Positions 1 to 64,000 of a DNA stretch of 64,000 nt are shown here, in pieces (position 1 is the stretch's first letter; each line of letters begins with the position of its first letter). Both the position numbers and the translations under genes were made by a program. This DNA is from Rhodococcus globerulus NBRC 14531 (GTDB taxonomy: Bacteria > Actinomycetota > Actinomycetes > Mycobacteriales > Mycobacteriaceae): NCBI RefSeq assembly GCF_001894805.1, contig NZ_BCWX01000001.1, forward strand, positions 1,364,001 to 1,428,000, in the 5' to 3' direction. The notes beneath the pieces were generated by a model, which was not told the DNA's origin, did not search any database, and saw only the letters and a list, made by a program, of their open reading frames with translations.

Positions 1-639
1 TCCGACCATCCCGGCGTGATCGATTTGTTCGCGGTACTCGCGTACGGCGAGATATCAGCGTTCTATCGCTTGTCCGAGGACGCGCAGATGGCTCCTGACC
101 TGCATGGAAAGGTTGCTTTTGCCAGCATGGCGGCGGCGGAGATGGCGCACTTCGAGACGTTGAGCGCGGCTCTGACGGAACGTGGGCACGAGATCTTTGC
201 GGTCATGGATCCTTTCGTTCGCGCGCTGGACAACTACCACGCGTCGACGACTCCGTCGACGTGGATGGAATCCCTCGTGAAGGCCTATGTCGGCGACGGA
301 ATTGCCGCCGACTTCTATCGGGAAATCGGTCATTCGTTACCGGAAGACGTGGCCGAGATCGTCGAGGACGTTCTCTCCCAGACCGGGCATTCCGAATTCG
401 TGGTCCTCGAAGTGAAGGCCGCCGTGGAGTCGAGCAGCCGGGTCAAGGACCGCCTCATGCTGTGGGGACGCCGGCTGCTCGGTGAGGCGATCACGCAGGC
501 ACAGTTTGTTCTCGCGCAGCGCGACGATCTCACGGACCTGGTGATTTCCGCCTCCGGTGATCTCAACGGTGTGGTCGCATTGTTCGACGGTATGCAGGAA
601 AAGCATGCCGAGCGCATGGCCACGCTCGGACTGGTCTGA
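1..639 (+). CDS. Ferritin-like fold protein (Rv3210c-like), 5' truncated by window edge
   Basis: The frame is open from base 1 (reading S-D-H-P-G-V-I-D), so the true start lies upstream. The GTG at 16 is only the first start-like codon inside the window. At least 212 residues are visible. The protein is largely helical, with an E-M-A-H-F-E stretch near residue 47 that fits the ExxH metal-ligand pattern of ferritin-like/tRNA-hydroxylase-like proteins. It precedes a DUF3107 gene, as in the Rv3210c neighbourhood of mycobacteria. No enzymatic activity can be assigned. The family call is by recognition of pattern and synteny, not alignment. Confidence 0.75.
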   Translation, partial: SDHPGVIDLFAVLAYGEISAFYRLSEDAQMAPDLHGKVAFASMAAAEMAHFETLSAALTERGHEIFAVMDPFVRALDNYHASTTPSTWMESLVKAYVGDGIAADFYREIGHSLPEDVAEIVEDVLSQTGHSEFVVLEVKAAVESSSRVKDRLMLWGRRLLGEAITQAQFVLAQRDDLTDLVISASGDLNGVVALFDGMQEKHAERMATLGLV

Positions 640-744
640 GCCTGTTCGCTATCGGCACAGCGCGGCAGCGAGCATGTGGGAGTGATGCTGCATTAGCCTG
701 GCCAGGACAGCTGATGTATTTCACGAACAGTTCGGAGGTTGACC

Positions 745-975
745 GTGGAGGTCAAGATCGGTGTAATCGACAGCCCGCGTGAGCTCATCGTCAACAGCGA
801 ACAGACCCCGGACGAGGTTGAGGCATTGGTCTCAGGCGTCCTCGGTGGCGGCGAGCCGGTTCTTTCGCTCGTCGACGACAAGGGCCGCAAGTTCCTGGTG
901 CAGGCGAGCCGCGTCGCATATGTGGAAATCGGGCCGTCCGATATTCGCAAGGTTGGGTTTGCGCCTACCGTCTGA
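745..975 (+). CDS. DUF3107 family protein (TB9.4/Rv3208A-like)
   Basis: A small acidic protein of 76 residues beginning M-E-V-K-I-G. The GTG at 745 is chosen because GGAGG at 734-738 lies 6 bases upstream; a TTG at 739 would abut the ribosome site. It matches the small DUF3107 family found next to the Rv3208 TetR regulator in mycobacteria. Function is unknown. It faces the TetR gene across a strong bidirectional terminator. Confidence 0.85.
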   Translation: MEVKIGVIDSPRELIVNSEQTPDEVEALVSGVLGGGEPVLSLVDDKGRKFLVQASRVAYVEIGPSDIRKVGFAPTV

Positions 976-989
976 TGCGTTAGGTAAGA

Positions 990-1029
990 AAAAGGGCGGG
1001 CAGTCTCAGCTGAGACTGCCCGCCCTTTT
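990..1029. terminator. Perfect 40-bp palindromic bidirectional terminator
   Basis: A perfect inverted repeat of two 20-base arms centred between 1009 and 1010, with no forced loop. It has A-runs on the left and T-runs on the right, so it reads as an intrinsic terminator on both strands. It sits between the convergent DUF3107 and TetR genes. Confidence 0.9.
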
Positions 1030-1073
1030 CTGTAAGAAACAGGACTGCCGTAAAGATCAGGACTGCTGTGTCT

Positions 1074-1826
<753 letters not shown>

Positions 1827-1996
1827 TCAGCCGTAGCTGCATGAACGATACCGTGTGTCGCGCGCTCGCGTTTTTTCGTCTCGGCAAGCGGAACCTCGCG
1901 CGGCGTGATGTGGTGGATGGCACATCTGACACGCCCTTGCCTGCGGGTTTCGTGCGGTCGGAGCCTGCCGCTTGCGGGATGTGAGATTCTGGAGCC

Positions 1997-3121
1997 GTGA
2001 CTGACCCAGGGGGACCGCGCATGCGTGGACGAACTACGCAGAACCCTGACCGTGACGAGCTTCGAATGCGCAGCGGAGTGAGCGAGCCGTGGGGCAACCA
2101 AGACGGTGAGAGCCGTGCGCACGAGGACCGGATGTACGGAGAGCGCGACTACCGAGGAATTGCGTCGCACCAGCCGTTGCGAGCGCAGTGGGATCCCACG
2201 AAGAGGCAGGTGGGCAAGACCCCACGCACCCCACGGCCGGATCGCAGTGCCCGTAAGCAGAGTCGGCTCGGCAAGTTCGTTGCGACGTACGGGTGGCGTG
2301 CGTACGCGATTCCCGTGCTCGCGATTCTGACGATTTTTGTCATCTTCGACGCTCTGCGTGCGGACCCCGTCACGGATTCCTCGTCGTCTACGACGGCTAC
2401 TGCCGACCTCGCGCACAGCACCGACGGGACCGATGTCATCGGGGCTCCGCCGGCTGCGGACGGCGAGTTCGCGGCATCGATACCGTCCGGAGCACTTCCG
2501 GATGGGGGACCGTTTGCGGTCACCGGTGGTGGCACGTGGCACATAGTCCCCGGAACTACGGGCAAGGTCGGGCAGGGCACCGAGCGTGAGTTCACGTACA
2601 CCGTCGAAATCGAGGACGGCGTCGACACCACCGGATTCGGCGGCGACGAGTCGTACGGCCGGATGATCGATCAGACGCTGGCCAATCCCAAGAGTTGGAC
2701 CAACGATCCGAAGGTCGCATTCCGGCGTATCGATTCCGGTTCGCCCGATTTTCGCATCTCGTTGACTTCTCAGATGACCATTCGCGACGGCTGTGGATAC
2801 GAGATCGAACTCGAAGGCTCGTGCTACAACCCGGGTATGGATCGAGTCCTGCTCAACGAGCCGCGATGGGTTCGCGGAGCAATCTCGTTCCAGGGTGACA
2901 TCGGTTCGTACCGGCAGTATCAGATCAACCACGAAGTCGGCCATGCCATTGGATACGCCCAACATCAGCCGTGCGAAACCGAAGGTGGTTTGGCGCCGAT
3001 CATGATGCAGCAGACGTTCGGAACCGCCAATAACGACATCGCGGTCCTCGATCCCGACGGCGTCGTACCGATGAACGGACTGACCTGCCGTTTCAATCCG
3101 TGGCCGTATCCGAGAGCGTAA
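1997..3121 (+). CDS. DUF3152 membrane-anchored putative zinc metalloprotease
   Basis: A 374-residue frame from GTG 1997 (ATG 2021 is an alternative). It has a basic, low-complexity N-terminus, one transmembrane helix around residues 98-115 (A-I-P-V-L-A-I-L-T-I-F-V-I-F), then an exported C-terminal domain. H-E-V-G-H followed by A-I-G-Y-A-Q-H near residue 312 is an extended HExxHxxGxxH zinc site of the metzincin type, consistent with DUF3152. It ends 24 bases before moeZ, so the two are probably cotranscribed. The substrate is unknown; peptidase activity is inferred from the motif. Confidence 0.85.
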   Translation: MTDPGGPRMRGRTTQNPDRDELRMRSGVSEPWGNQDGESRAHEDRMYGERDYRGIASHQPLRAQWDPTKRQVGKTPRTPRPDRSARKQSRLGKFVATYGWRAYAIPVLAILTIFVIFDALRADPVTDSSSSTTATADLAHSTDGTDVIGAPPAADGEFAASIPSGALPDGGPFAVTGGGTWHIVPGTTGKVGQGTEREFTYTVEIEDGVDTTGFGGDESYGRMIDQTLANPKSWTNDPKVAFRRIDSGSPDFRISLTSQMTIRDGCGYEIELEGSCYNPGMDRVLLNEPRWVRGAISFQGDIGSYRQYQINHEVGHAIGYAQHQPCETEGGLAPIMMQQTFGTANNDIAVLDPDGVVPMNGLTCRFNPWPYPRA

Positions 3122-3144
3122 GTAGATAATTCAGGAGTTCGTTC

Positions 3145-4332
3145 GTGTCCGCATCACCCGTCGTCCTGCCACCTCTGGTGGAGCCTGCCGCTGAGTTGAG
3201 CCGGGAAGAAGTCGCGAGGTACAGCCGGCATCTGATCATTCCGAACGTCGGGATGTCGGGTCAGAAGCGGCTCAAGAACGCGAAGGTCCTGTTCATCGGT
3301 GCCGGCGGACTCGGCTCGCCGGCATTGCTCTACCTCGCTGCGGCGGGGGTGGGAACGATCGGCATCGTCGATTTCGACGAAGTCGACATGTCGAACTTGC
3401 AACGGCAGGTCATTCACGGCCGCTCGGACGTCGGCCGCTCCAAGGCGGTCAGTGCGCGCGAGTCGATCCTCGAGATCAACGACCACGTCGACGTGCGCTT
3501 GCACGAGTTCCGCCTGGACAACTCCAACGCGGTCGAACTGTTCGCCGAGTACGACCTGATCCTCGACGGCACGGACAACTTCGCGACGCGGTACCTCGTC
3601 AACGATGCCGCCGTCATCGCCGGTAAGCCGTACGTGTGGGGTTCGATTTATCGCTTCGAAGGCCAGGTCTCCGTGTTCTGGGAAGACGCGCCGGGCGGTG
3701 TGGGCCTGAACTATCGGGACCTGTACCCCGAAGCTCCGCCGCCAGGCATGGTGCCGTCGTGTGCGGAGGGTGGTGTGCTCGGTGTCCTGCCGGCGACTGT
3801 GGGTTCGATCATGGCCACGGAGGCCGTGAAACTGATCACGGGAATCGGCGAACCGTTGCTCGGTCGCCTGATGATGTACGACGCGTTGTCGATGACATTC
3901 CGCACAATTCGGTTGCAACGTGACCCGTCGCGGGCGCCGGTGACGGAACTGATCGATTACGACGAGTTCTGCGGTGTGGTGTCCGAGGAGACGAGCGCGG
4001 CAGTGGCGCAGTCGACGATCACGGCGACGGAACTCGCGCAGCTGATCGAGAGCGGTCGCGAGTTGCAGCTCGTTGACGTGCGAGAACCCGTCGAGTGGGA
4101 CATCATGCACCTGCCGGGGGCGGTTCTGATTCCGAAGGGCCGGATTGTCTCGGGTGAAGCGTTGGCGTCGTTGCCGCAGAACAAGCAGATAGTTCTGTAC
4201 TGCAAAACCGGTATCCGGTCGGCTGAGGCGCTTGCCGTCCTCAAGAGCGCCGGGTTCGCGGATGCCGTTCATGTGCAGGGCGGCGCGGTCGCGTGGGCGA
4301 AACAGGTGGATACTTCTCTGCCCCTCTACTAG
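3145..4332 (+). CDS. moeZ: Adenylyltransferase/sulfurtransferase MoeZ
   Basis: 395 residues starting at GTG 3145, with AGGAG at 3133-3137. The N-terminal E1-like ThiF/MoeB domain has G-A-G-G-L-G nucleotide-binding near residue 52 and the P-S-C-A-E-G-G-V-L-G block near 203. The C-terminal rhodanese domain carries the active-site loop Y-C-K-T-G-I-R-S near residue 352. Proteins of this fusion type activate and thiolate small sulfur carriers such as MoaD and CysO, feeding molybdopterin and cysteine synthesis. The two CxxC zinc pairs of E. coli MoeB are not visible. The gene sits between DUF3152 and a TIGR02569-like gene, as in mycobacteria. Confidence 0.93.
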   Translation: MSASPVVLPPLVEPAAELSREEVARYSRHLIIPNVGMSGQKRLKNAKVLFIGAGGLGSPALLYLAAAGVGTIGIVDFDEVDMSNLQRQVIHGRSDVGRSKAVSARESILEINDHVDVRLHEFRLDNSNAVELFAEYDLILDGTDNFATRYLVNDAAVIAGKPYVWGSIYRFEGQVSVFWEDAPGGVGLNYRDLYPEAPPPGMVPSCAEGGVLGVLPATVGSIMATEAVKLITGIGEPLLGRLMMYDALSMTFRTIRLQRDPSRAPVTELIDYDEFCGVVSEETSAAVAQSTITATELAQLIESGRELQLVDVREPVEWDIMHLPGAVLIPKGRIVSGEALASLPQNKQIVLYCKTGIRSAEALAVLKSAGFADAVHVQGGAVAWAKQVDTSLPLY

Positions 4333-4376
4333 GCGTGCCTTGCACCCCGTAGCGGGTTCGCACCGGTAGCGTTGGG

Positions 4377-5234
4377 GTGGTGAGCACAGGCCAACCTCCC
4401 CAACACGTGTGCTCCACCTTCGGCCTCCGCGAAGTCGAGCCCATCCCACTCGGTGCGGATTGGGACGGCGGTTGGTTGTGTGGAGACGTCGTCCTCTCTG
4501 CCGTCGCGGATCATGCGCGCGCGGCCTGGTCGGCAAAAGTGCGCGAGAATCTCGAAGTCGACGGGGTGCGTTTGGCCCGTCCGGTCCGATCCACCGACGG
4601 CAGGTATGTCGTATCCGGTTGGCGCGCCGACACTTTCATCGTCGGAACGCCTGAACCGCGGCACGACGAGGTTGTGTCCATGTCGTGCAGGCTCCACGCT
4701 GCTACGGCATCGCTGGAGCGTCCGCGATTCCTGGCGCAGCCCCCGGTCCCACCGTGGGCGGAGGTCGACGTGTTTGTTGCCGCTGACCGCGCGGCCTGGG
4801 AAACGGTTCCGCTGAGAATTGCGAAGGGCGTCGAGCAGCTCGAGTCGCCGACTCCCGACGGGCGAAAGAGCCTCGAACTGATCGCGGGTCTGGCCACTCT
4901 CCGCAAACCGGTTCAGAGTCCTGATCAATTGGTGCACGGTGATCTGTTCGGCACCGTCCTGTTCTCGGGCAGCATGGCTCCCGGGATCACCGACATCACG
5001 CCGTACTGGCGACCGGCGGCCTGGGCCGCAGCTGTCGCGGTTGTCGACGCCATCTCGTGGGGCGGCGCCGACGAGGCTCTGGTCGGCCGGTGGGAGGATC
5101 TGCCGGAGTGGCCGCAGATGCTGCTTCGAGCCGTGATGTTCCGATTGGCTGTTCATGTTCTGCATCCCCGGTCGACGGCGGACGCGTTTCCCGGTCTGGC
5201 CCGAACCTCCGATATCGTCCGGTTGCTTCTCTAG
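4377..5234 (+). CDS. TIGR02569-like actinobacterial conserved protein (Rv3205c-like)
   Basis: 285 residues from GTG 4377 (GTG 4380 is equally possible), 44 bases after moeZ on the same strand. A V-H-G-D-L-F-G-T-V-L-F stretch near residue 186 resembles the catalytic loop of aminoglycoside phosphotransferase-like kinases, but the rest of a kinase active site is not evident. The protein belongs with a family I know only from actinobacteria downstream of moeZ. Function is unknown. Confidence 0.75.
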   Translation: MVSTGQPPQHVCSTFGLREVEPIPLGADWDGGWLCGDVVLSAVADHARAAWSAKVRENLEVDGVRLARPVRSTDGRYVVSGWRADTFIVGTPEPRHDEVVSMSCRLHAATASLERPRFLAQPPVPPWAEVDVFVAADRAAWETVPLRIAKGVEQLESPTPDGRKSLELIAGLATLRKPVQSPDQLVHGDLFGTVLFSGSMAPGITDITPYWRPAAWAAAVAVVDAISWGGADEALVGRWEDLPEWPQMLLRAVMFRLAVHVLHPRSTADAFPGLARTSDIVRLLL

Positions 5235-5243
5235 CTCGCGTGG

Positions 5244-5909
5244 TCAGCCGAAGTCGGCGACCAGACCTTCGAACAGATCACGCGCTGCATCCGATGCGGC
5301 CCGTGTATCGCCCGCGATGACCGCCGTCACGAGGTTCTGATGCCGGCTGTGGAATCCTTCTCCGGTGGCGTCGATGTGCTGATGGATCGTTGATTCGATG
5401 ACGGGCAGCAGGGAATCGTAGAACTCCAGGTACACCGCATTGTGGCTGGCTGCGACAATCGCGCGGTGCAGTGCCGCGTCGGCCACGGCGGCCGCTGTGG
5501 TGTCGTGACCCTCCCAGGTTGCTGCCCGGACCGCGAGTAGGCGTGTCAGTTCGGCGACGTCGTCATCGGTGCGCCGGGCGGCGGCGAGTGTCGCAGCGGT
5601 GATGTCGAGTGCTCGACGCAGTTCGAGTACGTCGCGCTCGTGCGCTCCGGCGAAGTAGTTGCCGAGGGTGCCACCGAGATCGGTGAGTGCCACAACGTAG
5701 GTTCCCGAGCCCTGTCGGCGCTCGAGCATGCCCGCGTGCACGAGTGCTTGCACAGCCTCGCGCACGGTGTTCCGCCCGGTGCCGGTCAGTTCGGTCAGTT
5801 CGGGTTCGGTGGGAATCCTTGTTCCGACGGGCCACGTTCCGCTCCGTATTTCGTCGCGGAGTTGTTCGGTGACCTGTGAGATGAGGCTGGCGCGTCGAAC
5901 TGGTTGCAC
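5244..5909 (-). CDS. GntR family regulator, FadR/FCD subfamily
   Basis: 221 residues from GTG 5909, with GAGGAA just upstream on the minus strand. The N-terminal winged helix (L-R-D-E-I-R-S-G-T-W-P-V-G-T-R-I-P-T-E, then R-N-T-V-R-E-A-V) spans about residues 10-75, and a helical FCD effector domain follows. It is divergent from an MFS transporter across about 90 bases, so it most likely controls that transporter in response to a small acid or amine. The effector is not known. It converges closely with the TIGR02569-like gene (9-base gap). Confidence 0.9.
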   Translation of the reverse strand: MQPVRRASLISQVTEQLRDEIRSGTWPVGTRIPTEPELTELTGTGRNTVREAVQALVHAGMLERRQGSGTYVVALTDLGGTLGNYFAGAHERDVLELRRALDITAATLAAARRTDDDVAELTRLLAVRAATWEGHDTTAAAVADAALHRAIVAASHNAVYLEFYDSLLPVIESTIHQHIDATGEGFHSRHQNLVTAVIAGDTRAASDAARDLFEGLVADFG

Positions 5910-5999
5910 GTGGTGTTCCTCGGTTTCCGGTAACTGATCGGTGGTGACGCTAGATTATCTCCCTTGTGTCATTTCGTCCGGTCATCCTATGATTTCTCG

Positions 6000-7229
6000 G
6001 TGACTGCTCAACTGGAGAGAACAGAACGCCGCCCGCTCGTCAAAGGCCGTGTGCTCGTATTCGCTGCCATCGCGATGTCTGCGCTCGTACTGCGACTTGC
6101 GGTGACGTCGTTCTCTCCGCTTGCGTCGCAGATCCAAGACGAGTTCGGTTTCTCCGGTTCGGTGGTCGGTGTCTTCGGGATGGTGCCGACGGCGATGTTC
6201 GCCGTCTTCGGTCTGCTCACGCCTGCCCTGGCCAAGCGCCTCGGCCTCGAACGCACCGCGTTGCTGGCCATGATCATGGCTGCCGTCGGAATGCTGTTGC
6301 GCGCCATGATGTCTCAGACGTGGTCGTTGCTGGCCCTTTCGGCTCTCGCGTTGGCGGGCATGGGTATCGGCAATGTCGTGATCCCGCCGTTGGTCAAGCG
6401 ATACTTCTCCGATCGTCTTGCCACCATGAGTTCGGTCTACATCGTCGCCGTGCAGATCGGCACCATCGTTCCGGCATTTGTCGCGGTTCCCGTGGCCGAC
6501 GCCTTCGGATGGCGGTTCTCCATCGGATGGTGGGCTGCATTCGGCTTTGCCGCGGCCGTACCGTGGCTGATCACCCTGGCACGCTCGCGGAAAGCCGAAG
6601 CCGAGACAGTTGTTGCACCGGCAGTCGACGCGAGTCGCCGCGGTCAGGTGTGGCGTTCACCCGTAGCGTGGGGGATGGCCGGCATGTTCGGTATGACCTC
6701 GCTGATCACGTACTCGATGTTCACCTGGATTCCGTCGATCCTCGCCGACGCCGGTGCCAGTGATGCCTTCGGTGGAACCATGGTCGGAGTCTTCTCGGTG
6801 ATGGGTCTGGTCGCGGCTTTCGGTGCGCCGACGCTCTGCGCTCGTATCGCTAATCCGTTCCCCGTGGTGATCGCCTGTGCTGCTTGCTATCTGATCGGCT
6901 TTGCCGGCCTGTACTTCGCGCCGATGGCCGCGCCGATCGTCTGGGTTGTCGTTCTGGGTCTTGGTCCGAGTACGTTCCCGATGGCGCTGACGCTGATCAA
7001 CCTCCGCACTCGTTCGCACGTCGGATCATCGGCATTGTCCGGCTTCACGCAGGGCATCGGTTACACAGTGGCATGCCTCGGACCGTTGCTGTTCGGCGTG
7101 TTTCACGATGCGACGGATGGATATGCGGCCCCCTTCGGACTGCTCGTCGTTGCCGTCGTCGTAGTGCTGGTCGGTGCATATCAGGCCTGCAAGCCGCGGA
7201 TGCTCGAGGACTCCTGGCACGCCCGATAG
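6000..7229 (+). CDS. MFS transporter, CynX/NimT-like
   Basis: 409 residues with about twelve hydrophobic helices, including A-I-A-M-S-A-L-V-L-R-L-A-V-T at the start of TM1 and the motif-A-like L-A-K-R-L-G-L between TM2 and TM3. GTG 6000 gives M-T-A-Q-L-E-R; upstream in-frame codons (TTG 5964) lack support. The overall pattern resembles the CynX/NimT cyanate or nitroimidazole transporter group, but substrate specificity is not predictable. It is divergent from a GntR regulator and lies 118 bases before narK. Confidence 0.82.
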   Translation: MTAQLERTERRPLVKGRVLVFAAIAMSALVLRLAVTSFSPLASQIQDEFGFSGSVVGVFGMVPTAMFAVFGLLTPALAKRLGLERTALLAMIMAAVGMLLRAMMSQTWSLLALSALALAGMGIGNVVIPPLVKRYFSDRLATMSSVYIVAVQIGTIVPAFVAVPVADAFGWRFSIGWWAAFGFAAAVPWLITLARSRKAEAETVVAPAVDASRRGQVWRSPVAWGMAGMFGMTSLITYSMFTWIPSILADAGASDAFGGTMVGVFSVMGLVAAFGAPTLCARIANPFPVVIACAACYLIGFAGLYFAPMAAPIVWVVVLGLGPSTFPMALTLINLRTRSHVGSSALSGFTQGIGYTVACLGPLLFGVFHDATDGYAAPFGLLVVAVVVVLVGAYQACKPRMLEDSWHAR

Positions 7230-7347
7230 TCCTCACATCAAGTCCTGTTACCGGGTGAGGATCAATTGACTTCTCGGTCACCGCGCGCAGCACCGGCGCA
7301 ATAACCGTTTTCTACCTTTAGGTCTCCCACACATTCAGGAGGCCCTG

Positions 7348-8745
7348 GTGAGTCATTACATCGAGCATTGGGATGCAGAGGACGTCGACGCCTGGGAATC
7401 CGGCGGCAAGGACATCGCGAAGCGAAACCTGATCTGGTCAGTGGTAGCCGAACACGTCGGCTTCTCGATCTGGTCGATCTGGTCCGTCATGGTGTTGTTC
7501 ATGCCCACTGATATCTACGGCATCGACGCGGCCGGAAAGTTCTTCCTCGTTGCGGTTCCCACCTTGGTGGGTTCCATCCTCCGCATTCCGTACACGGTTG
7601 CCACCGCGCGTTTCGGCGGTCGCAACTGGACCGTCATGAGTGCGCTGTTCCTTTTCATACCAACACTTCTCACGCTGTACCTGATGATGAACCCGGGTGC
7701 GTCGTACACCACGTTCATGTTGGTGGCGGCTACCGCAGGCATCGGCGGCGGTAACTTCGCGTCGTCGATGACCAACATCAACGCCTTCTACCCGCAGCGG
7801 CTCAAGGGATGGGCGCTCGGTCTCAACGCGGGCGGCGGCAACATCGGTGTTCCGATGATCCAGCTGATCGGCCTGTTGGTGATCGCCACCGTCGGTAACC
7901 GTGCGCCGTGGATCGTGTGCGCCATCTACCTCGTGTTCATCGCGGCTGCTGCCGTCGGTGCTGCACTGTTCATGGACAACCTGGGTAACCAGAAGTCTGA
8001 CCTGCGCTCGATGGCCACGGCGCTGAAGTTCTCCGAGTCCTGGGTGATCAGCTTCCTGTACATCGGCACGTTCGGTTCGTTCATCGGATTCAGCTTCGCC
8101 TTCGGTCAGGTTCTGCAGATCAACTTCCTCGCCGGCGGTGCCACTCCGGCCGCGGCGGCGCTGCATGCAGCCCAGATCGCCTTCATCGGTCCTCTCCTCG
8201 GTTCGATCGCTCGCCCCCTCGGCGGCAAACTCGCCGACCGGATCGGCGGCGGAAAGATCACGATGTGGACGTTTGTCGGCATGGCCTTCGCGGCATCGGT
8301 CCTCGTGACGGCCGGGACGATGGACGACAACACCGCAGGCGTTGCAAGTGCCGGGATCATGGTGACGTTCGTTCTCGGATTCATCGCACTGTTCCTGCTC
8401 TCGGGCATCGGCAACGGATCGGTCTACAAGATGATCCCCGCGATCTTCGAGGCGAAGGCGCAGAGCTTCGACCACATGGATCGGGCGGAGAAGGCAACGT
8501 GGTCGCGCAGTATTTCCGGTGCTCTCATCGGATTTGCCGGTGCGGTAGGCGGTTTGGGCGGTGTCGGCATCAACCTGGTGCTGCGCGCGTCGTACACCAG
8601 CCCCGCGAAGTCGGCGACGATGGCGTTCTGGGTGTTCCTCGCCTTCTACATCGCCTGCATCGCAGTGACCTGGTTCGTCTTCCTGCGCAAGCCGTCCACG
8701 CTCACTACAGACGTCGACGACGCGAAGGTTGCGGTCACGGCATAA
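7348..8745 (+). CDS. narK: Nitrate/nitrite transporter NarK (MFS)
   Basis: 465 residues from GTG 7348, with AGGAGG at 7337-7342. It has twelve predicted membrane helices and the glycine-rich nitrate-signature-like segments (A-A-T-A-G-I-G-G-G-N-F-A-S-S and N-A-G-G-G-N-I-G-V) typical of NarK/NasA. It exchanges nitrate and nitrite across the cytoplasmic membrane. It directly precedes nirB (56-base gap) and is probably in one operon with nirBD. No nitrate reductase gene is present in the window, so either nitrite is the imported substrate or the reductase is elsewhere. Confidence 0.92.
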   Translation: MSHYIEHWDAEDVDAWESGGKDIAKRNLIWSVVAEHVGFSIWSIWSVMVLFMPTDIYGIDAAGKFFLVAVPTLVGSILRIPYTVATARFGGRNWTVMSALFLFIPTLLTLYLMMNPGASYTTFMLVAATAGIGGGNFASSMTNINAFYPQRLKGWALGLNAGGGNIGVPMIQLIGLLVIATVGNRAPWIVCAIYLVFIAAAAVGAALFMDNLGNQKSDLRSMATALKFSESWVISFLYIGTFGSFIGFSFAFGQVLQINFLAGGATPAAAALHAAQIAFIGPLLGSIARPLGGKLADRIGGGKITMWTFVGMAFAASVLVTAGTMDDNTAGVASAGIMVTFVLGFIALFLLSGIGNGSVYKMIPAIFEAKAQSFDHMDRAEKATWSRSISGALIGFAGAVGGLGGVGINLVLRASYTSPAKSATMAFWVFLAFYIACIAVTWFVFLRKPSTLTTDVDDAKVAVTA

Positions 8746-8801
8746 CGCCCGGCTCGCAGAATCTCCAGAACTCTCTCGTTACATCAGGAAGTAGGCGCGT
8801 C

Positions 8802-11303
8802 ATGAGCAAGTCGGTTGTTGTCATCGGACACGGAATGGTCGGACACCGCTTCGTCGAGGCGCTCCGTTCGCGCGACGAGGCAAACACCTGGTCGGTGACC
8901 GTACTCTGCGACGAGCAGTACGCAGCGTACGACCGAGTCGGGCTGTCCTCGTACGTCGGAGCCTGGGACCCCAAGGAATTGGCACTGGCCGGCAACGATT
9001 ACATCGGCGACAGCCTGGTCGACCTTCGAGTGGGGGAAGGCGCGCTCTCGATCGACAAAGATGCACGCACGGTCACGACAACCACCGGCGACACGCTCTC
9101 CTACGACGCACTGGTGATGGCGACGGGTTCGTACCCCTTTGTTCCGCCGGTACACGGTCACGACACCGACGGATGCTTTGTCTACCGCACACTCGACGAC
9201 CTGGACGGTATCCGCGCTGCAGCCGAGAAAGCCGGCAAGGGCGCCGTCGGCGTAGTGGTCGGCGGTGGTCTTCTCGGACTCGAGGCCGCAAATGCTCTCT
9301 CGCTCATGGGAATGACGGCACACGTCGTCGAGCACAATGCGCGTCTTATGCCGATGCAGGTCGACGAGGGCGGCGGCGCTCTGCTCGCTAGACTCGTCAC
9401 CGAGTTGGGGCTCACCGTCCACACGGGCGTCGGAACGGCGGGAATCTCGCAGGCCGACAACGGAATTGTGGTCGAACTGTCCGACGGCTCCACCATCGAC
9501 GCGTCGTTGCTGGTCTTCTCGGCCGGAGTTCGTCCGCGCGATCAGCTGGCTCGCGACGCCGGCATCGCAGTGGGTGAGCGCGGCGGAATCCTGACCGACC
9601 TCGGCTGCGTCACGTCGGACGAGAACATCTACGCAGTCGGTGAATGTGCTGCGGTGGAAGGCCGTTGCTACGGACTGGTCGCTCCCGGCTACACGACAGC
9701 CGAGATCGTGGCCGACCGTCTGCTCGGCGGCGCCGCAGATTTCCCGGGTGCCGACATGTCCACCAAGCTCAAGCTCATGGGTGTCGACGTCGCCAGCTTC
9801 GGTGACGCGATGGCCACCTCGCCCGGTGCTCTCGAAGTAGTCCTCAGCGACGCAGCCAAGGGAACGTACGCCAAGCTTGTCGTCTCGGACGACGCGAAGA
9901 TCCTGCTCGGCGGAATTCTTGTGGGGGACGCGTCGGCGTACGCGTCACTGCGACCGCTGGTCGGTCGCGAACTGCCCGGTGACCCAGCGGCATTGATCTC
10001 GCCTGCCGGGGAGAAGCCGGGTGCGGGATCGCTGCCGGATGATGCCGAGGTGTGCTCGTGCAACGGCGTGACGAAGGGTGCCATCTGCGGCGCGATCGCG
10101 GCGGGCGCGTGCGACATCGCGTCTGTGAAGGCGTGCACCAGCGCGGGAACCACCTGCGGCGGTTGCCTTCCGACTGTCAAGCAGTTGCTCGCCGATTCGG
10201 GCGTCGTGATGTCGAAGGCGCTCTGCGAGCACTTCGCGCAGTCACGCGCAGAGTTGTTCCAGATCGTGCAGTCGACGCAGACTCGAACCTTCTCGGCTCT
10301 GATTGCCAAGTACGGCAAGGGTTCCGGTTGCGATATCTGCAAGCCCGTCGTCGCGTCGATCCTGGCGTCCACGGATTCCGATCACATCCTGCACCGTCAG
10401 CAGGCGTCGCTGCAGGACACCAACGACCACTTCCTGGCCAACATTCAGAAGAACGGCACCTACTCGGTCGTACCGCGCATGCCCGGCGGCGAGGTCACGG
10501 GAGAACAGCTCATCGTGATCGGTGAGGTGGCGCGTGATTTCGGTCTGTACACCAAGGTGACCGGCGGCCAGCGCATCGACTTGTTCGGCGCTCGAGTCGA
10601 GCAGTTGCCGGCAATCTGGAAGCGCCTGGTCGACGCGGGAATGGAGTCGGGACAGGCGTACGGCAAGTCCCTGCGAACGGTCAAGAGTTGCGTCGGATCG
10701 AGCTGGTGCCGCTACGGCGTCCAGGACTCGGTAGGAATGGCCGTCGACCTCGAGAACCGCTACCGCGGCCTGCGATCGCCGCACAAGATCAAGTTCGGCG
10801 TCTCGGGATGTGCCCGCGAATGCGCCGAAGCCCGTGGCAAGGACGTCGGCGTCATCGCGACGGAGAACGGTTGGAATCTGTATGTGGGCGGCAACGGCGG
10901 ACAGTCACCCAAGCATGCTCAGTTGCTCGCTGGTGGCCTCGACGACGTCACCCTGGTCAAGTACATCGACCGCTATCTCATGTTCTACATCCGCACGGCT
11001 GATCGACTTCAGCGCACCGCACCGTGGGTGGACTCGCTGGACGGCGGACTCGACCACCTCAAGTCGGTGATTTGCGAGGACAGCCTGGGTATCGGCGAGG
11101 AACTCGAGGCGCTGATGGCCAAGCATGTCGAGGGCTACCAGGACGAATGGGCCGGTGTGCTCGGTGATCCGGAGAAGTTGTCGCGGTTCGTGTCGTTTGT
11201 CAATGCGCCGGAAGAAGCCGACCCGACGGTCGTGTTCGACGAGACCGGAGTGCGCAAGGTTCCCGTATTGATGGGAATGCCGAGCATCCCTACGCGCCGG
11301 TAA
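8802..11303 (+). CDS. nirB: Assimilatory nitrite reductase (NADH) large subunit NirB
   Basis: 833 residues from ATG 8802, preceded by an AGGAAG site. Domains in order are: an FAD/NAD(P)-binding oxidoreductase (V-V-V-I-G-H-G-M-V-G at the N-terminus and a second nucleotide fold near residue 150), a BFD-type [2Fe-2S] domain (C-S-C-N-G from residue 418, then C-x2-C in T-C-G-G-C), a ferredoxin-like half domain, and the siroheme/[4Fe-4S] domain. The last has cysteines at about 630 and 636 (C-V-G-S-S-W-C) and 670 and 674 (C-A-R-E-C). It reduces nitrite to ammonium in the cytoplasm. The same frame is open upstream into narK, but this is read-through of a different reading frame. Confidence 0.96.
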   Translation: MSKSVVVIGHGMVGHRFVEALRSRDEANTWSVTVLCDEQYAAYDRVGLSSYVGAWDPKELALAGNDYIGDSLVDLRVGEGALSIDKDARTVTTTTGDTLSYDALVMATGSYPFVPPVHGHDTDGCFVYRTLDDLDGIRAAAEKAGKGAVGVVVGGGLLGLEAANALSLMGMTAHVVEHNARLMPMQVDEGGGALLARLVTELGLTVHTGVGTAGISQADNGIVVELSDGSTIDASLLVFSAGVRPRDQLARDAGIAVGERGGILTDLGCVTSDENIYAVGECAAVEGRCYGLVAPGYTTAEIVADRLLGGAADFPGADMSTKLKLMGVDVASFGDAMATSPGALEVVLSDAAKGTYAKLVVSDDAKILLGGILVGDASAYASLRPLVGRELPGDPAALISPAGEKPGAGSLPDDAEVCSCNGVTKGAICGAIAAGACDIASVKACTSAGTTCGGCLPTVKQLLADSGVVMSKALCEHFAQSRAELFQIVQSTQTRTFSALIAKYGKGSGCDICKPVVASILASTDSDHILHRQQASLQDTNDHFLANIQKNGTYSVVPRMPGGEVTGEQLIVIGEVARDFGLYTKVTGGQRIDLFGARVEQLPAIWKRLVDAGMESGQAYGKSLRTVKSCVGSSWCRYGVQDSVGMAVDLENRYRGLRSPHKIKFGVSGCARECAEARGKDVGVIATENGWNLYVGGNGGQSPKHAQLLAGGLDDVTLVKYIDRYLMFYIRTADRLQRTAPWVDSLDGGLDHLKSVICEDSLGIGEELEALMAKHVEGYQDEWAGVLGDPEKLSRFVSFVNAPEEADPTVVFDETGVRKVPVLMGMPSIPTRR

Positions 11304-11393
11304 TCGCTGCGTAACCCGTGGGTAACACGGGGTCCGTACAAACTAATACAAGAACCCGTGCGGCGTTGTCGCCGGATCGACAGGAGGACTTCG

Positions 11394-11789
11394 ATGAGTG
11401 TCATCGATGCGCAGATCGCCAAGCTGGATTCCGAACGACTGGAATGGACTTCGGCGTGCCCACTGAGTCACCTCATCCCTGGACGCGGGGTAGCAGTGCT
11501 GCTCCGCGGCGGTGAGCAGGTGGCGCTGTTCCTCCTCGAGGACGGCACCTTGCGTGCCGTCGGCAACTTCGATCCGTATGGACGCGCCTCGGTGATGTCA
11601 CGCGGACTGGTCGGAGACCGTGACGGTGAGCCGATCGTGGTGTCGCCGTTGCTCAAGCAGGCGTTCTCGCTGGTCGACGGCCGGGCACTCGACGACGAAT
11701 CGGTGTCGCTACCGGTGTACGAGATCAGGGTCTGGGCCGGCGTGGTGCAGGTGCACAGCACTATTCGGGCTGTCGAATCCGTCTCGTGA
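11394..11789 (+). CDS. nirD: Nitrite reductase small subunit NirD
   Basis: 131 residues from ATG 11394, with AGGAGG at 11382-11387. It has a Rieske-like fold without the iron ligands: the region where a Rieske protein would carry CxH reads N-F-D-P-Y-G-R-A-S-V-M-S-R-G, which is the usual NirD form. It partners NirB. Its TGA overlaps the GTG of the following hemD-type gene by 4 bases, so the two are translationally coupled. Confidence 0.94.
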   Translation: MSVIDAQIAKLDSERLEWTSACPLSHLIPGRGVAVLLRGGEQVALFLLEDGTLRAVGNFDPYGRASVMSRGLVGDRDGEPIVVSPLLKQAFSLVDGRALDDESVSLPVYEIRVWAGVVQVHSTIRAVESVS

Positions 11790-12925
11790 ATGACAACATG
11801 CCACTAGCGGGGTTCACGGTCGGGATCACGGCATCGCGCCGTGCCGATGAATTTGCGATGCTGCTGACGCGTCGGGGAGCAGAAGTGGTGCACGCTCCGG
11901 CAATTCGCATCATCCCACTCGCCGACGACCGTGAATTGGAGCGGGTGACGCAGCAGATCATCGCGAGTCCGCCCGAGGTGGTTGTTGCCACGACCGGTAT
12001 CGGATTTCGTGGTTGGCTCGAAGCTGCGGACGGGTGGGGTGAGGCCGAGAATCTCTCCGCGGCACTGACTTCGGCACGTCTACTGGCCCGCGGGCCCAAG
12101 GCCAAAGGTGCGATTCGCGCAGCGGACCTGCGCGAAGAATGGTCTCCGGCCTCCGAATCGTCGGCTGAAGTACTCGAACACCTGCTTGCGGAGGGTGTTG
12201 CGGGAAAGGTCATTGCCGTCCAGTTGCACGGCGCCACTACGGAATGGGAACCGATTCCCGATTTCTGTCAGGTGCTGCGGGACGCGGGTGCCGAGGTCAT
12301 CGCAGTGCCGGTCTACCGCTGGGAACCTCCGGAAGATCCGACTCTGCTCGACCGGATGATCGAGGCCATCGCGTCATCTGCAATTGATGCTGTCAGCTTC
12401 ACCAGTGCGCCGGCGGTGGCGTCGATCCTGATGCGGGCCGATACGACGGGGCGGCTCGACAGCATTCTCGATGCCATGCGCGGACCGGTGACGGCAGTGT
12501 GCGTCGGGCCGGTGACCTCCGCGCCGCTGGAGGCATTGCAGGTCCCGACCACAGCACCGGCCAGGGCTCGCCTTGGCGCCTTGGCGCGACACATTGTCGA
12601 CGAACTTCCGCAGCGTGCCAACCGTATTCAGGCGGGTGACCACGAAATCAGTATCCGCGGTGGTTGCGTTGTCGTAGACGGGGAAGTCCGAGCAGTGTCG
12701 CCGGCCGGTATGTCTCTCATGCGATCTCTCGGAGCGAGGCCGGGGCACGTGGTCTCTCGTGCCGAACTGTTGGCCGCCCTTCCGGGCAGCGGCGACGACA
12801 CACACGCCGTCGAAACCGCCGTCGCACGCCTGCGTGCGTGCCTCGGCGCTCCCAAAGCCGTTCAAACCGTTGTGAAGCGAGGTTATCGTCTTGCACTCGA
12901 TCCCACCGAATACGCAGAGCTCTAG
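11786..12925 (+). CDS. Uroporphyrinogen-III synthase fused to a winged-helix DNA-binding domain
   Basis: 379 residues from GTG 11786 (ATG 11798 is possible). Residues 1-260 fit the HemD fold (V-G-I-T-A-S-R-R-A-D-E-F near 12; V-S-F-T-S-A-P-A near 204). Residues about 285-375 form an OmpR/PhoB-type winged helix (S-R-A-E-L-L-A-A-L, then V-E-T-A-V-A-R-L-R and V-V-K-R-G-Y-R-L). This is the Rv0260c-like architecture. The enzyme half makes uroporphyrinogen III, the siroheme precursor NirB needs. The DNA-binding half may regulate the nir operon (inference). It overlaps both its neighbours. Confidence 0.87.
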   Translation: MNDNMPLAGFTVGITASRRADEFAMLLTRRGAEVVHAPAIRIIPLADDRELERVTQQIIASPPEVVVATTGIGFRGWLEAADGWGEAENLSAALTSARLLARGPKAKGAIRAADLREEWSPASESSAEVLEHLLAEGVAGKVIAVQLHGATTEWEPIPDFCQVLRDAGAEVIAVPVYRWEPPEDPTLLDRMIEAIASSAIDAVSFTSAPAVASILMRADTTGRLDSILDAMRGPVTAVCVGPVTSAPLEALQVPTTAPARARLGALARHIVDELPQRANRIQAGDHEISIRGGCVVVDGEVRAVSPAGMSLMRSLGARPGHVVSRAELLAALPGSGDDTHAVETAVARLRACLGAPKAVQTVVKRGYRLALDPTEYAEL

Positions 12926-13607
12926 CGACGTCCTGGTTCTGGTAGCGCACGGCACACGAAGTGCGCGGGGCGTGGAAATGATTGCGGCACTGGCCGAAGC
13001 GGTCAGTGCCCGGGTAGGTGCAACTCGGGTGGCCTTTGTCGACGTCCTGGGTCCGTCGCCGTCGGAGGTTCTCCGCGACATCCCCGGCCGGGCAGTTCTC
13101 GTGCCCGCGTTCCTGGCGTCGGGATATCACGTTCACACCGATGTGCGACGCGAAGTGGAAGGCAGTGGGCACCAGGGCGTCACCGTCACGCCTGCGCTCG
13201 GTCCTGATCCCGCGTTGGCCAGTGTCCTGATGCGCCGATTGCGCGACGCCGGTTGGCGCAGCGGCGACGCGATAGTCCTTGCCGCAGCAGGATCTTCCGA
13301 TTCGCGCGCCCTGCGCGATGTCGAGCGCGCCGCCCTGATGTTGGCGGAGCAGGCCGACACGCGAGTCGATATCGGGTATATCGCAACCGGAACACCCAAG
13401 GTGGCGGATGTTGTTGCAGCAGCCCGAGTTCGCGGCGCGCGCCGCGTGTTCATCGCGTCATATCTTCTTGCGCACGGATTGTTTCACGAACGTCTTGGTG
13501 CGGCAGGCGCTGACGGCGTCACCGAACCTCTCGGAGTAGATCCCGGTGTCGTGGACCTTGTGGTCGACCGGTATTCGGCGGCTCGCCGCGGCGTGGCGGT
13601 GATCTGA
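12891..13607 (+). CDS. Sirohydrochlorin chelatase-type protein (CbiX/SirB family)
   Basis: 238 residues from TTG 12891, which overlaps the preceding gene by 35 bases; no better in-frame start precedes the conserved L-V-L-V-A-H-G-T-R motif. Two related halves are visible, each with an expected metal-site histidine: V-A-H-G-T-R near residue 18, and the S-G-Y-H-V-H-T-D and L-A-H-G-L-F-H segments later. Family members insert Fe(II) or Co(II) into sirohydrochlorin. Next to nirBD and a hemD-type gene, the likely job is the last step of siroheme synthesis. Rv0259c has the same position in mycobacteria. Confidence 0.86.
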   Translation: MHSIPPNTQSSSDVLVLVAHGTRSARGVEMIAALAEAVSARVGATRVAFVDVLGPSPSEVLRDIPGRAVLVPAFLASGYHVHTDVRREVEGSGHQGVTVTPALGPDPALASVLMRRLRDAGWRSGDAIVLAAAGSSDSRALRDVERAALMLAEQADTRVDIGYIATGTPKVADVVAAARVRGARRVFIASYLLAHGLFHERLGAAGADGVTEPLGVDPGVVDLVVDRYSAARRGVAVI

Positions 13608-13657
13608 GACTGCTCGGGACCAGTGCGCCGTCGACGTCGTACCAGGAATGGTGAGCC

Positions 13658-15400
13658 TTATCCCAGCAGAACGAGTTCGGCCACGACGTTGTCGGGTGCT
13701 GATGCGGGCACAAGCGCAAACGCTGCCTTGCTTATCAAGCCCGCCAGATGTGAGGTGCGAACCGAAGGGTCTGCGTGCCAGCGGCCGTCATCGGTCTGCG
13801 TGACCGGAAGTAGTCGCACGGCATCGGAACTGACCTCGGCGGCATTCGCGACAATTCCGAGCAACGGAGGCAACGGAGTTCGCCCGGTGAGCGCACTGAC
13901 AATGGTGGGCAGCATTGTCAACAGTGTGGTCACTGCTGCATAAGGATTTCCGGGAAGGCCGAGCACCACCTTTCCGGTGGGCAGGACTGCCGTGATCTGT
14001 GAACCGCCCGGACGCGACGCGACCCTGCCGACAACGGTGTGGGCGCCGAGACGGTCCAGGGCAGAGCGCATTTCGTCGGCAGCGCCGCCGCCCGTCGCAC
14101 CGACGATCACGATGAGATCGGCGCCGTCGTCAGCACCGAGAGTGGTCTCGAAACCGTCTGCGGTATCGCGTAAATGGGTGTCGGAGATGCATGCCGCGCC
14201 GCATCGCCCGAGAAGAAGCGGGAGGATGCCGCCGATGGAATCGCGTGTCTGGCCTTCGCGCAGTGGCCCGTCTCGTCGGATTTCGTCGCCCGTTGTCACG
14301 ACCCGCGCACGCACCGGGCCGCGAACCAGGCCTTCGACAACTTCACCGCTGGTGGCCGCGGAGACGAGTACCGGTGTCACCGGTGTACCTGCCGGTGCGA
14401 TGGTGAAACCGACGGTCCAGTCTTCGCCCTGCGGCCGAGCGTCGTTGCGCTGCGGTGTGTTCGGCAGCAGCGTCAGTAACGTGGGAGTGCCGTCGGCGAC
14501 CACGTGTTCGTCCCGGATTACTGCGCTTGCGCCGGTGGGGAGGTGTGCGCCCGTCGCGATGCGGATTGCTTCACCGTCTGCCAACTCGAGAGTGGCGTCG
14601 GAGCCGGCGACGCGTACTTCCTGGCGAATCCGCCAGGGACCGTCACCCGCAACGGCATAGCCGTCCATCGCGGAGACGGAAGATCGTGGTAGATCGCCCT
14701 GTGCAACAAGAGGTTCGGCGAGCGTCGCACCGTAGCTTTCGGCCAGCACTGCTCGCTGGGGGCGCAGGGGTGTGAGCGACTCCGCAATCGCTGCGCGGGC
14801 CCCCGCGATTGTCAGTCGAGGTAGCTCCCGCGCCCGTTCGAGATCCTCAGGAGTGTCGCAGTCGGCTGTCCCACTCACGTGGAGCGTCGAGAATCCTTGG
14901 GTCAGTAGCTTCTTCATCGGCTGATTGTCGAGACCGGCACTCTCCCGAAGTGTCGCGATGCGCTCACGTAGTTCATGGAATATCCAGGCGGACAACAGAA
15001 ATTGCGTTCGGTTGTTCTCGTCGACCGCGCACGTCACTGGGCCCAGGTGTGACGTTGAGTCGATCAGGGAGTCGACGACCCCGCGACTGACGTGTGGCAG
15101 ATCGGCTGCCAGGACGACCACTACTGCGTCGTCGGCTAGTTCAACGGCGTTCAATCCTGCCCAGAGTGCCGAGACCGGCCCACCGCCGATCGGCGACTCC
15201 TGGGTTTGCACGACCCCGGTGTCGAGGTCGTCGCGATGCGGTCCGACCACCACCGTCGTGCCTAAATGTGCTGTTGCAGCGAGTGCAATGTCGAGCAGAC
15301 GGTGACCGTGCACCACAAGTCCGGGTTTGTCGACACCACCCATCCGGGTGCCGCGTCCGCCGGCAAGTATCAGCGCACAGGTAGGCGGATGGGCGTTCAT
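13658..15400 (-). CDS. MobA-MoeA fusion: molybdenum cofactor guanylyltransferase plus molybdopterin molybdotransferase
   Basis: 580 residues from ATG 15400. Residues 1-190 are a MobA-type nucleotidyltransferase with L-A-G-G-R-G-T-R-M-G-G and a D-K-P-G-L lysine motif. From about residue 195 a MoeA domain follows, with S-S-V-S-A-M-D-G-Y-A, a T-G-D-E-I segment and the G-L-P-G-N-P-Y-A loop near 490. Together these would insert molybdate into molybdopterin and attach GMP. The last of three minus-strand genes, 14 bases after the alkyltransferase-like gene. The frame upstream of 15400 is open but lies antiparallel to, or out of frame with, that gene and is not coding. Confidence 0.9.
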   Translation of the reverse strand: MNAHPPTCALILAGGRGTRMGGVDKPGLVVHGHRLLDIALAATAHLGTTVVVGPHRDDLDTGVVQTQESPIGGGPVSALWAGLNAVELADDAVVVVLAADLPHVSRGVVDSLIDSTSHLGPVTCAVDENNRTQFLLSAWIFHELRERIATLRESAGLDNQPMKKLLTQGFSTLHVSGTADCDTPEDLERARELPRLTIAGARAAIAESLTPLRPQRAVLAESYGATLAEPLVAQGDLPRSSVSAMDGYAVAGDGPWRIRQEVRVAGSDATLELADGEAIRIATGAHLPTGASAVIRDEHVVADGTPTLLTLLPNTPQRNDARPQGEDWTVGFTIAPAGTPVTPVLVSAATSGEVVEGLVRGPVRARVVTTGDEIRRDGPLREGQTRDSIGGILPLLLGRCGAACISDTHLRDTADGFETTLGADDGADLIVIVGATGGGAADEMRSALDRLGAHTVVGRVASRPGGSQITAVLPTGKVVLGLPGNPYAAVTTLLTMLPTIVSALTGRTPLPPLLGIVANAAEVSSDAVRLLPVTQTDDGRWHADPSVRTSHLAGLISKAAFALVPASAPDNVVAELVLLG

Positions 15401-15414
15401 GCGTCCATGCTGCC

Positions 15415-15714
15415 TTACGGGAAGGTGTGCCGTGCGCGCGCCATGTCGATCCGGCCGTCCTTGATCGGCACGCCCTCCAATTCCAGCTTCGCAATCTGTC
15501 GATGCGCCAGGTGAGTTGCGGGTTTCCCGGATGCACCCAGAACCCGATGCCAGGGGAGATCCGAGGAGTCGGTACGCATGATCCACCCGACCGTGCGTGG
15601 GCTGGAAAGCCCTACAGCATCGGCAATATCGCCGTAGGTGGCGACACATCCGGCGGGTATGGACGCGACGAGTCGGCGGACTTCTTCGATCTGTTCGTCT
15701 GTGGTGGCGGCCAT
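15415..15714 (-). CDS. Alkyltransferase-like protein (MGMT family, catalytic Cys replaced)
   Basis: 99 residues from ATG 15714. It corresponds to the DNA-binding domain of O6-alkylguanine-DNA alkyltransferases: Y-G-D-I-A-D-A-V-G near residue 28, then R-T-V-G-W-I-M-R. Where catalytic members read P-C-H-R-V this one reads P-W-H-R-V (near residue 54), so it has no acceptor cysteine. That is the hallmark of ATL proteins, which bind alkylated guanine and recruit nucleotide excision repair. It matches Rv3204 in position, 10 bases downstream of the lipV-like gene. Confidence 0.9.
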   Translation of the reverse strand: MAATTDEQIEEVRRLVASIPAGCVATYGDIADAVGLSSPRTVGWIMRTDSSDLPWHRVLGASGKPATHLAHRQIAKLELEGVPIKDGRIDMARARHTFP

Positions 15715-15724
15715 TGTCTGAGTC

Positions 15725-16501
15725 TCAGAGTAGTTTGCGGATCAGGGCCGCAACCTCGTCGGCGCGCACGTGCGGCACCATGTGGTCGCAGTCGAACTCG
15801 ACGCTGGTCAGGTTCGGGCCGAGGTGCTCGGTGATTGCCGTGCGGAACTCGTCGGTGACGTACGGCGGTTGCACCTTCATAGCTTGGACGATCACCGTCG
15901 GCATGGAACTCGGTGGCAGTACCGATGGCCGAGCGAGTTCTCCCCACGCCGTGACGACGGCGGGAGTGGAGAGTCGCCAGTTGACGCGTCCGTTGTCGAG
16001 GTGGATCAGATGCTCTTCGAATTCCTCGTCCAGTACCGCCGTGGGAACTTCTCCCCATGAGCCGTGAACCTTTTCCGAACGCGCCTCGGCTGCATCCGTG
16101 TAATCCGGTGAACCGATGGTGAGTTCGGCCACTCGGCCCATGAACTCCGGATCGAGTCCGATAGCAGGATCGAGCAATACCAATCCGCGGACGCGGTCCG
16201 GTGCAGTCGCCGCGAGATGCAGCGCCAGAGCGCCGCCGAACGAGTGGGCAACGATCAGGACCGGGCCGGACGCATGCTCGTCCAGGGTATCGATCAGGCT
16301 GGCAACATGCGCCTCGATATTCCACGGGGGAGACCAGGTCGAGCGGCCGTGACCACGCAGATCGGGAGCGATCCAGCGAGCGTCGGGGAGCTGATTCTCG
16401 GCCATCGACTGCCACCGTCGGCCGTGGCCGGTCAGACCGTGCAACGAGAGTATCTCCGGCGCACCGGCCGGGCCGTACAGATAGGTGTGGAGTGCGGGCA
16501 C
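15725..16501 (-). CDS. Alpha/beta hydrolase (LipV/Rv3203-like)
   Basis: 258 residues from GTG 16501. A longer frame to ATG 16636 exists, but it would run through the divergent promoter and into adnA. The oxyanion segment L-H-G-L-T-G-H-G is at about residue 20 and the nucleophile elbow A-H-S-F-G-G near 85. The terminal D-C-D-H-M-V-P-H provides the catalytic histidine. It is likely an esterase or lipase with unknown substrate. It is first in a tight minus-strand operon with the ATL and MobA-MoeA genes and divergent from adnA across 63 bases. Confidence 0.82.
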   Translation of the reverse strand: MPALHTYLYGPAGAPEILSLHGLTGHGRRWQSMAENQLPDARWIAPDLRGHGRSTWSPPWNIEAHVASLIDTLDEHASGPVLIVAHSFGGALALHLAATAPDRVRGLVLLDPAIGLDPEFMGRVAELTIGSPDYTDAAEARSEKVHGSWGEVPTAVLDEEFEEHLIHLDNGRVNWRLSTPAVVTAWGELARPSVLPPSSMPTVIVQAMKVQPPYVTDEFRTAITEHLGPNLTSVEFDCDHMVPHVRADEVAALIRKLL

Positions 16502-16564
16502 AGGCCAATCTTGCCCGACGCGGGCGATGTGTGCCGTGTCGGTGCCCTCTGATGGAATGCCTGG

Positions 16565-19500
16565 GTGAGTGAGACGATTGTGGCGCCACCGCCGGCGCGC
16601 ACCAAGAACACCATCCCGCGGGCGCGGTTGGTGCACCGGGCCGCGCCCTCACTCGTTCCGCGGAAGTGGGACGCCGCCGCTGCGCAATTGTTCGCGGAGC
16701 CCGCCGACGATCCGTTCATGCTGGCCTTCGGCGGTGAGCAGTGGAATCCCTGGCAGGTGCTCGGCGGTCCGGGAACCGGCAAGTCGTCACTACTGGTCGA
16801 TCTGGCGGTTGCCAAGATTTCCGGCGGCGAAGACCCGGAATCCGTTCTGGTCCTCACACAGTCGCGTCGGGCGGCAACAGCGGTGCGCGAACAGATCACC
16901 GCGGGCCTGTTCGGGTTCGAACGCGAGCGTGGCCCGCAGGCAACTCGGGAACCGCTGGTCCGCACCGTGCACTCCTACGCGTTTGCGGTGCTGCGGTTGC
17001 AGGCAGCAGCGCACGGCAACGCTCCGCCGCGTTTGATCACCGGGGCCGAACAGGACGCGGTGTTGCGTGAGATGTTGCGCGGCGACATCGAGGACGGCGC
17101 GCGGTACTGGCCGGAGCGACTGAGGCCGGCACTGGGCATGAACGGGTTTGCCGTCGAACTGCGCGATCTGATGTTGCGCGCCAACGAACGCGGCCTCGGA
17201 CCGGAAGATCTGATCAAGCTCGGCAAGCGTAAAGGCCGTCCGGAATGGGTGGCTGCCGGACGATTCGCCGAGGTGTACGAGCAGGGAGTTCTGTTGCGCG
17301 CGTCCGTGGGAGTCGAAGCCCCGGAGGCGACGGCGCCGGCACTTGATGCCGCCGAGTTGATCGGTGCTGCGCTCACCGCGTTTGCCACGGACCCCGAGTT
17401 GTTGCGATCCGAGCGCGCCCGCATCCGTCACCTCCTTGTCGATGATGCTCAACACTTGGATCCGCAAGCCGCGCAATTGGTTCGGCTGATCGGAACCGGA
17501 ACGGCAACGACGGTGATCGCCGGCGACCCGGATCAGTCCGTGTTCGGATTCCGCGGGGCTGATTCCCGTTTCCTGCTCGACCTGGCGGACAAGGGCGACG
17601 AGCGGGCAGTCATCCTGCCCACTACGTACCGCAACAACGCCGACGTCGCGGCCATTGCGGCGAAGGTCGCCGCACGATTGCCCGGCAACCTCGCTCACCG
17701 GATTGCGGTACCCGCCGACCTGTCGGGTGACAATCCCGCTCACGCGTCGGTGCGAGTCTTGGGCACCACAGCCAAGGAAGCGGCAGTGGTCGCGGACACC
17801 TTGCGGCGCGCGCACCTCCTCGACGGCATTGCGTGGTCCGACATGGCCGTCATCGTGCGTTCGGTTCCGCGAACCTTGGCTCCGCTTCGACGTGCCTTGC
17901 TGGCGGCAGGCGTCCCAGTCACCACCGCAGCCACCGAACTCCCACTTGCCCGTCAACACGGAGTGTCCGGGCTTCTCCTGCTACTTCGGGCGCTCGGGCG
18001 AGACGGGTTCACCGGCGACGACGCCTTGGCGCTCATGTCCGGCCCCGTCGGCGGCGCCGAACCGGTGACACTGCGGCGGTTGCGGCGCGGTCTGCGCCGC
18101 ATCGAACTTGCTTCGGGGAAGGATCGCGATTCCGCAGAACTGTTGCGGCTCATCCTGATCGACGAGGACCGAGCGCAATCCAAGCGATTGACCGCAAAGC
18201 TGACCGACGTCGAATCTGCCGCGCTGAATCGAGTGCTGTCGGTATTGCGCAAAGCCCGCGTGCCGCTCGATCGTGGACTCGGCGTCGAGGAAGTTCTGTG
18301 GGCGGCGTGGCAGGCCACCGGGCTCGAACGCCGCTGGGCGGCCGCGTCGGCGCGCGGCGGTCCGATCGGCTCGCAGGCAGATCGCGACCTCGACGCAGTA
18401 GTTGCGCTGTTCGATGCCGCAGCCACTTACGTGGACCGCTTGCCGCGTTCGCAGCTCGCGGGTTTTGTCGACTACCTCACCAGTCAGGAGATCCCCACCG
18501 ATTCGCGCTCGCGCTCGGTGATCGCGCCGGATGCGGTCACTGTTGTCAGTGCGCACGCAGCGGCCGGACGTGAGTGGGCTGTTGTCGCGGTGGCCGGTGT
18601 TCAGGAAGGGCTGTGGCCCAGCTTGCGGGCACGCGGTTCGCTCCTTCGGACGGAGGCGCTGATCGATTTGATCAACGGTGTGTCGGACGGCAGCGATTCC
18701 GCCGAAGAGCGGTTGTCGAGAACTGCGCCGCTGCTGGCCGAGGAGCGTCGACTCTTCCTGGTGGCATGTTCTCGCGCACGCCGCCGGTTGTTGGTGACAG
18801 CCGTCGAATCCGCCTCGGGTGATACCGATCTGGTGCCGTCACGATTTGTCGACGAGCTTCTGCGCGGCGATCAGTTCGATGACGACGGCGCAGGTGAACC
18901 GGCGGTGCCCGCTCCCGAACCCGGTGACACCCGGGTGTTGTCCTTGCCGGCGTTGGTCGCCCAATTGCGCAGTGTGGTCTGCGATCCGGACCTCGCCGCG
19001 GGCGATCCCGAGAAGCATGCGCGTGCAGCTCGTCAATTGGCGCGTCTGGCCGCAGCGGGAGTGCGCGGCGCGCACCCCGATCAGTGGTACGGCACCAGCT
19101 CGCCCAGCACTGTCGAACCGTTGTGGCAGCCGGAGGACGGCCCGGTGGCGCTCTCGCCGTCCACCATCGAGTTGCTCGAAACATGTCCGCTGCGTTGGGT
19201 GTTCGAACGTCATGGCGGTTCCGATGGCGACACCACCCATGCCATCGCGGGCACGCTCGTCCACACTCTCGTTCAGGCACTCGCCGGGCGTATACCACCG
19301 GATCAGGTCGAGAAGGCACTCGAAAATGCCTGGGAATCAATCGACTTGGGTTCGCAGTGGTACTCGCGCCGGGAACTCAATCGCACCCGCGAGATGCTGG
19401 CCACGTTCACGGCCTGGATGAGTTCCACCCGCGGCGAACTCACCGAAGTCGGTGTGGAGGTCGCGGTCGAGGGCATTCTCGAACCACGGGAGGAGGGGGA

Positions 19501-19924
19501 ACCGGCCGTCAAGCTCCGCGGCCGCATCGATCGACTCGAGCGCGACACCGAGGGGCGTCCCGTCGTTATCGACGTCAAGACTGCGCGAAACCCGGTCAGC
19601 AACGACGCGGCGCAGTCCCATGCGCAATTGGCGGCCTATCAGGTGGCGGCAGCGGAAGGGGCGATAGCGGGCGAGCCGGCGACGCAACCCGGTGGGGCCA
19701 GGCTGGTATTCGTGGCGAAGTCCAACAAGAAAGACGGTGCGACGCAGCGTGTTCAGCCGCCGCTGACCGCCGAGGCCGTCGAGATGTGGCGTGATGTCAT
19801 CCACAATGCCGCTGCCGCAACGCAGGGGCCGCAGTATCTGGCCCGGGTCAACGACGGATGCCGCCACTGCCCGGTGCGGTCCAGTTGCCCCGCCCACGAC
19901 GAAGGACGGCAGGTGAGTTCCTAG
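16565..19924 (+). CDS. adnA: ATP-dependent helicase-nuclease subunit AdnA
   Basis: 1119 residues from GTG 16565. It is a UvrD/PcrA-like motor with Walker A G-G-P-G-T-G-K-S near residue 68 and Walker B-like L-L-V-D-D-A-Q-H near 290. A C-terminal RecB-type nuclease carries G-R-I-D-R and V-I-D-V-K-T near residue 1000. One cysteine at about 873 (E-T-C-P-L) and three near 1098-1107 (C-x2-C-x5-C) form the iron-sulfur staple pattern seen in AddB/AdnA nucleases. With AdnB it resects double-strand breaks. Order and orientation match Rv3202c. The adnB ATG follows the stop with no gap. Confidence 0.94.
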   Translation: MSETIVAPPPARTKNTIPRARLVHRAAPSLVPRKWDAAAAQLFAEPADDPFMLAFGGEQWNPWQVLGGPGTGKSSLLVDLAVAKISGGEDPESVLVLTQSRRAATAVREQITAGLFGFERERGPQATREPLVRTVHSYAFAVLRLQAAAHGNAPPRLITGAEQDAVLREMLRGDIEDGARYWPERLRPALGMNGFAVELRDLMLRANERGLGPEDLIKLGKRKGRPEWVAAGRFAEVYEQGVLLRASVGVEAPEATAPALDAAELIGAALTAFATDPELLRSERARIRHLLVDDAQHLDPQAAQLVRLIGTGTATTVIAGDPDQSVFGFRGADSRFLLDLADKGDERAVILPTTYRNNADVAAIAAKVAARLPGNLAHRIAVPADLSGDNPAHASVRVLGTTAKEAAVVADTLRRAHLLDGIAWSDMAVIVRSVPRTLAPLRRALLAAGVPVTTAATELPLARQHGVSGLLLLLRALGRDGFTGDDALALMSGPVGGAEPVTLRRLRRGLRRIELASGKDRDSAELLRLILIDEDRAQSKRLTAKLTDVESAALNRVLSVLRKARVPLDRGLGVEEVLWAAWQATGLERRWAAASARGGPIGSQADRDLDAVVALFDAAATYVDRLPRSQLAGFVDYLTSQEIPTDSRSRSVIAPDAVTVVSAHAAAGREWAVVAVAGVQEGLWPSLRARGSLLRTEALIDLINGVSDGSDSAEERLSRTAPLLAEERRLFLVACSRARRRLLVTAVESASGDTDLVPSRFVDELLRGDQFDDDGAGEPAVPAPEPGDTRVLSLPALVAQLRSVVCDPDLAAGDPEKHARAARQLARLAAAGVRGAHPDQWYGTSSPSTVEPLWQPEDGPVALSPSTIELLETCPLRWVFERHGGSDGDTTHAIAGTLVHTLVQALAGRIPPDQVEKALENAWESIDLGSQWYSRRELNRTREMLATFTAWMSSTRGELTEVGVEVAVEGILEPREEGEPAVKLRGRIDRLERDTEGRPVVIDVKTARNPVSNDAAQSHAQLAAYQVAAAEGAIAGEPATQPGGARLVFVAKSNKKDGATQRVQPPLTAEAVEMWRDVIHNAAAATQGPQYLARVNDGCRHCPVRSSCPAHDEGRQVSS

Positions 19925-22900
19925 ATGGCATCCAAGGCGCGGCGACCCAAGATCAGCCCGGTCGATCTTGCGCTCGCTCTCGGCCAGCACCCACCGACGC
20001 CGGAACAGGCAGCGGTCATCGCCGCACCACTGGGCCCGACGCTGGTTGTCGCGGGCGCCGGCGCCGGCAAGACCGAAACAATGGCTGCCCGCGTCGTCTG
20101 GTTGGTGGCCAACGGATTTGTCGACCCCGAGGCCGTGCTGGGTCTGACGTTTACCCGAAAAGCCGCGCAGCAGCTCACCACTCGCATTCGCAAGCGACTG
20201 GCCCGGCTTGCCGGTTCCGATGTTCTGCGCGCCCTCGACCCCACCGGGGGAGTGCGTGCGCGAATCTTGGCCGGCGAACCCGAGGTCAGCACGTATCACG
20301 CGTATGCGGGCCGGTTGTTGTCCGAACATGGTCTGCTTCTGCCTATCGAACCGTCGGCGACTCTGCTCTCGGAGACGGAACTGTGGCAGGTCGCGCACCG
20401 AGTTGTCAGCGGCTGGGACGGTGATCTCGATACCGACAAGAATCCGGGGTCGATCACCGAAACCGTTCTGGCACTTGCCGGTCAACTGTCCGAGCACCTT
20501 GTGGACCCAGATCAACTGCGCGGTGCGCACGCGGAACTCGACGCGTTGATCCACACGTTGCCTGCCGGGCCGAAGCAGCGCGGCGGACCGAGCAAGGAAC
20601 TGCTCGGATACCTCGAGGTCCAGCACAAGCGTGTCGAACTCCTGCCGCTCGTTGCGAGATTGTCCGAGACGTTGCGGTGGGAAGGAGCCCTCGACTTCGG
20701 TAGTCAGATGTCTCTCTCGGCGCGCGTTGCTTCGGGGCACCCCGAAGTGGGAGAAGCAGAACGGAGTCGCTTCCGGGTGGTGCTCCTCGACGAGTATCAG
20801 GACACCGGTCACGCTCAGCGTGTGTTGCTGTCCTCGTTGTTCGGCGGCGGCACCGACGCCCGCCTGGCTTTGACAGCCGTCGGCGACCCGATGCAGTCCA
20901 TCTACGGGTGGCGCGGCGCATCGGCAGCCAACCTCCCACGCTTTGCGACGGATTTCCCACTCGCGAACGGAAACCCGGCTCCGACCCTCGAATTGTTGAC
21001 AAGCTGGCGCAATCCGCCGGAGGCACTCGAACTTGCCAATCTCTCGTCTGCGCCGCTTCGTCGACGCGGCGTTGCCGTCAGCACCTTGCGAGCCCGGCCT
21101 GGGGCAGTTGCCGGCGATGTCCGGCTCGCATTGTTGCCTGACGTCGAGCAGGAACGAGAGTGGGTGGCGCAGAAAATTGCCGAGCAGTACGACGCTGCGC
21201 GCGCCGATGATCGACCGCCGCCTACCGCAGCGGTGCTGATCCGTCGCAATGCCGACGCCGCGCCGCTGGCCGAAGCACTGCGAGCAGCCGGCTTGCCGGT
21301 CGAGGTGGTCGGCCTCGGTGGACTCCTGCACACACCCGAAGTTGCCGACGTCATTGCGATGCTGCGGGTAGTAGCCGATCCGTTGGCGGGCAGCGCCGCG
21401 GTGCGCCTGCTGACGGGGGCGCGCTGGCAGATCGGTGCCAAGGACGTTGCCGCACTGTCGAAGCGATCTCGGGAGCTTGCGATTTCTGCGGGTTACGGTA
21501 CGGCGGGTGCCGTCACCGATTCGGCTGCGTTGGCCGAGGCCGTGCAGGATTCGCTGCCCGGTGAGCAGGCCGAGCAGGCGGGGCTGGTCGATGCGATCTC
21601 GGATCCTGGTCCGGCCGAGAACTATTCGGCGCTCGGCTATGCGCGAATCGGCGCCGTGGCCGGTGAGCTGGCCTCGTTGCGTGAACGCATCGGACAACCG
21701 CTCACAGAATTGGTGGCAGAGGTCGAAAGGGTGCTCGGCATCGGAATCGAGGCCGGTGCACGGACGCGACTCGGTGTGCTTGGTACCGCAGGTCGTGAGC
21801 ACCTCGACGCCTTTGCCGATGTTGTTGCCAACTACGCGACGCGTCCCACCGCCAATCTCACCGGTATGTTGTCGTTCTTCGCAGCCGCCGAACAGATCGA
21901 AAAAGGGCTGACGCCCGGCGAAGTGGAGGTGGCGCCGGATCGGGTCCAGATTCTGACGGTGCACTCCGCGAAGGGACTGGAATGGGAAGTTGTTGCCGTT
22001 CCGCACGTCAGCGACGGTGTGTTCCCGTCCTCGACGGCGTCCGGTTCGTGGCTGGGTGCGCTTGCAGAATTGCCGCCTTCGCTGCGCGGTGACCGTGCCG
22101 TCGACGCAGATTCGGCCGACGGTGTTCCCGTGCTCGACCTCGAGAATGTCTACAACCGCAAGGATCTGCAGAACGCGATCGACGCGCACAAGCAGGCTCT
22201 CGGAGATCGCCGACTCGACGAGGACAGGCGCCTGTTCTACGTTGCCCTCACGCGAACCGAACGGGCACTGTTTATTTCGGCGCACCACTGGGCCGAGTCG
22301 GGAGCCGATCCCAAAGGACCGTCGGAGTTCCTGGCCGAACTGCACCAGACGGTTACCGAAACCGGGGACATCGGCGTTGTCGAGACCTGGGCGCCCGACC
22401 CCGAACCCGACACCGAGAATCCGTTGGCATCCACACCGAGAACTGCTCAGTGGCCACCGGATCCGCTCGGTTCACGGCGCGGCGCGGTGGAGGCCGGCGC
22501 AGCCGCTGTACTGGCAGAGCTGGCGAAGCCCACTGAAACCAACCCTGACGACGCTGAAGTCGACCCTGAAGACGACCCGGAGAATTGGGCGTCGGATGTG
22601 ACGGTGCTCCTGGCAGAACGAGAGGCCCGCGCCAATGCTCGTGCCGAAGTGATTCTCCCGGCACAACTTTCGGTGACACAGTTGGTCGACCTCAAAGCTG
22701 ATCCCGACGAACTCGCGGCTCGATTGCGTCGGCCTCTTCCGTATCCGCCCAACCCGCTGGCCAGGCGAGGTACGGCATTCCATGCGTGGATCGAGCGACG
22801 CTTCGGCGCAACACGGTTGCTGGATCTCGACGAATTGCCGGGCGCCGCCGATACCGGAGCCGGCCCGGAAACCGATCTGATCAAACTGCAGGATGCGTTC

Positions 22901-23299
22901 CTGCGTTCTCCGTGGGCTAACCGCAGTCCCGTCGAGGTGGAGGTCCCGTTCGAAACCTCCATCGCCGGAACGGTTTTGCGCGGCCGAATCGACGCGGTGT
23001 TCGCGGACTCGGACGGCGGCTGGACGGTCATCGACTGGAAGACCGGAGCTGAACCGTCCGCCGCCAACGAAGATGCTGTGGTCATGCAGTTGGCCGCCTA
23101 CCGCGTGGCGTGGGGCGAATTGATGTCCGCGCGCGCCCGCGCGTCGGGACGGAAGGAAGAGTTTCCACTGCACAAGGTTCGCGCGGCATTCCACTACGTG
23201 CGGACCGGCCGCACCATCTCGCCCGAGAACCTGCCGGACGGTGAAGCGCTGGCGCACCTCATCCGCACGGCAGGAGCCCGCGAGGACAGCTCGAGCTAG
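19925..23299 (+). CDS. adnB: ATP-dependent helicase-nuclease subunit AdnB
   Basis: 1124 residues from ATG 19925, immediately after the adnA stop. It is a UvrD-like helicase with Walker A A-G-A-G-A-G-K-T near residue 42, Walker B L-L-D-E-Y-Q-D near 288 and a Q-S-I-Y-G-W-R-G segment near 325. The C-terminal RecB nuclease has G-R-I-D-A and V-I-D-W-K-T-G near residue 1035. Unlike AdnA it lacks a cysteine cluster around the nuclease. It forms the heterodimeric end-resection motor of mycobacteria and relatives (Rv3201c). Its stop codon overlaps that of the convergent doxX-type gene. Confidence 0.94.
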   Translation: MASKARRPKISPVDLALALGQHPPTPEQAAVIAAPLGPTLVVAGAGAGKTETMAARVVWLVANGFVDPEAVLGLTFTRKAAQQLTTRIRKRLARLAGSDVLRALDPTGGVRARILAGEPEVSTYHAYAGRLLSEHGLLLPIEPSATLLSETELWQVAHRVVSGWDGDLDTDKNPGSITETVLALAGQLSEHLVDPDQLRGAHAELDALIHTLPAGPKQRGGPSKELLGYLEVQHKRVELLPLVARLSETLRWEGALDFGSQMSLSARVASGHPEVGEAERSRFRVVLLDEYQDTGHAQRVLLSSLFGGGTDARLALTAVGDPMQSIYGWRGASAANLPRFATDFPLANGNPAPTLELLTSWRNPPEALELANLSSAPLRRRGVAVSTLRARPGAVAGDVRLALLPDVEQEREWVAQKIAEQYDAARADDRPPPTAAVLIRRNADAAPLAEALRAAGLPVEVVGLGGLLHTPEVADVIAMLRVVADPLAGSAAVRLLTGARWQIGAKDVAALSKRSRELAISAGYGTAGAVTDSAALAEAVQDSLPGEQAEQAGLVDAISDPGPAENYSALGYARIGAVAGELASLRERIGQPLTELVAEVERVLGIGIEAGARTRLGVLGTAGREHLDAFADVVANYATRPTANLTGMLSFFAAAEQIEKGLTPGEVEVAPDRVQILTVHSAKGLEWEVVAVPHVSDGVFPSSTASGSWLGALAELPPSLRGDRAVDADSADGVPVLDLENVYNRKDLQNAIDAHKQALGDRRLDEDRRLFYVALTRTERALFISAHHWAESGADPKGPSEFLAELHQTVTETGDIGVVETWAPDPEPDTENPLASTPRTAQWPPDPLGSRRGAVEAGAAAVLAELAKPTETNPDDAEVDPEDDPENWASDVTVLLAEREARANARAEVILPAQLSVTQLVDLKADPDELAARLRRPLPYPPNPLARRGTAFHAWIERRFGATRLLDLDELPGAADTGAGPETDLIKLQDAFLRSPWANRSPVEVEVPFETSIAGTVLRGRIDAVFADSDGGWTVIDWKTGAEPSAANEDAVVMQLAAYRVAWGELMSARARASGRKEEFPLHKVRAAFHYVRTGRTISPENLPDGEALAHLIRTAGAREDSSS

Positions 23300-23691
23300 C
23301 CGGCGTTACGACGCGCCTTGAGAGCTTCGGTCACCAAGGGGATTTGCACTGGAAGGCGCGCGATCGAACCGACCTTCTGCGCAGTGGACGTCTTGTTGCT
23401 GCGGCACCAGTCCACTGCCATCTGAATGTTGGCGGGGAACACCGCAACAAACAGCGCTGCTGCCAGACCGGCTCCCAATCGGCGAGTTTTCGGAATGGCC
23501 AGAGCGGCCCCGATTGCCAATTCTGCGACACCGGATACCTGGGTGTATGTACGGGCTTCGCCGGGGAGTTGGCGGGGGACGGTGCTGTCGAAGAACGATG
23601 GCGCAACAAAGTGCATGGTTCCCGCGCCGAGCAGTAGAGCGGAAAGTCGAAGTGCGGCGGCCTGGCTGGATGTCGAACTTTTCGAAGACAT
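23296..23691 (-). CDS. DoxX family membrane protein
   Basis: 131 residues from ATG 23691 (M-S-S-K-S-S). It has about four hydrophobic helices with the DoxX-like G-A-G-T-M-H-F near residue 23 and F-P-A-N-I-Q-M-A near 86. Function is unclear; family members are proposed quinone- or redox-associated membrane subunits. Its TAG stop shares the palindromic CTAG at 23296-23299 with the adnB stop. Confidence 0.8.
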   Translation of the reverse strand: MSSKSSTSSQAAALRLSALLLGAGTMHFVAPSFFDSTVPRQLPGEARTYTQVSGVAELAIGAALAIPKTRRLGAGLAAALFVAVFPANIQMAVDWCRSNKTSTAQKVGSIARLPVQIPLVTEALKARRNAG

Positions 23692-23771
23692 TGACCTACC
23701 CTGCCTTACAGAGCCTGTGCGTGCCACTACTGTGGTGCGTCTGCGTAGTTACTAGTGAGAGAGTTGCAAGT

Positions 23772-24839
23772 ATGGCCGGAAAGCTCCGGGCGCGTTTTTC
23801 CAGGTCGGAATCATTGGCCGACCAGCCTGACTTTGCCCTTGTCGGGGTGCTGCGGATTCCGCAGCTGCAGACCAGTCCTGCCCGCGCTATCTACAAGCGC
23901 GTTCTGGTTGCGCTCGGCGCGCTCGCAGCCGCAGTGCTCATCGTGTACATCGATCGTGCGGGGTATCGGGACGCGCAGGACAACGAGCTCTCGCTTCTCG
24001 ACTGCATCTACTACGCCACAGTGTCGCTCTCGACCACCGGCTACGGCGACATCACGCCGTTCACCCCGTCGGCTCGTCTGGTCAACGTTTTGTTGATCAC
24101 GCCACTTCGTATCTTCTTCTTGATCGTGTTGGTCGGAACCACACTGTCAGCTCTGACCGAGAGTTCGCGTCAGGCGTTCAAAATTCAGCGTTGGAGGCAG
24201 CAAGTGCGTAATCACACCGTCGTCGTCGGATACGGCACCAAGGGGCGCACAGCAATTGAAGCCATGATCGGTGACGGTGTTTCCGCATCCGAGATCGTGG
24301 TCGTGGACACGGACCGGGCTGTGCTGGACGCCGCTGAGGCCAAGGGCCTGGTGACCGTATTCGGTTCGGCAACCAAGTCCGACGTTCTTCGTCTCGCCGG
24401 GGCGCAACGGGCAAATTCGATCATCGTCGCGACCAACCGCGACGACACAGCGGTGCTCGTGACGCTCACCGCCCGCGAGATTGCGCCGAAGGCAAGAATC
24501 GCCGCGGCTATCCGGGAGGCGGACAACGCGCATCTCCTGCGTCAGTCGGGTGCGGACTCCGTGGTCCTCTCGTCGGAAACCGCAGGCCGACTCCTCGGCA
24601 TCGCCACCACCACGCCAACCGTCGTCGAGATGATCGAAGATCTCCTGACACCCGAGGCTGGATTCGCGATCGCCGAGCGTGCTGTCGAACGTGACGAGGT
24701 CGGCGGATCACCGCGTCACCTGTCCGACATCGTGCTGGGCGTTGTTCGCGACGGGCGACTGGTCCGGGTCGGTTCACCGGAGGTCGACGCTGTCGAGGCA
24801 GACGATCGCCTGCTGTACATCCGTCGCGTTGTCAGCTGA
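23772..24839 (+). CDS. Potassium channel with cytoplasmic TrkA-N (RCK) domain
   Basis: 355 residues from ATG 23772; the frame is open upstream but has no homology-like content there. There are two membrane helices, the first at about residues 44-61, around a pore loop with the selectivity filter T-T-G-Y-G-D near residue 90. Then comes a Rossmann-type RCK domain (H-T-V-V-V-G-Y-G-T-K-G near 150) and a TrkA-C-like tail. This is the Rv3200c-type single-pore K+ channel. It is divergent from the DoxX gene and 42 bases before nudC. Confidence 0.9.
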   Translation: MAGKLRARFSRSESLADQPDFALVGVLRIPQLQTSPARAIYKRVLVALGALAAAVLIVYIDRAGYRDAQDNELSLLDCIYYATVSLSTTGYGDITPFTPSARLVNVLLITPLRIFFLIVLVGTTLSALTESSRQAFKIQRWRQQVRNHTVVVGYGTKGRTAIEAMIGDGVSASEIVVVDTDRAVLDAAEAKGLVTVFGSATKSDVLRLAGAQRANSIIVATNRDDTAVLVTLTAREIAPKARIAAAIREADNAHLLRQSGADSVVLSSETAGRLLGIATTTPTVVEMIEDLLTPEAGFAIAERAVERDEVGGSPRHLSDIVLGVVRDGRLVRVGSPEVDAVEADDRLLYIRRVVS

Positions 24840-24881
24840 TAGCTGGAACCCGGTATTTCGGCGCCCAGTAATGTCGTCAGC

Positions 24882-25778
24882 GTGAACGACTTCCAGCTGA
24901 CCGAAACGCCTCTGCTTTCCCGCTCGAGTGTCGGCCGCGCCGAGGAATTACGGTCCGACGCAGCCGCACTGACCGCGGGGTGGAGTGACGCGTCGCTCTT
25001 GCGAGTCAACTCGCGCGGTCAGGTGAAGGTGTCAGGCGGGCAGTTGGTGTTCGGCGAGGCCACCGACCTGGGTGCGGAACCTGTCCGCGGCGCAGTGTTT
25101 CTCGGAATTCGTGACAACAAGCATGTATGGGCTGTGCGCGTGTCACTCCTTGCCGGAGAACTGTCGGATCTGCGGATGTTGGGCGGAACGCTCGACGACG
25201 CGGACGCAGGTCTTCTGACGGGCGCGATCGCCATTCTCAACTGGCACGACAGTGCCGGATTCAGCTCGATCGACGGGGCTCCGAGTGAGCCGACGATGTC
25301 CGGGTGGTCACGCATTTCGACGACCACCGGCCACGAAGAGTTCCCGCGCACCGACCCGGCAGTGATCTGCCTGGTGCACGACGGCGCAGATCGAGTACTG
25401 CTGGCTCGCCAGCCGACGTGGCCGCCGCGACGATTCTCGATCCTGGCAGGCTTCGTCGAAGCTGGGGAGTCACTCGAGACGTGTGTGGTGCGCGAGATCA
25501 AGGAAGAAGTGGGCGTCGACGTCCACAGCGTCCGGTATCTGGGTAGTCAGCCGTGGCCGTTCCCGCGTTCGGTGATGCTGGGATTCACGGCGATCGGCGA
25601 CCCCGCCGATCCGCTGGTGTTCGCGGACGGCGAGATCGCCGAGGGAGCGTGGTTCACCAAGGAAGAGGTGCGATCTGCTCTCGAACTGGGGGACTGGGCG
25701 TCCGACGCCGACGCGCCGTTGCTCCTACCCGGTTCCATCTCGATTGCGCGAGGAATGCTCGAGAGCTGGGTCAAATAG
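24882..25778 (+). CDS. nudC: NAD+ diphosphatase / NADH pyrophosphatase NudC
   Basis: 298 residues from GTG 24882. The Nudix box G-F-V-E-A-G-E-S-x7-R-E-I-K-E-E-V-G begins near residue 189, and the NudC-specific S-Q-P-W-P-F-P-R-S follows near 222. It hydrolyses NAD(H), and in characterised bacteria also removes NAD caps from RNA. The zinc-ribbon region before the Nudix fold (about residues 125-165) contains no cysteines, so the usual four-cysteine zinc site is missing. It matches Rv3199c in order and converges with the mycoredoxin gene. Confidence 0.9.
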   Translation: MNDFQLTETPLLSRSSVGRAEELRSDAAALTAGWSDASLLRVNSRGQVKVSGGQLVFGEATDLGAEPVRGAVFLGIRDNKHVWAVRVSLLAGELSDLRMLGGTLDDADAGLLTGAIAILNWHDSAGFSSIDGAPSEPTMSGWSRISTTTGHEEFPRTDPAVICLVHDGADRVLLARQPTWPPRRFSILAGFVEAGESLETCVVREIKEEVGVDVHSVRYLGSQPWPFPRSVMLGFTAIGDPADPLVFADGEIAEGAWFTKEEVRSALELGDWASDADAPLLLPGSISIARGMLESWVK

Positions 25779-25782
25779 AGCC

Positions 25783-26040
25783 CTACAGTCCGAGGGCCTG
25801 CTTCACCTGATTGAGCGACGGGTTGGTCGCGACACTTCCGTCAGCGTACTTCACCGTCGGGACGATGTGATTGCCGTCGTTGACGCTGCCGACAAATTCG
25901 GCTGCCGACGGATCGTTCTCGATGTCGATTTCGGTGTACTCGATGCCCGACGCGTTGAGCTGGGTCTTGAGGCGGCGGCAGTAGCCGCACCACGTGGTCG
26001 AGTAGATGGTGAGGGCAGGAGCTTTTTCGGAAGTAGTCAC
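25783..26040 (-). CDS. mrx1: Mycoredoxin-1 (glutaredoxin-like)
   Basis: 85 residues from GTG 26040. It has a thioredoxin fold with W-C-G-Y-C at residues 18-22, the mycoredoxin form of the active site, and the cis-proline segment H-I-V-P-T-V near 63. It reduces mycothiol mixed disulfides, which fits an actinobacterium using mycothiol rather than glutathione. A longer open frame to 26187 overlaps the divergent uvrD2 promoter and is not needed. It corresponds to Rv3198A. Confidence 0.92.
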   Translation of the reverse strand: MTTSEKAPALTIYSTTWCGYCRRLKTQLNASGIEYTEIDIENDPSAAEFVGSVNDGNHIVPTVKYADGSVATNPSLNQVKQALGL

Positions 26041-26142
26041 GGCGCATATAACACCACGAGTTCGGTTGTTGTTCCGTAACCGGCCGTGTTCGCTTGCCCA
26101 CATACGCTCGGGCACGCGGCGGCGCTGTCGGTACGTCCTGCC

Positions 26143-28266
26143 ATGATGGTGCTCATGCCTGCGGACACCGGACTGGACCCGGAACAATCAGCCGCCGTGC
26201 TCGCTCCACGCGGCCCGGTATGTGTACTCGCGGGTGCCGGAACAGGCAAGACACGCACGATTACCCGGCGAATCGCCCACCTGGTTGCCGACGGTCATGT
26301 GCAGGCCGGGCAGGTCCTGGCGGTCACGTTCACCGCGCGCGCAGCCGGTGAAATGCGCGGCCGACTGCGGGAATTGGGTGTTGGTGGCAGCGGCCCCCAG
26401 GTACAGGCGCGCACGTTCCACGCTGCTGCGCTGCGGCAACTCAAGTACTTCTGGCCGCAGGTGATCGGCGATACCGAATGGCGTCTGCTGGATCGTAAGT
26501 TCGCTGTTGTCAGCAGCGCCGCAGCCCGGGTTGGTTTGCCGACCAGCACCGAAAGCGTGCGCGACCTCGCGAGTGAGATCGAGTGGTCCAAGGCGTCGCT
26601 GATCGCGCCCGAGGATTACCCGCGCACCATTGCCAAGTTCCGCCGGGAGGCACCGGCCGATCCGGCAAAGGTGGCGCAGGTTTATGCGGCGTACGAGGAA
26701 TTGAAGGCGCGCGGCCAGGACGGCATGCTGCTCGATTTCGACGATCTCCTCTTGCACACCGCTGCTGCCCTCGAGGAGCACTCGTCCGTGGCCGACGAGT
26801 TCCGTGAGCGCTACCGCTGTTTTGTCGTGGACGAATATCAGGACGTCACGCCGCTGCAGCAGCGGGTTCTCGACGCGTGGCTCGGCGACCGCGACGATCT
26901 CACGGTGGTCGGCGACGCCAACCAGACCATCTACTCGTTCACCGGAGCTACACCGAATTACCTGCTCGACTTCTCGCGGAAGTTTCCCGAGGCAACAGTG
27001 GTCCGGCTCGAACGTGACTATCGCTCCACACCCGAGGTCGTCTCGCTGGCCAACCGGGTCATCGGCGCTGCCACCGGGCGAATCGCCGGTACCCGATTGC
27101 AACTCATCGGACAACGCGCGCCGGGTCCCGAGCCCGAGTTCGCGGAGTTCAACGACGAACCGTCCGAGGCACTCGCGATAGCCCGGTCGGTGAAACGTCT
27201 GATCGCCGCAGGCACACCGGCGGCGGAGATCGCGATCCTGTACCGGATCAACGCGCAGTCCGAAGTGCACGAGCAGGCACTCACCAAGCTCGGCATCCCG
27301 TTCCAGGTGCGCGGCGGCGAGGGTTTCTTCACTCGTACCGAGGTTCGTCAGGCGGTGACGGCGCTGCGGCAGGCCGGCGGTCGTGACGACCTTCCTGAAG
27401 GGGCAGACAGCGGCTCAGGACTTCTCTCGCTGGTCCGGGCGGTACTGGCACCACTCGGACTGACCAACGAGGAACCAGCCGGTACGCAGGCGCGCGAGCG
27501 CTGGGCGTCACTGACCGCGCTCGTTGCGCTCACCGAGGAGCAGTTGGTGCACGATCCCGAACTGACGCTTCCCGGTCTCTTGCAGGAGTTGACGGCGCGG
27601 GCCGAAGCGCGGCACCCACCGACGGTCCAGGGCGTCACGTTGGCGTCGTTGCATGCCGCCAAGGGCCTCGAATGGGACGCCGTTTTCCTCGTGGGTCTCA
27701 ACGACGGCACCCTCCCCATCCAGCACGTGCTCGGCGATTCCAACTCCGCCCCCGATGAGGCAGCGGTCGAAGAAGAGCGTCGACTGCTCTATGTCGGTGT
27801 CACCCGCGCCCGTGAGCATCTGCACTTGTCCTGGGCGTTGGCGCGCAACGAGGGCGGCCGGAAATCCCGACGCCGCTCACGGTTCCTGAACGGGTTGATC
27901 CCCGAGGACTCGCCGGCCTCACGAATTGCCGCGCCCGCGCAGTCTGGCAAGAAGCGTCAGCGTTGCCGTGTCTGCGGAAAACCGCTCATGGGAACGTCGG
28001 CCACGATGCTCGGTCGATGCGAGAATTGTCCGTCCAACATCGACGTCGAATTGCTCGAGAACCTGCGTGCGTGGCGTCTCGACAAGTCACGCGAGAAAAA
28101 GGTGCCTGCCTACGTCGTGTTCAGCGACAACACGCTGACTGCGATCGCCGAGCAACGACCACAGGACGCTCGGGGCCTGGTGGCCATCAATGGAATCGGA
28201 CCGAAGAAACTCGAGGACTACGGCGAAGACGTCCTCATTATTTGCAAAACTGCAGGTCAAAAATAG
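26143..28266 (+). CDS. uvrD2: ATP-dependent DNA helicase UvrD2
   Basis: 707 residues from ATG 26143; ATG 26146 and 26155 are close alternatives, and earlier in-frame codons lie in the divergent promoter region. It is an SF1 helicase with Walker A A-G-A-G-T-G-K-T near residue 31 and F-V-V-D-E-Y-Q-D near 228. A tetracysteine zinc module, C-R-V-C-G near 608 and C-E-N-C-P near 625, precedes a C-terminal HRDC domain at about 655-702. That domain order is the signature of actinobacterial UvrD2. It lies directly upstream of whiB7, as in mycobacteria. Confidence 0.94.
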
Positions 28267-28267
28267 G

Positions 28268-28296
28268 TTGTGCAGTTTCCGAGAATTCTCTAGTCT
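28268..28296 (+). promoter_or_regulatory. Candidate whiB7 promoter with AT-rich WhiB7 box
   Basis: TTGTGC at 28268-28273, a 17-base spacer and TAGTCT at 28291-28296 form a SigA-like promoter just after the uvrD2 stop. An A-rich run sits directly upstream of the -35, at 28255-28266. WhiB7 is known to activate promoters with an AT-rich element next to the -35, including its own, so autoregulation is likely. The hexamers are seen; the assignment is inference. Confidence 0.6.
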
Positions 28297-28367
28297 GGTT
28301 TCCAGTGCTACGGGGAGACTCGTGCGCTGAAAATTATCCGGACCGATCAGAAATGGAGGTGGCAAAA

Positions 28368-28481
28368 ATGACGAACATGATTTCGTACCCCGTGCGTGAA
28401 CAGTTCGCTGTTGCCGCCGCCCAGCTGCACCCAGCAGCAATCAGGTCCGTGTCTCTAAGCCATCGAGAAAATCCTCGATAG
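28368..28481 (+). CDS. whiB7 leader upstream ORF, 37 codons
   Basis: ATG 28368 follows a strong GGAGGTGG site (28355-28362). The peptide begins M-T-N-M-I-S-Y-P-V-R-E-Q and ends S-H-R-E-N-P-R before TAG at 28479-28481. The stop is 19 bases before the attenuator hairpin. Short leader ORFs upstream of whiB7 are known to couple ribosome stalling to read-through of a terminator in mycobacteria and Streptomyces. The peptide sequence here is what I read directly; its role is inferred from position. Confidence 0.75.
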   Translation: MTNMISYPVREQFAVAAAQLHPAAIRSVSLSHRENPR

Positions 28482-28500
28482 GACACATCCGTTCACTTAC

Positions 28501-28540
28501 GGCCACGGACCCCGCATTACGCGGACCGTGGCCTTTGTGT
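28501..28540 (+). terminator. whiB7 attenuator (intrinsic terminator in leader)
   Basis: An 8-bp stem (28501-28508 with 28526-28533, reading GGCCACGG and its complement) with an inner CCGC/GCGG stem, followed by a T-rich tract from 28534. It lies between the leader ORF and whiB7. A second short stem (ATCGAG with CTCGAT, 28462-28478) overlaps the end of the ORF and could take part in an alternative fold. Confidence 0.75.
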
Positions 28541-28639
28541 TGGATCCCGTGCTTTCCGGTTTCCCGCTCGGTTGTGGTTCGCACCCATCGAACCCATTTT
28601 TTGCGACACGCCTGTCGCATCCAAGCTAGGAGAGACGAG

Positions 28640-28930
28640 TTGTCTACCCAGACATGTCGAGCCGTCACATTCATCGAGATCGCTTCCACCCGCCACGACC
28701 TGCCGTGCCGCGTATCCGATCCCGATCTGTGGTTCGCGGAGTCCCCGGCAGAACTCGAAAAAGCCAAGGCGCTCTGCGCGCAGTGCCCCATCCGCTCCCT
28801 CTGCCTGGGTGCAGCTCTCGACCGCGAAGAGCCGTGGGGAGTGTGGGGCGGAGAAATCCTCGACCACGGTGCCGTCATAGCAACCAAGAGGCCGAGGGGC
28901 AGACCACGTAAGCAACTCGTGTGCGCCTGA
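28640..28930 (+). CDS. whiB7: Transcriptional regulator WhiB7
   Basis: 96 residues from TTG 28640, with AGGAGAG at 28628-28634. Iron-sulfur cysteines follow the WhiB pattern: one in D-L-P-C near residue 22, then C-x2-C-x5-C (L-C-A-Q-C-P-I-R-S-L-C). G-V-W-G-G follows, and a C-terminal AT-hook (R-G-R-P-R-K) specific to WhiB7. It is a redox-sensitive partner of SigA that induces intrinsic antibiotic resistance genes. It is regulated here by the 370-base leader with a uORF and attenuator. Confidence 0.94.
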   Translation: MSTQTCRAVTFIEIASTRHDLPCRVSDPDLWFAESPAELEKAKALCAQCPIRSLCLGAALDREEPWGVWGGEILDHGAVIATKRPRGRPRKQLVCA

Positions 28931-28947
28931 GGAGCCGGTTACACCTG

Positions 28948-30267
28948 TTACACCTGTGGCTCCGCAAATCCCGGCAGCCACCGGGTCAGGATCTCCATGT
29001 ACGGGGCGTACGCGTCCAACTGGGCACAGATGCCCACCGAGCCGAGGAGGACTCGGAAGATCATCAGGTACTCGGGCGGCAAGTTGAGTGCCCGGGCCGT
29101 CCGGAACTGCGCGCTGTTGAAATCGGTCGCAGTTCCGGCGGCTCGTTGAAGCCAGGTTCGAGTGAAGTGAAACGACTCGGTCTGAATCGGATCGGTGAAC
29201 GGACGTAGGTAGTCGGCGATTTCCTGTTCGGTGACGGTGCGGCCTGGAATGACAAAACCGTTGGCGCGCAACAGTTCCGTCAGTTCGTCGAATCGTTCGT
29301 CGACCGCCAGTCTGACCATTGTTCCCAAGACGGTGGGTAGCCCGCCCGGGAACGGGGCCGCCGCACCGAAATCGATGACACCCAACCGGCCGTCGTCGAG
29401 CAACATGAAATTCCCGGGGTGCGGATCGCAATGCAGCAGGCCGACGCGCGCCGGTGATGCGAAGTGGAACTCGGCGAGCAGCGCACCGGCTGCATTGCGC
29501 TGGTTCGGCGTTCCGCTCTCGATGATCCTGGTCAACGGCGTTGCCGTCATCCATTCGGTGACAACAACTTTCGGTGCGCTGGCAACAACGCGCGGGATGA
29601 GGAACTGGGGATCGCCCTCGAATTCCGCGGCGAATGCGCGCTGGTTGTCAGCTTCGATCCGGTAGTCGAGTTCTTCCTCGGTTCGCGCGGTGAACTCCTC
29701 GATGACCGGACGCACGTCGACGCCGGGCATCACCGATCCGAACAGTCCCGCAAACCGAGCGAGAGTTTTGAGGTCGGCACGCAGGGCTTCGTCGGCGCCG
29801 GGGTACTGCACCTTGACGGCCACGTCGCGTCCGTCGGACCACACGGCCCGATGGACCTGCCCGAGGCTGGCCGATGCGGTGGGGGTGTCGTCGAAGGATT
29901 GGAACCGATCACGCCACTTGGTTCCCAGTTGCTGATCCAACATCTTGTGGACCTGCTTGACGGGCAACGGCGGCGCGGCGGCCTGGAGCTTGTTCAGGGA
30001 CTCGCGATACGGCTCCGCGAATTCCTCCGGAATGGCCGCTTCCATGACGCTGAGCGCCTGGCCCAGCTTCATGGCGCCGCCCTTGAGTTCACCCAAAACC
30101 GAGAACAACTGCTCCGCGGCCCTGGCGCTGAGCTGGGCGTCGATCTGGTCCTTGTCACCACCGGCGAGCTTGCGTCCGAAGCCCATTGCGGCCCGCCCGG
30201 CCATCCCAATCGGAATGCTTGCGAGTTTGGCAGTACGGGCAGAGCTTTTGCGCGGGATGTCGGACAC
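28948..30267 (-). CDS. ABC1/UbiB-family atypical kinase (Rv3197-like)
   Basis: 439 residues from GTG 30267 (the frame continues to 30294). Family motifs are present: the K-G-G-A-M-K-L-G-Q block near residue 65, the A-S-L-G-Q-V-H-R-A nucleotide loop near 133, and D-P-H-P-G-N-F-M-L-L-D-D-G with V-I-D-F-G near 275-292. ABC1/ADCK proteins are ATPases or kinases linked to lipid and quinone metabolism. Rv3197 has been connected with antibiotic tolerance alongside whiB7. It lies 7 bases downstream of the ThiF-like gene and is convergent with whiB7. Confidence 0.88.
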   Translation of the reverse strand: MSDIPRKSSARTAKLASIPIGMAGRAAMGFGRKLAGGDKDQIDAQLSARAAEQLFSVLGELKGGAMKLGQALSVMEAAIPEEFAEPYRESLNKLQAAAPPLPVKQVHKMLDQQLGTKWRDRFQSFDDTPTASASLGQVHRAVWSDGRDVAVKVQYPGADEALRADLKTLARFAGLFGSVMPGVDVRPVIEEFTARTEEELDYRIEADNQRAFAAEFEGDPQFLIPRVVASAPKVVVTEWMTATPLTRIIESGTPNQRNAAGALLAEFHFASPARVGLLHCDPHPGNFMLLDDGRLGVIDFGAAAPFPGGLPTVLGTMVRLAVDERFDELTELLRANGFVIPGRTVTEQEIADYLRPFTDPIQTESFHFTRTWLQRAAGTATDFNSAQFRTARALNLPPEYLMIFRVLLGSVGICAQLDAYAPYMEILTRWLPGFAEPQV

Positions 30268-30274
30268 CCCACCA

Positions 30275-31168
30275 TCATGTCTGACGGATGCCACCGGCGC
30301 CCGTCACGGGTGCGAGGTAATGGCAACTGCACGACGTTTGTCGAGGCCAGCGACGTGTCGTGATGCGATATGGGACAAGATCGATCTCGAGGGTAGAGAA
30401 CAAGCTGACCGGCGCCGTCGCTTCGGACGCACTGATCGCCGACTCGATCTCGGACAGAGCGAGCGCGGTGGTCGCATGAATCATCGCGGGATCGGCGTAA
30501 CCGGCGCTACCGAGCAACTGCGCCGCCAGGTGCAGCCAGTCCGGATCATGGGCCGCCCGGGTGATGTCGGCGCATCGCAGACAACTCGAGTGCCCGGGCA
30601 GCACCAATGGCCCGACAACGCCGCAGCCGTCGCGCAGGTGAACGGCAAGGTGGGGTATGCCGTACCGGACGAGGTCGGCACATAGACGAGGATCGGTGAC
30701 CACGTCATCGGTCAGGACAACAAGTGCATTCCGCCACCCGGCAACGACGTGGCTGCTTCGGTAGCCGTGTGAGCGATGGACGGAAGAGCTGCCGTGACGC
30801 AGAGCCTGGGCTATGGAGTCGGACAGCGGTCCTTGCCCGTGGACGCGAATCGATCCTGTGTCGGCGCGCTCGCCCCGACTTGCCCGGAGGTATCCGCCTG
30901 CGGTGAGTTCGGCGAGCAGTTCGGTCATCACTGCGGCGCTGATACCGCGCCCCGTCGCAGTCCACATGATGGTCGCGATACTCGTGTGTCCGTCCATCAA
31001 GCGGAGTAGGGCTTGCAGGTCCCTGCCGTCGATTCCGTCAGGGGGAGTCAGGACCACAGCTTTCCCCGGGCGCCATCCGAGTTGAAGCCGGCCGTCCGGG
31101 CGCAGAAGAACAACGATCCGTGGATCCCATTCGGGACCCACGGATCGTGTGGTGTTCGGTGTGCTCAT
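30275..31168 (-). CDS. ThiF/E1-like protein, TOMM precursor leader-binding type (Rv3196-like)
   Basis: 297 residues from ATG 31168. An N-terminal winged-helix-like region (residues 20-95) is followed by a degraded Rossmann-like E1 domain without a clear G-x-G-x-x-G. The cysteine pairs S-C-L-R-C near 198 and S-C-S-C-H near the C-terminus fit a structural zinc. This pattern is typical of partner proteins that dock peptide leaders for YcaO cyclodehydratases. No YcaO and no precursor peptide gene is visible nearby, so the protein is an orphan. Coupled to the ABC1 gene; the assignment is moderate. Confidence 0.65.
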   Translation of the reverse strand: MSTPNTTRSVGPEWDPRIVVLLRPDGRLQLGWRPGKAVVLTPPDGIDGRDLQALLRLMDGHTSIATIMWTATGRGISAAVMTELLAELTAGGYLRASRGERADTGSIRVHGQGPLSDSIAQALRHGSSSVHRSHGYRSSHVVAGWRNALVVLTDDVVTDPRLCADLVRYGIPHLAVHLRDGCGVVGPLVLPGHSSCLRCADITRAAHDPDWLHLAAQLLGSAGYADPAMIHATTALALSEIESAISASEATAPVSLFSTLEIDLVPYRITTRRWPRQTSCSCHYLAPVTGAGGIRQT

Positions 31169-31277
31169 TCACCGATAGTGACAGTGAGCTGAGCTCTCCG
31201 GATCGCGAAAATCGTAGTTATCCACAGGCTTTCGAAGCGCTGACCTTGCACTTCAGCGTGGATCGCAACTTTTCGGT

Positions 31278-32708
31278 TTACTTGTCGTCCTGGCCGTCGT
31301 CAGCCGGCTTGTCCGATTTCGGCTTGTCTGTTTTTGTCTTGTCCATGGCTTCTTCGGCGGCCCGTTCCTTGGCCAGCAGAGCCTCGAGCTGAGCCATCGG
31401 ATCGTCGAAATTGCCGGACTCGCCACCACCGGTGACACGTTCGATGAACGAGGTCGGGGCATCGAGGTCGCTGGAATCAGGCAGCAGATCCGGGTGCGAC
31501 CAGATACCGTCGCGGGCTTCCATTCCGGCTTCGGCAGTCAAGCGCTGCCACAGAGTTGCGGCTTCGCGGACCTTGCGCGGACGCAGTTCGAGTCCGACGA
31601 GTGTTGCGAACGTCTGCTCTGCCGGTCCGCCGGTGGCGCGTCGACGGCGAAGCGTCTCGCTCATCGCGGCAACACCGGGCAGGCGTTCACCGAGTCCGGC
31701 GGTGACTACCGTCTCCACCCAGCCCTCAACCAGAGCCAACAGCGTTTCGAGGCGCTCGAGAGCGGCCTTCTGCTCCGGAGTGGTCTGCGGTTCGAAGGTG
31801 CCCTGTTGCATCAGGGCTTCCAACTTGGCGGGATCGGCCAGAGCCGACGGGTCGAGATCCTTGGCGAACTCCTCCATCGCCGAGAAGTCCATGGTGATCC
31901 CGCGGGCATATTCCTCGACGGTGGAGAGCACTCGCTGGCGCAACCACGGCACATGGCTGTACAGGCGATGGTGAGCAGCCTCACGTGCGGCGAGGAACAC
32001 CAGGATTTCCTGATTGGGCTGTTCCAGCCCGTCACTGAACGACTGAACGGCCGCGGGAAGAAGAGCGGCGGTCCCTGCCGGGCCAAGGGGGAGGCCGATA
32101 TCAGTGGAGGACAACACTTCCTTGGACAACTGGCCGAGAGCTTGGCCGAGCTGTGAACCGAATGCGAGTCCGCCCATCTGCGTGAGCATTCCCATCATCG
32201 GGCCGGCCATCTGAGCGGCCTCGGGCGGCAGGCCCTGAGCCCACATCCCCGACACCTTCTCGGCGACCGGATCGCACAGGCGCTTCCAGGTGTCGATGGT
32301 GTTGTCGAGCCAGTCGTTAGCTGTCCACGCAACGGTCTTGGTGGCGCCGGCGGGCAGCGTCGTTGCAGCGTCCAGCCACAGTTCCGCAAGGTGGGCCGCG
32401 TCGGCGATGGCCTTGACGTTGCCCTCGGTGATCGGTGTGACAGAACCGATCTGCTGGCGCGCGAGTTTCTTCGCGACGTCGTAATTGACAGGACCCGATC
32501 CGCCGGAACCCATCGACGAACCCATGCCACTGAGCATCTGGCCGAATTGCGTCAGCATCTGCCCGAGTTGTGCGGGGTCGAAACCTTCACCGCCCGCACC
32601 GAATCCGAACGGCATGTCACCACCCCCGAACGGATTGCCACCGGCCGCGTTCTTGTCACGGTCGGGATCGTCGTCGGAGTTGGAGAAGCCGAACGGCATG
32701 TTGCTCAT
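31278..32708 (-). CDS. DUF2342 family putative zinc-dependent metalloprotease (Rv3195-like)
   Basis: 476 residues from ATG 32708. It has a glycine/methionine-rich N-terminus (residues 1-75) with repeated M-P-F-G-F, a large helical core, and a lysine/aspartate-rich tail. R-E-A-A-H-H-R-L-Y near residue 245 is the family's HExxH-like helix in modified form, with an acidic helix E-G-W-V-E near 353 as a possible third ligand. Family members are annotated as metalloproteases without a known substrate. It is upstream of the ThiF-like gene on the same strand. Confidence 0.8.
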   Translation of the reverse strand: MSNMPFGFSNSDDDPDRDKNAAGGNPFGGGDMPFGFGAGGEGFDPAQLGQMLTQFGQMLSGMGSSMGSGGSGPVNYDVAKKLARQQIGSVTPITEGNVKAIADAAHLAELWLDAATTLPAGATKTVAWTANDWLDNTIDTWKRLCDPVAEKVSGMWAQGLPPEAAQMAGPMMGMLTQMGGLAFGSQLGQALGQLSKEVLSSTDIGLPLGPAGTAALLPAAVQSFSDGLEQPNQEILVFLAAREAAHHRLYSHVPWLRQRVLSTVEEYARGITMDFSAMEEFAKDLDPSALADPAKLEALMQQGTFEPQTTPEQKAALERLETLLALVEGWVETVVTAGLGERLPGVAAMSETLRRRRATGGPAEQTFATLVGLELRPRKVREAATLWQRLTAEAGMEARDGIWSHPDLLPDSSDLDAPTSFIERVTGGGESGNFDDPMAQLEALLAKERAAEEAMDKTKTDKPKSDKPADDGQDDK

Positions 32709-32799
32709 ACCTCAACGGTACAAGGGTTGGAGGCCTCGAGTAATGCGCGCTGTCACGCTGATGGCGAACAGCGGAGGCAATGGCTCTACCCTGGACAAG

Positions 32800-33846
32800 G
32801 TGAATCGACGGATCGTGACTCTCCTGGCCGCCCTAGCTCCCATCGTCGTCTTGGGCATCGTCGGATCGCTCGTCACCGTTCCGTACGTCGCGCTCGGGCC
32901 GGGACCGACGTTCAACACGCTGGGCACAGTCGACACCACCGTCGACGGCAAGCAGGTCACGAAATCCGTGGTCGACATCGAGGGCACCGAACTCGATCCG
33001 ACAACCGGCAACCTCAATATGACCACCGTCTCCGTTCGTGACGGCCTCAATCTCTTCGAGGCTTTTGGTCTCTGGGCCAGCGGCGAGCACGGATTGGTTC
33101 CCCGCGCCGAGGTGTATCCGCCGAGTAAGACGAAGGAAGAAATTCAGCAGGCCAACACAGCTGACTTCCAGCAGTCCGAGAACAGCGCGGAACTCGCGGC
33201 ACTCAACTTCCTGGGCAAGCCAGTCGCGTTGACCGTCACGAAGGTCACTCCCGACGGTCCCGCCAGTGGTGCATTGGCCGAAGGTGACACGCTGGTGAAG
33301 ATCGGTGATACCCCCGTCGACACCGTCGGTGCGGTGCAAGAAACCGTTGCGGCGATAGCGCCGGGCACGCAGGTGCCGGTCACCGTGATTCGCGGCGGTG
33401 CCGAAACGACAGTGCCCGTGACTGTCGGAGCCCGGCCGAACCAACCCGAACTCGGATACCTCGGCATCACGCCGGAAGAGGTTCCCGACGTTCCGTTCGA
33501 CGTGACGTTCAACCTTGCCGACATCGGTGGACCGTCAGCCGGCCTGATGTTCACCCTCGCGCTGTTGGACAAGCTGACGCCAGGTGAACTCAACGGAGGT
33601 CAGTTCGTCGCGGGAACCGGAACCATCGATTCGGACGGCAGCGTGGGGCCCATCGGAGGAATCCGCTTCAAGCTCATCGCAGCCGCGGACGCCGGTGCTT
33701 CGACGTTCCTCGTCCCTGCGCAGAACTGCGACGAGGCAAAACAGAACGCGCCGGACGGGCTTCGACTGGTGAAGGTCGACAACCTGTCCGGCGCGGTTGA
33801 CGCACTCGACAGCCTAAACTCGGGCGGCGAAGCACCCAGCTGCTAG
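32800..33846 (+). CDS. PDZ-domain Lon-like serine protease (Rv3194c-like)
   Basis: 348 residues from GTG 32800, giving M-N-R-R-I-V-T-L-L as in mycobacterial homologues. ATG 32743, preceded by GGAGG at 32729-32733, is a credible longer start. One N-terminal membrane helix, a PDZ domain at about residues 145-220, then a Lon-type protease domain with the catalytic serine in G-G-P-S-A-G-L (near 246) and lysine in I-R-F-K-L-I-A (near 289). A secreted or membrane-anchored Ser-Lys protease. Divergent from the DUF2342 gene. Confidence 0.88.
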   Translation: MNRRIVTLLAALAPIVVLGIVGSLVTVPYVALGPGPTFNTLGTVDTTVDGKQVTKSVVDIEGTELDPTTGNLNMTTVSVRDGLNLFEAFGLWASGEHGLVPRAEVYPPSKTKEEIQQANTADFQQSENSAELAALNFLGKPVALTVTKVTPDGPASGALAEGDTLVKIGDTPVDTVGAVQETVAAIAPGTQVPVTVIRGGAETTVPVTVGARPNQPELGYLGITPEEVPDVPFDVTFNLADIGGPSAGLMFTLALLDKLTPGELNGGQFVAGTGTIDSDGSVGPIGGIRFKLIAAADAGASTFLVPAQNCDEAKQNAPDGLRLVKVDNLSGAVDALDSLNSGGEAPSC

Positions 33847-33853
33847 TCCTCTG

Positions 33854-34456
33854 CTAGTCGTCTTCGACTTCGTCCAGCGTCGCGTACAACGCATGAACGA
33901 TGTGAGGAGCCAAACCGTCGTACGTCAGAAGCGCCGGCTCGGCGTAGGGATCTGCGTCCTCGTCCGGGCGCATCTGCAACAGCGACAGGGACGGGCCGTC
34001 GCGGAGGACGCCGACAAACAGGCGTGCCGCTCGTCGGTCCGGGTGCGCGTCGGCCGTCAGTCGGGCAATTTCGTCAGCCGCGTGTTCGTCGGTCAAGACC
34101 GGCTCGACGGCATGGTCGAGATCCGATTCCGCGGCGGGCGGCAGAACCACGATTTCCTGCACGAGGATGCAACCCTCGACGGAGTCGGGCCAATTGGTCG
34201 TGGCCAGGAACTCGTCGAGTGCGCGTGATCCGCCGATGATGTCGTCGGGGAGTGGCTCCTGTTCGATCGGGGTGTATTCGGCCCCGTCCTCGAGTTGGTC
34301 GAGCAGGCCCGGTTCGGCTGCGGCAAGCAGCTCGGTGGGTACCAGGGCATACAACTTGGGTGGCTGATCCCAGCCTTCGGCGTCGATGTGGTCGACAACT
34401 TCATGAACGCACCGGGCTAGTGCCTTCGGTGACCTGTTCGGATTTTCTTCACTCAC
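33854..34456 (-). CDS. PPA1309-like conserved actinobacterial protein
   Basis: 200 residues from GTG 34456 (M-S-E-E-N-P-N-R). Acidic, soluble, no signal peptide or membrane helix. The pattern L-Y-A-L-V-P-T-E-L-L near residue 36 and a conserved central W-P-D-S-V-E-G-C-I-L-V-Q-E are what I associate with the PPA1309 family. Function is unknown. It converges with the PDZ protease (7-base gap) and is divergent from the UPF0182 gene. Confidence 0.72.
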   Translation of the reverse strand: MSEENPNRSPKALARCVHEVVDHIDAEGWDQPPKLYALVPTELLAAAEPGLLDQLEDGAEYTPIEQEPLPDDIIGGSRALDEFLATTNWPDSVEGCILVQEIVVLPPAAESDLDHAVEPVLTDEHAADEIARLTADAHPDRRAARLFVGVLRDGPSLSLLQMRPDEDADPYAEPALLTYDGLAPHIVHALYATLDEVEDD

Positions 34457-34603
34457 CCGTTCATCCTTGCACCTCGTGTTGTCACGCCGTGACTGTTGTT
34501 ACGTAGAGTGGTCCGAAACGGCCAAGTCCACTCGGACATGGCTGCACTGATCGATGCACTCGGTTGCGGCGCCTCGGCGTCGCCGAATCTTGGAGCGTGG
34601 CAC

Positions 34604-37561
34604 GTGGGCATGCGGCCCCCCGCAGGTTTACCCTCTCTGTCCAGACGCAGTCGAATCCTGTTGGGGGTAGCCGTAATTGTTGCGGTACTCCTGCTGATCG
34701 GTCCGCGACTGATCGGCATGTACACCGATTGGTTGTGGTTCGGCGAAGTCAATTTCCGAGGTGTTTTCACCAAGGTTCTCCTGACCCGCGCGCTGCTCTT
34801 CCTCGTCGTGGGTGTTGTGGTCGGTGCCATCGTGTGGTTGGCGATGATGCTCGCGTACCGCTCGCGTCCCGTTTTTGTTCCGGTGTCCGGTCCGAATGAT
34901 CCGATCGCGCGCTACCGCACCACCGTCATGTCGCGTCTGCGTCTGTTCGGTGTGATCATCCCGATCGCAATCGGACTGCTGTCCGGGTTGATCGCGCAGG
35001 CCAACTGGGTCACGGTCCAGTTGTTCTTCAACGGTGGTTCGTTCGGGATCTCCGATCCGCAGTTCAACCTCGACGTCGGTTTCTACACGTTCGATCTGCC
35101 GTTCTACCGCTTCGTGCTGAACTGGCTGTTTGTCGCGGTTCTCCTGGCGTTCGTAGCGAACCTTCTCACGCACTACATCTTCGGCGGCATCAAACTCGCC
35201 GGTCGCGCGGGAACGTTCACCACGGCTGCTCGCATCCAATTGGCAGTCTTGGCAGGAACTTTCGTTCTGCTCAAGGCAGTTGCGTACTGGTTCGACCGGT
35301 ACTCGCTGCTCTCGAGCGATCGTAAGGAGCCAACGTTCACAGGCCCCGGTTACACCGACATCAACGCGGTGCTGCCGGCCAAGCTGATCCTGCTGTCCAT
35401 CGCAGTGATCTGTGCGCTGGCGTTTTTCGCGGCCATCTTCACGCGGGATCTCCGCATTCCGGCGATGGCTGTCGCTCTGCTCGTGCTGTCGTCGGTTCTG
35501 GTCGGTGCCGTGTGGCCGATGATCGTCGAACAGTTCTCGGTCAAGCCGAACGCCGCAGACAAGGAAAGCGCATACATCGAGCGGAACATCGCCGCCACCA
35601 GGCAGGCGTACGGCATCACGGACGACAAGGTGACCTATCAGCCGTATTCGGGTGACGGCACCGCAATTCCGCGCGACGTTCCGGCGGACGTCACGACCAT
35701 TGCAAACGCACGCTTGCTGGATCCCAACATTCTTTCGCCCACGTTCACACAGCAGCAGCAGCGTCAGAACTTCTACGGATTCCCGCCGTCGCTCGACATC
35801 GACCGCTACGAGGTCGCGGGCGAAATGCAGGACTACATCGTTGCGGCGCGTGAACTCTCGCCCAACAACCTGCAGGGCAACCAGACGGACTGGATCAACA
35901 AGCACACCGTCTACACACACGGCGACGGCTTGGTGGCAGCGCCGGCCAACAGGATCACCGCTCCGGTCCTCGATCCGACCAAGGAAGCAGCCAACAACAA
36001 CGCGGGTTACCCGATCTACACGGTAAGCGACATCGCGTCGTTGGCCGCAGGAACGCAGGTCATTCCGGTCGATCAGCCACGCGTTTACTACGGCGAGGTC
36101 ATCGCTCAGGGCACCGCGGACTATGCGATCGTCGGTGGGGCGAGCGGCTCCGAACCGCGTGAGTACGACACCGAGCAGACCAAGTACACGTACACCGGAT
36201 CCGGTGGTGTCGATATCGGAAACTGGTTCAATCGGTTGGCGTTTGCCGCCAAGTACACCGAGCGCAACATCCTGTTCTCCGGTGCGGTCGGCTCCGATTC
36301 CAAGATCATCTACAACCGTGACCCACGCGATCGCGTCGGCCAGGTTGCTCCGTGGCTGACAATGGACGGCGACGCCTACCCGGCTGCTGTCGACGGCAAG
36401 ATCGTCTGGATCGTCGACGCGTACACAACGCTCGAGAACTACCCGTACGCGCAGCGCAGTTCGCTCGAGGGCCTGGTGGCCGACAGTGTCGACGCCACCA
36501 CTGGCCGACTCCTCCCGAAGAAGGAGGTGTCGTACATCCGTAACTCGGTGAAGGCCACCGTCGACGCTTACGACGGCACGGTCACGCTGTACCAGGTCGA
36601 TGACAACGATCCCGTCCTCAATGCGTGGAAGGGTGTGTTCCCGAACACCGTCCAGCCGCAGAGCGCGATTTCCGACGACCTGCGTGCGCACTTCCGGTAC
36701 CCGGAGGATCTGTTCAAGGTCCAGCGCGAGATGTTGGCGAAGTACCACGTCGACAACCCGACCGAGTTCTTCACCAACAACGCGTTCTGGTCGGTACCCA
36801 ACGAGCCGACGGTCGAAGGTTCCAACCAGAACGAGCCGCCGTTCTACGTGATGGTCGGTGATCAGGAGACCGGTGAGCCGGCGTTCCGCCTCATCAGCCC
36901 GATGGTCGGCTTCCGTCGTGAGTTCCTCTCGGCTCACATTTCGGTGGATTCGGATCCAAAGAACTACGGCAAGATCACCGTCCTGCAGTTGCCGACGGAC
37001 AAACAGACGCAGGGTCCGTCGCAGTCTCAGAACTCGATGATCTCGGATCCGCGAGTGGGTTCGGAGAAATCGATCCTCGAGAGAACCAACACCATTCGAT
37101 ACGGCAACCAGTTGGCGTTGCCGATCGCAAAGGGCGGCATTCTCTACGTCGAGCCGATGTACACCGAACGCAGTAACGCCAGCACGTCGTTCCCGCAGCT
37201 CTCTCGCGTCCTGGCCAGTTACCAGGAACCGGGTGTGTCCGGGCGTGTTCGGGTTGGCTACGCGTCGACGCTGGCCGAGGCTCTCGGTCAGATCTTCGAC
37301 AACGGCGGTGCTGCCGGTGTGGCAACGGCTCCGGGCGGAACGGCCGAGACCGCCCCGACTCCGGATACGAGCACGGAAACCAATCCGACGCCCGGCGCCC
37401 CGGCCCCGGCTCCGACCGACACCGCGGCGGTTGTCGCGGAACTCGATGCAGCGCTGGTAAATCTGCGAGCTACCCAGCAGAGCGGCGACTTCGCTGCATA
37501 CGGTGCGGCGTTGGATCGTCTGCAGAAGGCAGTTGACGCCTACCAGGCGCTGCCGAAGTAA
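34604..37561 (+). CDS. UPF0182 family large membrane protein (Rv3193c-like)
   Basis: 985 residues from GTG 34604, with GGAG at 34592-34595; this gives M-G-M-R-P-P, close to the mycobacterial N-terminus. About seven membrane helices lie in the first 300 residues, with the W-F-G-E-V-N-F family signature near residue 45. A large extracytoplasmic domain follows, and then a Pro/Thr/Ala-rich linker near 905-950 before a short helical tail. Function is unknown. A 19-bp stem terminator follows at 37577. Confidence 0.9.
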   Translation: MGMRPPAGLPSLSRRSRILLGVAVIVAVLLLIGPRLIGMYTDWLWFGEVNFRGVFTKVLLTRALLFLVVGVVVGAIVWLAMMLAYRSRPVFVPVSGPNDPIARYRTTVMSRLRLFGVIIPIAIGLLSGLIAQANWVTVQLFFNGGSFGISDPQFNLDVGFYTFDLPFYRFVLNWLFVAVLLAFVANLLTHYIFGGIKLAGRAGTFTTAARIQLAVLAGTFVLLKAVAYWFDRYSLLSSDRKEPTFTGPGYTDINAVLPAKLILLSIAVICALAFFAAIFTRDLRIPAMAVALLVLSSVLVGAVWPMIVEQFSVKPNAADKESAYIERNIAATRQAYGITDDKVTYQPYSGDGTAIPRDVPADVTTIANARLLDPNILSPTFTQQQQRQNFYGFPPSLDIDRYEVAGEMQDYIVAARELSPNNLQGNQTDWINKHTVYTHGDGLVAAPANRITAPVLDPTKEAANNNAGYPIYTVSDIASLAAGTQVIPVDQPRVYYGEVIAQGTADYAIVGGASGSEPREYDTEQTKYTYTGSGGVDIGNWFNRLAFAAKYTERNILFSGAVGSDSKIIYNRDPRDRVGQVAPWLTMDGDAYPAAVDGKIVWIVDAYTTLENYPYAQRSSLEGLVADSVDATTGRLLPKKEVSYIRNSVKATVDAYDGTVTLYQVDDNDPVLNAWKGVFPNTVQPQSAISDDLRAHFRYPEDLFKVQREMLAKYHVDNPTEFFTNNAFWSVPNEPTVEGSNQNEPPFYVMVGDQETGEPAFRLISPMVGFRREFLSAHISVDSDPKNYGKITVLQLPTDKQTQGPSQSQNSMISDPRVGSEKSILERTNTIRYGNQLALPIAKGGILYVEPMYTERSNASTSFPQLSRVLASYQEPGVSGRVRVGYASTLAEALGQIFDNGGAAGVATAPGGTAETAPTPDTSTETNPTPGAPAPAPTDTAAVVAELDAALVNLRATQQSGDFAAYGAALDRLQKAVDAYQALPK

Positions 37562-37576
37562 GGGTTGTCGTAGCAG

Positions 37577-37625
37577 AACGCGAAGGCCCACCATCGAAAT
37601 CGGATGGTGGGCCTTCGCGTTTGTG
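37577..37625. terminator. Bidirectional intrinsic terminator
   Basis: A 19-bp perfect stem (37577-37595 with 37603-37621) around a 7-base loop, ending in GTTTG on the plus strand. It separates the convergent UPF0182 and Rpf-type genes and can serve both. Confidence 0.85.
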
Positions 37626-37640
37626 CGTTGTACGCCGGTA

Positions 37641-38395
<755 letters not shown>

Positions 38396-38639
38396 CAAGG
38401 TTCACTTCACGGTTTTGCGAGCTGACTGTTCGGTATCGGTTCGAAAAATCCGGACAATCGCCAGGTCAGATCCCGGCGATGCGGATTCGAGGTGTCTCCG
38501 TTACACGTCTGTTATGTGTTGATGGTCACGGTGAAATTGTGAAGCCGGTCACCGAAAATCGTGGTTCGGGGCTCGGATGTGACTCTGGCGCAGGCGATTT
38601 GCATTCTGTTCACCGGCTCGTGTAGTTTTATCCATGCAT
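38396..38639. promoter_or_regulatory. Intergenic region with rpf and tRNA promoters
   Basis: A 244-base stretch with no gene. TTGCAT (38599-38604), 18 bases, TAGTTT (38623-38628) makes a plausible promoter for the downstream initiator tRNA. Two GGTCAC half-sites, near 38524 and 38549, and a GTTACACGTCTGTTATG direct-repeat-like element near 38499 resemble regulator sites (MtrA or CRP-like are candidates). None can be assigned with certainty. Confidence 0.4.
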
Positions 38640-38713
38640 CGCGGGGTGGAGCAGCTCGGTAGCTCGCTGGGCTCATAACCCAGAGGTCGCAGGTTCAAAT
38701 CCTGTCCCCGCTA
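38640..38713 (+). tRNA. Initiator tRNA-fMet (CAU)
   Basis: A cloverleaf of 74 bases. The anticodon loop CTCATAA gives CAU. The anticodon stem ends in three consecutive G:C pairs, and the first acceptor position is C facing U, unpaired; both are initiator hallmarks. The T-loop TTCAAAT is normal. CCA is not encoded. Confidence 0.95.
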
Positions 38714-38718
38714 CTAAA

Positions 38719-38762
38719 GAAAGAACCGCCGCACTGGAATCCAGTGCGGCGGTTCTTTTTTG
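38719..38762 (+). terminator. Intrinsic terminator after tRNA-fMet
   Basis: A 17-bp perfect stem (38721-38737 with 38741-38757), a 3-base loop and a T-run to 38761. It ends the tRNA transcript. A-residues on the left also let it work for the convergent GntR gene. Confidence 0.9.
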
Positions 38763-38789
38763 TCAGTGTGTGTTGGTGTGTGTCGGTGT

Positions 38790-39434
38790 TCAGCAGCGCG
38801 TCGTACGGACGAGTAGTCCGGCGACGTGAGCGCTCGCGGCGGCGCGGGCAGCAACAGCGTCACCGGTCTCGATGGCCGAGACGATCCGGGCATGCTCGGC
38901 CACGGCGAGCCGCCGGTTCAGATCCGAACCCCACATGTCCGTCCGAAACAGATGCGATTGACCATCCAGGCGGTGCAGAGCGTCACGGAGTGGGTCGTTG
39001 GCCGCTGTTTCCCGAATCAGATTGTGGAACTCGAGGTCCAACGCGGAATCGCGACGCCGATCCGGTGCGGTGTTCAACAATTCACGTTGTTCCTCGACCA
39101 TCTTGTTCAGTTGGGAGACGACGTCGTGAGTGGCGCGGGTTGTAGCGCTGAAAGCCGCAAGGCCGTCCAGGACCTCCCGGACCTCGAACACCGCGCGCAG
39201 TGAGTCCGCATCGAGCGATTCGACCTTCGCACCGGCGTTGCGGGTGTGTACCGCGATGCCTTCGTAGATCAATTGCTGAACGGCCTCGCGAACCGGCGTT
39301 CTACTGACATTCAACTTGGATGCGAGTGCGGGGACACTGAGCGGCGTGCCTGGGGCGAGTTCGCCGGAGAAGATGAGCTCTCGCAGAGTCTCGTGTACCG
39401 ACTCGGTCAGCGGTGCACGTTCGGTTGTGGTCAT
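38790..39434 (-). CDS. GntR family regulator, FadR/FCD subfamily
   Basis: 214 residues from ATG 39434 (the frame stays open to 39542 without support). The winged helix L-R-E-L-I-F-S-G-E-L-A-P-G-T-P-L and R-T-P-V-R-E-A-V-Q-Q-L is at residues 12-70. A helical FCD domain follows, with histidines (L-E-F-H-N-L-I near 133; V-A-E-H-A-R-I-V near 178) suited to metal-carboxylate effectors. It is last of four minus-strand genes with the oxygenase and ABC genes, so it probably regulates the catabolic cluster. Confidence 0.9.
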   Translation of the reverse strand: MTTTERAPLTESVHETLRELIFSGELAPGTPLSVPALASKLNVSRTPVREAVQQLIYEGIAVHTRNAGAKVESLDADSLRAVFEVREVLDGLAAFSATTRATHDVVSQLNKMVEEQRELLNTAPDRRRDSALDLEFHNLIRETAANDPLRDALHRLDGQSHLFRTDMWGSDLNRRLAVAEHARIVSAIETGDAVAARAAASAHVAGLLVRTTRC

Positions 39435-39483
39435 GATTTCTTCTTCGTCATGGATTTCGTGGTCCCCTTGCACAGTGCTGACA

Positions 39484-40545
39484 TTACCCGGCCGCGCGTA
39501 CTCGTTCGGCTTCTCGCAAGTCCCCACCCGGGGCAATCCCACCTTTCAATCCTGCGACCTTGGCCGCGATGTTCTCGGCAATCGTGATCGGCGGATACCC
39601 GACCTCGCCGGGCTGCAGTGTTCCCGGTAGCGCCTCGATGACGGCGTCGTAGTTTCCGTCGAAAAAGAATGCGGCAGAACGCCGTCTGATGATCCGACCG
39701 TCGACGATCGGCGGATCGACGCGGTGAATCGTGGACCGCCAGCGGTCGTTGGTCCAGCGAGCCATCGCGTCGCCGAGATTGATCAGCAGGGCGTTGTCCG
39801 CTGGTTGGGCGTCATGCCAGAGATTGTCGGCGCCCAGGATCTGAAGGCCGGGCACCTGATCTGCCCAGAGGATGGTCAGAATCCCGAAGTCGGTGTGAGC
39901 GCCCATACCGGTCATTTCCCCGGGCATCGCGATCTCGCTTTCGGGGAGCGCGTAATTGTTCATTTTCAACGCATTGATCGAGTGGTCGAGCATGGAGTCG
40001 AAATATCCTTGCTCCAATCCCAGCGCATCGGTGAACGCGCGCATCAGGATTGCAGCCAAAGTCTGTGCGTGGGAGAAGTATTGCTCGACAGCAGGCCTGA
40101 ATCCAGGTGCCGCATCCGGCCAGGTGTTGGCGGCGTAACTGAATTCGGGGAGGTCGAGGTCCGGGTAGTCGGCGGCCTCGGTTCCGACGACGACGGCTTC
40201 GTAGAAATCGTTCATCATATTCGCGGACGCGACACCCAGGCTCATGCTCAACGACTCCGACTTCGGCGGAGAGTATCCACGGTTCTCGGACGACGAGCGG
40301 GCGTACGTCTTCTTCACGTCCAGGGGCAGGGCGAAGAACTCGTCCAGCGCGCCGGCCAGTCCGTCGATCGATTCGCGTGGAATTCCATGTCCCACAATCT
40401 GAATGAAGCCGACTTCGCGGCAAGCCCGGTCCAGGTCGGTAGCGACGGCAGCGCAGGCAGCGTCGTAGCGCTCGGCCGGCGAGTTCATGACGTATGGGCT
40501 CATGACGTAGGGGCTGATGTCGATGGTGGGAATCTCGAAGCTCAT
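39484..40545 (-). CDS. Isopenicillin-N-synthase-like Fe(II)/2-oxoglutarate oxygenase (first of two)
   Basis: 353 residues from ATG 40545. The DIOX_N region has G-F-I-Q-I-V-G-H-G-I-P near residue 46. The 2OG-Fe(II) core has facial triad H217-x-D219 (G-A-H-T-D-F-G) and H274 (S-T-I-H-R-V), with R289 of R-R-S as the oxoglutarate-binding arginine. Such enzymes hydroxylate or oxidise small metabolites, for example thymine 7-hydroxylase. Residues 11-20 contain a tandem S-P-Y-V-M duplication. It is adjacent to the ABC permease; the substrate is unknown. Confidence 0.9.
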   Translation of the reverse strand: MSFEIPTIDISPYVMSPYVMNSPAERYDAACAAVATDLDRACREVGFIQIVGHGIPRESIDGLAGALDEFFALPLDVKKTYARSSSENRGYSPPKSESLSMSLGVASANMMNDFYEAVVVGTEAADYPDLDLPEFSYAANTWPDAAPGFRPAVEQYFSHAQTLAAILMRAFTDALGLEQGYFDSMLDHSINALKMNNYALPESEIAMPGEMTGMGAHTDFGILTILWADQVPGLQILGADNLWHDAQPADNALLINLGDAMARWTNDRWRSTIHRVDPPIVDGRIIRRRSAAFFFDGNYDAVIEALPGTLQPGEVGYPPITIAENIAAKVAGLKGGIAPGGDLREAERVRAAG

Positions 40546-40581
40546 GTCAGTAGGTCCTTGTTTCGATGGGGAGTAGGTCGA

Positions 40582-41445
40582 TCAGCGGCCGGACGTGTGC
40601 CACTTACCGACCAGAATGCGGGAGAGGTATCCGAAAGCGGAGAAGACCAGGACACCGAACAGTGAAGCAATGACGATCGCGCCGATCAGATCCTCGGACT
40701 GAAGTCGGCTGCGGTAGACGTCGAGAAGGGTGCCGATGCCGGGTTGTCCTTTTGCGAAGAACATGTCGCCGATAATGGCACCGACCACAACAAGTCCGGA
40801 CGCGGTGCGGATGCCGGTGAGAATGGCAGGCATCGCCGCTCGCAGTTCGAGCTTTACCAGCCGATCCCAGCGCGATGCGCGTCCGAGGGTGAAGAGTTCA
40901 TGCAGTCCCCGGTCCACGGACTGCAAACCGAAGTGGGTGTTGGTGATGATGGGGAACGCCGCGATCAGTACACACACCAAGGTGCGGGCAGTCATGCCGT
41001 AGCCGAACCACAGGCCGATCAACGGGACTATCGCGAGAATGGGAATGACCTGAAGCACAACGGCATACGGGTAGACGATCCGCTCGATCCACTTGGCCTG
41101 ACTCATCAGTACACCCGTTCCGACGCCGATTGCAACGGCGACGACAAATCCCACCGCCGCGACCTGCGCGGTGACGGCCAGCGCTTCGAGCATCGGACCG
41201 AGGTGTTTCCAGTCGAGTAGCGACTGGGTGAGCACCCGACTTGGGGGCGGCAGCATGAACTGGCGTTCGGGTGAGAGGACCAGGTTGCTCACTATCGACC
41301 AGAGCGCGAGAGCGCCGGCCAACGAGAGAAGGGGAAACGCGATCATGCTCCCGATCCTCTTCAGGCGTTGCTTCCAGAGCTGCGTGGGTAGGGAAGTTGC
41401 TGTGGTGCTTACTACTTCGCGGCGAAGTGTCAGTGCTTCGGTCAT
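40582..41445 (-). CDS. ABC transporter permease, NitT/TauT type
   Basis: 287 residues from ATG 41445, overlapping the ATPase stop by 4 bases. About six membrane helices. The EAA loop T-L-G-R-A-S-R-W-D-R-L-V-K-L-E-L near residue 190 and a conserved M-S-Q-A-K-W-I-E-R before it place it with SsuC/TauC/NrtB-type permeases, which import sulfonates, nitrate or pyrimidine-like compounds. It works with the ATPase at 41442 and the lipoprotein at 42484. Confidence 0.9.
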   Translation of the reverse strand: MTEALTLRREVVSTTATSLPTQLWKQRLKRIGSMIAFPLLSLAGALALWSIVSNLVLSPERQFMLPPPSRVLTQSLLDWKHLGPMLEALAVTAQVAAVGFVVAVAIGVGTGVLMSQAKWIERIVYPYAVVLQVIPILAIVPLIGLWFGYGMTARTLVCVLIAAFPIITNTHFGLQSVDRGLHELFTLGRASRWDRLVKLELRAAMPAILTGIRTASGLVVVGAIIGDMFFAKGQPGIGTLLDVYRSRLQSEDLIGAIVIASLFGVLVFSAFGYLSRILVGKWHTSGR

Positions 41446-42224
41446 CGGAGGCTCCCGTGCAGACTGGCCGAAATTTCGGCGACGTATTCGGTGAAACGGG
41501 CGTCGTACCGCAGTTCCGGGCTGCGTGGGTAACCGAAGCCGATGTCGACGACAGAATGGATGCGACCAGGTCGCGCGGTCATGATGACAACCTTGTTGGC
41601 GAGATACACCGCCTCGGACACCGAATGCGTGATGAACATAGCGGTGAATCCCTTGTCCGCGTATAGCCGTTGAAGTTCGACCTGCATGTCGAGGCGCGTC
41701 ATTTCGTCGAGAGCACCGAACGGCTCGTCCAGGAGCATGACCTCCGGAGCCAAGGTCAGAGCCCGCGCGAGAGACACTCGCATCTTCATGCCGCCGGACA
41801 GTGCATTGGGCAATTGCCCCGAGAAGTCTCGTAGACCGACAGCGTTGATGGCTTCGCCGGCGCGTTCACGACGGAGGGCTTTGGACACGCCGCCCAACTC
41901 GGCTGACAACTCGACATTGGATTGTACTGTTCGCCAAGGTAACAGCGTCGGCTCCTGGAAGATGAAGCCTACCGATTCGGTGTCGAGGGCAACGGATCCG
42001 CTGGTAGGACGCTCGAGGCCGGCTGCCATGCGCAATAGTGTCGACTTGCCGCAGCCGGACGGGCCGACCACGGCCACGAAGTCGCCACGGCGCACATCGA
42101 GATTGATGCCGTCCAGTGCCACCGTGCCGGTGTCGAATTTCTTCACTACATCGGTGAAGGCCATCTGCATGGACGTGGTCAGTCTGCGTGCGTCGGTGTC
42201 CTGCATCGTGTTTGCGAGTTTCAT
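41442..42224 (-). CDS. ABC transporter ATP-binding protein, NitT/TauT type
   Basis: 260 residues from ATG 42224, with GGAGG 5 bases upstream; the frame continues to 42254. Walker A G-P-S-G-C-G-K-S-T near residue 53, Q-loop F-Q-E-P-T-L-L-P-W-R near 87, signature L-S-G-G-M-K-M-R near 140 (methionine in place of the common glutamine), Walker B V-M-L-L-D-E-P near 163. It energises the permease encoded immediately downstream. Confidence 0.93.
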   Translation of the reverse strand: MKLANTMQDTDARRLTTSMQMAFTDVVKKFDTGTVALDGINLDVRRGDFVAVVGPSGCGKSTLLRMAAGLERPTSGSVALDTESVGFIFQEPTLLPWRTVQSNVELSAELGGVSKALRRERAGEAINAVGLRDFSGQLPNALSGGMKMRVSLARALTLAPEVMLLDEPFGALDEMTRLDMQVELQRLYADKGFTAMFITHSVSEAVYLANKVVIMTARPGRIHSVVDIGFGYPRSPELRYDARFTEYVAEISASLHGSLR

Positions 42225-42483
42225 CCGTGCCTCCGGATCGTGTGATGCATGCAAAATATCTGCGTTCTGATGGGATTGAGTGTGGATTGCATGTATGTCG
42301 GGCGGATTTCTCAGTGTTAATTGATTGTGACATTGCAGGTGAATCGGTTATCTCGAATGATTAACCTGCGAGAAACAAAGCGGCATCTGCATGTAATCGA
42401 AGTGCTACAGACTCTGCTCATCCCCAATCTGCATGCCAGTCAGAGTCACTGCAGTCAGAGTCCCTTCATTTCGAGGAGAACCC
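42225..42483. promoter_or_regulatory. Divergent regulatory region of the catabolic cluster
   Basis: 259 bases between the ABC operon (minus) and the binding-protein operon (plus). It holds an 11-base direct repeat CAGTCAGAGTC at 42437-42447 and 42452-42462. There is also an inverted GGTTA/TAACC pair (42346-42350 and 42362-42366) and several TGCATG-containing segments. These are candidate operators for the GntR regulator. No promoter hexamers stand out. Confidence 0.45.
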
Positions 42484-43659
42484 GTGAATTCCAAACGCAC
42501 AACCGTGGGAACCGCCAGTATTGCCCTCGCATTGCTCGCTGCATTCGGGTTGAGTGCATGCAGTTCGAGTGACGCCGACACGGCGGTTGCGTCGGAAGCG
42601 CTCGAGCCCGCTGCGGATGCGCAGACACTAGCCGGCGTGTGTCCGGAAAACGTTGTAGTGCAGCTGCAATGGCAGCCGCAGTCGGATATGGGTGCGCTGT
42701 TCGAGATGCTCGGGCCGGGATACACCGTCGACACAGACGACAAGTCGGTCAGTGGCACTCTGGTCGCGGGCGGCAAGGATACCGGCGTCGATCTCACGCT
42801 TCGGGCAGGTGGCCCGGCGATCGGGTTCCAGTCCGTCAGTTCTCAGATGTACGTGGATGATTCGATCACGCTGGGTCTGATCCATGGTGACCAGGTGATC
42901 GCCGCGTCGGCGAGTCAGCCCGTCATGGCGGTGACTCCACTACTCAAGTACAGTCCGGCAATCGTGATGTGGGACCCTGCGTCGCACCCTGATTGGAAGA
43001 GTGTTGCCGACATCGGCAAGACCGATGCAAGCGTCGTGGTGTCCAAGGAACAGTTGTTCCCGCAGTGGCTGGTTGCGAAGGGGTTGTTGAAGCAGTCTCA
43101 GCTCGACACGAGTTACGACGGCGCACCGTCGCGCTTCGTCGGCGACCCGACCATTGCGCAGCAGGGATTCGCGAATTCCGAACCGTACACGTACGAGAAC
43201 GAGACGCCGGCCTGGGACAAGCCGGTTTCCTTTGACCTGCTGAAGGATTCAGGCTTCGACATCTATGCGTCCAATGTGTCGGTCCGCGCTGACAAAGTAG
43301 AATCGCTCTCGTCCTGCCTGACCAAATTGGTTCCGATCATCCAGCAAGCGAGTGCCGACTACATCACCGATCCGGCTGCGGCCAACAGCGCGATCGTCGA
43401 CGTTGTCTCCCAGGATATTTCGTTCAGTCCCTACACCGAGGGCGAGGCTGCCTTCAGTGCTCAGATGTTGAAAGACGAAGGGCTGATTGCAAACGAGGCT
43501 GACGGTTCGGTAGGAACCTATGACATGGCCAGAGTCACCCGAAACGTCGCTGACCTGACGCCCGATCTGGTGGCCGGCGGTGCAGCGATTCCGGATTCAC
43601 TGACCGCAGAACAGATCTACACCAACAAGTTCACCAACCCGTCCATCGGAATCCGCTGA
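42484..43659 (+). CDS. ABC transporter substrate-binding lipoprotein
   Basis: 391 residues from GTG 42484, with AGGAG at 42474-42478. A lipoprotein signal peptide ends in the lipobox L-S-A-C at residue 26. The mature protein is a periplasmic-binding-protein type II fold of the NMT1/TauA kind, with Q-L-Q-W-Q-P-Q-S near residue 60 in the ligand-binding region. It is transcribed opposite its cognate permease and ATPase. The ligand is unidentified; the surrounding amidohydrolase and oxygenases suggest an organic nitrogen compound. Confidence 0.85.
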   Translation: MNSKRTTVGTASIALALLAAFGLSACSSSDADTAVASEALEPAADAQTLAGVCPENVVVQLQWQPQSDMGALFEMLGPGYTVDTDDKSVSGTLVAGGKDTGVDLTLRAGGPAIGFQSVSSQMYVDDSITLGLIHGDQVIAASASQPVMAVTPLLKYSPAIVMWDPASHPDWKSVADIGKTDASVVVSKEQLFPQWLVAKGLLKQSQLDTSYDGAPSRFVGDPTIAQQGFANSEPYTYENETPAWDKPVSFDLLKDSGFDIYASNVSVRADKVESLSSCLTKLVPIIQQASADYITDPAAANSAIVDVVSQDISFSPYTEGEAAFSAQMLKDEGLIANEADGSVGTYDMARVTRNVADLTPDLVAGGAAIPDSLTAEQIYTNKFTNPSIGIR

Positions 43660-43678
43660 TCAGGAGACTGGAAAAATC

Positions 43679-44656
43679 ATGACGTACGAGATGACCGAAC
43701 TCAACCGTGAGAGCCGTATGGGCGGCCTCGGTACCGAAACAACCGATCGCGAAGTGCGACGGATCGATCTGTCCGACTTCGAGAACCGCCGCAGCGAGAT
43801 AGCGGACGAGTTATGGTCGGCTGCAACCGATATCGGATTCTTTCAGGTTGTCAACCACGGAATCGACATCGGTGAGGTTCGCAAGGCGTTCGCTGCCACG
43901 GAGAACTTCTTTGCGCTACCAGATGAGGTCAAGGCCCGGTATCCACTCAAGAAGGGATTCAATTCCGGCTGGGAGAGCATGTCGCAAGTGCGGCCGTCGA
44001 TCGGGACGCCCGATCAGAAGGAGTCCTACCAGGTAACCCGCCCCCACATGGGTGACCTGTGGCCCACCGACGACGAACTCGAGGGCTTCCGCGAAACGAT
44101 TCTCGATTTCGAGGCACGGTGCTGGGGCGTCGCGATGGCCCTGCTCTCGTGTTTCGCAGACAAACTCGGATTCGAGCGGGACTTCTTTGCGAAAGCCCAC
44201 GATCCGTCGGTGACCAGTTACCAGAGCACCCTCCGGTTGCTGCACTACTTCCCGCTCGCTCCCGATGCCGATGTCGCAGGAATGTGGCGCGCGGGCGCGC
44301 ACACCGATTTCGACTGCCTGACCTTGCTCTTTCAGCGCGACGGTCAGGGCGGGCTGCAGTTGTGCCCTGGTAAGGAGATGGAGGCCCAGGAATGGACGTC
44401 GGTGGAACCCGCCGAGGAAGCGATCACCTGCAACATCGGTGACATGCTGATGCGATGGAGCGACGATGTGCTGCCGTCGAACTTTCATCGCGTCAAGAGC
44501 CCAGGCCTGAACGACTACCGGGGCCCTCGATACAGCCTGGCTTTCTTCGCGCAGGCAAACCGCGACATCATGATCGAAGGTCCGGCCGGGAAGTATCCGC
44601 CGATCACCGCCGAGGATTATCTCTACCAGCGCGTGAATGCCAATTTCGCCCGCTGA
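43679..44656 (+). CDS. Isopenicillin-N-synthase-like Fe(II)/2-oxoglutarate oxygenase (second)
   Basis: 325 residues from ATG 43679, with AGGAG at 43662-43666. G-F-F-Q-V-V-N-H-G-I near residue 53, iron ligands H208-x-D210 (G-A-H-T-D-F-D) and H270 (N-F-H-R-V), and oxoglutarate arginine R284 in R-Y-S-L-A-F-F. It is clearly diverged from the first oxygenase in the window, so the two probably act on different intermediates. It follows the binding protein by 19 bases and precedes the amidohydrolase. Confidence 0.9.
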   Translation: MTYEMTELNRESRMGGLGTETTDREVRRIDLSDFENRRSEIADELWSAATDIGFFQVVNHGIDIGEVRKAFAATENFFALPDEVKARYPLKKGFNSGWESMSQVRPSIGTPDQKESYQVTRPHMGDLWPTDDELEGFRETILDFEARCWGVAMALLSCFADKLGFERDFFAKAHDPSVTSYQSTLRLLHYFPLAPDADVAGMWRAGAHTDFDCLTLLFQRDGQGGLQLCPGKEMEAQEWTSVEPAEEAITCNIGDMLMRWSDDVLPSNFHRVKSPGLNDYRGPRYSLAFFAQANRDIMIEGPAGKYPPITAEDYLYQRVNANFAR

Positions 44657-44694
44657 GCCGACCGAAGATGCCGACCGAAGACACGGAGAAAACG

Positions 44695-46026
44695 ATGAAT
44701 ACCGCACCCGCCAGCATCACCATCACCGACGTCACCGTCTACAGCGGCAGGCAATGGCTCGAAGGTCGAGACGTCGTGGTGACGGACGGAATTGTCACCG
44801 CGATCGATGCGTCGCGCGGTACGTCGGCTCTCGGTGACCCGAAGGCCGGAAGTGTTGACGGATCCGGCGCTTACTTGATTCCCGGATTCGTCAACACGCA
44901 CACGCACATTCAGCAGTCGCTGATGCGGGGGATCGCGGAGGGAACTCCACTACTCGAATGGCTGCTTGCCGTTGCCGAGGAATCCGTGCTGATCACCCCG
45001 GAAAAGGCGTACACCGCAACAGTTGCGGCCAGCCTTGAGGCCTTGCGGAGCGGTACCACCACATTGGTGGAACACATGTGGCCGCACCCGTCGAGCGAGG
45101 TACACGACGCTGTCATCCGGGGATTGCACGACACCGGGATTCGCGCCCTGCTGGGGCGTGGGGTGGGGGATCGATCGGACCCGACGCGTAAGTGGGGCTT
45201 CGATCCGCGGCTTTTGCAGCCATTGGGCGACGTCCTCGATCACACCGATCAGATCATGCGAGACGTTGCCGGATCGCGCATCGATGCGGCTGTGGCAGTG
45301 CCGAATCCGAGATCGCTGACTCCGGAGGGAATGGCGCAGGTGCGTGAATTCGCTCAGGCGCGCGGACTGACCGTATCGATACACCTGCTCGAGACACAGA
45401 CCGACAATATGATGTGTACCGAACATACGGGGATGGGTGCGGTCGACTTTCTCGACGCGAACGATTTCCTGTGGGATCGAGTTCTCGCGGTTCACTGCGT
45501 CGAACTCGATGATCGTGGTCAGAAAGTGCTGGCAGAGAGAGGAGTTGGCGTCTCCTACAACCCGGTGAGCAACATGCGACTCGGTAGCGGGGTCGCACCG
45601 GTGCCGAGCTTCCTGGAAGCCGGCCTCGCAGTGGGGCTGGGGGTGGACGGCGCCGCCAGCAACGACACGCAGGACATGCTCGAGACCTTGCGTACCGGTG
45701 CCTACGTGCAGCGGGCCACCCGAGCGCGTGCGGACCTACTCGGTTTTGGTGCCATGATCGATATCGCCACCGGCGGCGCCAACAGTGCTCTCGGCTTGCC
45801 GCCGAGATCAGGCGGTGTGTCTGTCGGAGATGTTGCTGATCTCACCATGATTCGGTTCGAGCGAGACTTCGGATGCCTGCCGGTGCGCGACCCGGGTGCA
45901 TCCATTCTCACGACCGGCACCCGGCAGATCGTCGACACCGTTCTGGTTGCCGGCGAGGTTGTCATCCGGGACGGGCACTCGACGCGGGTGGACGAGGCTG
46001 AGCTGATCAGTGCACTGTCGGCCTAA
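44695..46026 (+). CDS. Amidohydrolase of the TRZ/ATZ (aminohydrolase) family
   Basis: 443 residues from ATG 44695, with GGAG at 44685-44688; ATG 44668 is an alternative. Metal ligands are H69-x-H71 (N-T-H-T-H-I-Q-Q), H230 (S-I-H-L-L-E), H267 (V-H-C-V-E-L) and D318 (G-V-D-G-A-A-S-N-D). This set is typical of zinc or iron deaminases and dechlorinases acting on purine, guanine-like or triazine rings. 8-oxoguanine deaminase and AtzB-like enzymes are the nearest kinds I recognise. Its stop overlaps the stop of the convergent acyl-CoA ligase. Confidence 0.87.
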   Translation: MNTAPASITITDVTVYSGRQWLEGRDVVVTDGIVTAIDASRGTSALGDPKAGSVDGSGAYLIPGFVNTHTHIQQSLMRGIAEGTPLLEWLLAVAEESVLITPEKAYTATVAASLEALRSGTTTLVEHMWPHPSSEVHDAVIRGLHDTGIRALLGRGVGDRSDPTRKWGFDPRLLQPLGDVLDHTDQIMRDVAGSRIDAAVAVPNPRSLTPEGMAQVREFAQARGLTVSIHLLETQTDNMMCTEHTGMGAVDFLDANDFLWDRVLAVHCVELDDRGQKVLAERGVGVSYNPVSNMRLGSGVAPVPSFLEAGLAVGLGVDGAASNDTQDMLETLRTGAYVQRATRARADLLGFGAMIDIATGGANSALGLPPRSGGVSVGDVADLTMIRFERDFGCLPVRDPGASILTTGTRQIVDTVLVAGEVVIRDGHSTRVDEAELISALSA

Positions 46027-47648
46027 GTCTTGTCGACGTCCATCTCGATCAGTACTCGGCGCAACAGCTTTCCCGTTGCGTTGCGGGGGAGTTCGTCGAT
46101 GAACAGGACTTCACGGGGTACCTTGTATCGCGCCAAGTTGGAGCGGACGTGAGATTTCAGATCTTCGGCGTTCTTGTCTGCACCGGGGGCGATCACAACG
46201 AAGGCGCGCAGCCGATGCCCGAAATCCGCGTCCTCCACTCCGATCACCGCAGCTTCCAGCACGTCCGCATGATTAGCTAGGAGGTTCTCCACTTCGAGGG
46301 GATATACATTTTCACCGCCCGAGACGATCATGTCGTCGTCGCGGCCGTCGACGAACAGCAGGCCGTTGGCGTCGAAGTGCCCGACGTCGCCGGTGGAGAG
46401 GAGTCCGTTGATGCGCTCCTTGTCGCGGCCGTCGGTGTAGCCCTCGAAGCTGAGGCCGCTCGAGACGAAGATTCGTCCGATCGTGTGGGGGGAGTTGATC
46501 TTCTGATTGTTGTCGTCGAACAGTTCGACGTGGCACGTGACGGGCGCCCGGCCGGCAGTACCCGGCGCGATGGTGAGATCTTCGGGTGTGGCGACAGTGG
46601 CGACCGCTACTTCGGTGGAGCCGTAAAGGTTGTAGAGGACGTAACCGAATGCCTCCGTCACTCGTTTGCAGAGATCAGGTGAGAGGGACGACCCTGCGGA
46701 GAAAATGATCTTCAGCTGTGAGGTGTCGTATTTCGACAGCACTTCGGGGCCGAGATCGATGATGCGGGTCAGCATGGTCGGAACCACGACAAGGCTGTCG
46801 CACTTGTGTTGCGCCACAAGCTTGACCGTGTTCTCGGGATCGAATTTCCGGTGCATCACGACGGTTTGTCCCAAGCCGAGGGCGAGCGCGAACTGGGAGA
46901 CACCGGTGCCGTGGAAGGCCGGCGCCGCCATCATCATTGTCTGCCCGCGGCGCAGTGGTACCCGGTCGAGGAACTGCGCTGACGCCAACGGCGAGGTGTG
47001 GCTGCGCGGCGCGCCTTTCGGGGTTCCGGTGGTTCCGCTGGTCAGAAGTACGAACCCGCCACTGCGTTCCGGCGCCGGCACTGCGGAGGTTCCTCGTCCC
47101 GCAATGACGTCGTCGAGTGTGCGGATGGTGGTGTTTTCGCGCTCTGCCCACGCCCGGTATCGCCTTGTGTCCGGGGGGAGGGCGTCGGCGACTTCGGTGA
47201 ACTCGTCGTCGTAGACAAAGGCCGCGACATTTTCACGGGCCGCGACGTCGACCAGTTGAGGGCGCGCAAATCCCGTGTTCATGAGGACAAGTTTGGTGCC
47301 GTTCTTGGCTGCCGCGAGCATGGTCAGAACCAGGCCACGATGGTTTCGGCACATAGCGCCCATCACCGAATCGGATGTGATGCCATCGGCCTGCCAGGCC
47401 CGTACCAGTGCGTTGCTCTGCCGTTCCAGTTCGGCGTACGTGATGGGTCCACGTTCGTCGATGATGGCTACCGCATCGAGGCCGTTCTCGGCATGCGCGT
47501 GGACGGGACCGGCAAATGGTCCGTACTTGTCCACAGCTGCAATGGATTTCAGACCCTTGTCGAGGCGGGGAAACGGAATCAGTCCCGCTCGTGTCATGAC
47601 TCCCACGGCGCCGATGGTGTCTGTGATCTTGGTGACCAATCCGGGCAT
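46023..47648 (-). CDS. Acyl-CoA synthetase (FadD/AMP-dependent ligase)
   Basis: 541 residues from ATG 47648. ANL-superfamily motifs: L-L-T-S-G-T-T-G-T-P-K-G near residue 205, Y-G-S-T-E near 338, S-T-G-D-V-G-H-F near 415, and the catalytic lysine in N-A-T-G-K-L-L-R near 528. It resembles the FadD12 group and should activate a fatty or other carboxylic acid as its CoA thioester. It follows fadE23 on the same strand with a 90-base gap. Confidence 0.88.
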   Translation of the reverse strand: MPGLVTKITDTIGAVGVMTRAGLIPFPRLDKGLKSIAAVDKYGPFAGPVHAHAENGLDAVAIIDERGPITYAELERQSNALVRAWQADGITSDSVMGAMCRNHRGLVLTMLAAAKNGTKLVLMNTGFARPQLVDVAARENVAAFVYDDEFTEVADALPPDTRRYRAWAERENTTIRTLDDVIAGRGTSAVPAPERSGGFVLLTSGTTGTPKGAPRSHTSPLASAQFLDRVPLRRGQTMMMAAPAFHGTGVSQFALALGLGQTVVMHRKFDPENTVKLVAQHKCDSLVVVPTMLTRIIDLGPEVLSKYDTSQLKIIFSAGSSLSPDLCKRVTEAFGYVLYNLYGSTEVAVATVATPEDLTIAPGTAGRAPVTCHVELFDDNNQKINSPHTIGRIFVSSGLSFEGYTDGRDKERINGLLSTGDVGHFDANGLLFVDGRDDDMIVSGGENVYPLEVENLLANHADVLEAAVIGVEDADFGHRLRAFVVIAPGADKNAEDLKSHVRSNLARYKVPREVLFIDELPRNATGKLLRRVLIEMDVDKT

Positions 47649-47738
47649 GGGTAAACCTCTTCCGAGCGTCGGTGAAAGGACCGGATCTCAGCCTAATCGA
47701 AACCGGACGCTTTCACCGACGATCTCGGTGCCGTGTTT

Positions 47739-48941
47739 TTACTTCAGTTCGGCAGACGTCTTTCCCAAGAGACGACGGGCAATGATCAGCTGCTGAATCT
47801 GCTGAGTGCCCTCGAAAATGTCGAGAATCTTCGAATCCCGACCCCACTTCTCCAGCAGTGGACGCTGGGAGTAGCCGTACGTTCCGGCGAGTTCCACTGC
47901 CTTGAGGGTGATGTCGGTGCCCGTGCGGCCCGCCTTGGCCTTGGACATCGACGCCTCGAGGGAGTTCGGCTTCTTGTTGTCCGCCATCCAGGCTGCGCGC
48001 AATGCGAGCAGGTAGGCGGCTTCCCAATCAGCTTCCATCCGAAGGAACTCGGCCGCCGCGGCATGCTGGTTGTAGGCCGGTGTGTCGTACGAGATCTCGA
48101 CGCCGGCTTCCGTCAGGATAGTGCGCAGTTCTTCGAGTGCGGCGCGGCCGACGCCGATAGCCATGGCGGCGACCATCGGGCGGGTGTTGTCGAACGTCTG
48201 CATGACGCCGGCAAAGCCCTTCTCCACGTTGACCTCTGCGCTGCCGAGGATGTTGTCCGCGGGGATGCGGCAGTCCTGGAGCAAGAGTACGGCGGTGTCG
48301 GACGCTTTGATGCCCAGCTTGTGCTCGAGGCGGGCGACGCTCAGGCCCGGCGCGTCGCGCGGCACGACAAACGACTTGATTGCCGCTCGGCCCTTGGATT
48401 TGTCGACCGATGCCCAGACGACGATGTGGGTGGAACGCTCACCGGCGGTGACAAAGATCTTCTCGCCGTTGAGAACCCACTCGTCGCCGTCCAGAACTGC
48501 TGTGGTGGTGACTGCAGCCGAGTCGGATCCGAAGCTGGGCTCGGTGATGGCCATCGAGGCCCACACCTTGCCGAACCGTTCGAGTTGCTCGTCGGTGGAT
48601 ACGGCTGCAATCGCGGCGTTGCCGAGGCCCTGGTAGGGGATCGAGAGCATGAGACCCACGTCGCCCCACGAGGTTTCGAGGGAGTTGAGCAGTGCCGACA
48701 TGTTTCCACCGTTTGCATTGCCGGTCTTGCCGGAGTCAGCTCGGCCGCCGGCAGCGCCGCCGATGTCGCCACCCGAGTCGGACAGACCCTCGACCATGGC
48801 GGCCATCGTGTCGAGTTCGACCGGGTATTCGTGTTCGGCCAGATCGTATTTGCGTGAGATGGGTCGGAAGATCTGAGCTGCGACCTGATGCGCCTGGTTC
48901 GCGGATGCTTTGAGCTTCTTGGGAAGTTCGAGATTGATCAT
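47739..48941 (-). CDS. Acyl-CoA dehydrogenase, FadE23-like
   Basis: 400 residues from ATG 48941. FAD-binding acyl-CoA dehydrogenase with the A-I-T-E-P-S-F-G-S-D signature near residue 130, V-N-V-E-K-G-F-A-G-V-M near 236 and D-I-F-E-G-T-Q-Q-I-Q-Q near 378. A Gly-rich insertion at residues 56-80 interrupts the N-terminal helical domain. Length and pairing with a longer partner (471 residues) match FadE23/FadE24 of M. tuberculosis, where such pairs form heteromeric enzymes. Confidence 0.88.
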   Translation of the reverse strand: MINLELPKKLKASANQAHQVAAQIFRPISRKYDLAEHEYPVELDTMAAMVEGLSDSGGDIGGAAGGRADSGKTGNANGGNMSALLNSLETSWGDVGLMLSIPYQGLGNAAIAAVSTDEQLERFGKVWASMAITEPSFGSDSAAVTTTAVLDGDEWVLNGEKIFVTAGERSTHIVVWASVDKSKGRAAIKSFVVPRDAPGLSVARLEHKLGIKASDTAVLLLQDCRIPADNILGSAEVNVEKGFAGVMQTFDNTRPMVAAMAIGVGRAALEELRTILTEAGVEISYDTPAYNQHAAAAEFLRMEADWEAAYLLALRAAWMADNKKPNSLEASMSKAKAGRTGTDITLKAVELAGTYGYSQRPLLEKWGRDSKILDIFEGTQQIQQLIIARRLLGKTSAELK

Positions 48942-48968
48942 CGTGGTTCTCCTGGAAAGTCAGCGGCG

Positions 48969-50378
48969 TCAGATGAGGACAATGCCCTCGGCAACGCCGA
49001 TGGCTCGAAGGTCGCGGTACCAGCGCTCGACCGGGTGTTCCTTGGTGAATCCATGCCCACCGAGGAGTTGCACGCCGTCGAGGCCGATCTGCATGCCCTT
49101 CTCGGAAGCTAGCTTCCGGGCGAGGGCCGATTCACGAGCAAAGGACAATCCCTGCTCGGCACGCGAAGCGCCACGCAGCGTGACCAGGCGCATTCCGTCC
49201 AGTTCGATGGCGATGTTGGCCACCATGAACGCAACTGCCTGGCGATGGCTGATCGGCTCGCCGAATGCTTCGCGCTCGTTCACGTACGGAATCACGTAGT
49301 CCAGCACGGCCTGGCTGGTGCCCACCGCCATCGACGCCCAACCGAGGCGCGCGAGGCGGATTGCGTCGGCGTACTCGGCCTTGCGCTGATCGGCGTCGCC
49401 GTCGCCGAGAAGTGCGGATTCGGGAACCGAGACATCGGTGAGGATCAGGCGACCGAGCGATGCGGCCCGCAGTCCCATGCTGGGGTCAGCTTCGACGACA
49501 AGGCCTTTGGTGTCCGACTCGACGATGAAGAACGACGGCTTGCCGTCGAGTTCCGCGGCGATGACAAAAAGTTCCGACGTTGCAGCGGCCGGTACCAGGC
49601 TCTTGACGCCGTTGAGGCGGTATCCGCTGGGGGAGCGAACGGCCTTGGTCTGCAGTGCGAAGGGATCGAACAGCGCGCGAGGCTCGTTGACTACCACTGC
49701 GGCACCGGGAACCTGCTCACCGGTGAATGCGGGGAGATACGTCTTCTGCTGCGCGTCGGTGCCCCACTGAGTAAGGGCGACAGCTACGCCGCTGGGAGCG
49801 AGGATCGGCAGTGCCAGCCCCATGTCTCCGTGTGAGAGCGCCTCGGCGACAAGCGAGTTGGTGACCGCGCCGCGATCGGATGCGGCGCCGTCGAGTTCCT
49901 CGGGGACGTTGATCAAGGTGATCCCGAGTTCGGCCGCCCGCTTCGTCAGATCGGCAGGAGCGTCGGCGGCCGCATCGGCATCGTGTGCTGCGGTGCGCAG
50001 GATTTCCGATGCAAAGTCGCGCACGGTTTCGACGATCATCTTCTGGTCGTCGTCGGGCGTGAGGTCGAAGTAGTCCGAGTTTTTGGCGGGGTTGTCCGGC
50101 AGTCGCTTGGGCGCGTCGTTGCCGGCCACCTTCTTGAAACCGCGCGTAGCGGCGCCGAGAGTCTTGAAGCCGGTCTTGGTGCCCTCGTAGGTAACCCGGT
50201 CGATGGTCTGGCGCAGGTTGAACTTTTCTGCGAATTCAGAACCGGTGATCTTGGTCAGCACGCGCATGGCGGTACCCATCGCATCGCGCTTGACGGGGTT
50301 GAGGCCGACTGCGGACGTGTCGCGGGGGTGCGCCGTGGCATGGCTCTTGCTCGGGGCCACACTGTCTTGCTTGGTCAT
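48969..50378 (-). CDS. Acyl-CoA dehydrogenase, FadE24-like
   Basis: 469 residues from ATG 50378 (GTG 50384 is possible). An N-terminal extension of about 100 residues precedes the acyl-CoA dehydrogenase fold. G-D-M-G-L-A-L-P-I-L near 186 and the C-terminal L-G-G-H-G-F-T-K-E-H-P-V-E-R-W-Y-R-D-L-R are typical. It is 27 bases upstream of the FadE23-like gene, so they form one operon. M. tuberculosis fadE24/fadE23 have the same order and respond to isoniazid. A palindromic operator lies upstream at 50423. Confidence 0.88.
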   Translation of the reverse strand: MTKQDSVAPSKSHATAHPRDTSAVGLNPVKRDAMGTAMRVLTKITGSEFAEKFNLRQTIDRVTYEGTKTGFKTLGAATRGFKKVAGNDAPKRLPDNPAKNSDYFDLTPDDDQKMIVETVRDFASEILRTAAHDADAAADAPADLTKRAAELGITLINVPEELDGAASDRGAVTNSLVAEALSHGDMGLALPILAPSGVAVALTQWGTDAQQKTYLPAFTGEQVPGAAVVVNEPRALFDPFALQTKAVRSPSGYRLNGVKSLVPAAATSELFVIAAELDGKPSFFIVESDTKGLVVEADPSMGLRAASLGRLILTDVSVPESALLGDGDADQRKAEYADAIRLARLGWASMAVGTSQAVLDYVIPYVNEREAFGEPISHRQAVAFMVANIAIELDGMRLVTLRGASRAEQGLSFARESALARKLASEKGMQIGLDGVQLLGGHGFTKEHPVERWYRDLRAIGVAEGIVLI

Positions 50379-50422
50379 GATCACCAGGGGTTTCTCGGTG
50401 TCGGGGCGTTGGACTCCCTTAT

Positions 50423-50438
50423 CTTACTCAGGAGTAAG
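50423..50438. promoter_or_regulatory. Palindromic operator candidate CTTACTC-AG-GAGTAAG
   Basis: A perfect 7-base inverted repeat with 2-base spacer, in the 154-base region between fadE24 and the divergent histidine kinase. A related element, CTACTC-6 bases-GAGTAG, lies at 50479-50496. ACTC/GAGT half-sites fit a TetR-type fatty-acid regulator. The repeat is seen directly; the regulator is not identified. Confidence 0.6.
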
Positions 50439-50532
50439 GTCGGATGTCGAGCATCCCTCGAAATGACGCGAGTCACGTCTACTCCTCCCTGAGTAGGAGG
50501 TGCCACGACCCCGAGCGTCATAGGCTCGACAG

Positions 50533-51675
50533 GTGAACCGGACAGAGGTGCCAGATCGGATTCAGCGGTATGTGCGCTACTCGCCGCTGGTATTGATTCC
50601 GTGCTTACTGATTGCCAGCACGTATCCCGGGGAGTATCGGGTCCCCGTCGGCTATTGGATCGTCTCGATGCTGTCGGCGATCATCTTCGTGGCTGGTCGC
50701 CGGTGGCCGGTACTTGCTTCGTTGGTCATCTCGGCACTTGCGGTTCCGATGTTCGTCGCCGACGCGTGGGGTCTGTCCGAGCTCGTGCCGTATCTCGGAG
50801 CGGTAGCCGTTGTCGATGTCACGATGCGGGCCGAGCGCCGGGAACTGGTTGCCGTATCTGTAATCGGATGGTGCGGTTCCGTACTGGCAGGGATCTGGTT
50901 CGAATCTCACGAAGCATTCTTCTCTGTCACCACTGCCGTGAAAGTGCTTGCGTACGTGGGCTTACCGCTGCTGCTCGGACTATATCTGCGTTCGCAGCGT
51001 GAATTGGCCGCGAACAATCTCGCGCACACCCGAGCTGCGGAACGAAGCGCTCTGGCCCGTGAGCTGCACGACCTTGTTGCACACCACATGGCGTCGATCG
51101 TCCTGCGGATCGGAGTCGCTCAACACGTATTGGCACCGCAGGACGAGGCCGTGCGGGAAGTCCTCGCCGACGTGCGCGCGACGGCGTCGGATGCGCTGAC
51201 CGATATTCGCCGTCTTCTCGTCGCATTGCGCGATCCCTCGCTCGGCGAGGTTGCTCTGGTCGAACCGGACGCCGTCGCCGCGGAGATCGAGGCTGCGCTC
51301 GATCGTGTGCGTGCAGCCGGCTTCCAGGTCAAGGCGCACGTCGAGTCGGGCGCAGGTGACCTCGACGCCATCGGCCGGTTGACGCTGTTACGGGTAATTC
51401 AGGAGTCGCTGACCAACGTCATGAAGCACGGAGACAGGAAGGGGCCCGTCTCGGTATCTGTTCGTCGCAACGCCGGTCGGGTCGACGTCAAGGTGATCAA
51501 CAATGTCGAGGGGTCGGCGAAGGGCGCCGGACACGGCCTCGTCGGAATGCGGGAGCGTGCAGAGTTGGCCGGCGGTGAGATGACCGCAGGTACGCTCGGT
51601 GACGGAAGGTGGGAGGTGCACGTGAGTATTCCGCTGTTGGCCCATCCGCTGTCGGTCAAGGGTGACGACTCGTGA
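50533..51675 (+). CDS. Sensor histidine kinase (NarL/DesK class, HisKA_3)
   Basis: 380 residues from GTG 50533. Four to five membrane helices in the first 150 residues form the sensor. Phosphoacceptor region R-E-L-H-D-L-V-A-H-H near residue 178, then a HATPase domain with Q-E-S-L-T-N-V-M-K-H and G-H-G-L-V-G-M-R-E-R. No separate extracytoplasmic sensing domain is visible. Its stop overlaps the response regulator start by 4 bases. Stimulus unknown. Confidence 0.92.
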   Translation: MNRTEVPDRIQRYVRYSPLVLIPCLLIASTYPGEYRVPVGYWIVSMLSAIIFVAGRRWPVLASLVISALAVPMFVADAWGLSELVPYLGAVAVVDVTMRAERRELVAVSVIGWCGSVLAGIWFESHEAFFSVTTAVKVLAYVGLPLLLGLYLRSQRELAANNLAHTRAAERSALARELHDLVAHHMASIVLRIGVAQHVLAPQDEAVREVLADVRATASDALTDIRRLLVALRDPSLGEVALVEPDAVAAEIEAALDRVRAAGFQVKAHVESGAGDLDAIGRLTLLRVIQESLTNVMKHGDRKGPVSVSVRRNAGRVDVKVINNVEGSAKGAGHGLVGMRERAELAGGEMTAGTLGDGRWEVHVSIPLLAHPLSVKGDDS

Positions 51676-52310
51676 TCGCAGTGTTGGTTGTCGACGACCA
51701 GCGGCTGGTGCGAGCAGGTCTGCGGATGCTGTGCACTGCGGCCGAGGACATGACCGTATCCGGTGAGGCGTCGAACGGCGTCGAGGCGGTAGCGCTTGCC
51801 GCCGAACTGGATCCCGACGTAATCCTGATGGACTTGAGGATGCCCGGCCTCGACGGGATCGGTGCCACGCGGCAGATCGTCAAGTCCGGGCGGCGCGCAC
51901 GCATTCTCGTACTCACCACCTTCGACGACGACGATCATCTGTATCCCGCGCTTGCTGCCGGCGCTTCGGGGTTTCTCGTCAAGGACACCGAACCCGCCGA
52001 GTTGCTCGGTGCCATTCGCCGGACAGCCGAGGGCGACATGGTGTTTTCCCCGGAACTGCTCCGCCGCGTCGTGGATCGGGCGGTGATCGGCGCCGCCGCG
52101 GGCACTGCTGTGACAGAGGCGGTTTCGCTGACCGAGCGCGAATCGCAGGTTCTCGCCCTGGTTGCGGAAGGGAAGAGCAATCAGGAAATCGCGGACGCGT
52201 TGCATTTGGGTGTGACCACGGTCAAGACTCACGTGGCGAACCTGATGTCGAAGACGGGTTGCGACAATCGGGTTCGCCTCGCCGTGTACCACTTGCAGAA
52301 CTTTCAGTGA
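51672..52310 (+). CDS. LuxR/NarL-type response regulator
   Basis: 212 residues from GTG 51672. Receiver domain with D-D at residues 8-9, phosphoacceptor aspartate in V-I-L-M-D-L-R-M-P (about residue 54) and lysine in F-L-V-K-D near 104. C-terminal GerE helix-turn-helix: L-T-E-R-E-S-Q-V-L-A-L-V-A-E-G-K-S-N-Q-E-I and T-T-V-K-T-H-V. It partners the upstream kinase. It converges with the multicopper oxidase gene, overlapping it by 7 bases. Confidence 0.93.
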   Translation: MIAVLVVDDQRLVRAGLRMLCTAAEDMTVSGEASNGVEAVALAAELDPDVILMDLRMPGLDGIGATRQIVKSGRRARILVLTTFDDDDHLYPALAAGASGFLVKDTEPAELLGAIRRTAEGDMVFSPELLRRVVDRAVIGAAAGTAVTEAVSLTERESQVLALVAEGKSNQEIADALHLGVTTVKTHVANLMSKTGCDNRVRLAVYHLQNFQ

Positions 52311-53839
52311 CCGGAGTGCGAACCAGGCGAAGGCATCGGCATGTCCATCTGCATCGGAGCCGCCTTCTGTCCCGGTTCGAGGACGAGGAATTGGCCCATC
52401 ATCCCTTGATCCTCGTGCATCAGCAGGTGGCAGTGGAACATGTAAGGGAACGTGGGATCGGTGTACTCGGACCACTGCAGTGCGACGCGAACCCTGCTGC
52501 CCGGCGGTGTGTAGACGGTGTCCTTGAGGCCGCGCAGGTGCGGCGGGGGAGTGCGACCGTCGACGTCGAGGATCTGGAACTGCACGTCGTGGACATGGAA
52601 ATTGTGTGGCCAGTTGTCCTTGTTGGTGATCGTCCACACCTCGGTCGCGCCGACCTCGGCCTCGAAGTCGATGCGGTTCATGTCCATTCGTTGCCCGTTG
52701 ATCATGTACCACTGCAGATCGAAGGTTCGGGAAACGCTTGCCTTCGACGGATCGAGATGCGGCAGGGCGCCCAACTGCGCCGGGAGAGTCGACCGTGACG
52801 CGCGGCTGGCAACCCCTCGCAACTCGATGATGTCGAAGCGGTCGTTCATGCCGAAGTTCTCGGCGTCGGAGGAACTCACGCCACCGCCGTCCTCGATCGG
52901 GAACGACACCAGTGTGGTCGTCGCACCGGGGTCGACGCGAACCACGATCTCGGCTCGTTCGCCGGGGCTGAGCTGAATCCGCTTGATCGCAATCGGTGAT
53001 TCGAGCAGTCCACCGTCGGTGGCAATCAGATCGAACGTGCGGTCGTCGGGGAACCCCAGGTTGTAGAGACGGCCGGAAGAGCCGTTCAGGATGCGCAGTC
53101 GCACAACGCCGGTAGTGACGTCGAGGTAGGCATCGGCGATGCCGTTGGCGACGATCGTGTCGCCGAGCAAGCCGACGTCGGTGGGGTCGGTCTCGTCGAA
53201 ACTGCCGTCCGCGGTGAATCGGCGATCCTGGATGATCAGTGGAATATCATCCACTCCATAGGTTTTCGGGAGGTCCAGCGTATCGGTGTCGGCGTCGTCG
53301 ATCAGGAACAGTCCGGCGAGTCCGCGCTGTACGTGCCGCTCGGTGGATCCATGCGGATGTGGGTGATACCAGAGCGTAGACGCCGCTTGGTCGATGGTCC
53401 ACGCCGGTTCCCACCGCCCGCCGGCTTCGATGGTCTGGTGCGGTCCGCCGTCGAACCTGGCGGGTAGATGCATGCCGTGCCAGTGGACGGTCGTGGGCTC
53501 TGCCAGTGCGTTGTCGATCGTGAATGCGACAGATTCTCCGCGTCGGGCTCGGACCGTCGGACCGAGGATAGAGCCGTTGAAACCCCAAGTGTCAGTGATC
53601 TTTCCCGCGACTATCTCGGTGGTTCCGGCGCCGGCGCGGAGGGTGAAATGGCGGACGCCGGAGTCGTCGACCGTGGATGCAGCCAGCGGCGGAATCGGTA
53701 ACGGACGTGAAGACCCTGCTGCTGCCGTAGGCCGCGAGGCGCCTGCGGAGTCGGCGGAGTCGGCGCCGCAGCCCACCGCAAGTCCGAGGGGCGCGGCAGC
53801 CAGACCGAACAGTATCGAGCGCCGGGAAATCCGGTTCAT
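52304..53839 (-). CDS. Multicopper oxidase, Tat-exported lipoprotein (CueO-like)
   Basis: 511 residues from ATG 53839; AGGAGA lies just before the tandem ATG ATG at 53842/53839. The N-terminus has twin arginines (S-R-R-S-I-L-F) and a lipobox L-A-V-G-C. Copper motifs are H-W-H-G, W-Y-H-P-H-P-H-G, H-N-F-H-V-H and H-C-H-L-L-M-H-E, a full type 1, 2 and 3 set. The C-terminus is methionine/histidine-rich (P-M-Q-M-D-M-P-M). It probably oxidises Cu(I) or other metals or phenolics at the cell surface. Confidence 0.93.
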   Translation of the reverse strand: MNRISRRSILFGLAAAPLGLAVGCGADSADSAGASRPTAAAGSSRPLPIPPLAASTVDDSGVRHFTLRAGAGTTEIVAGKITDTWGFNGSILGPTVRARRGESVAFTIDNALAEPTTVHWHGMHLPARFDGGPHQTIEAGGRWEPAWTIDQAASTLWYHPHPHGSTERHVQRGLAGLFLIDDADTDTLDLPKTYGVDDIPLIIQDRRFTADGSFDETDPTDVGLLGDTIVANGIADAYLDVTTGVVRLRILNGSSGRLYNLGFPDDRTFDLIATDGGLLESPIAIKRIQLSPGERAEIVVRVDPGATTTLVSFPIEDGGGVSSSDAENFGMNDRFDIIELRGVASRASRSTLPAQLGALPHLDPSKASVSRTFDLQWYMINGQRMDMNRIDFEAEVGATEVWTITNKDNWPHNFHVHDVQFQILDVDGRTPPPHLRGLKDTVYTPPGSRVRVALQWSEYTDPTFPYMFHCHLLMHEDQGMMGQFLVLEPGQKAAPMQMDMPMPSPGSHSGH

Positions 53840-53975
53840 CATTCTCCTGAAGTAGTGCGTGATCGACTACTCCAAGTCAACGTGCCCGGATGCCGCGCCG
53901 AATCCTGCCGACGGGCCTGCCGGGACTCCTCCCTCAGGCCGTTGCGGCGAGTGGGGAGTTCTGCTACCTGGCCGG

Positions 53976-54758
53976 CTACCTCAGGCGAGCAAGAACATCT
54001 TCGTGCAGCAAGCCGTTGGTGGCAACGGCACTGCCACCGTGCGGGCCACTCCCGCCGGCCAAGTCGGTGAAGGTTCCGCCGGCTTCGCGGATCAGCACGT
54101 CCAGAGCGGCGAGGTCCCACAGGGAAACCTCGGGTTCGGCAGCGATATCGACTGCACCTTCGGCGACGAGGCAGTACGAGAAGAAGTCTCCGTACCCGCG
54201 TACGCGCCACACGTGATCCGTGAGATCGATGAACTGATCGCGGATTCCGCGGTCCTTCCAGCCGGACAAGCTCGAAAAACTCAGGCTTGCGGATTCACTG
54301 CGGTCGACGGCGGACACCTCGATGCGTCGGGCGTCGCCGCCGTTGCAGGAGGTGAAGGCGCCCAAACCTGTTGCCGCCCACCAACGGCGGTTCAGTGCGG
54401 GCGCGCTGACGACACCGACGACGGGTACGCCGTCCTCGAGCAAACTGATCAGGGTCGCCCAGACCGGCACGTTGCGCACGAAGTTCTTGGTGCCGTCGAT
54501 CGGATCGACCACCCACTGCCGTCCCTCGAATACCGCGTCGCCGCCGAACTCTTCGCCCAGCACCGAGTCGCCCGGTCGAGCCTCGGACAAGCTCGCGCGC
54601 ACGGCGCGTTCGACGGCGAGGTCGGCGTCGGAGACCGGGGTGAGGTCGGGTTTGTCGTCCACTCGCAGATCGAGAGCGCCGAAGCGGGCGCGAGTGATCG
54701 CGTCGGCCTCGTCGGCGAGACGCAGGGCCAGAACAAGGTCGGAAGCGAGGTCGGTCAC
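53976..54758 (-). CDS. hisN: Inositol monophosphatase family; histidinol-phosphatase HisN-like (Rv3137-like)
   Basis: 260 residues from GTG 54758. Li+-sensitive phosphatase motifs: L-G-E-E-F-G-G near residue 67, D-P-I-D-G-T-K-N-F near 84 and W-D-L-A-A-L-D near 212, which bind the catalytic Mg2+ ions. In mycobacteria and corynebacteria the Rv3137-type member dephosphorylates histidinol phosphate. Position near fadE23/24 supports that identity; an inositol or other phosphatase role remains possible. Confidence 0.85.
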
Positions 54759-54819
54759 GGGTAGACAACTTACCGTCTTGCCCGCCCTGTCCCATCTACG
54801 CGCCCATCTGTGCGCCTAC

Positions 54820-55314
54820 CTACGCGGGCAGAACTTCGTTCAGCTTTCCGGTCGCCACATCGAAGACAAATCCGCGCAGTGAGGTCGTTGCAGTGATGAA
54901 CGGACTGCTCTCGATTCGGCGTAGCGATTGCCGTACGTCTTCGTCGACGTCGGGGAACGATTCGGGCGACCAGGACGGTTTGACGCCGATCTCGTCCTGG
55001 ATGGAGCGCTTGAAATCGTCGTCCGTGAACGTCAGCATTCCGCAGTCCGTGTGGTGGATGAGGATGATCTCGGTGGTGCCGAGGAGGCGCTGGCTGATGG
55101 CAAGCGACCGGATCTCGTCGTCGGTGACCACACCGCCGGCGTTGCGAATGACGTGTGATTCGCCTTCCTTGATGCCGAGGGCACGGTAGACGTCCAGACG
55201 GGCATCCATGCAGGCGAGAACGGCAACGTGTTTGCTCGGCGGCAGGGGGAGCGGTCCGGAGAATTGCTCGGCGTATGCGGCGTTGTTCTGTAGATATTCG
55301 TCGGTGACGGTCAT
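54820..55314 (-). CDS. Beta-class carbonic anhydrase (short form)
   Basis: 164 residues from ATG 55314. Zinc ligands C35 with the D-A-R dyad (L-A-C-M-D-A-R), then H88 and C91 of H-H-T-D-C-G; G-G-V-V-T-D-D follows the first site. This matches the Rv1284-like small beta-CA group. It interconverts CO2 and bicarbonate in the cytoplasm. It is divergent from prfB. Confidence 0.92.
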
Positions 55315-55391
55315 GGATACACCTTTCTGGTTCGGGTCCTGATTCGAGTCGCGGTTATTGCAGGGTTTGGCACCCGGTAGCCTTGAGAACC

Positions 55392-56498
55392 GTGCATCCT
55401 GACGTAATTGCAGACCTGAACGCGCTCGACACCACCCTTCGCACCTGCGAGTCGGTCGTGGACGTCGAAGAGCTGCGTCGACGCATCGACGAGCTCGAAC
55501 ATCAGGCTGCCGATCCCGGCTTGTGGAACGACCAGGATCACGCTCAGCAAGTAACCAGCCAGCTGTCGCATGCCCAATCGGAGCTTCGTCGAATCGTGGC
55601 GCTGCGAGAGAGGCTCGACGAGATGCCGATTCTCTACGAATTGGCCGAGGACGAAGGCCCTGACGCGATTGCCGACGCCGACGCCGAACGTGCCAGCCTG
55701 CGCGAGGACATCGCGGCGATGGAAGTCAAGACCATGCTGTCCGGCGAGTACGACGAGCGTGACGCGCTGATCAACATCCGCTCCGGCGCAGGCGGCGTCG
55801 ACGCAGCGGACTGGGCCGAGATGCTAATGCGTATGTACATCCGTTGGGCGGAAAAGCACGACTACGGCGTCGAGGTCTACGACACGTCGTACGCCGAAGA
55901 AGCGGGACTCAAGAGCGCGACGTTCGCGATCAAGGGGCCGTACACCTACGGCACGCTGTCTGTGGAAATGGGCACGCACCGCCTGGTCCGGATCAGCCCG
56001 TTCGACAACCAGGGCCGCCGTCAGACGTCGTTTGCCGAGGTCGAGGTTCTGCCGGTCGTCGAGACTACCGACCACATCGAGATCAACGAGAACGACATCC
56101 GCGTCGATGTCTACCGTTCGTCCGGTCCGGGTGGTCAGTCCGTCAACACCACGGACTCCGCGGTTCGCCTTACACACATCCCGACGGGCATCGTCGTGAC
56201 GTGCCAGAACGAGAAGTCGCAGCTCCAGAACAAGGTGTCGGCGATGCGCGTCCTGCAGGCAAAGCTGCTGGCGGTCAAGCGTCTGGAAGAGCGAGCCGAG
56301 ATGGATGCGCTCAAGGGCGACAGCGGAAGCTCCTGGGGCAACCAGATGCGTTCGTACGTCCTGCACCCGTACCAGATGGTCAAGGACCTGCGCACCGAGT
56401 ACGAGGTCAACAACCCGTCCGCAGTGCTCGACGGTGACATCGACGGTTTCCTCGAGGCCGGCATTCGCTGGCGCATGAGCGAGAACCAGTCCGCATAA
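55392..56498 (+). CDS. prfB: Peptide chain release factor 2 (RF2)
   Basis: 368 residues from GTG 55392. The stop-codon recognition tripeptide S-P-F (R-I-S-P-F-D-N-Q near residue 202) identifies RF2 rather than RF1. The peptidyl-hydrolysis motif is [10 protein letters not shown] near 242. The frame is continuous: there is no in-frame UGA with a slippery site near codon 25, so the autoregulatory +1 frameshift of E. coli prfB is absent. Confidence 0.96.
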
Positions 56499-56517
56499 GC
56501 GGCAACCGAAAGGCACG

Positions 56518-57402
56518 ATGACTTTTCTCAGACCTGGGCAGAACCTGCTCGATTGGCTCCAGAACCCTGGATTGTCGGTCCTCATGACCGTGCTCGGAGC
56601 GATGATCCTTGCTCGTTTGGTCAGTTGGGGCGGCAACAAGGTCACCGACCAGATCGACGCCAACTATCAGTTAGGTGACGCTCTGGTGCGGTCGGAGGCG
56701 ACCAAGCATCGTCACTCGGTCGCGCAGGTCATCACATGGGTGATCATCACGTTCATCTACGTGATCGCGACACTCAAGGTTCTCGACCAACTGAACCTGC
56801 CGATCGGCAGTTTGGTCGCACCGGCAACGGTGCTCGGCGCGGCACTGGGCTTTGGTGCGCAGCGCGTCGTGCAAGACATTCTGGCGGGCTTCTTCATCAT
56901 CACCGAACGCCAGTACGGATTCGGCGACACCGTGCGACTGGCGATCACTGGCTCGTCCGACGACGCCGAAGGTGTCATCGAGGACGTGACGTTGCGAGTC
57001 ACGCGAATGCGGAACGCCGACGGTGAAGTGATCACCGTTCCCAATGGTCAGATCGTGAAAGCGACCAACCTGTCCAAGGATTGGGCACGTGCGGTCATCG
57101 ACGTTCCGGTTCCCGCCACTGCCGATCTCAACCGCGTCAACGAGGTCTTGCGTCAGGTCGGCGTCGATGCAATGTCCGACCGTGGACTCAAGAAGCTTCT
57201 CCTGGACGAGCCGACGGTCATGGGCATCGAAAGCCTCGAAGTGGATCAAGTCAGCATTCGGATGGTGGCGCGCACGCTACCCGGCAAACAGTTCCAAGTC
57301 GGCCGGGCACTGCGTGTGCGAGTTGCCGCGGCACTGCGTCGACAAGGAATCACCGTCACGCCGGGACTTCATACGGGCGACATCGAGGAGGCGAGCGAAT
57401 GA
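56518..57402 (+). CDS. Small-conductance mechanosensitive channel (MscS family)
   Basis: 294 residues from ATG 56518. Three membrane helices; the pore helix region L-V-A-P-A-T-V-L-G-A-A-L-G-F-G-A-Q is near residue 98, followed by the MscS beta domain with T-V-P-N-G-Q near 174. Releases solutes on hypo-osmotic shock. It is 19 bases after prfB and overlaps the next start by 4 bases. Same position as Rv3104c. Confidence 0.88.
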   Translation: MTFLRPGQNLLDWLQNPGLSVLMTVLGAMILARLVSWGGNKVTDQIDANYQLGDALVRSEATKHRHSVAQVITWVIITFIYVIATLKVLDQLNLPIGSLVAPATVLGAALGFGAQRVVQDILAGFFIITERQYGFGDTVRLAITGSSDDAEGVIEDVTLRVTRMRNADGEVITVPNGQIVKATNLSKDWARAVIDVPVPATADLNRVNEVLRQVGVDAMSDRGLKKLLLDEPTVMGIESLEVDQVSIRMVARTLPGKQFQVGRALRVRVAAALRRQGITVTPGLHTGDIEEASE

Positions 57403-57884
57403 CCGAGCAGGAACCCCGGCGCGGTCTCGACCGGCTCATCCATCTCGACTGGATGCCGTCCCGCTTGTTCGGTGGCCGGATGCGGACGTCGACATTCATC
57501 TTGGTCGTGGCCTGGATCCTCGCCTACGTCGCCAACGCGTATCTCAACCCGGCGGAGCCAACCGTGGCCACGCCCGCGCCGGCCGCAGGATCGTCGGTGA
57601 CGGAGCCGTACACGCAGCCTCCGGTGGCGACAACGACAACAGCTGTCCCGGAATCTTCGACGCCTCCGTCCTCGGAATCGGTGCCGTCGACGACTGTGGT
57701 TCCCGGTTCAGCAACTCCCGGTTCAGCTCAGAGCGGTGTTTCGACGACGGTGACGACGACAGCACCGCCTCCAGGCCCTCCGGTCGGTAACTCCGGCAAC
57801 GAAAATTCCAACTCGGGCAATTCCAACAGCACAGTCACGACAATTCCGAGCACAACAGCCGCGACAACCAGTGGAGCCGGGTAA
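57399..57884 (+). CDS. Single-pass membrane protein with Pro/Thr/Ser-rich tail (Rv3103c-like)
   Basis: 161 residues from ATG 57399, coupled to the MscS stop by ATGA, with GAGGAG upstream. One membrane helix at about residues 32-46 (S-T-F-I-L-V-V-A-W-I-L-A-Y-V). The rest is a low-complexity Thr/Pro/Ser/Ala tail ending in repeated N-S-G-N units. Its orientation and function are unknown. Conserved position before ftsE suggests an envelope or division role (inference). Confidence 0.8.
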   Translation: MTEQEPRRGLDRLIHLDWMPSRLFGGRMRTSTFILVVAWILAYVANAYLNPAEPTVATPAPAAGSSVTEPYTQPPVATTTTAVPESSTPPSSESVPSTTVVPGSATPGSAQSGVSTTVTTTAPPPGPPVGNSGNENSNSGNSNSTVTTIPSTTAATTSGAG

Positions 57885-57948
57885 TACGGGCGCACTCGCC
57901 GCGCGTTGCTCCAAGGTCACTGTTCGATAACGGCTAGACTGGCTTGTT

Positions 57949-58638
57949 GTGATCAGCATGAAGAACGTGTCGAAGTCCTACAAGGCCTCCACCAGGCCGG
58001 CGCTCGACAATGTCAGTGTGGAGGTGGAAAAGGGGGAGTTCGTCTTCCTCATCGGCCCCTCCGGCTCTGGCAAGTCGACCTTCATGCGTCTGCTGCTGAA
58101 AATGGAGTCGCCGACGTCCGGTGACATCGAGGTCGCGGATTTCCACGTCAACAAGTTGTCGGCCCGTCGAGTTCCGAAGCTGCGGCAGGCCATGGGTTGC
58201 GTTTTCCAGGACTTCCGACTGCTGCAGCAGAAGACGGTGTCCGAGAATGTCGCGTTTGCGTTGGAAGTGATCGGTAAGCCACGCGACGTGATTGCGCGCA
58301 CCGTTCCCGAGGTCCTCGACATGGTCGGCCTCGCCGGCAAGGCCGATCGACTTCCGACCGAACTGTCCGGTGGCGAGCAGCAGCGCGTAGCCATCGCGCG
58401 CGCTTTCGTGAACCGGCCGCTGGTCCTCCTCGCCGACGAGCCAACCGGCAACCTCGATCCCGAGACCAGCCAGGACATCATGCTGCTGCTCGAGCGCATC
58501 AACCGCACCGGCACCACCGTCGTCATGGCCACTCACGACCACCACATCGTCGACTCGATGCGTCGACGAGTCATCGAACTCGATCTCGGCAAGGTCAGCA
58601 GAGACGAAGCGCGGGGTGTGTACGGCGTCGGCAGGTAA
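57949..58638 (+). CDS. ftsE: Cell division ATP-binding protein FtsE
   Basis: 229 residues from GTG 57949 (ATG 57958 is possible). Walker [10 protein letters not shown] near residue 36, Q-loop F-Q-D-F-R-L-L near 87, signature L-S-G-G-E-Q-Q-R near 140, Walker [12 protein letters not shown] near 160. With FtsX it couples division to peptidoglycan hydrolysis. Very close to the M. tuberculosis protein as I recall it. Confidence 0.95.
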
Positions 58639-58720
58639 ACGCCGACTGCTCACCACTCGTCCGAACGCCCACCGGTAGCCGCGAAGCCGCCGATCATTCG
58701 AGAAGGAATCGGATTCCCCG

Positions 58721-59626
58721 ATGCGTGCCAGTTTTATTTTCAGCGAGGTCCTGACCGGCCTGCGCCGCAACATCACGATGACCATTGCCATGATCTTGAC
58801 GACCGCCATTTCGCTTGGACTCTTCGGCGGTGGCCTCCTCGTAGTTCAGATGGCCGGTAAGACGCAGCAAATCTTCCTCGAGCGCGTCGAGGTCCAGATC
58901 TTCCTGACCGACGACATTTCCGCCGCGGACCCCGGTTGCGAGCAGGAAATCTGCAGCACTCTGCGGCAGGAACTCGAGCAGACACCGTCCGTCGTCGCGG
59001 TTCAGTTCCTCAATCGCGACGACGCGGTGAAGGACGCGACCGAGCGAGTCTTCAAGGACCAACCCGAGTTGGCCGCACTGGTCAGCCCGGACAGCTTCCC
59101 GGCGTCGTTCAAGGTCAAGCTCAGCGACCCGGAACGATTCGGCGTCATCAACGACACGTTCGGTTCGCGGCCAGGCGTGGAAAGTGTTCTCAATCAGCGC
59201 GAGCTCGTCGACCGTCTCTTCAGCGTCCTCGGCGGTGTCCGCAATGCAGCCTTTGCGATCGCCGTCGTGCAGGCCATCGCCGCTATTCTGTTGATCGCCA
59301 ACATGGTTCAGATCGCGGCATTCACGCGTCGTACCGAGGTCAGCATCATGCGACTGGTGGGCGCAACACGCTGGTACACACAGCTTCCGTTCTTGCTCGA
59401 GGCAATTGTTGCAGCCTTGATCGGCGCGGTTCTGGCGATCGCCGGTCTCTTCACAGCAAAGAACCTTTTCATCGACGGAGTGCTGGCCGACGTCTACGAA
59501 GCCAACATCGTCGCCCGTATTTCGAACAGCGACATCCTGTTCGTCTCACCGTTCCTGGTCCTCGCAGGCGTGGGAATGGCAGCGATCACCTCGTATGTCA
59601 CGCTTCGTTTGTACGTGCGCGAGTAA
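58721..59626 (+). CDS. ftsX: Cell division permease-like protein FtsX
   Basis: 301 residues from ATG 58721. Four membrane helices: one near residues 20-42, then three in the C-terminal half. The extracytoplasmic loop (about 45-160) contains two cysteines (P-G-C-E-Q-E-I-C) as in the mycobacterial FtsX domain that binds a RipC-type hydrolase. It follows ftsE by 82 bases. Confidence 0.95.
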   Translation: MRASFIFSEVLTGLRRNITMTIAMILTTAISLGLFGGGLLVVQMAGKTQQIFLERVEVQIFLTDDISAADPGCEQEICSTLRQELEQTPSVVAVQFLNRDDAVKDATERVFKDQPELAALVSPDSFPASFKVKLSDPERFGVINDTFGSRPGVESVLNQRELVDRLFSVLGGVRNAAFAIAVVQAIAAILLIANMVQIAAFTRRTEVSIMRLVGATRWYTQLPFLLEAIVAALIGAVLAIAGLFTAKNLFIDGVLADVYEANIVARISNSDILFVSPFLVLAGVGMAAITSYVTLRLYVRE

Positions 59627-59706
59627 TTGGTTTGCACGGCCTTCTATGCTGAGAGCAAGAGTTGTTTGCATTATTGGGTAAGACAGCGGACTGAGAGGCC
59701 CGGACA

Positions 59707-60183
59707 GTGAAGGAAAAGGGCCGCAAGGTCATTGCGACCAATCGCAAAGCGCGTCACAACTACACGATCATCGACACCTACGAAGCGGGAATCGCGCTCG
59801 TGGGCACCGAGGTCAAGAGTTTGCGCGAAGGTAAGGCGTCACTCGTGGACGCGTTCGCAACCGTCGACAACGGTGAGGTGTGGCTTCGATCGCTGCACAT
59901 TCCGGAATACACGCAGGGCTCGTGGACCAACCACTCGCCGCGTCGGACCCGGAAGCTGTTGCTGCACAAGCGCGAGATCGAACACCTCGTAGGCAAGACC
60001 CGCGAGGGCAACCAGACGCTGGTTCCGTTGTCGATGTACTTCTCCGACGGCAAGGTCAAGGTCGAACTTGCTCTCGCGAAGGGTAAGCAGGACTACGACA
60101 AGCGTCAGGACATGGCCAAGCGCACCGCCGAGCGTGAGGTGACCCGCGAGCTGGGGCGTCGGATCAAGGGCATGCGCGGGTAG
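59707..60183 (+). CDS. smpB: SsrA-binding protein SmpB
   Basis: 158 residues from GTG 59707. The N-terminal [10 protein letters not shown], central G-T-E-V-K-S-L-R and the basic C-terminal tail ([10 protein letters not shown] to R-I-K-G-M-R-G) are diagnostic. It escorts tmRNA to stalled ribosomes. The tmRNA gene is 3.2 kb downstream, and prfB-ftsEX-smpB is the usual actinobacterial order. Confidence 0.96.
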
Positions 60184-60197
60184 TAGTCGGCCTGATC

Positions 60198-60782
60198 TCA
60201 GCCGCGGCGGTCGGCCGGCGCAGCGCGTAGGTGTACTCGTTCACCTTGCTTGCCGAACAGGCTGATCACCTCGGCCGGGCGGCCGTCTGCGGCGCTGAAT
60301 CGGTGGGGGATATGAGTGTCGAACTCGGCGGCTTCACCCGCGCCCATGACAAAATCGCGATCACCGAGCTGTAGCCGGACCCGGCCCGACAGCACGTACA
60401 GCCACTCGTACCCTTCGTGAGTACCCGGCTCGCGGATGTCCTCGGTGGGCGCGAGGATCATCTTGTAGGCCTGGAGGTTTCCCGGCTGGCTGGTCAACGG
60501 AATGATCGTCATCGATCCGACCTTTTGCGGTTCTTCCCGCACCCGGGGGTCTGCGATCTTGCTGTTGACGACGTCGTCGAGCGGGACGCCGTGCGCTTTC
60601 GCAATCGGCAGCAGCAACTCCAAGTTGGCTCGGCGAGTTCCGGATTCGAGCCGCGACAGCGTGCTGACGTTGATGCCTGTCGCCTCGGAGAGATCGGTCA
60701 ACGTCATATCGGATTGCTGGCGCAGTGTGCGCAGACGCGGGCCGATTCCCGCGAGGACGGCGTCGAACGATGATTCGGTCAT
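60198..60782 (-). CDS. XRE-type regulator with C-terminal cupin sensor
   Basis: 194 residues from ATG 60782, with GGAAGA upstream. Helix-turn-helix at residues 12-65 (S-D-M-T-L-T-D-L-S-E-A-T-G-I-N-V-S-T-L-S-R-L-E), then a cupin fold (E-G-Y-E-W-L-Y-V-L-S-G-R near 124; P-H-R-F near 160). It is divergent from the flavoprotein at 60848 across 65 bases and probably regulates it. It converges with smpB. Confidence 0.9.
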   Translation of the reverse strand: MTESSFDAVLAGIGPRLRTLRQQSDMTLTDLSEATGINVSTLSRLESGTRRANLELLLPIAKAHGVPLDDVVNSKIADPRVREEPQKVGSMTIIPLTSQPGNLQAYKMILAPTEDIREPGTHEGYEWLYVLSGRVRLQLGDRDFVMGAGEAAEFDTHIPHRFSAADGRPAEVISLFGKQGERVHLRAAPADRRG

Positions 60783-60847
60783 TCTTCCATTTTGCCAAAT
60801 CAGCAATCATGTTTGTCAAGTTGGTGTTGCGATGCAATCCTGAATTC

Positions 60848-61837
60848 ATGACACAGACCTCTTACGACGCAGCAGACACCTACGACGTGGCAGTGATAGG
60901 AGGCGGCGCTGCCGGACTCAACGCCGCGATCATCCTCGGTCAAGCCCGCAGATCCGTTGTGGTTTTCGACAACGGCGCTCCGCGCAACGCAGCGGCAGAT
61001 CACATGAACGGATTCCTCTCTCGCGACAGGATGAATCCAGCCGAACTCCTCGCCATCGGACGCGACGAAGTCCGGAAATACGGTGGAGAGTTCCATGACG
61101 GGACCGTCGTGGCGGTCGAACGAGATGAAGCCTCCCGTGGGAGTGGATTCGCGATCACCCTTGCTGACGGCGCTCGAATCTCGGTGCGCAAAGTCCTGGT
61201 GGCGACAGGATTGACCGACAGGTTGCCGGATGAACTCAGTGCCTTCGGTGAGCGGTGGGGCCGCGACGTCCTGCACTGCCCGTACTGCCATGGATACGAC
61301 GTGCGTGATCAACCGTTGGGTGTCATTGCCAAGAGTGTCGAGTTCGCGATGCATCAGGCCCCGATGATCCGTCAATGGTCGGACGATGTGGTGCTGTTCC
61401 TCCATCGGATCGAGAATCTCAGCGCCGAGGACCGGGAAAAGCTTGCAGCGCTCAATATTTCGATCGTCGAAGGCGAGGTGGCAGCGCCAGTACTCGAGGA
61501 TGATCGTCTCGTTGGAGTGCAACTGGCCGACGGCAGAACTGTTGCGCGGTCGGCCATCTTTGTCGGAGGCGCAGTCACGATGGATCCGAACGATTTGATT
61601 CTGCGGTCTTTCGGCGCAGCGACGGCGGCGACGATGATGGGTGAGTTCGTCACCGTCGACATGATGGGTGCCACAAGCGTGTCCGGCGTCTTCGCGGCAG
61701 GCAACGTTGTCGATCCGGGTGCGCAGGTCATCATGGCCGCAGCAGCAGGCGCGAAGGCAGGAGCCGGAATCAACATGGCGCTTACGGCCGATGATCTGGA
61801 GGCGGCGTTGGCGCTCCGAGGTTCGATTTCTGCGTAG
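60848..61837 (+). CDS. NAD(P)/FAD oxidoreductase, thioredoxin-reductase-like
   Basis: 329 residues from ATG 60848; the frame continues upstream through the divergent regulator. FAD site V-I-G-G-G-A-A-G-L near residue 17, redox-active C-P-Y-C in H-C-P-Y-C-H-G-Y near 143, and a C-terminal A-G-N-V-V-D FAD segment near 284. The second nucleotide-binding motif is degenerate (G-V-I-A-K-S in place of G-x-G-x-x-A/G), so NADPH use is doubtful. It could be a gliotoxin-reductase-like disulfide oxidoreductase. Partner unknown. Confidence 0.83.
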   Translation: MTQTSYDAADTYDVAVIGGGAAGLNAAIILGQARRSVVVFDNGAPRNAAADHMNGFLSRDRMNPAELLAIGRDEVRKYGGEFHDGTVVAVERDEASRGSGFAITLADGARISVRKVLVATGLTDRLPDELSAFGERWGRDVLHCPYCHGYDVRDQPLGVIAKSVEFAMHQAPMIRQWSDDVVLFLHRIENLSAEDREKLAALNISIVEGEVAAPVLEDDRLVGVQLADGRTVARSAIFVGGAVTMDPNDLILRSFGAATAATMMGEFVTVDMMGATSVSGVFAAGNVVDPGAQVIMAAAAGAKAGAGINMALTADDLEAALALRGSISA

Positions 61838-61865
61838 CAGTTGGTTTTCTGCGTAGCGTGGTGTG

Positions 61866-63353
61866 ATGGATACGGTGCGAGTGTTGATCACAGGAGCTAC
61901 CGGCTACATCGGCGGGCGTCTGGCTCCCAGGTTGGTTACAGCGGGGCATCACGTCCGGGTGCTGGTACGCAGTCCTGAGAAGTTGCGCGATGTGCCGTGG
62001 CGCGAGTCCGTCGAGGTAGTTAAAGCTGACCTGAGTGACAAGGCATCCCTTGCAGGCGCTTTCGACGATATCGATGTTGTCTATTACCTTGTCCACGCCA
62101 TGGGCGGTGGTGGCTCGTTTTCCGATGTCGACAAGCGCAGCGCGGTGAATGTGGCCGAAGCGGCTGCGGCCGCTGGTGTTCGCAGAATCGTCTACCTCGG
62201 CGGACTGCATCCATCAAACGCAGAACTGTCGACGCATTTGAAGTCTCGGCTGGAAGTCGGCCGGATCCTGCTGGACTCTGCCGTTCCGACAGTCGTGTTC
62301 CAGGCCGGCGTGGTGATCGGTTCAGGTTCGGCCTCTTTCGAGATGGTTCGCCACCTGACCAATCGCCTGCCGGTGATGACCACACCGAAATGGGTGCACA
62401 ACAAGATTCAGCCGATTGCCGTGCGCGATGTACTCCATTACCTGGTGGCTGCAGCGGCCACGACCCCGGAGATCAACCGCCCATTCGATATCGGCGGACC
62501 CGACATCATGCAGTACGGCGAGATGATGAACGCCTACGCCGATGTTGCGGGGTTGGTGCGTCGGCGCATTGTCGTTTTGCCGGTCCTGACCCCGAGGCTC
62601 GCCGGTCTCTGGGTGGGGTTGGTCACGCCGATTCCACACGGGCTCGCAAGGCCGCTGATCGAGTCACTGCAGAACGATGCCGTTATGCACGATCACGACA
62701 TCGACGGTTTCATCCCGCCGCCCGAAAGCGGGCTCACCACGTATCGCGAAGCGGTACGGCTGGCTCTGCGCAAGATCGAGAACGGAGAGGTCGAGACTTC
62801 ATGGTCGGGTGCGACCATCGCCGGTGCACCGTCGGATCCTCTACCGTCTGATCCGGATTGGGCCGGTGAAACGGTGTACGTCGACCATCGTGAACGTGAT
62901 TGTGCCGCGGACCCGGAGACCTTGTGGAAGGTGGTCGAATCCATCGGCGGCGAGAACGGTTGGTACTCATTCCCTTTGGCCTGGGCAATTCGAGGATGGA
63001 TGGACCGAGCGGTGGGCGGCGTCGGGTTGCGACGGGGTCGGCGTGATCCGCGTCACCTCAATACCGGTGAAGCCCTGGACTTCTGGCGGGTCGAAGAAAT
63101 CGACAGAGGAAAGTTGCTGCGACTGCGGGCCGAAATGAAAGTCCCCGGTGGGGCGTGGTTGGAGCTGAGAGTTTCGGAGGGGCAGCGCGTCTCCGAAGGG
63201 CAAGGTGGTGGATCGCGTCTGGAGCAGCGCGCTGTATTTTTCCCGCGAGGCTTGGCTGGGCGACTGTACTGGTACTCGATCCTGCCGTTCCATGGCGTCG
63301 TTTTCGAGGGCATGATCACCAACATCACCAGCACAGCAGAACGCTCGATTTAA
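61866..63353 (+). CDS. NAD(P)H-binding SDR protein with DUF2867 C-terminal domain
   Basis: 495 residues from ATG 61866 (GTG 61863 is also possible). Atypical SDR domain with L-I-T-G-A-T-G-Y-I-G-G at residues 7-17 and Y-Y-L-V-H-A-M near 74. The C-terminal domain (from about residue 340) resembles SRPBCC/DUF2867, with F-P-L-A-W-A-I-R-G-W-M-D. A six-residue repeat R-V-S-E-G-Q occurs in tandem near 440. Substrate unknown; the family is common in mycolata. Confidence 0.82.
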   Translation: MDTVRVLITGATGYIGGRLAPRLVTAGHHVRVLVRSPEKLRDVPWRESVEVVKADLSDKASLAGAFDDIDVVYYLVHAMGGGGSFSDVDKRSAVNVAEAAAAAGVRRIVYLGGLHPSNAELSTHLKSRLEVGRILLDSAVPTVVFQAGVVIGSGSASFEMVRHLTNRLPVMTTPKWVHNKIQPIAVRDVLHYLVAAAATTPEINRPFDIGGPDIMQYGEMMNAYADVAGLVRRRIVVLPVLTPRLAGLWVGLVTPIPHGLARPLIESLQNDAVMHDHDIDGFIPPPESGLTTYREAVRLALRKIENGEVETSWSGATIAGAPSDPLPSDPDWAGETVYVDHRERDCAADPETLWKVVESIGGENGWYSFPLAWAIRGWMDRAVGGVGLRRGRRDPRHLNTGEALDFWRVEEIDRGKLLRLRAEMKVPGGAWLELRVSEGQRVSEGQGGGSRLEQRAVFFPRGLAGRLYWYSILPFHGVVFEGMITNITSTAERSI

Positions 63354-63381
63354 TTGGTATGACTTCCGTGCGGCAGCGCGT

Positions 63382-63387
63382 TATAGT
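63382..63387 (+). promoter_or_regulatory. Likely -10 element for ssrA
   Basis: TATAGT, an excellent -10, is about 33 bases before the mature tmRNA 5' end. A weak TGACTT (63360-63365) at 16-base spacing could be the -35. The transcript would need RNase P trimming. Confidence 0.5.
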
Positions 63388-63419
63388 AGGTAGCCCCACG
63401 AAAGACGCGGGGCACACAC

Positions 63420-63787
63420 GGGGCTGAACGGTTTCGACTGCGTGTGTTGAGTTAGGGGAAGCGTGTCGGTGCAGGCAAGAGACCACCGTAAGCGTCGCTG
63501 CAAACCTATAAGCGCCGATTCCAATCAGCGCGACTACGCTCTCGCTGCCTAAGTAGCGAAGCGTGTCTGTCAGCCCGGGGTTGCCCTCGACCCGGATCCT
63601 GGCATCAGCTAGAGGGCTTTACTGTTCGGCTCGGTCACGGAGTTGGATGGGACATCAAACAGTGACTGGGATCGTCATCCTGGCTTGTTCGCGAGACTGG
63701 GAGATCCAAGTAGAGACTTAGCGAACTGCACACGGAGAAGCCCTAGCGATTCAACGTAGGACCCGGGTTCAATTCCCGGCAGCTCCA
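63420..63787 (+). ncRNA. ssrA: tmRNA (transfer-messenger RNA)
   Basis: 368 bases. The 5' end GGGGCTG pairs with CAGCTCC (63780-63786), followed by discriminator A; CCA is not encoded. The T-arm GGTTCAATTCC is present near the 3' end. The resume codon GCC at 63514 opens the tag reading frame A-D-S-N-Q-R-D-Y-A-L-A-A, stopped by TAA at 63550-63552. This is the actinobacterial ALAA degron. Works with SmpB to rescue stalled ribosomes. Confidence 0.96.
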
Positions 63788-63791
63788 CAAA

Positions 63792-63840
63792 GAGGCAGGT
63801 CAGACACTCGGAAGCGGGTGTAGGGCCTGCCTCATTTTTA
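63792..63840 (+). terminator. Intrinsic terminator of ssrA
   Basis: Stem GAGGCAGG (63792-63799) with CCTGCCTC (63826-63833), an imperfect inner stem, then ATTTTTA. It follows the tmRNA 3' end by 5 bases. Confidence 0.8.
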
Positions 63841-63892
63841 TGCCCGACAATGGCCCGATCAACACTTAGGTATGCACCCTGCCCGTCACGCT

Positions 63893-64000
63893 TTATGCTG
63901 CCCAGCCATCGAGGAGCACACTGACTGCGTGGTCCAGGTGCAGGGGGTCTCCGCCCCAGTTCGGAATGATCGCATTGTCCGGGATGTCGCCGCGCAGGAG
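63893..64000 (-). CDS. C-terminal end of an unidentified protein (cut by window edge)
   Basis: On the minus strand the frame is open from the window end to TAA at 63893-63895. It gives 35 residues ending W-G-G-D-P-L-H-L-D-H-A-V-S-V-L-L-D-G-W-A-A. Codon third positions are GC-rich as in neighbouring genes, so it looks coding. I do not recognise the family. Confidence 0.45.
   Translation of the reverse strand, partial: LLRGDIPDNAIIPNWGGDPLHLDHAVSVLLDGWAA

Follow-up and report, generated by a model that had tools for sequence, protein, structure and literature searches.

Which compound is taken up and broken down by a locus that combines an ABC importer with two different oxygenases and an amidohydrolase? 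The question is raised by seven genes in a 64,000 nt stretch of the genome of Rhodococcus globerulus NBRC 14531 (hereafter the window; accession number NZ_BCWX01000001.1), for which a sequence-only reading had proposed a split importer serving the catabolism of a nitrogenous ring compound. Profile searches against Pfam and NCBIfam found all seven ORFs in place and in the expected families, i.e. a GntR/FCD regulator (38790–39434), the oxygenase Ox1 (39484–40545), a NitT/TauT-type permease (40582–41445) and an ATPase (41442–42224, overlapping the permease gene by 4 bases) on the minus strand, facing a substrate-binding lipoprotein (SBP; 42484–43659), the oxygenase Ox2 (43679–44656) and the TRZ/ATZ-type amidohydrolase AHY (44695–46026) on the plus strand. 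The probable starts are GTG at 42484 for SBP, ATG at 44695 for AHY, ATG at 39434 for GntR and 42224 for the ATPase. A chance assembly of the seven genes was ruled out, as the core recurs in Rhodococcus, Williamsia and Gordonia.

The active-site motifs are intact across the enzymes encoded in the window. Both oxygenases carry the HxD...H triad and the oxoglutarate arginine claimed for them (H217-T-D219, H274 and R288-x-S290 in Ox1; H208-T-D210, H270 and R284-x-S286 in Ox2) and are indeed strongly different, sharing 29 % identity. With their DIOX_N and 2OG-FeII_Oxy domains they belong to the IPNS-like Fe(II)/2-oxoglutarate class; Pfam recognized these two domains only, and no Rieske domain. The best solved relative of Ox2, and the second-best of Ox1, is thymine 7-hydroxylase (PDB 5c3p), which oxidizes a nucleobase methyl group, although the matches are distant (E 1.3e-34 for Ox1 and 9e-30 for Ox2) and the substrate there is a pyrimidine. 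No published reaction for these oxygenases was found in the open-licence literature searched.

AHY (Pfam Amidohydro_1) shows the HxH, HxxE, H, D pattern of amidohydrolase-superfamily deaminases, i.e. H69-x-H71 (HTH), H230-x-x-E233 (HLLE), H267 and D318, all conserved without exception in the 21 sequences aligned, and is probably a deaminase, presumably of aminopurines. Among curated models it comes nearest to 8-oxoguanine deaminase (NF006055), where it scores 245.4 of 532 bits, followed by N-ethylammeline chlorohydrolase with 226 of 609 bits. Both scores are below cut-off and do not place it in the 8-oxoguanine deaminase family; nor does its score on NF009059 (199 of 543 bits) place it in PRK12393, the cut-off of which is passed by the partner amidohydrolases of Klebsiella, Paraburkholderia and Qingshengfaniella. 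AHY resembles 8-oxoguanine deaminase and PRK12393 in superfamily, metal ligands and genomic place beside Ox2 or uricase, but lies far under both cut-offs. The urate cluster of the host genome encodes a separate enzyme above the 8-oxoguanine deaminase cut-off (669 of 532 bits), to which AHY is 29 % identical.

The importer is of the NMT1/TauA type. Its permease (BPD_transp_1; nearest models SaoP and SsuC) and ATPase (ABC_tran, with Walker A, LSGG and LLDEP motifs; nearest models SsuB, TauB and NtrCD) come closest to SsuBC-type models, below their cut-offs. SBP has the lipobox (LSAC) expected of the binding lipoprotein of such an importer, while the family assignment found no direct match: no Pfam or NCBIfam model was hit at E 0.001 and no solved structure in the PDB by sequence or profile, and the NMT1 likeness is at profile level only (hhalign probability of 96 % with the NMT1-type SBP of a Klebsiella locus).

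The co-occurrence of the genes in relatives, a check proposed with the sequence-only reading, bore out their connection. In a sample of 46 genomes, comprising 38 that encode a close SBP, be it intact or broken, and eight of the same genus that do not, Ox2 was present in 37/38 versus 1/8 and AHY in 28/38 versus 0/8. Ox1 was found in 28 of the 33 fetched importer loci (SBP ≥51 %, ATPase >55 %); four of the other five lack the gene and one ends at a contig edge. While Ox1 mostly stays with the importer, Ox2 and AHY are sometimes located elsewhere, together or apart. The two oxygenases may thus differ in their substrate or in the position they attack. In all nine Williamsia genomes AHY is missing, and a CodA-like enzyme takes its place. 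The Ox2–AHY pair lies apart from the importer–Ox1 locus in seven of the eight Gordonia genomes; the stretches fetched around these separate pairs contain neither a purine marker nor the palindrome (see below), and TIGR03383 uricase was found in none of the eight.

The relatives of Ox2 point to a class of substrate. We examined the closest 80 of at least 592, a non-random set of 39 proteobacterial (mostly Burkholderiales) and 41 actinobacterial sequences. Ox2 is 68–73 % identical to the 39 proteobacterial sequences, and an alignment of ten sequences across phyla has 120 invariant columns; in the tree, the actinobacterial sequences are intermixed with the proteobacterial ones, at low support and with the position of the root uncertain. 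A xanthine/urate riboswitch precedes Ox2 in the same orientation, at a distance of less than 400 bp, at 33 of the 39 proteobacterial loci (one of the 39 has no upstream DNA), or at 28/34 when the five loci used to build the model are left out, versus 0/41 actinobacterial loci. Of the other strong matches, 23/24 are upstream of an SBP gene, ten of these 23 being SBP–Ox1-like pairs; all these counts exclude six model matches of at most 15.2 bits. A riboswitch in the window was considered and rejected (no RF03054 match at the gathering score; best match to our own model, 13.5 bits).

In Actinobacteria, a conserved palindrome, TRCATGYA, stands where Proteobacteria have the riboswitch. The window harbours three copies between the divergent ATPase and SBP genes, i.e. 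TGCATGCA at 42246–42253 and TGCATGTA at both 42288–42295 (top score in the window, 19.3) and 42388–42395. The palindrome was present in 42/42 divergent ATPase/SBP intergenic regions examined, near-duplicates counted, and also precedes relocated Ox2 genes. The GntR/FCD protein (Pfam GntR and FCD), whose gene keeps its place in relatives, is presumed to be a repressor that quite likely binds the palindrome as its operator. An attempt to define a host regulon by this operator was discarded as too unspecific (145 forward places versus 48 in the control for a 12-base pattern with two mismatches), and no palindrome site was seen at the Ox3/urate cluster of the host at the score used.

A link to urate catabolism is also given by gene neighbourhoods. 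In six same-genus genomes, an AHY orthologue lies directly 5' of genes for OHCU decarboxylase (OHCUD), uricase, an 8-oxoguanine-deaminase-type enzyme and a xanthine dehydrogenase (XDH)-like protein, all on one strand, and in all five same-genus genomes (among the 46) in which Ox2 is found away from SBP, it is inside that urate cluster. In Rhodococcus triatomae BKS 15-14 and Rhodococcus sp. RD6.2, SBP, Ox2, AHY, OHCUD, uricase, DUF6986 and PuuE are contiguous, i.e. the module continues into uricase and allantoinase, and one locus of Mycobacterium sp. URHD0025 unites importer, Ox1, Ox2, deaminase, uricase, OHCUD, NCS2 and XDH-like genes. Uricase, OHCUD and PuuE passed their curated cut-offs wherever tested, as did all six NCS2 proteins tested, four of them beside Ox2 and two beside related oxygenases, one of the latter in the host genome, on the xanthine-permease cut-off TIGR03173 (one barely). 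Overall, a purine marker was present at 28/80 Ox2 loci compared with 0/16 control 20-kb stretches of the host genome (13 at 125-kb steps on one contig, the step overlapping the window omitted, and three on two other contigs), and was absent within 10 kb at 52/80 loci, some of them on short contigs. In the host genome itself, the XDH-like enzyme, uricase and OHCU decarboxylase are about 121–127 kb from the module.

Together, the uricase, OHCU decarboxylase and allantoinase genes in the operon and the xanthine/urate sensing before the orthologues indicate the purine trunk, and the substrates are very probably purines, as far as gene context can tell. We therefore read the module, at a probability of roughly 0.78, as a GntR-controlled purine scavenging side-pathway that converges on xanthine/urate rather than serving triazines, thiamine or sulfonates, and as the actinobacterial counterpart of a riboswitch-controlled proteobacterial set. 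Counting against this reading are the lack of a riboswitch in the window, the low score of AHY on the 8-oxoguanine deaminase model and its absence from Williamsia, the arrangement in Gordonia, the Ox2 loci devoid of purine markers and the low scores of actinobacterial XDH-like proteins (see below). The earlier proposal of an imported N-heterocycle that is oxidized and deaminated is compatible with this and can be narrowed to purines, while its 'two steps' are no more than a possibility, Ox1 and Ox2/AHY being separable. Under the preferred reading, the lipoprotein and ABC importer would take up a purine-type base, the amidohydrolase would strip a ring amino group, and the two oxygenases would each oxidize a different site of the base, the favoured reaction being the loss of N-alkyl (e.g. 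N-methyl) groups, on which xanthine dehydrogenase cannot act; the resulting xanthine or urate would be finished by the XDH-like enzyme, uricase and OHCU decarboxylase.

The sequence-only reading could name no known pathway that has precisely this combination of genes, but the proteobacterial form has been described. Yu and Breaker (2020; PMC7373994) place an IPNS-like dioxygenase, an NMT1/TauA-type SBP and a PRK12393 amidohydrolase in the gene set of the xanthine riboswitch, and give the functions of its enzymes as 'not established' at that time. The Rhodococcus module shares with this Xanthine-I (NMT1-motif) set an orthologous Ox2 (59–73 % identity), an NMT1-type SBP with an ABC importer and an amidohydrolase partner, and an Ox1-like gene follows SBP in ten proteobacterial riboswitch loci. 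It differs in having GntR and TRCATGYA, with no riboswitch found, an SBP family of its own that no Pfam model recognizes, AHY where the other set has PRK12393, and Ox1 in the permease operon. It also differs from HpxDE of Klebsiella, since HpxD is a Rieske-type oxygenase while the module has IPNS-fold Fe(II)/2-oxoglutarate oxygenases. HpxDE, as mentioned in PMC7373994, is likewise an oxygenase route of purine oxidation besides XDH. For the Xanthine-II riboswitch, an ON switch of the guanine-riboswitch type, PMC9295807 names dioxygenase, allantoinase and xanthine dehydrogenase genes, here again, by gene description, under a xanthine sensor.

The presence of XDH bears on what the oxygenases may do to a purine. 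A molybdenum-free route in which Ox1 and Ox2 hydroxylate ring carbons, from hypoxanthine via xanthine to urate as in HpxDE, would suit two oxygenases to two ring positions, and Yu and Breaker suggest it for the riboswitch-associated dioxygenases (PMC7373994). Rhodococcus sp. RD6.2, which joins the module to uricase and has no MoCoBD_1 match (the only marker by which XDH was judged in actinobacterial carriers), hints at such a replacement, yet it is an exception among them: R. triatomae shares its gene order but encodes an XDH-like protein, recognized by marker match, at another place in the genome, and in the host genome the XDH-like protein clusters with uricase and OHCUD. Moreover, XdhB was above the curated cut-off in 31 of the 32 proteobacterial Ox2 carriers tested (32 of the 39 loci were taken), which argues against the module as an XDH replacement, at least as a general rule. 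The XDH activity of the actinobacterial XDH-like enzymes is less certain, since they fall below curated cut-offs (the protein tested, from one urate cluster, is under every one, at best 519 of 780 bits), a point in favour of ring hydroxylation; among seven loci with an XDH marker of at most 43 % identity, two were tested, of which one passes an XDH cut-off and the other fails (686 of 780 bits). On balance, we consider ring hydroxylation rather doubtful and lean, tentatively, towards N-dealkylation, because the proteobacterial carriers have kept XDH and because, according to PMC7373994, xanthine or urate is not recognized by the riboswitch once it carries one methyl group at N1, N3 or N7, which is what is expected of a sensor of the demethylation product. 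A visual check of the 28 unlabelled neighbour families with the widest distribution revealed no formaldehyde-handling gene, a further point against the preferred reading.

Readings with other substrates fare worse. Enzymes of these superfamilies also accept purine-like compounds, and such a substrate (a pterin, isoguanine, 8-oxoguanine or a deazapurine) would fit the nearest model of AHY, the separate 8-oxoguanine-deaminase-type enzyme of the urate cluster and the match of AHY to PDB 2paj, an isoxanthopterin deaminase, but the signs of the purine trunk make it improbable. The use of cytokinins or other N6-alkyladenines, with one oxygenase removing the N6 side chain and the amidohydrolase deaminating the base, would exemplify the N-dealkylation of an aminopurine, and in related sets of the host genome such oxygenases are accompanied by proteins of the adenosine deaminase family. 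However, no plant- or isoprenoid-specific gene was recognized among the neighbours inspected and partners of the guanine/8-oxoguanine deaminase kind favour 2-amino over 6-amino purines, so that we regard it as slightly more improbable still. Uptake and breakdown of a sulfonate, nitrate, a thiamine precursor, a pyrimidine or an s-triazine is suggested by the superfamily names of transporter and amidohydrolase alone. The triazine, pyrimidine and thiamine leads of the sequence-only reading gained no support, no gene of any such pathway was recognized among the recurrent neighbours, and the riboswitch is, according to PMC7373994, not modulated by thiamine- or histidine-related compounds; this explanation is very unlikely.

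The preferred reading extends the gene set of the xanthine riboswitch to Actinobacteria, where it is under a different regulator, and assembles three enzymes and one binding protein into one Rhodococcus system. It is tempting to speculate, although the odds are against it, that Ox1 and Ox2 are position-specific purine N-demethylases or N-dealkylases which, with a lineage-variable deaminase, form a widespread route from methylated guanines, adenines and xanthines to xanthine. If so, Proteobacteria would sense the product of this route through the xanthine-I riboswitch and Actinobacteria would use GntR to the same end, which would account both for the coexistence of the oxygenases with XDH and for the role of the dioxygenases behind the riboswitch. 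Should the modified-purine reading be true, the module would represent a general recycling route for methylated bases.

All seven genes named by the sequence-only reading were found in place at 38790..46026 of the window, arranged as two divergent halves. On the minus strand, the GntR regulator gene is separated by 49 bases from the gene for the first IPNS-like Fe(II)/2-oxoglutarate oxygenase (Ox1), followed after 36 bases by the permease gene, which overlaps the ATPase gene by 4 bases. An intergenic region of 259 bases then leads to the plus-strand genes for the substrate-binding lipoprotein (SBP), the second oxygenase (Ox2, after 19 bases) and a TRZ/ATZ-type amidohydrolase (AHY, after 38 bases). 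An acyl-CoA ligase gene comes next, overlapping AHY tail-to-tail, and beyond it lies an acyl-CoA-dehydrogenase-like gene (named by eye). The iron and 2-oxoglutarate motifs are complete in both oxygenases. The deaminase-type ligands of AHY are all present and do not vary across 21 of 21 aligned sequences. A tRNA gene, a possible insertion point, lies just outside the GntR end (38640-38713), and a tmRNA lies at 63420-63790.

In the study of Yu and Breaker (2020; PMC7373994), xanthine and urate were shown to be ligands of the NMT1-motif RNA, which switches genes off and precedes genes for, among others, IPNS-like dioxygenases, NMT1/TauA-type proteins and PRK12393 amidohydrolases, the enzyme functions of which are not established there. 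The corresponding Rfam model, RF03054, exceeded its gathering score in nine of 13 scanned loci (L177, L178, L180, L182, L193, L199, L201, L223 and L242) and was not found in the remaining four (L184, L186, L210 and L231). With a model of our own, built from 14 of the Rfam hits, 33 of 39 proteobacterial loci were found to carry the riboswitch less than 400 bp upstream of Ox2; when the five loci that contributed to the model are set aside, 28 of 34 do. The six lacking it were L210, L225, L229 (no upstream DNA), L231, L247 and L258. A further 24 strong matches lay away from Ox2, 23 of them preceding an SBP gene; in ten of these cases an Ox1-like gene comes after the SBP. Of another 12 named stretches, L177-L180 and L182 contained the riboswitch, and it was not found in L099, L176, L181 and L183-L186. 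It was absent upstream of Ox2 in all 41 actinobacterial loci, from all 32 actinobacterial stretches obtained by genome searches (best score 14.8 bits) and from the window. The module is accordingly the actinobacterial form of a gene set that is already known but biochemically unassigned.

Within the family, SBP was found in 54 of 251 genomes, in two groups: close relatives at 51 % identity or more, some of them broken, and others near 40 % that belong to a second operon type. That second type, with a CodA-like gene, an ABC importer, an FAD-linked oxidase and a creatininase-family protein (L075, L079, L081-L083, L085-L089, L099, L177 and L179), additionally carries RidA and PDR genes in Rahnella and Klebsiella and runs into 8-oxoguanine-deaminase-type and XDH-like genes in genus g4. 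Co-occurrence was assessed in 46 genomes, i.e. 38 with a close SBP and eight of the same genus without it. Ox2 was present in 37 of the former versus one of the latter, and AHY in 28 versus none. The ten close-SBP genomes lacking AHY comprise the nine of genus g11, five of them matching Williamsia contigs and all nine with a CodA-like amidohydrolase adjoining GntR (L050-L058), and G111, which also lacks Ox2. Decaying copies were seen as well: SBP, Ox1 or the permease look broken in two large-genome relatives (L070 in G245; L095 in G195), and single in-frame stops interrupt Ox2 in G049 and SBP in G090. The record Kitasatospora arboriphila NRRL B-24581 (L204, genome G106), grouped with Williamsia, has a module and neighbours of Williamsia type and is probably mislabelled. 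On the putative viral or mobile contig IMGVR_UViG_2663763389_000017 (L176, 3953-5390), an amidohydrolase tail and then an Ox2 orthologue (58 % identity) make up the contig end, adjoined by a resolvase-like gene (amidohydrolase and resolvase-like gene named by eye).

Ox2 and AHY change genomic place among relatives. In five same-genus genomes (L142-L146), which by contig match include R. tibetensis, R. wratislaviensis and R. jostii, Ox2 clusters with uricase and an XDH (xanthine dehydrogenase)-like protein. In six (L143-L146, L158 and L159, the first four in stretches ending at AHY, with the preceding genes outside view), AHY directly precedes genes for OHCU decarboxylase, uricase, an 8-oxoguanine-deaminase-type protein and an XDH-like protein. 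The SBP-Ox2-AHY operon of R. triatomae BKS 15-14 and of Rhodococcus sp. RD6.2 runs on into OHCU decarboxylase, uricase (above the TIGR03383 cut-off), a DUF6986 protein and the allantoinase PuuE (above TIGR03212). The DUF6986 protein between uricase and allantoinase in L047 and L048 (Pfam, 480 bits) weakly matches HpcH/HpaI aldolases. Mycobacterium sp. URHD0025 (L211) has CodA, GntR, Ox1, permease, ATPase, SBP, Ox2, the deaminase, uricase, OHCU decarboxylase, an NCS2 nucleobase permease and XDH-like genes as neighbours, and in genus g4 a 40 %-identical importer stands in a row with the deaminase and XDH-like genes (L075, L079 and L081-L083). These linkages are several separate arrangements; the five Ox2 and six AHY cases in Rhodococcus may each reflect one inherited event.

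A genome-collection scan with an Ox2 alignment returned at least 592 relatives. Among the closest 80 loci, an importer (SBP or NCS2) lay within 10 kb of Ox2 in 63, a marker-set amidohydrolase in 57, a purine-catabolism marker in 28 (17 actinobacterial, 11 proteobacterial) and a uricase or XDH-like marker in 14, while seven had no marker except Ox2 itself. In seven of those 14 the XDH marker was at most 43 % identical; of two checked, L242 exceeded an XDH cut-off and L223 fell below. As a control, the same markers were sought in 16 further 20-kb stretches taken from the own genome, and no purine or importer marker appeared in any of them; around four other IPNS-like oxygenases the counts were one and zero, respectively, although two of these stretches hold NCS1 permeases and deaminases outside the marker set's coverage. 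Members of a cluster with a cytidine-deaminase-fold representative (PF00383) lay within 2.5 kb of Ox2 in 16 of the 80 loci. Ox2 is thus accompanied by deaminases from several families with distant or no relationship to each other, which suggests that its substrate bears an amino group. NCS2 permeases stand on both sides of AHY-Ox2 in Streptomyces L235, L252 and L255, and on one side in L259 (Streptomyces) and L265 (Kitasatospora). All six NCS2 proteins tested (L142, L181, L186, two in L252 and one of the own genome) scored above the cut-off for xanthine permeases, one of them only just (414.3 of 414.15).

A palindrome with the core TRCATGYA recurs in the intergenic regions between the divergent ATPase and SBP genes. 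After removal of near-duplicates, the octamer TACATGCA or its complement occurred in 28 of 29 regions (highest count in 50 mononucleotide shuffles, six), and with duplicates included each of 42 regions held two to four copies. The window has three intergenic copies (42246, 42288 and 42388) and a fourth, likely stray, inside SBP (42555). The same palindromes precede the relocated Ox2 in L143-L146 and the NCS2-Ox2-GntR operon of R. tibetensis (L142); this links the relocated Ox2 to a regulator of the same kind. At the score applied, no such palindrome stood upstream of the relocated Ox2-AHY pairs (L147-L154), of AHY in L158 and L159 or of AHY-Ox2 in Streptomyces L235 and L252, and the own urate cluster had none either.

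Could the module substitute for XDH? XdhB exceeded its cut-off in 31 of 32 tested proteobacterial carriers, and XDH-like proteins are encoded elsewhere in the R. triatomae genome and in the own genome; Rhodococcus sp. RD6.2 (G108) gave no MoCoBD_1 match. For Proteobacteria the case against substitution is strong; for Actinobacteria it loses force, because the XDH-like protein there misses curated cut-offs (in L143 XDH models are nearest, at 519 of 780). As the enzyme set nearly always coexists with XDH, it probably handles purines beyond XDH's reach. Judged from enzyme relatives and riboswitch specificity, N-alkylated purines appear to be the best candidates, since IPNS-like oxygenases include thymine 7-hydroxylase, the nearest solved relative of Ox2 and second-nearest of Ox1, and forms of xanthine or urate monomethylated at N1, N3 or N7 are not ligands of the riboswitch (PMC7373994, section 6). 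No formaldehyde-handling gene was recognised in the 28 commonest unlabelled families of neighbours, judged by eye.

The sequence-only reading, i.e. import, oxidation and deamination of a nitrogenous ring compound by a set for which it knew of no described pathway, was right in kind but wrong on the last point, such a gene set being described in PMC7373994. Checking names against curated models altered labels and left the odds of a purine unaltered. The own-genome 8-oxoguanine-deaminase-type protein passed (669 bits; cut-off 532), as did OHCU decarboxylase (207; cut-off 124). The assignment draws on uricase, OHCU decarboxylase, PuuE, the permeases and the riboswitch, all of which stood up to the check, and the predicted substrate class is, with good confidence, purine.

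The own genome harbours three more sets of nucleobase permease and IPNS-like oxygenase, two of them with deaminases. One, which lies near the urate cluster (L140, contig C1, 1267.6-1270.2 kb), pairs NCS2 with Ox3, an oxygenase that shares 57 % identity with Ox1. Another comprises XRE/cupin, NCS1, two oxygenases and an adenosine-deaminase-family protein (L269, C3, 460.6-465.8 kb); beside it (L269, 4812-5897) is an FAD monooxygenase weakly matching the urate hydroxylase HpxO model (157 of 500 bits). The third, beside urease accessory genes (L270, C3, 365.8-372.4 kb), comprises guanine deaminase (above the PRK09228 cut-off), an oxygenase, NCS1, a second oxygenase and an adenosine-deaminase-family protein. 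Acinetobacter plasmids (A. ursingii L186 and related) carry three IPNS-like oxygenases, accompanied on L186 by a Tsx-like channel, a xanthine-type NCS2 permease and a Rieske protein, with no riboswitch found there. A Rhodococcus qingshengii plasmid (L185, 5877-10146) bears an XRE regulator, an NCS2 permease and two oxygenases (69 % identical to Ox3; 33 % to Ox1), and is a plasmid version of the own-genome Ox3 set. The three own-genome sets are probably sister pathways for other purines.
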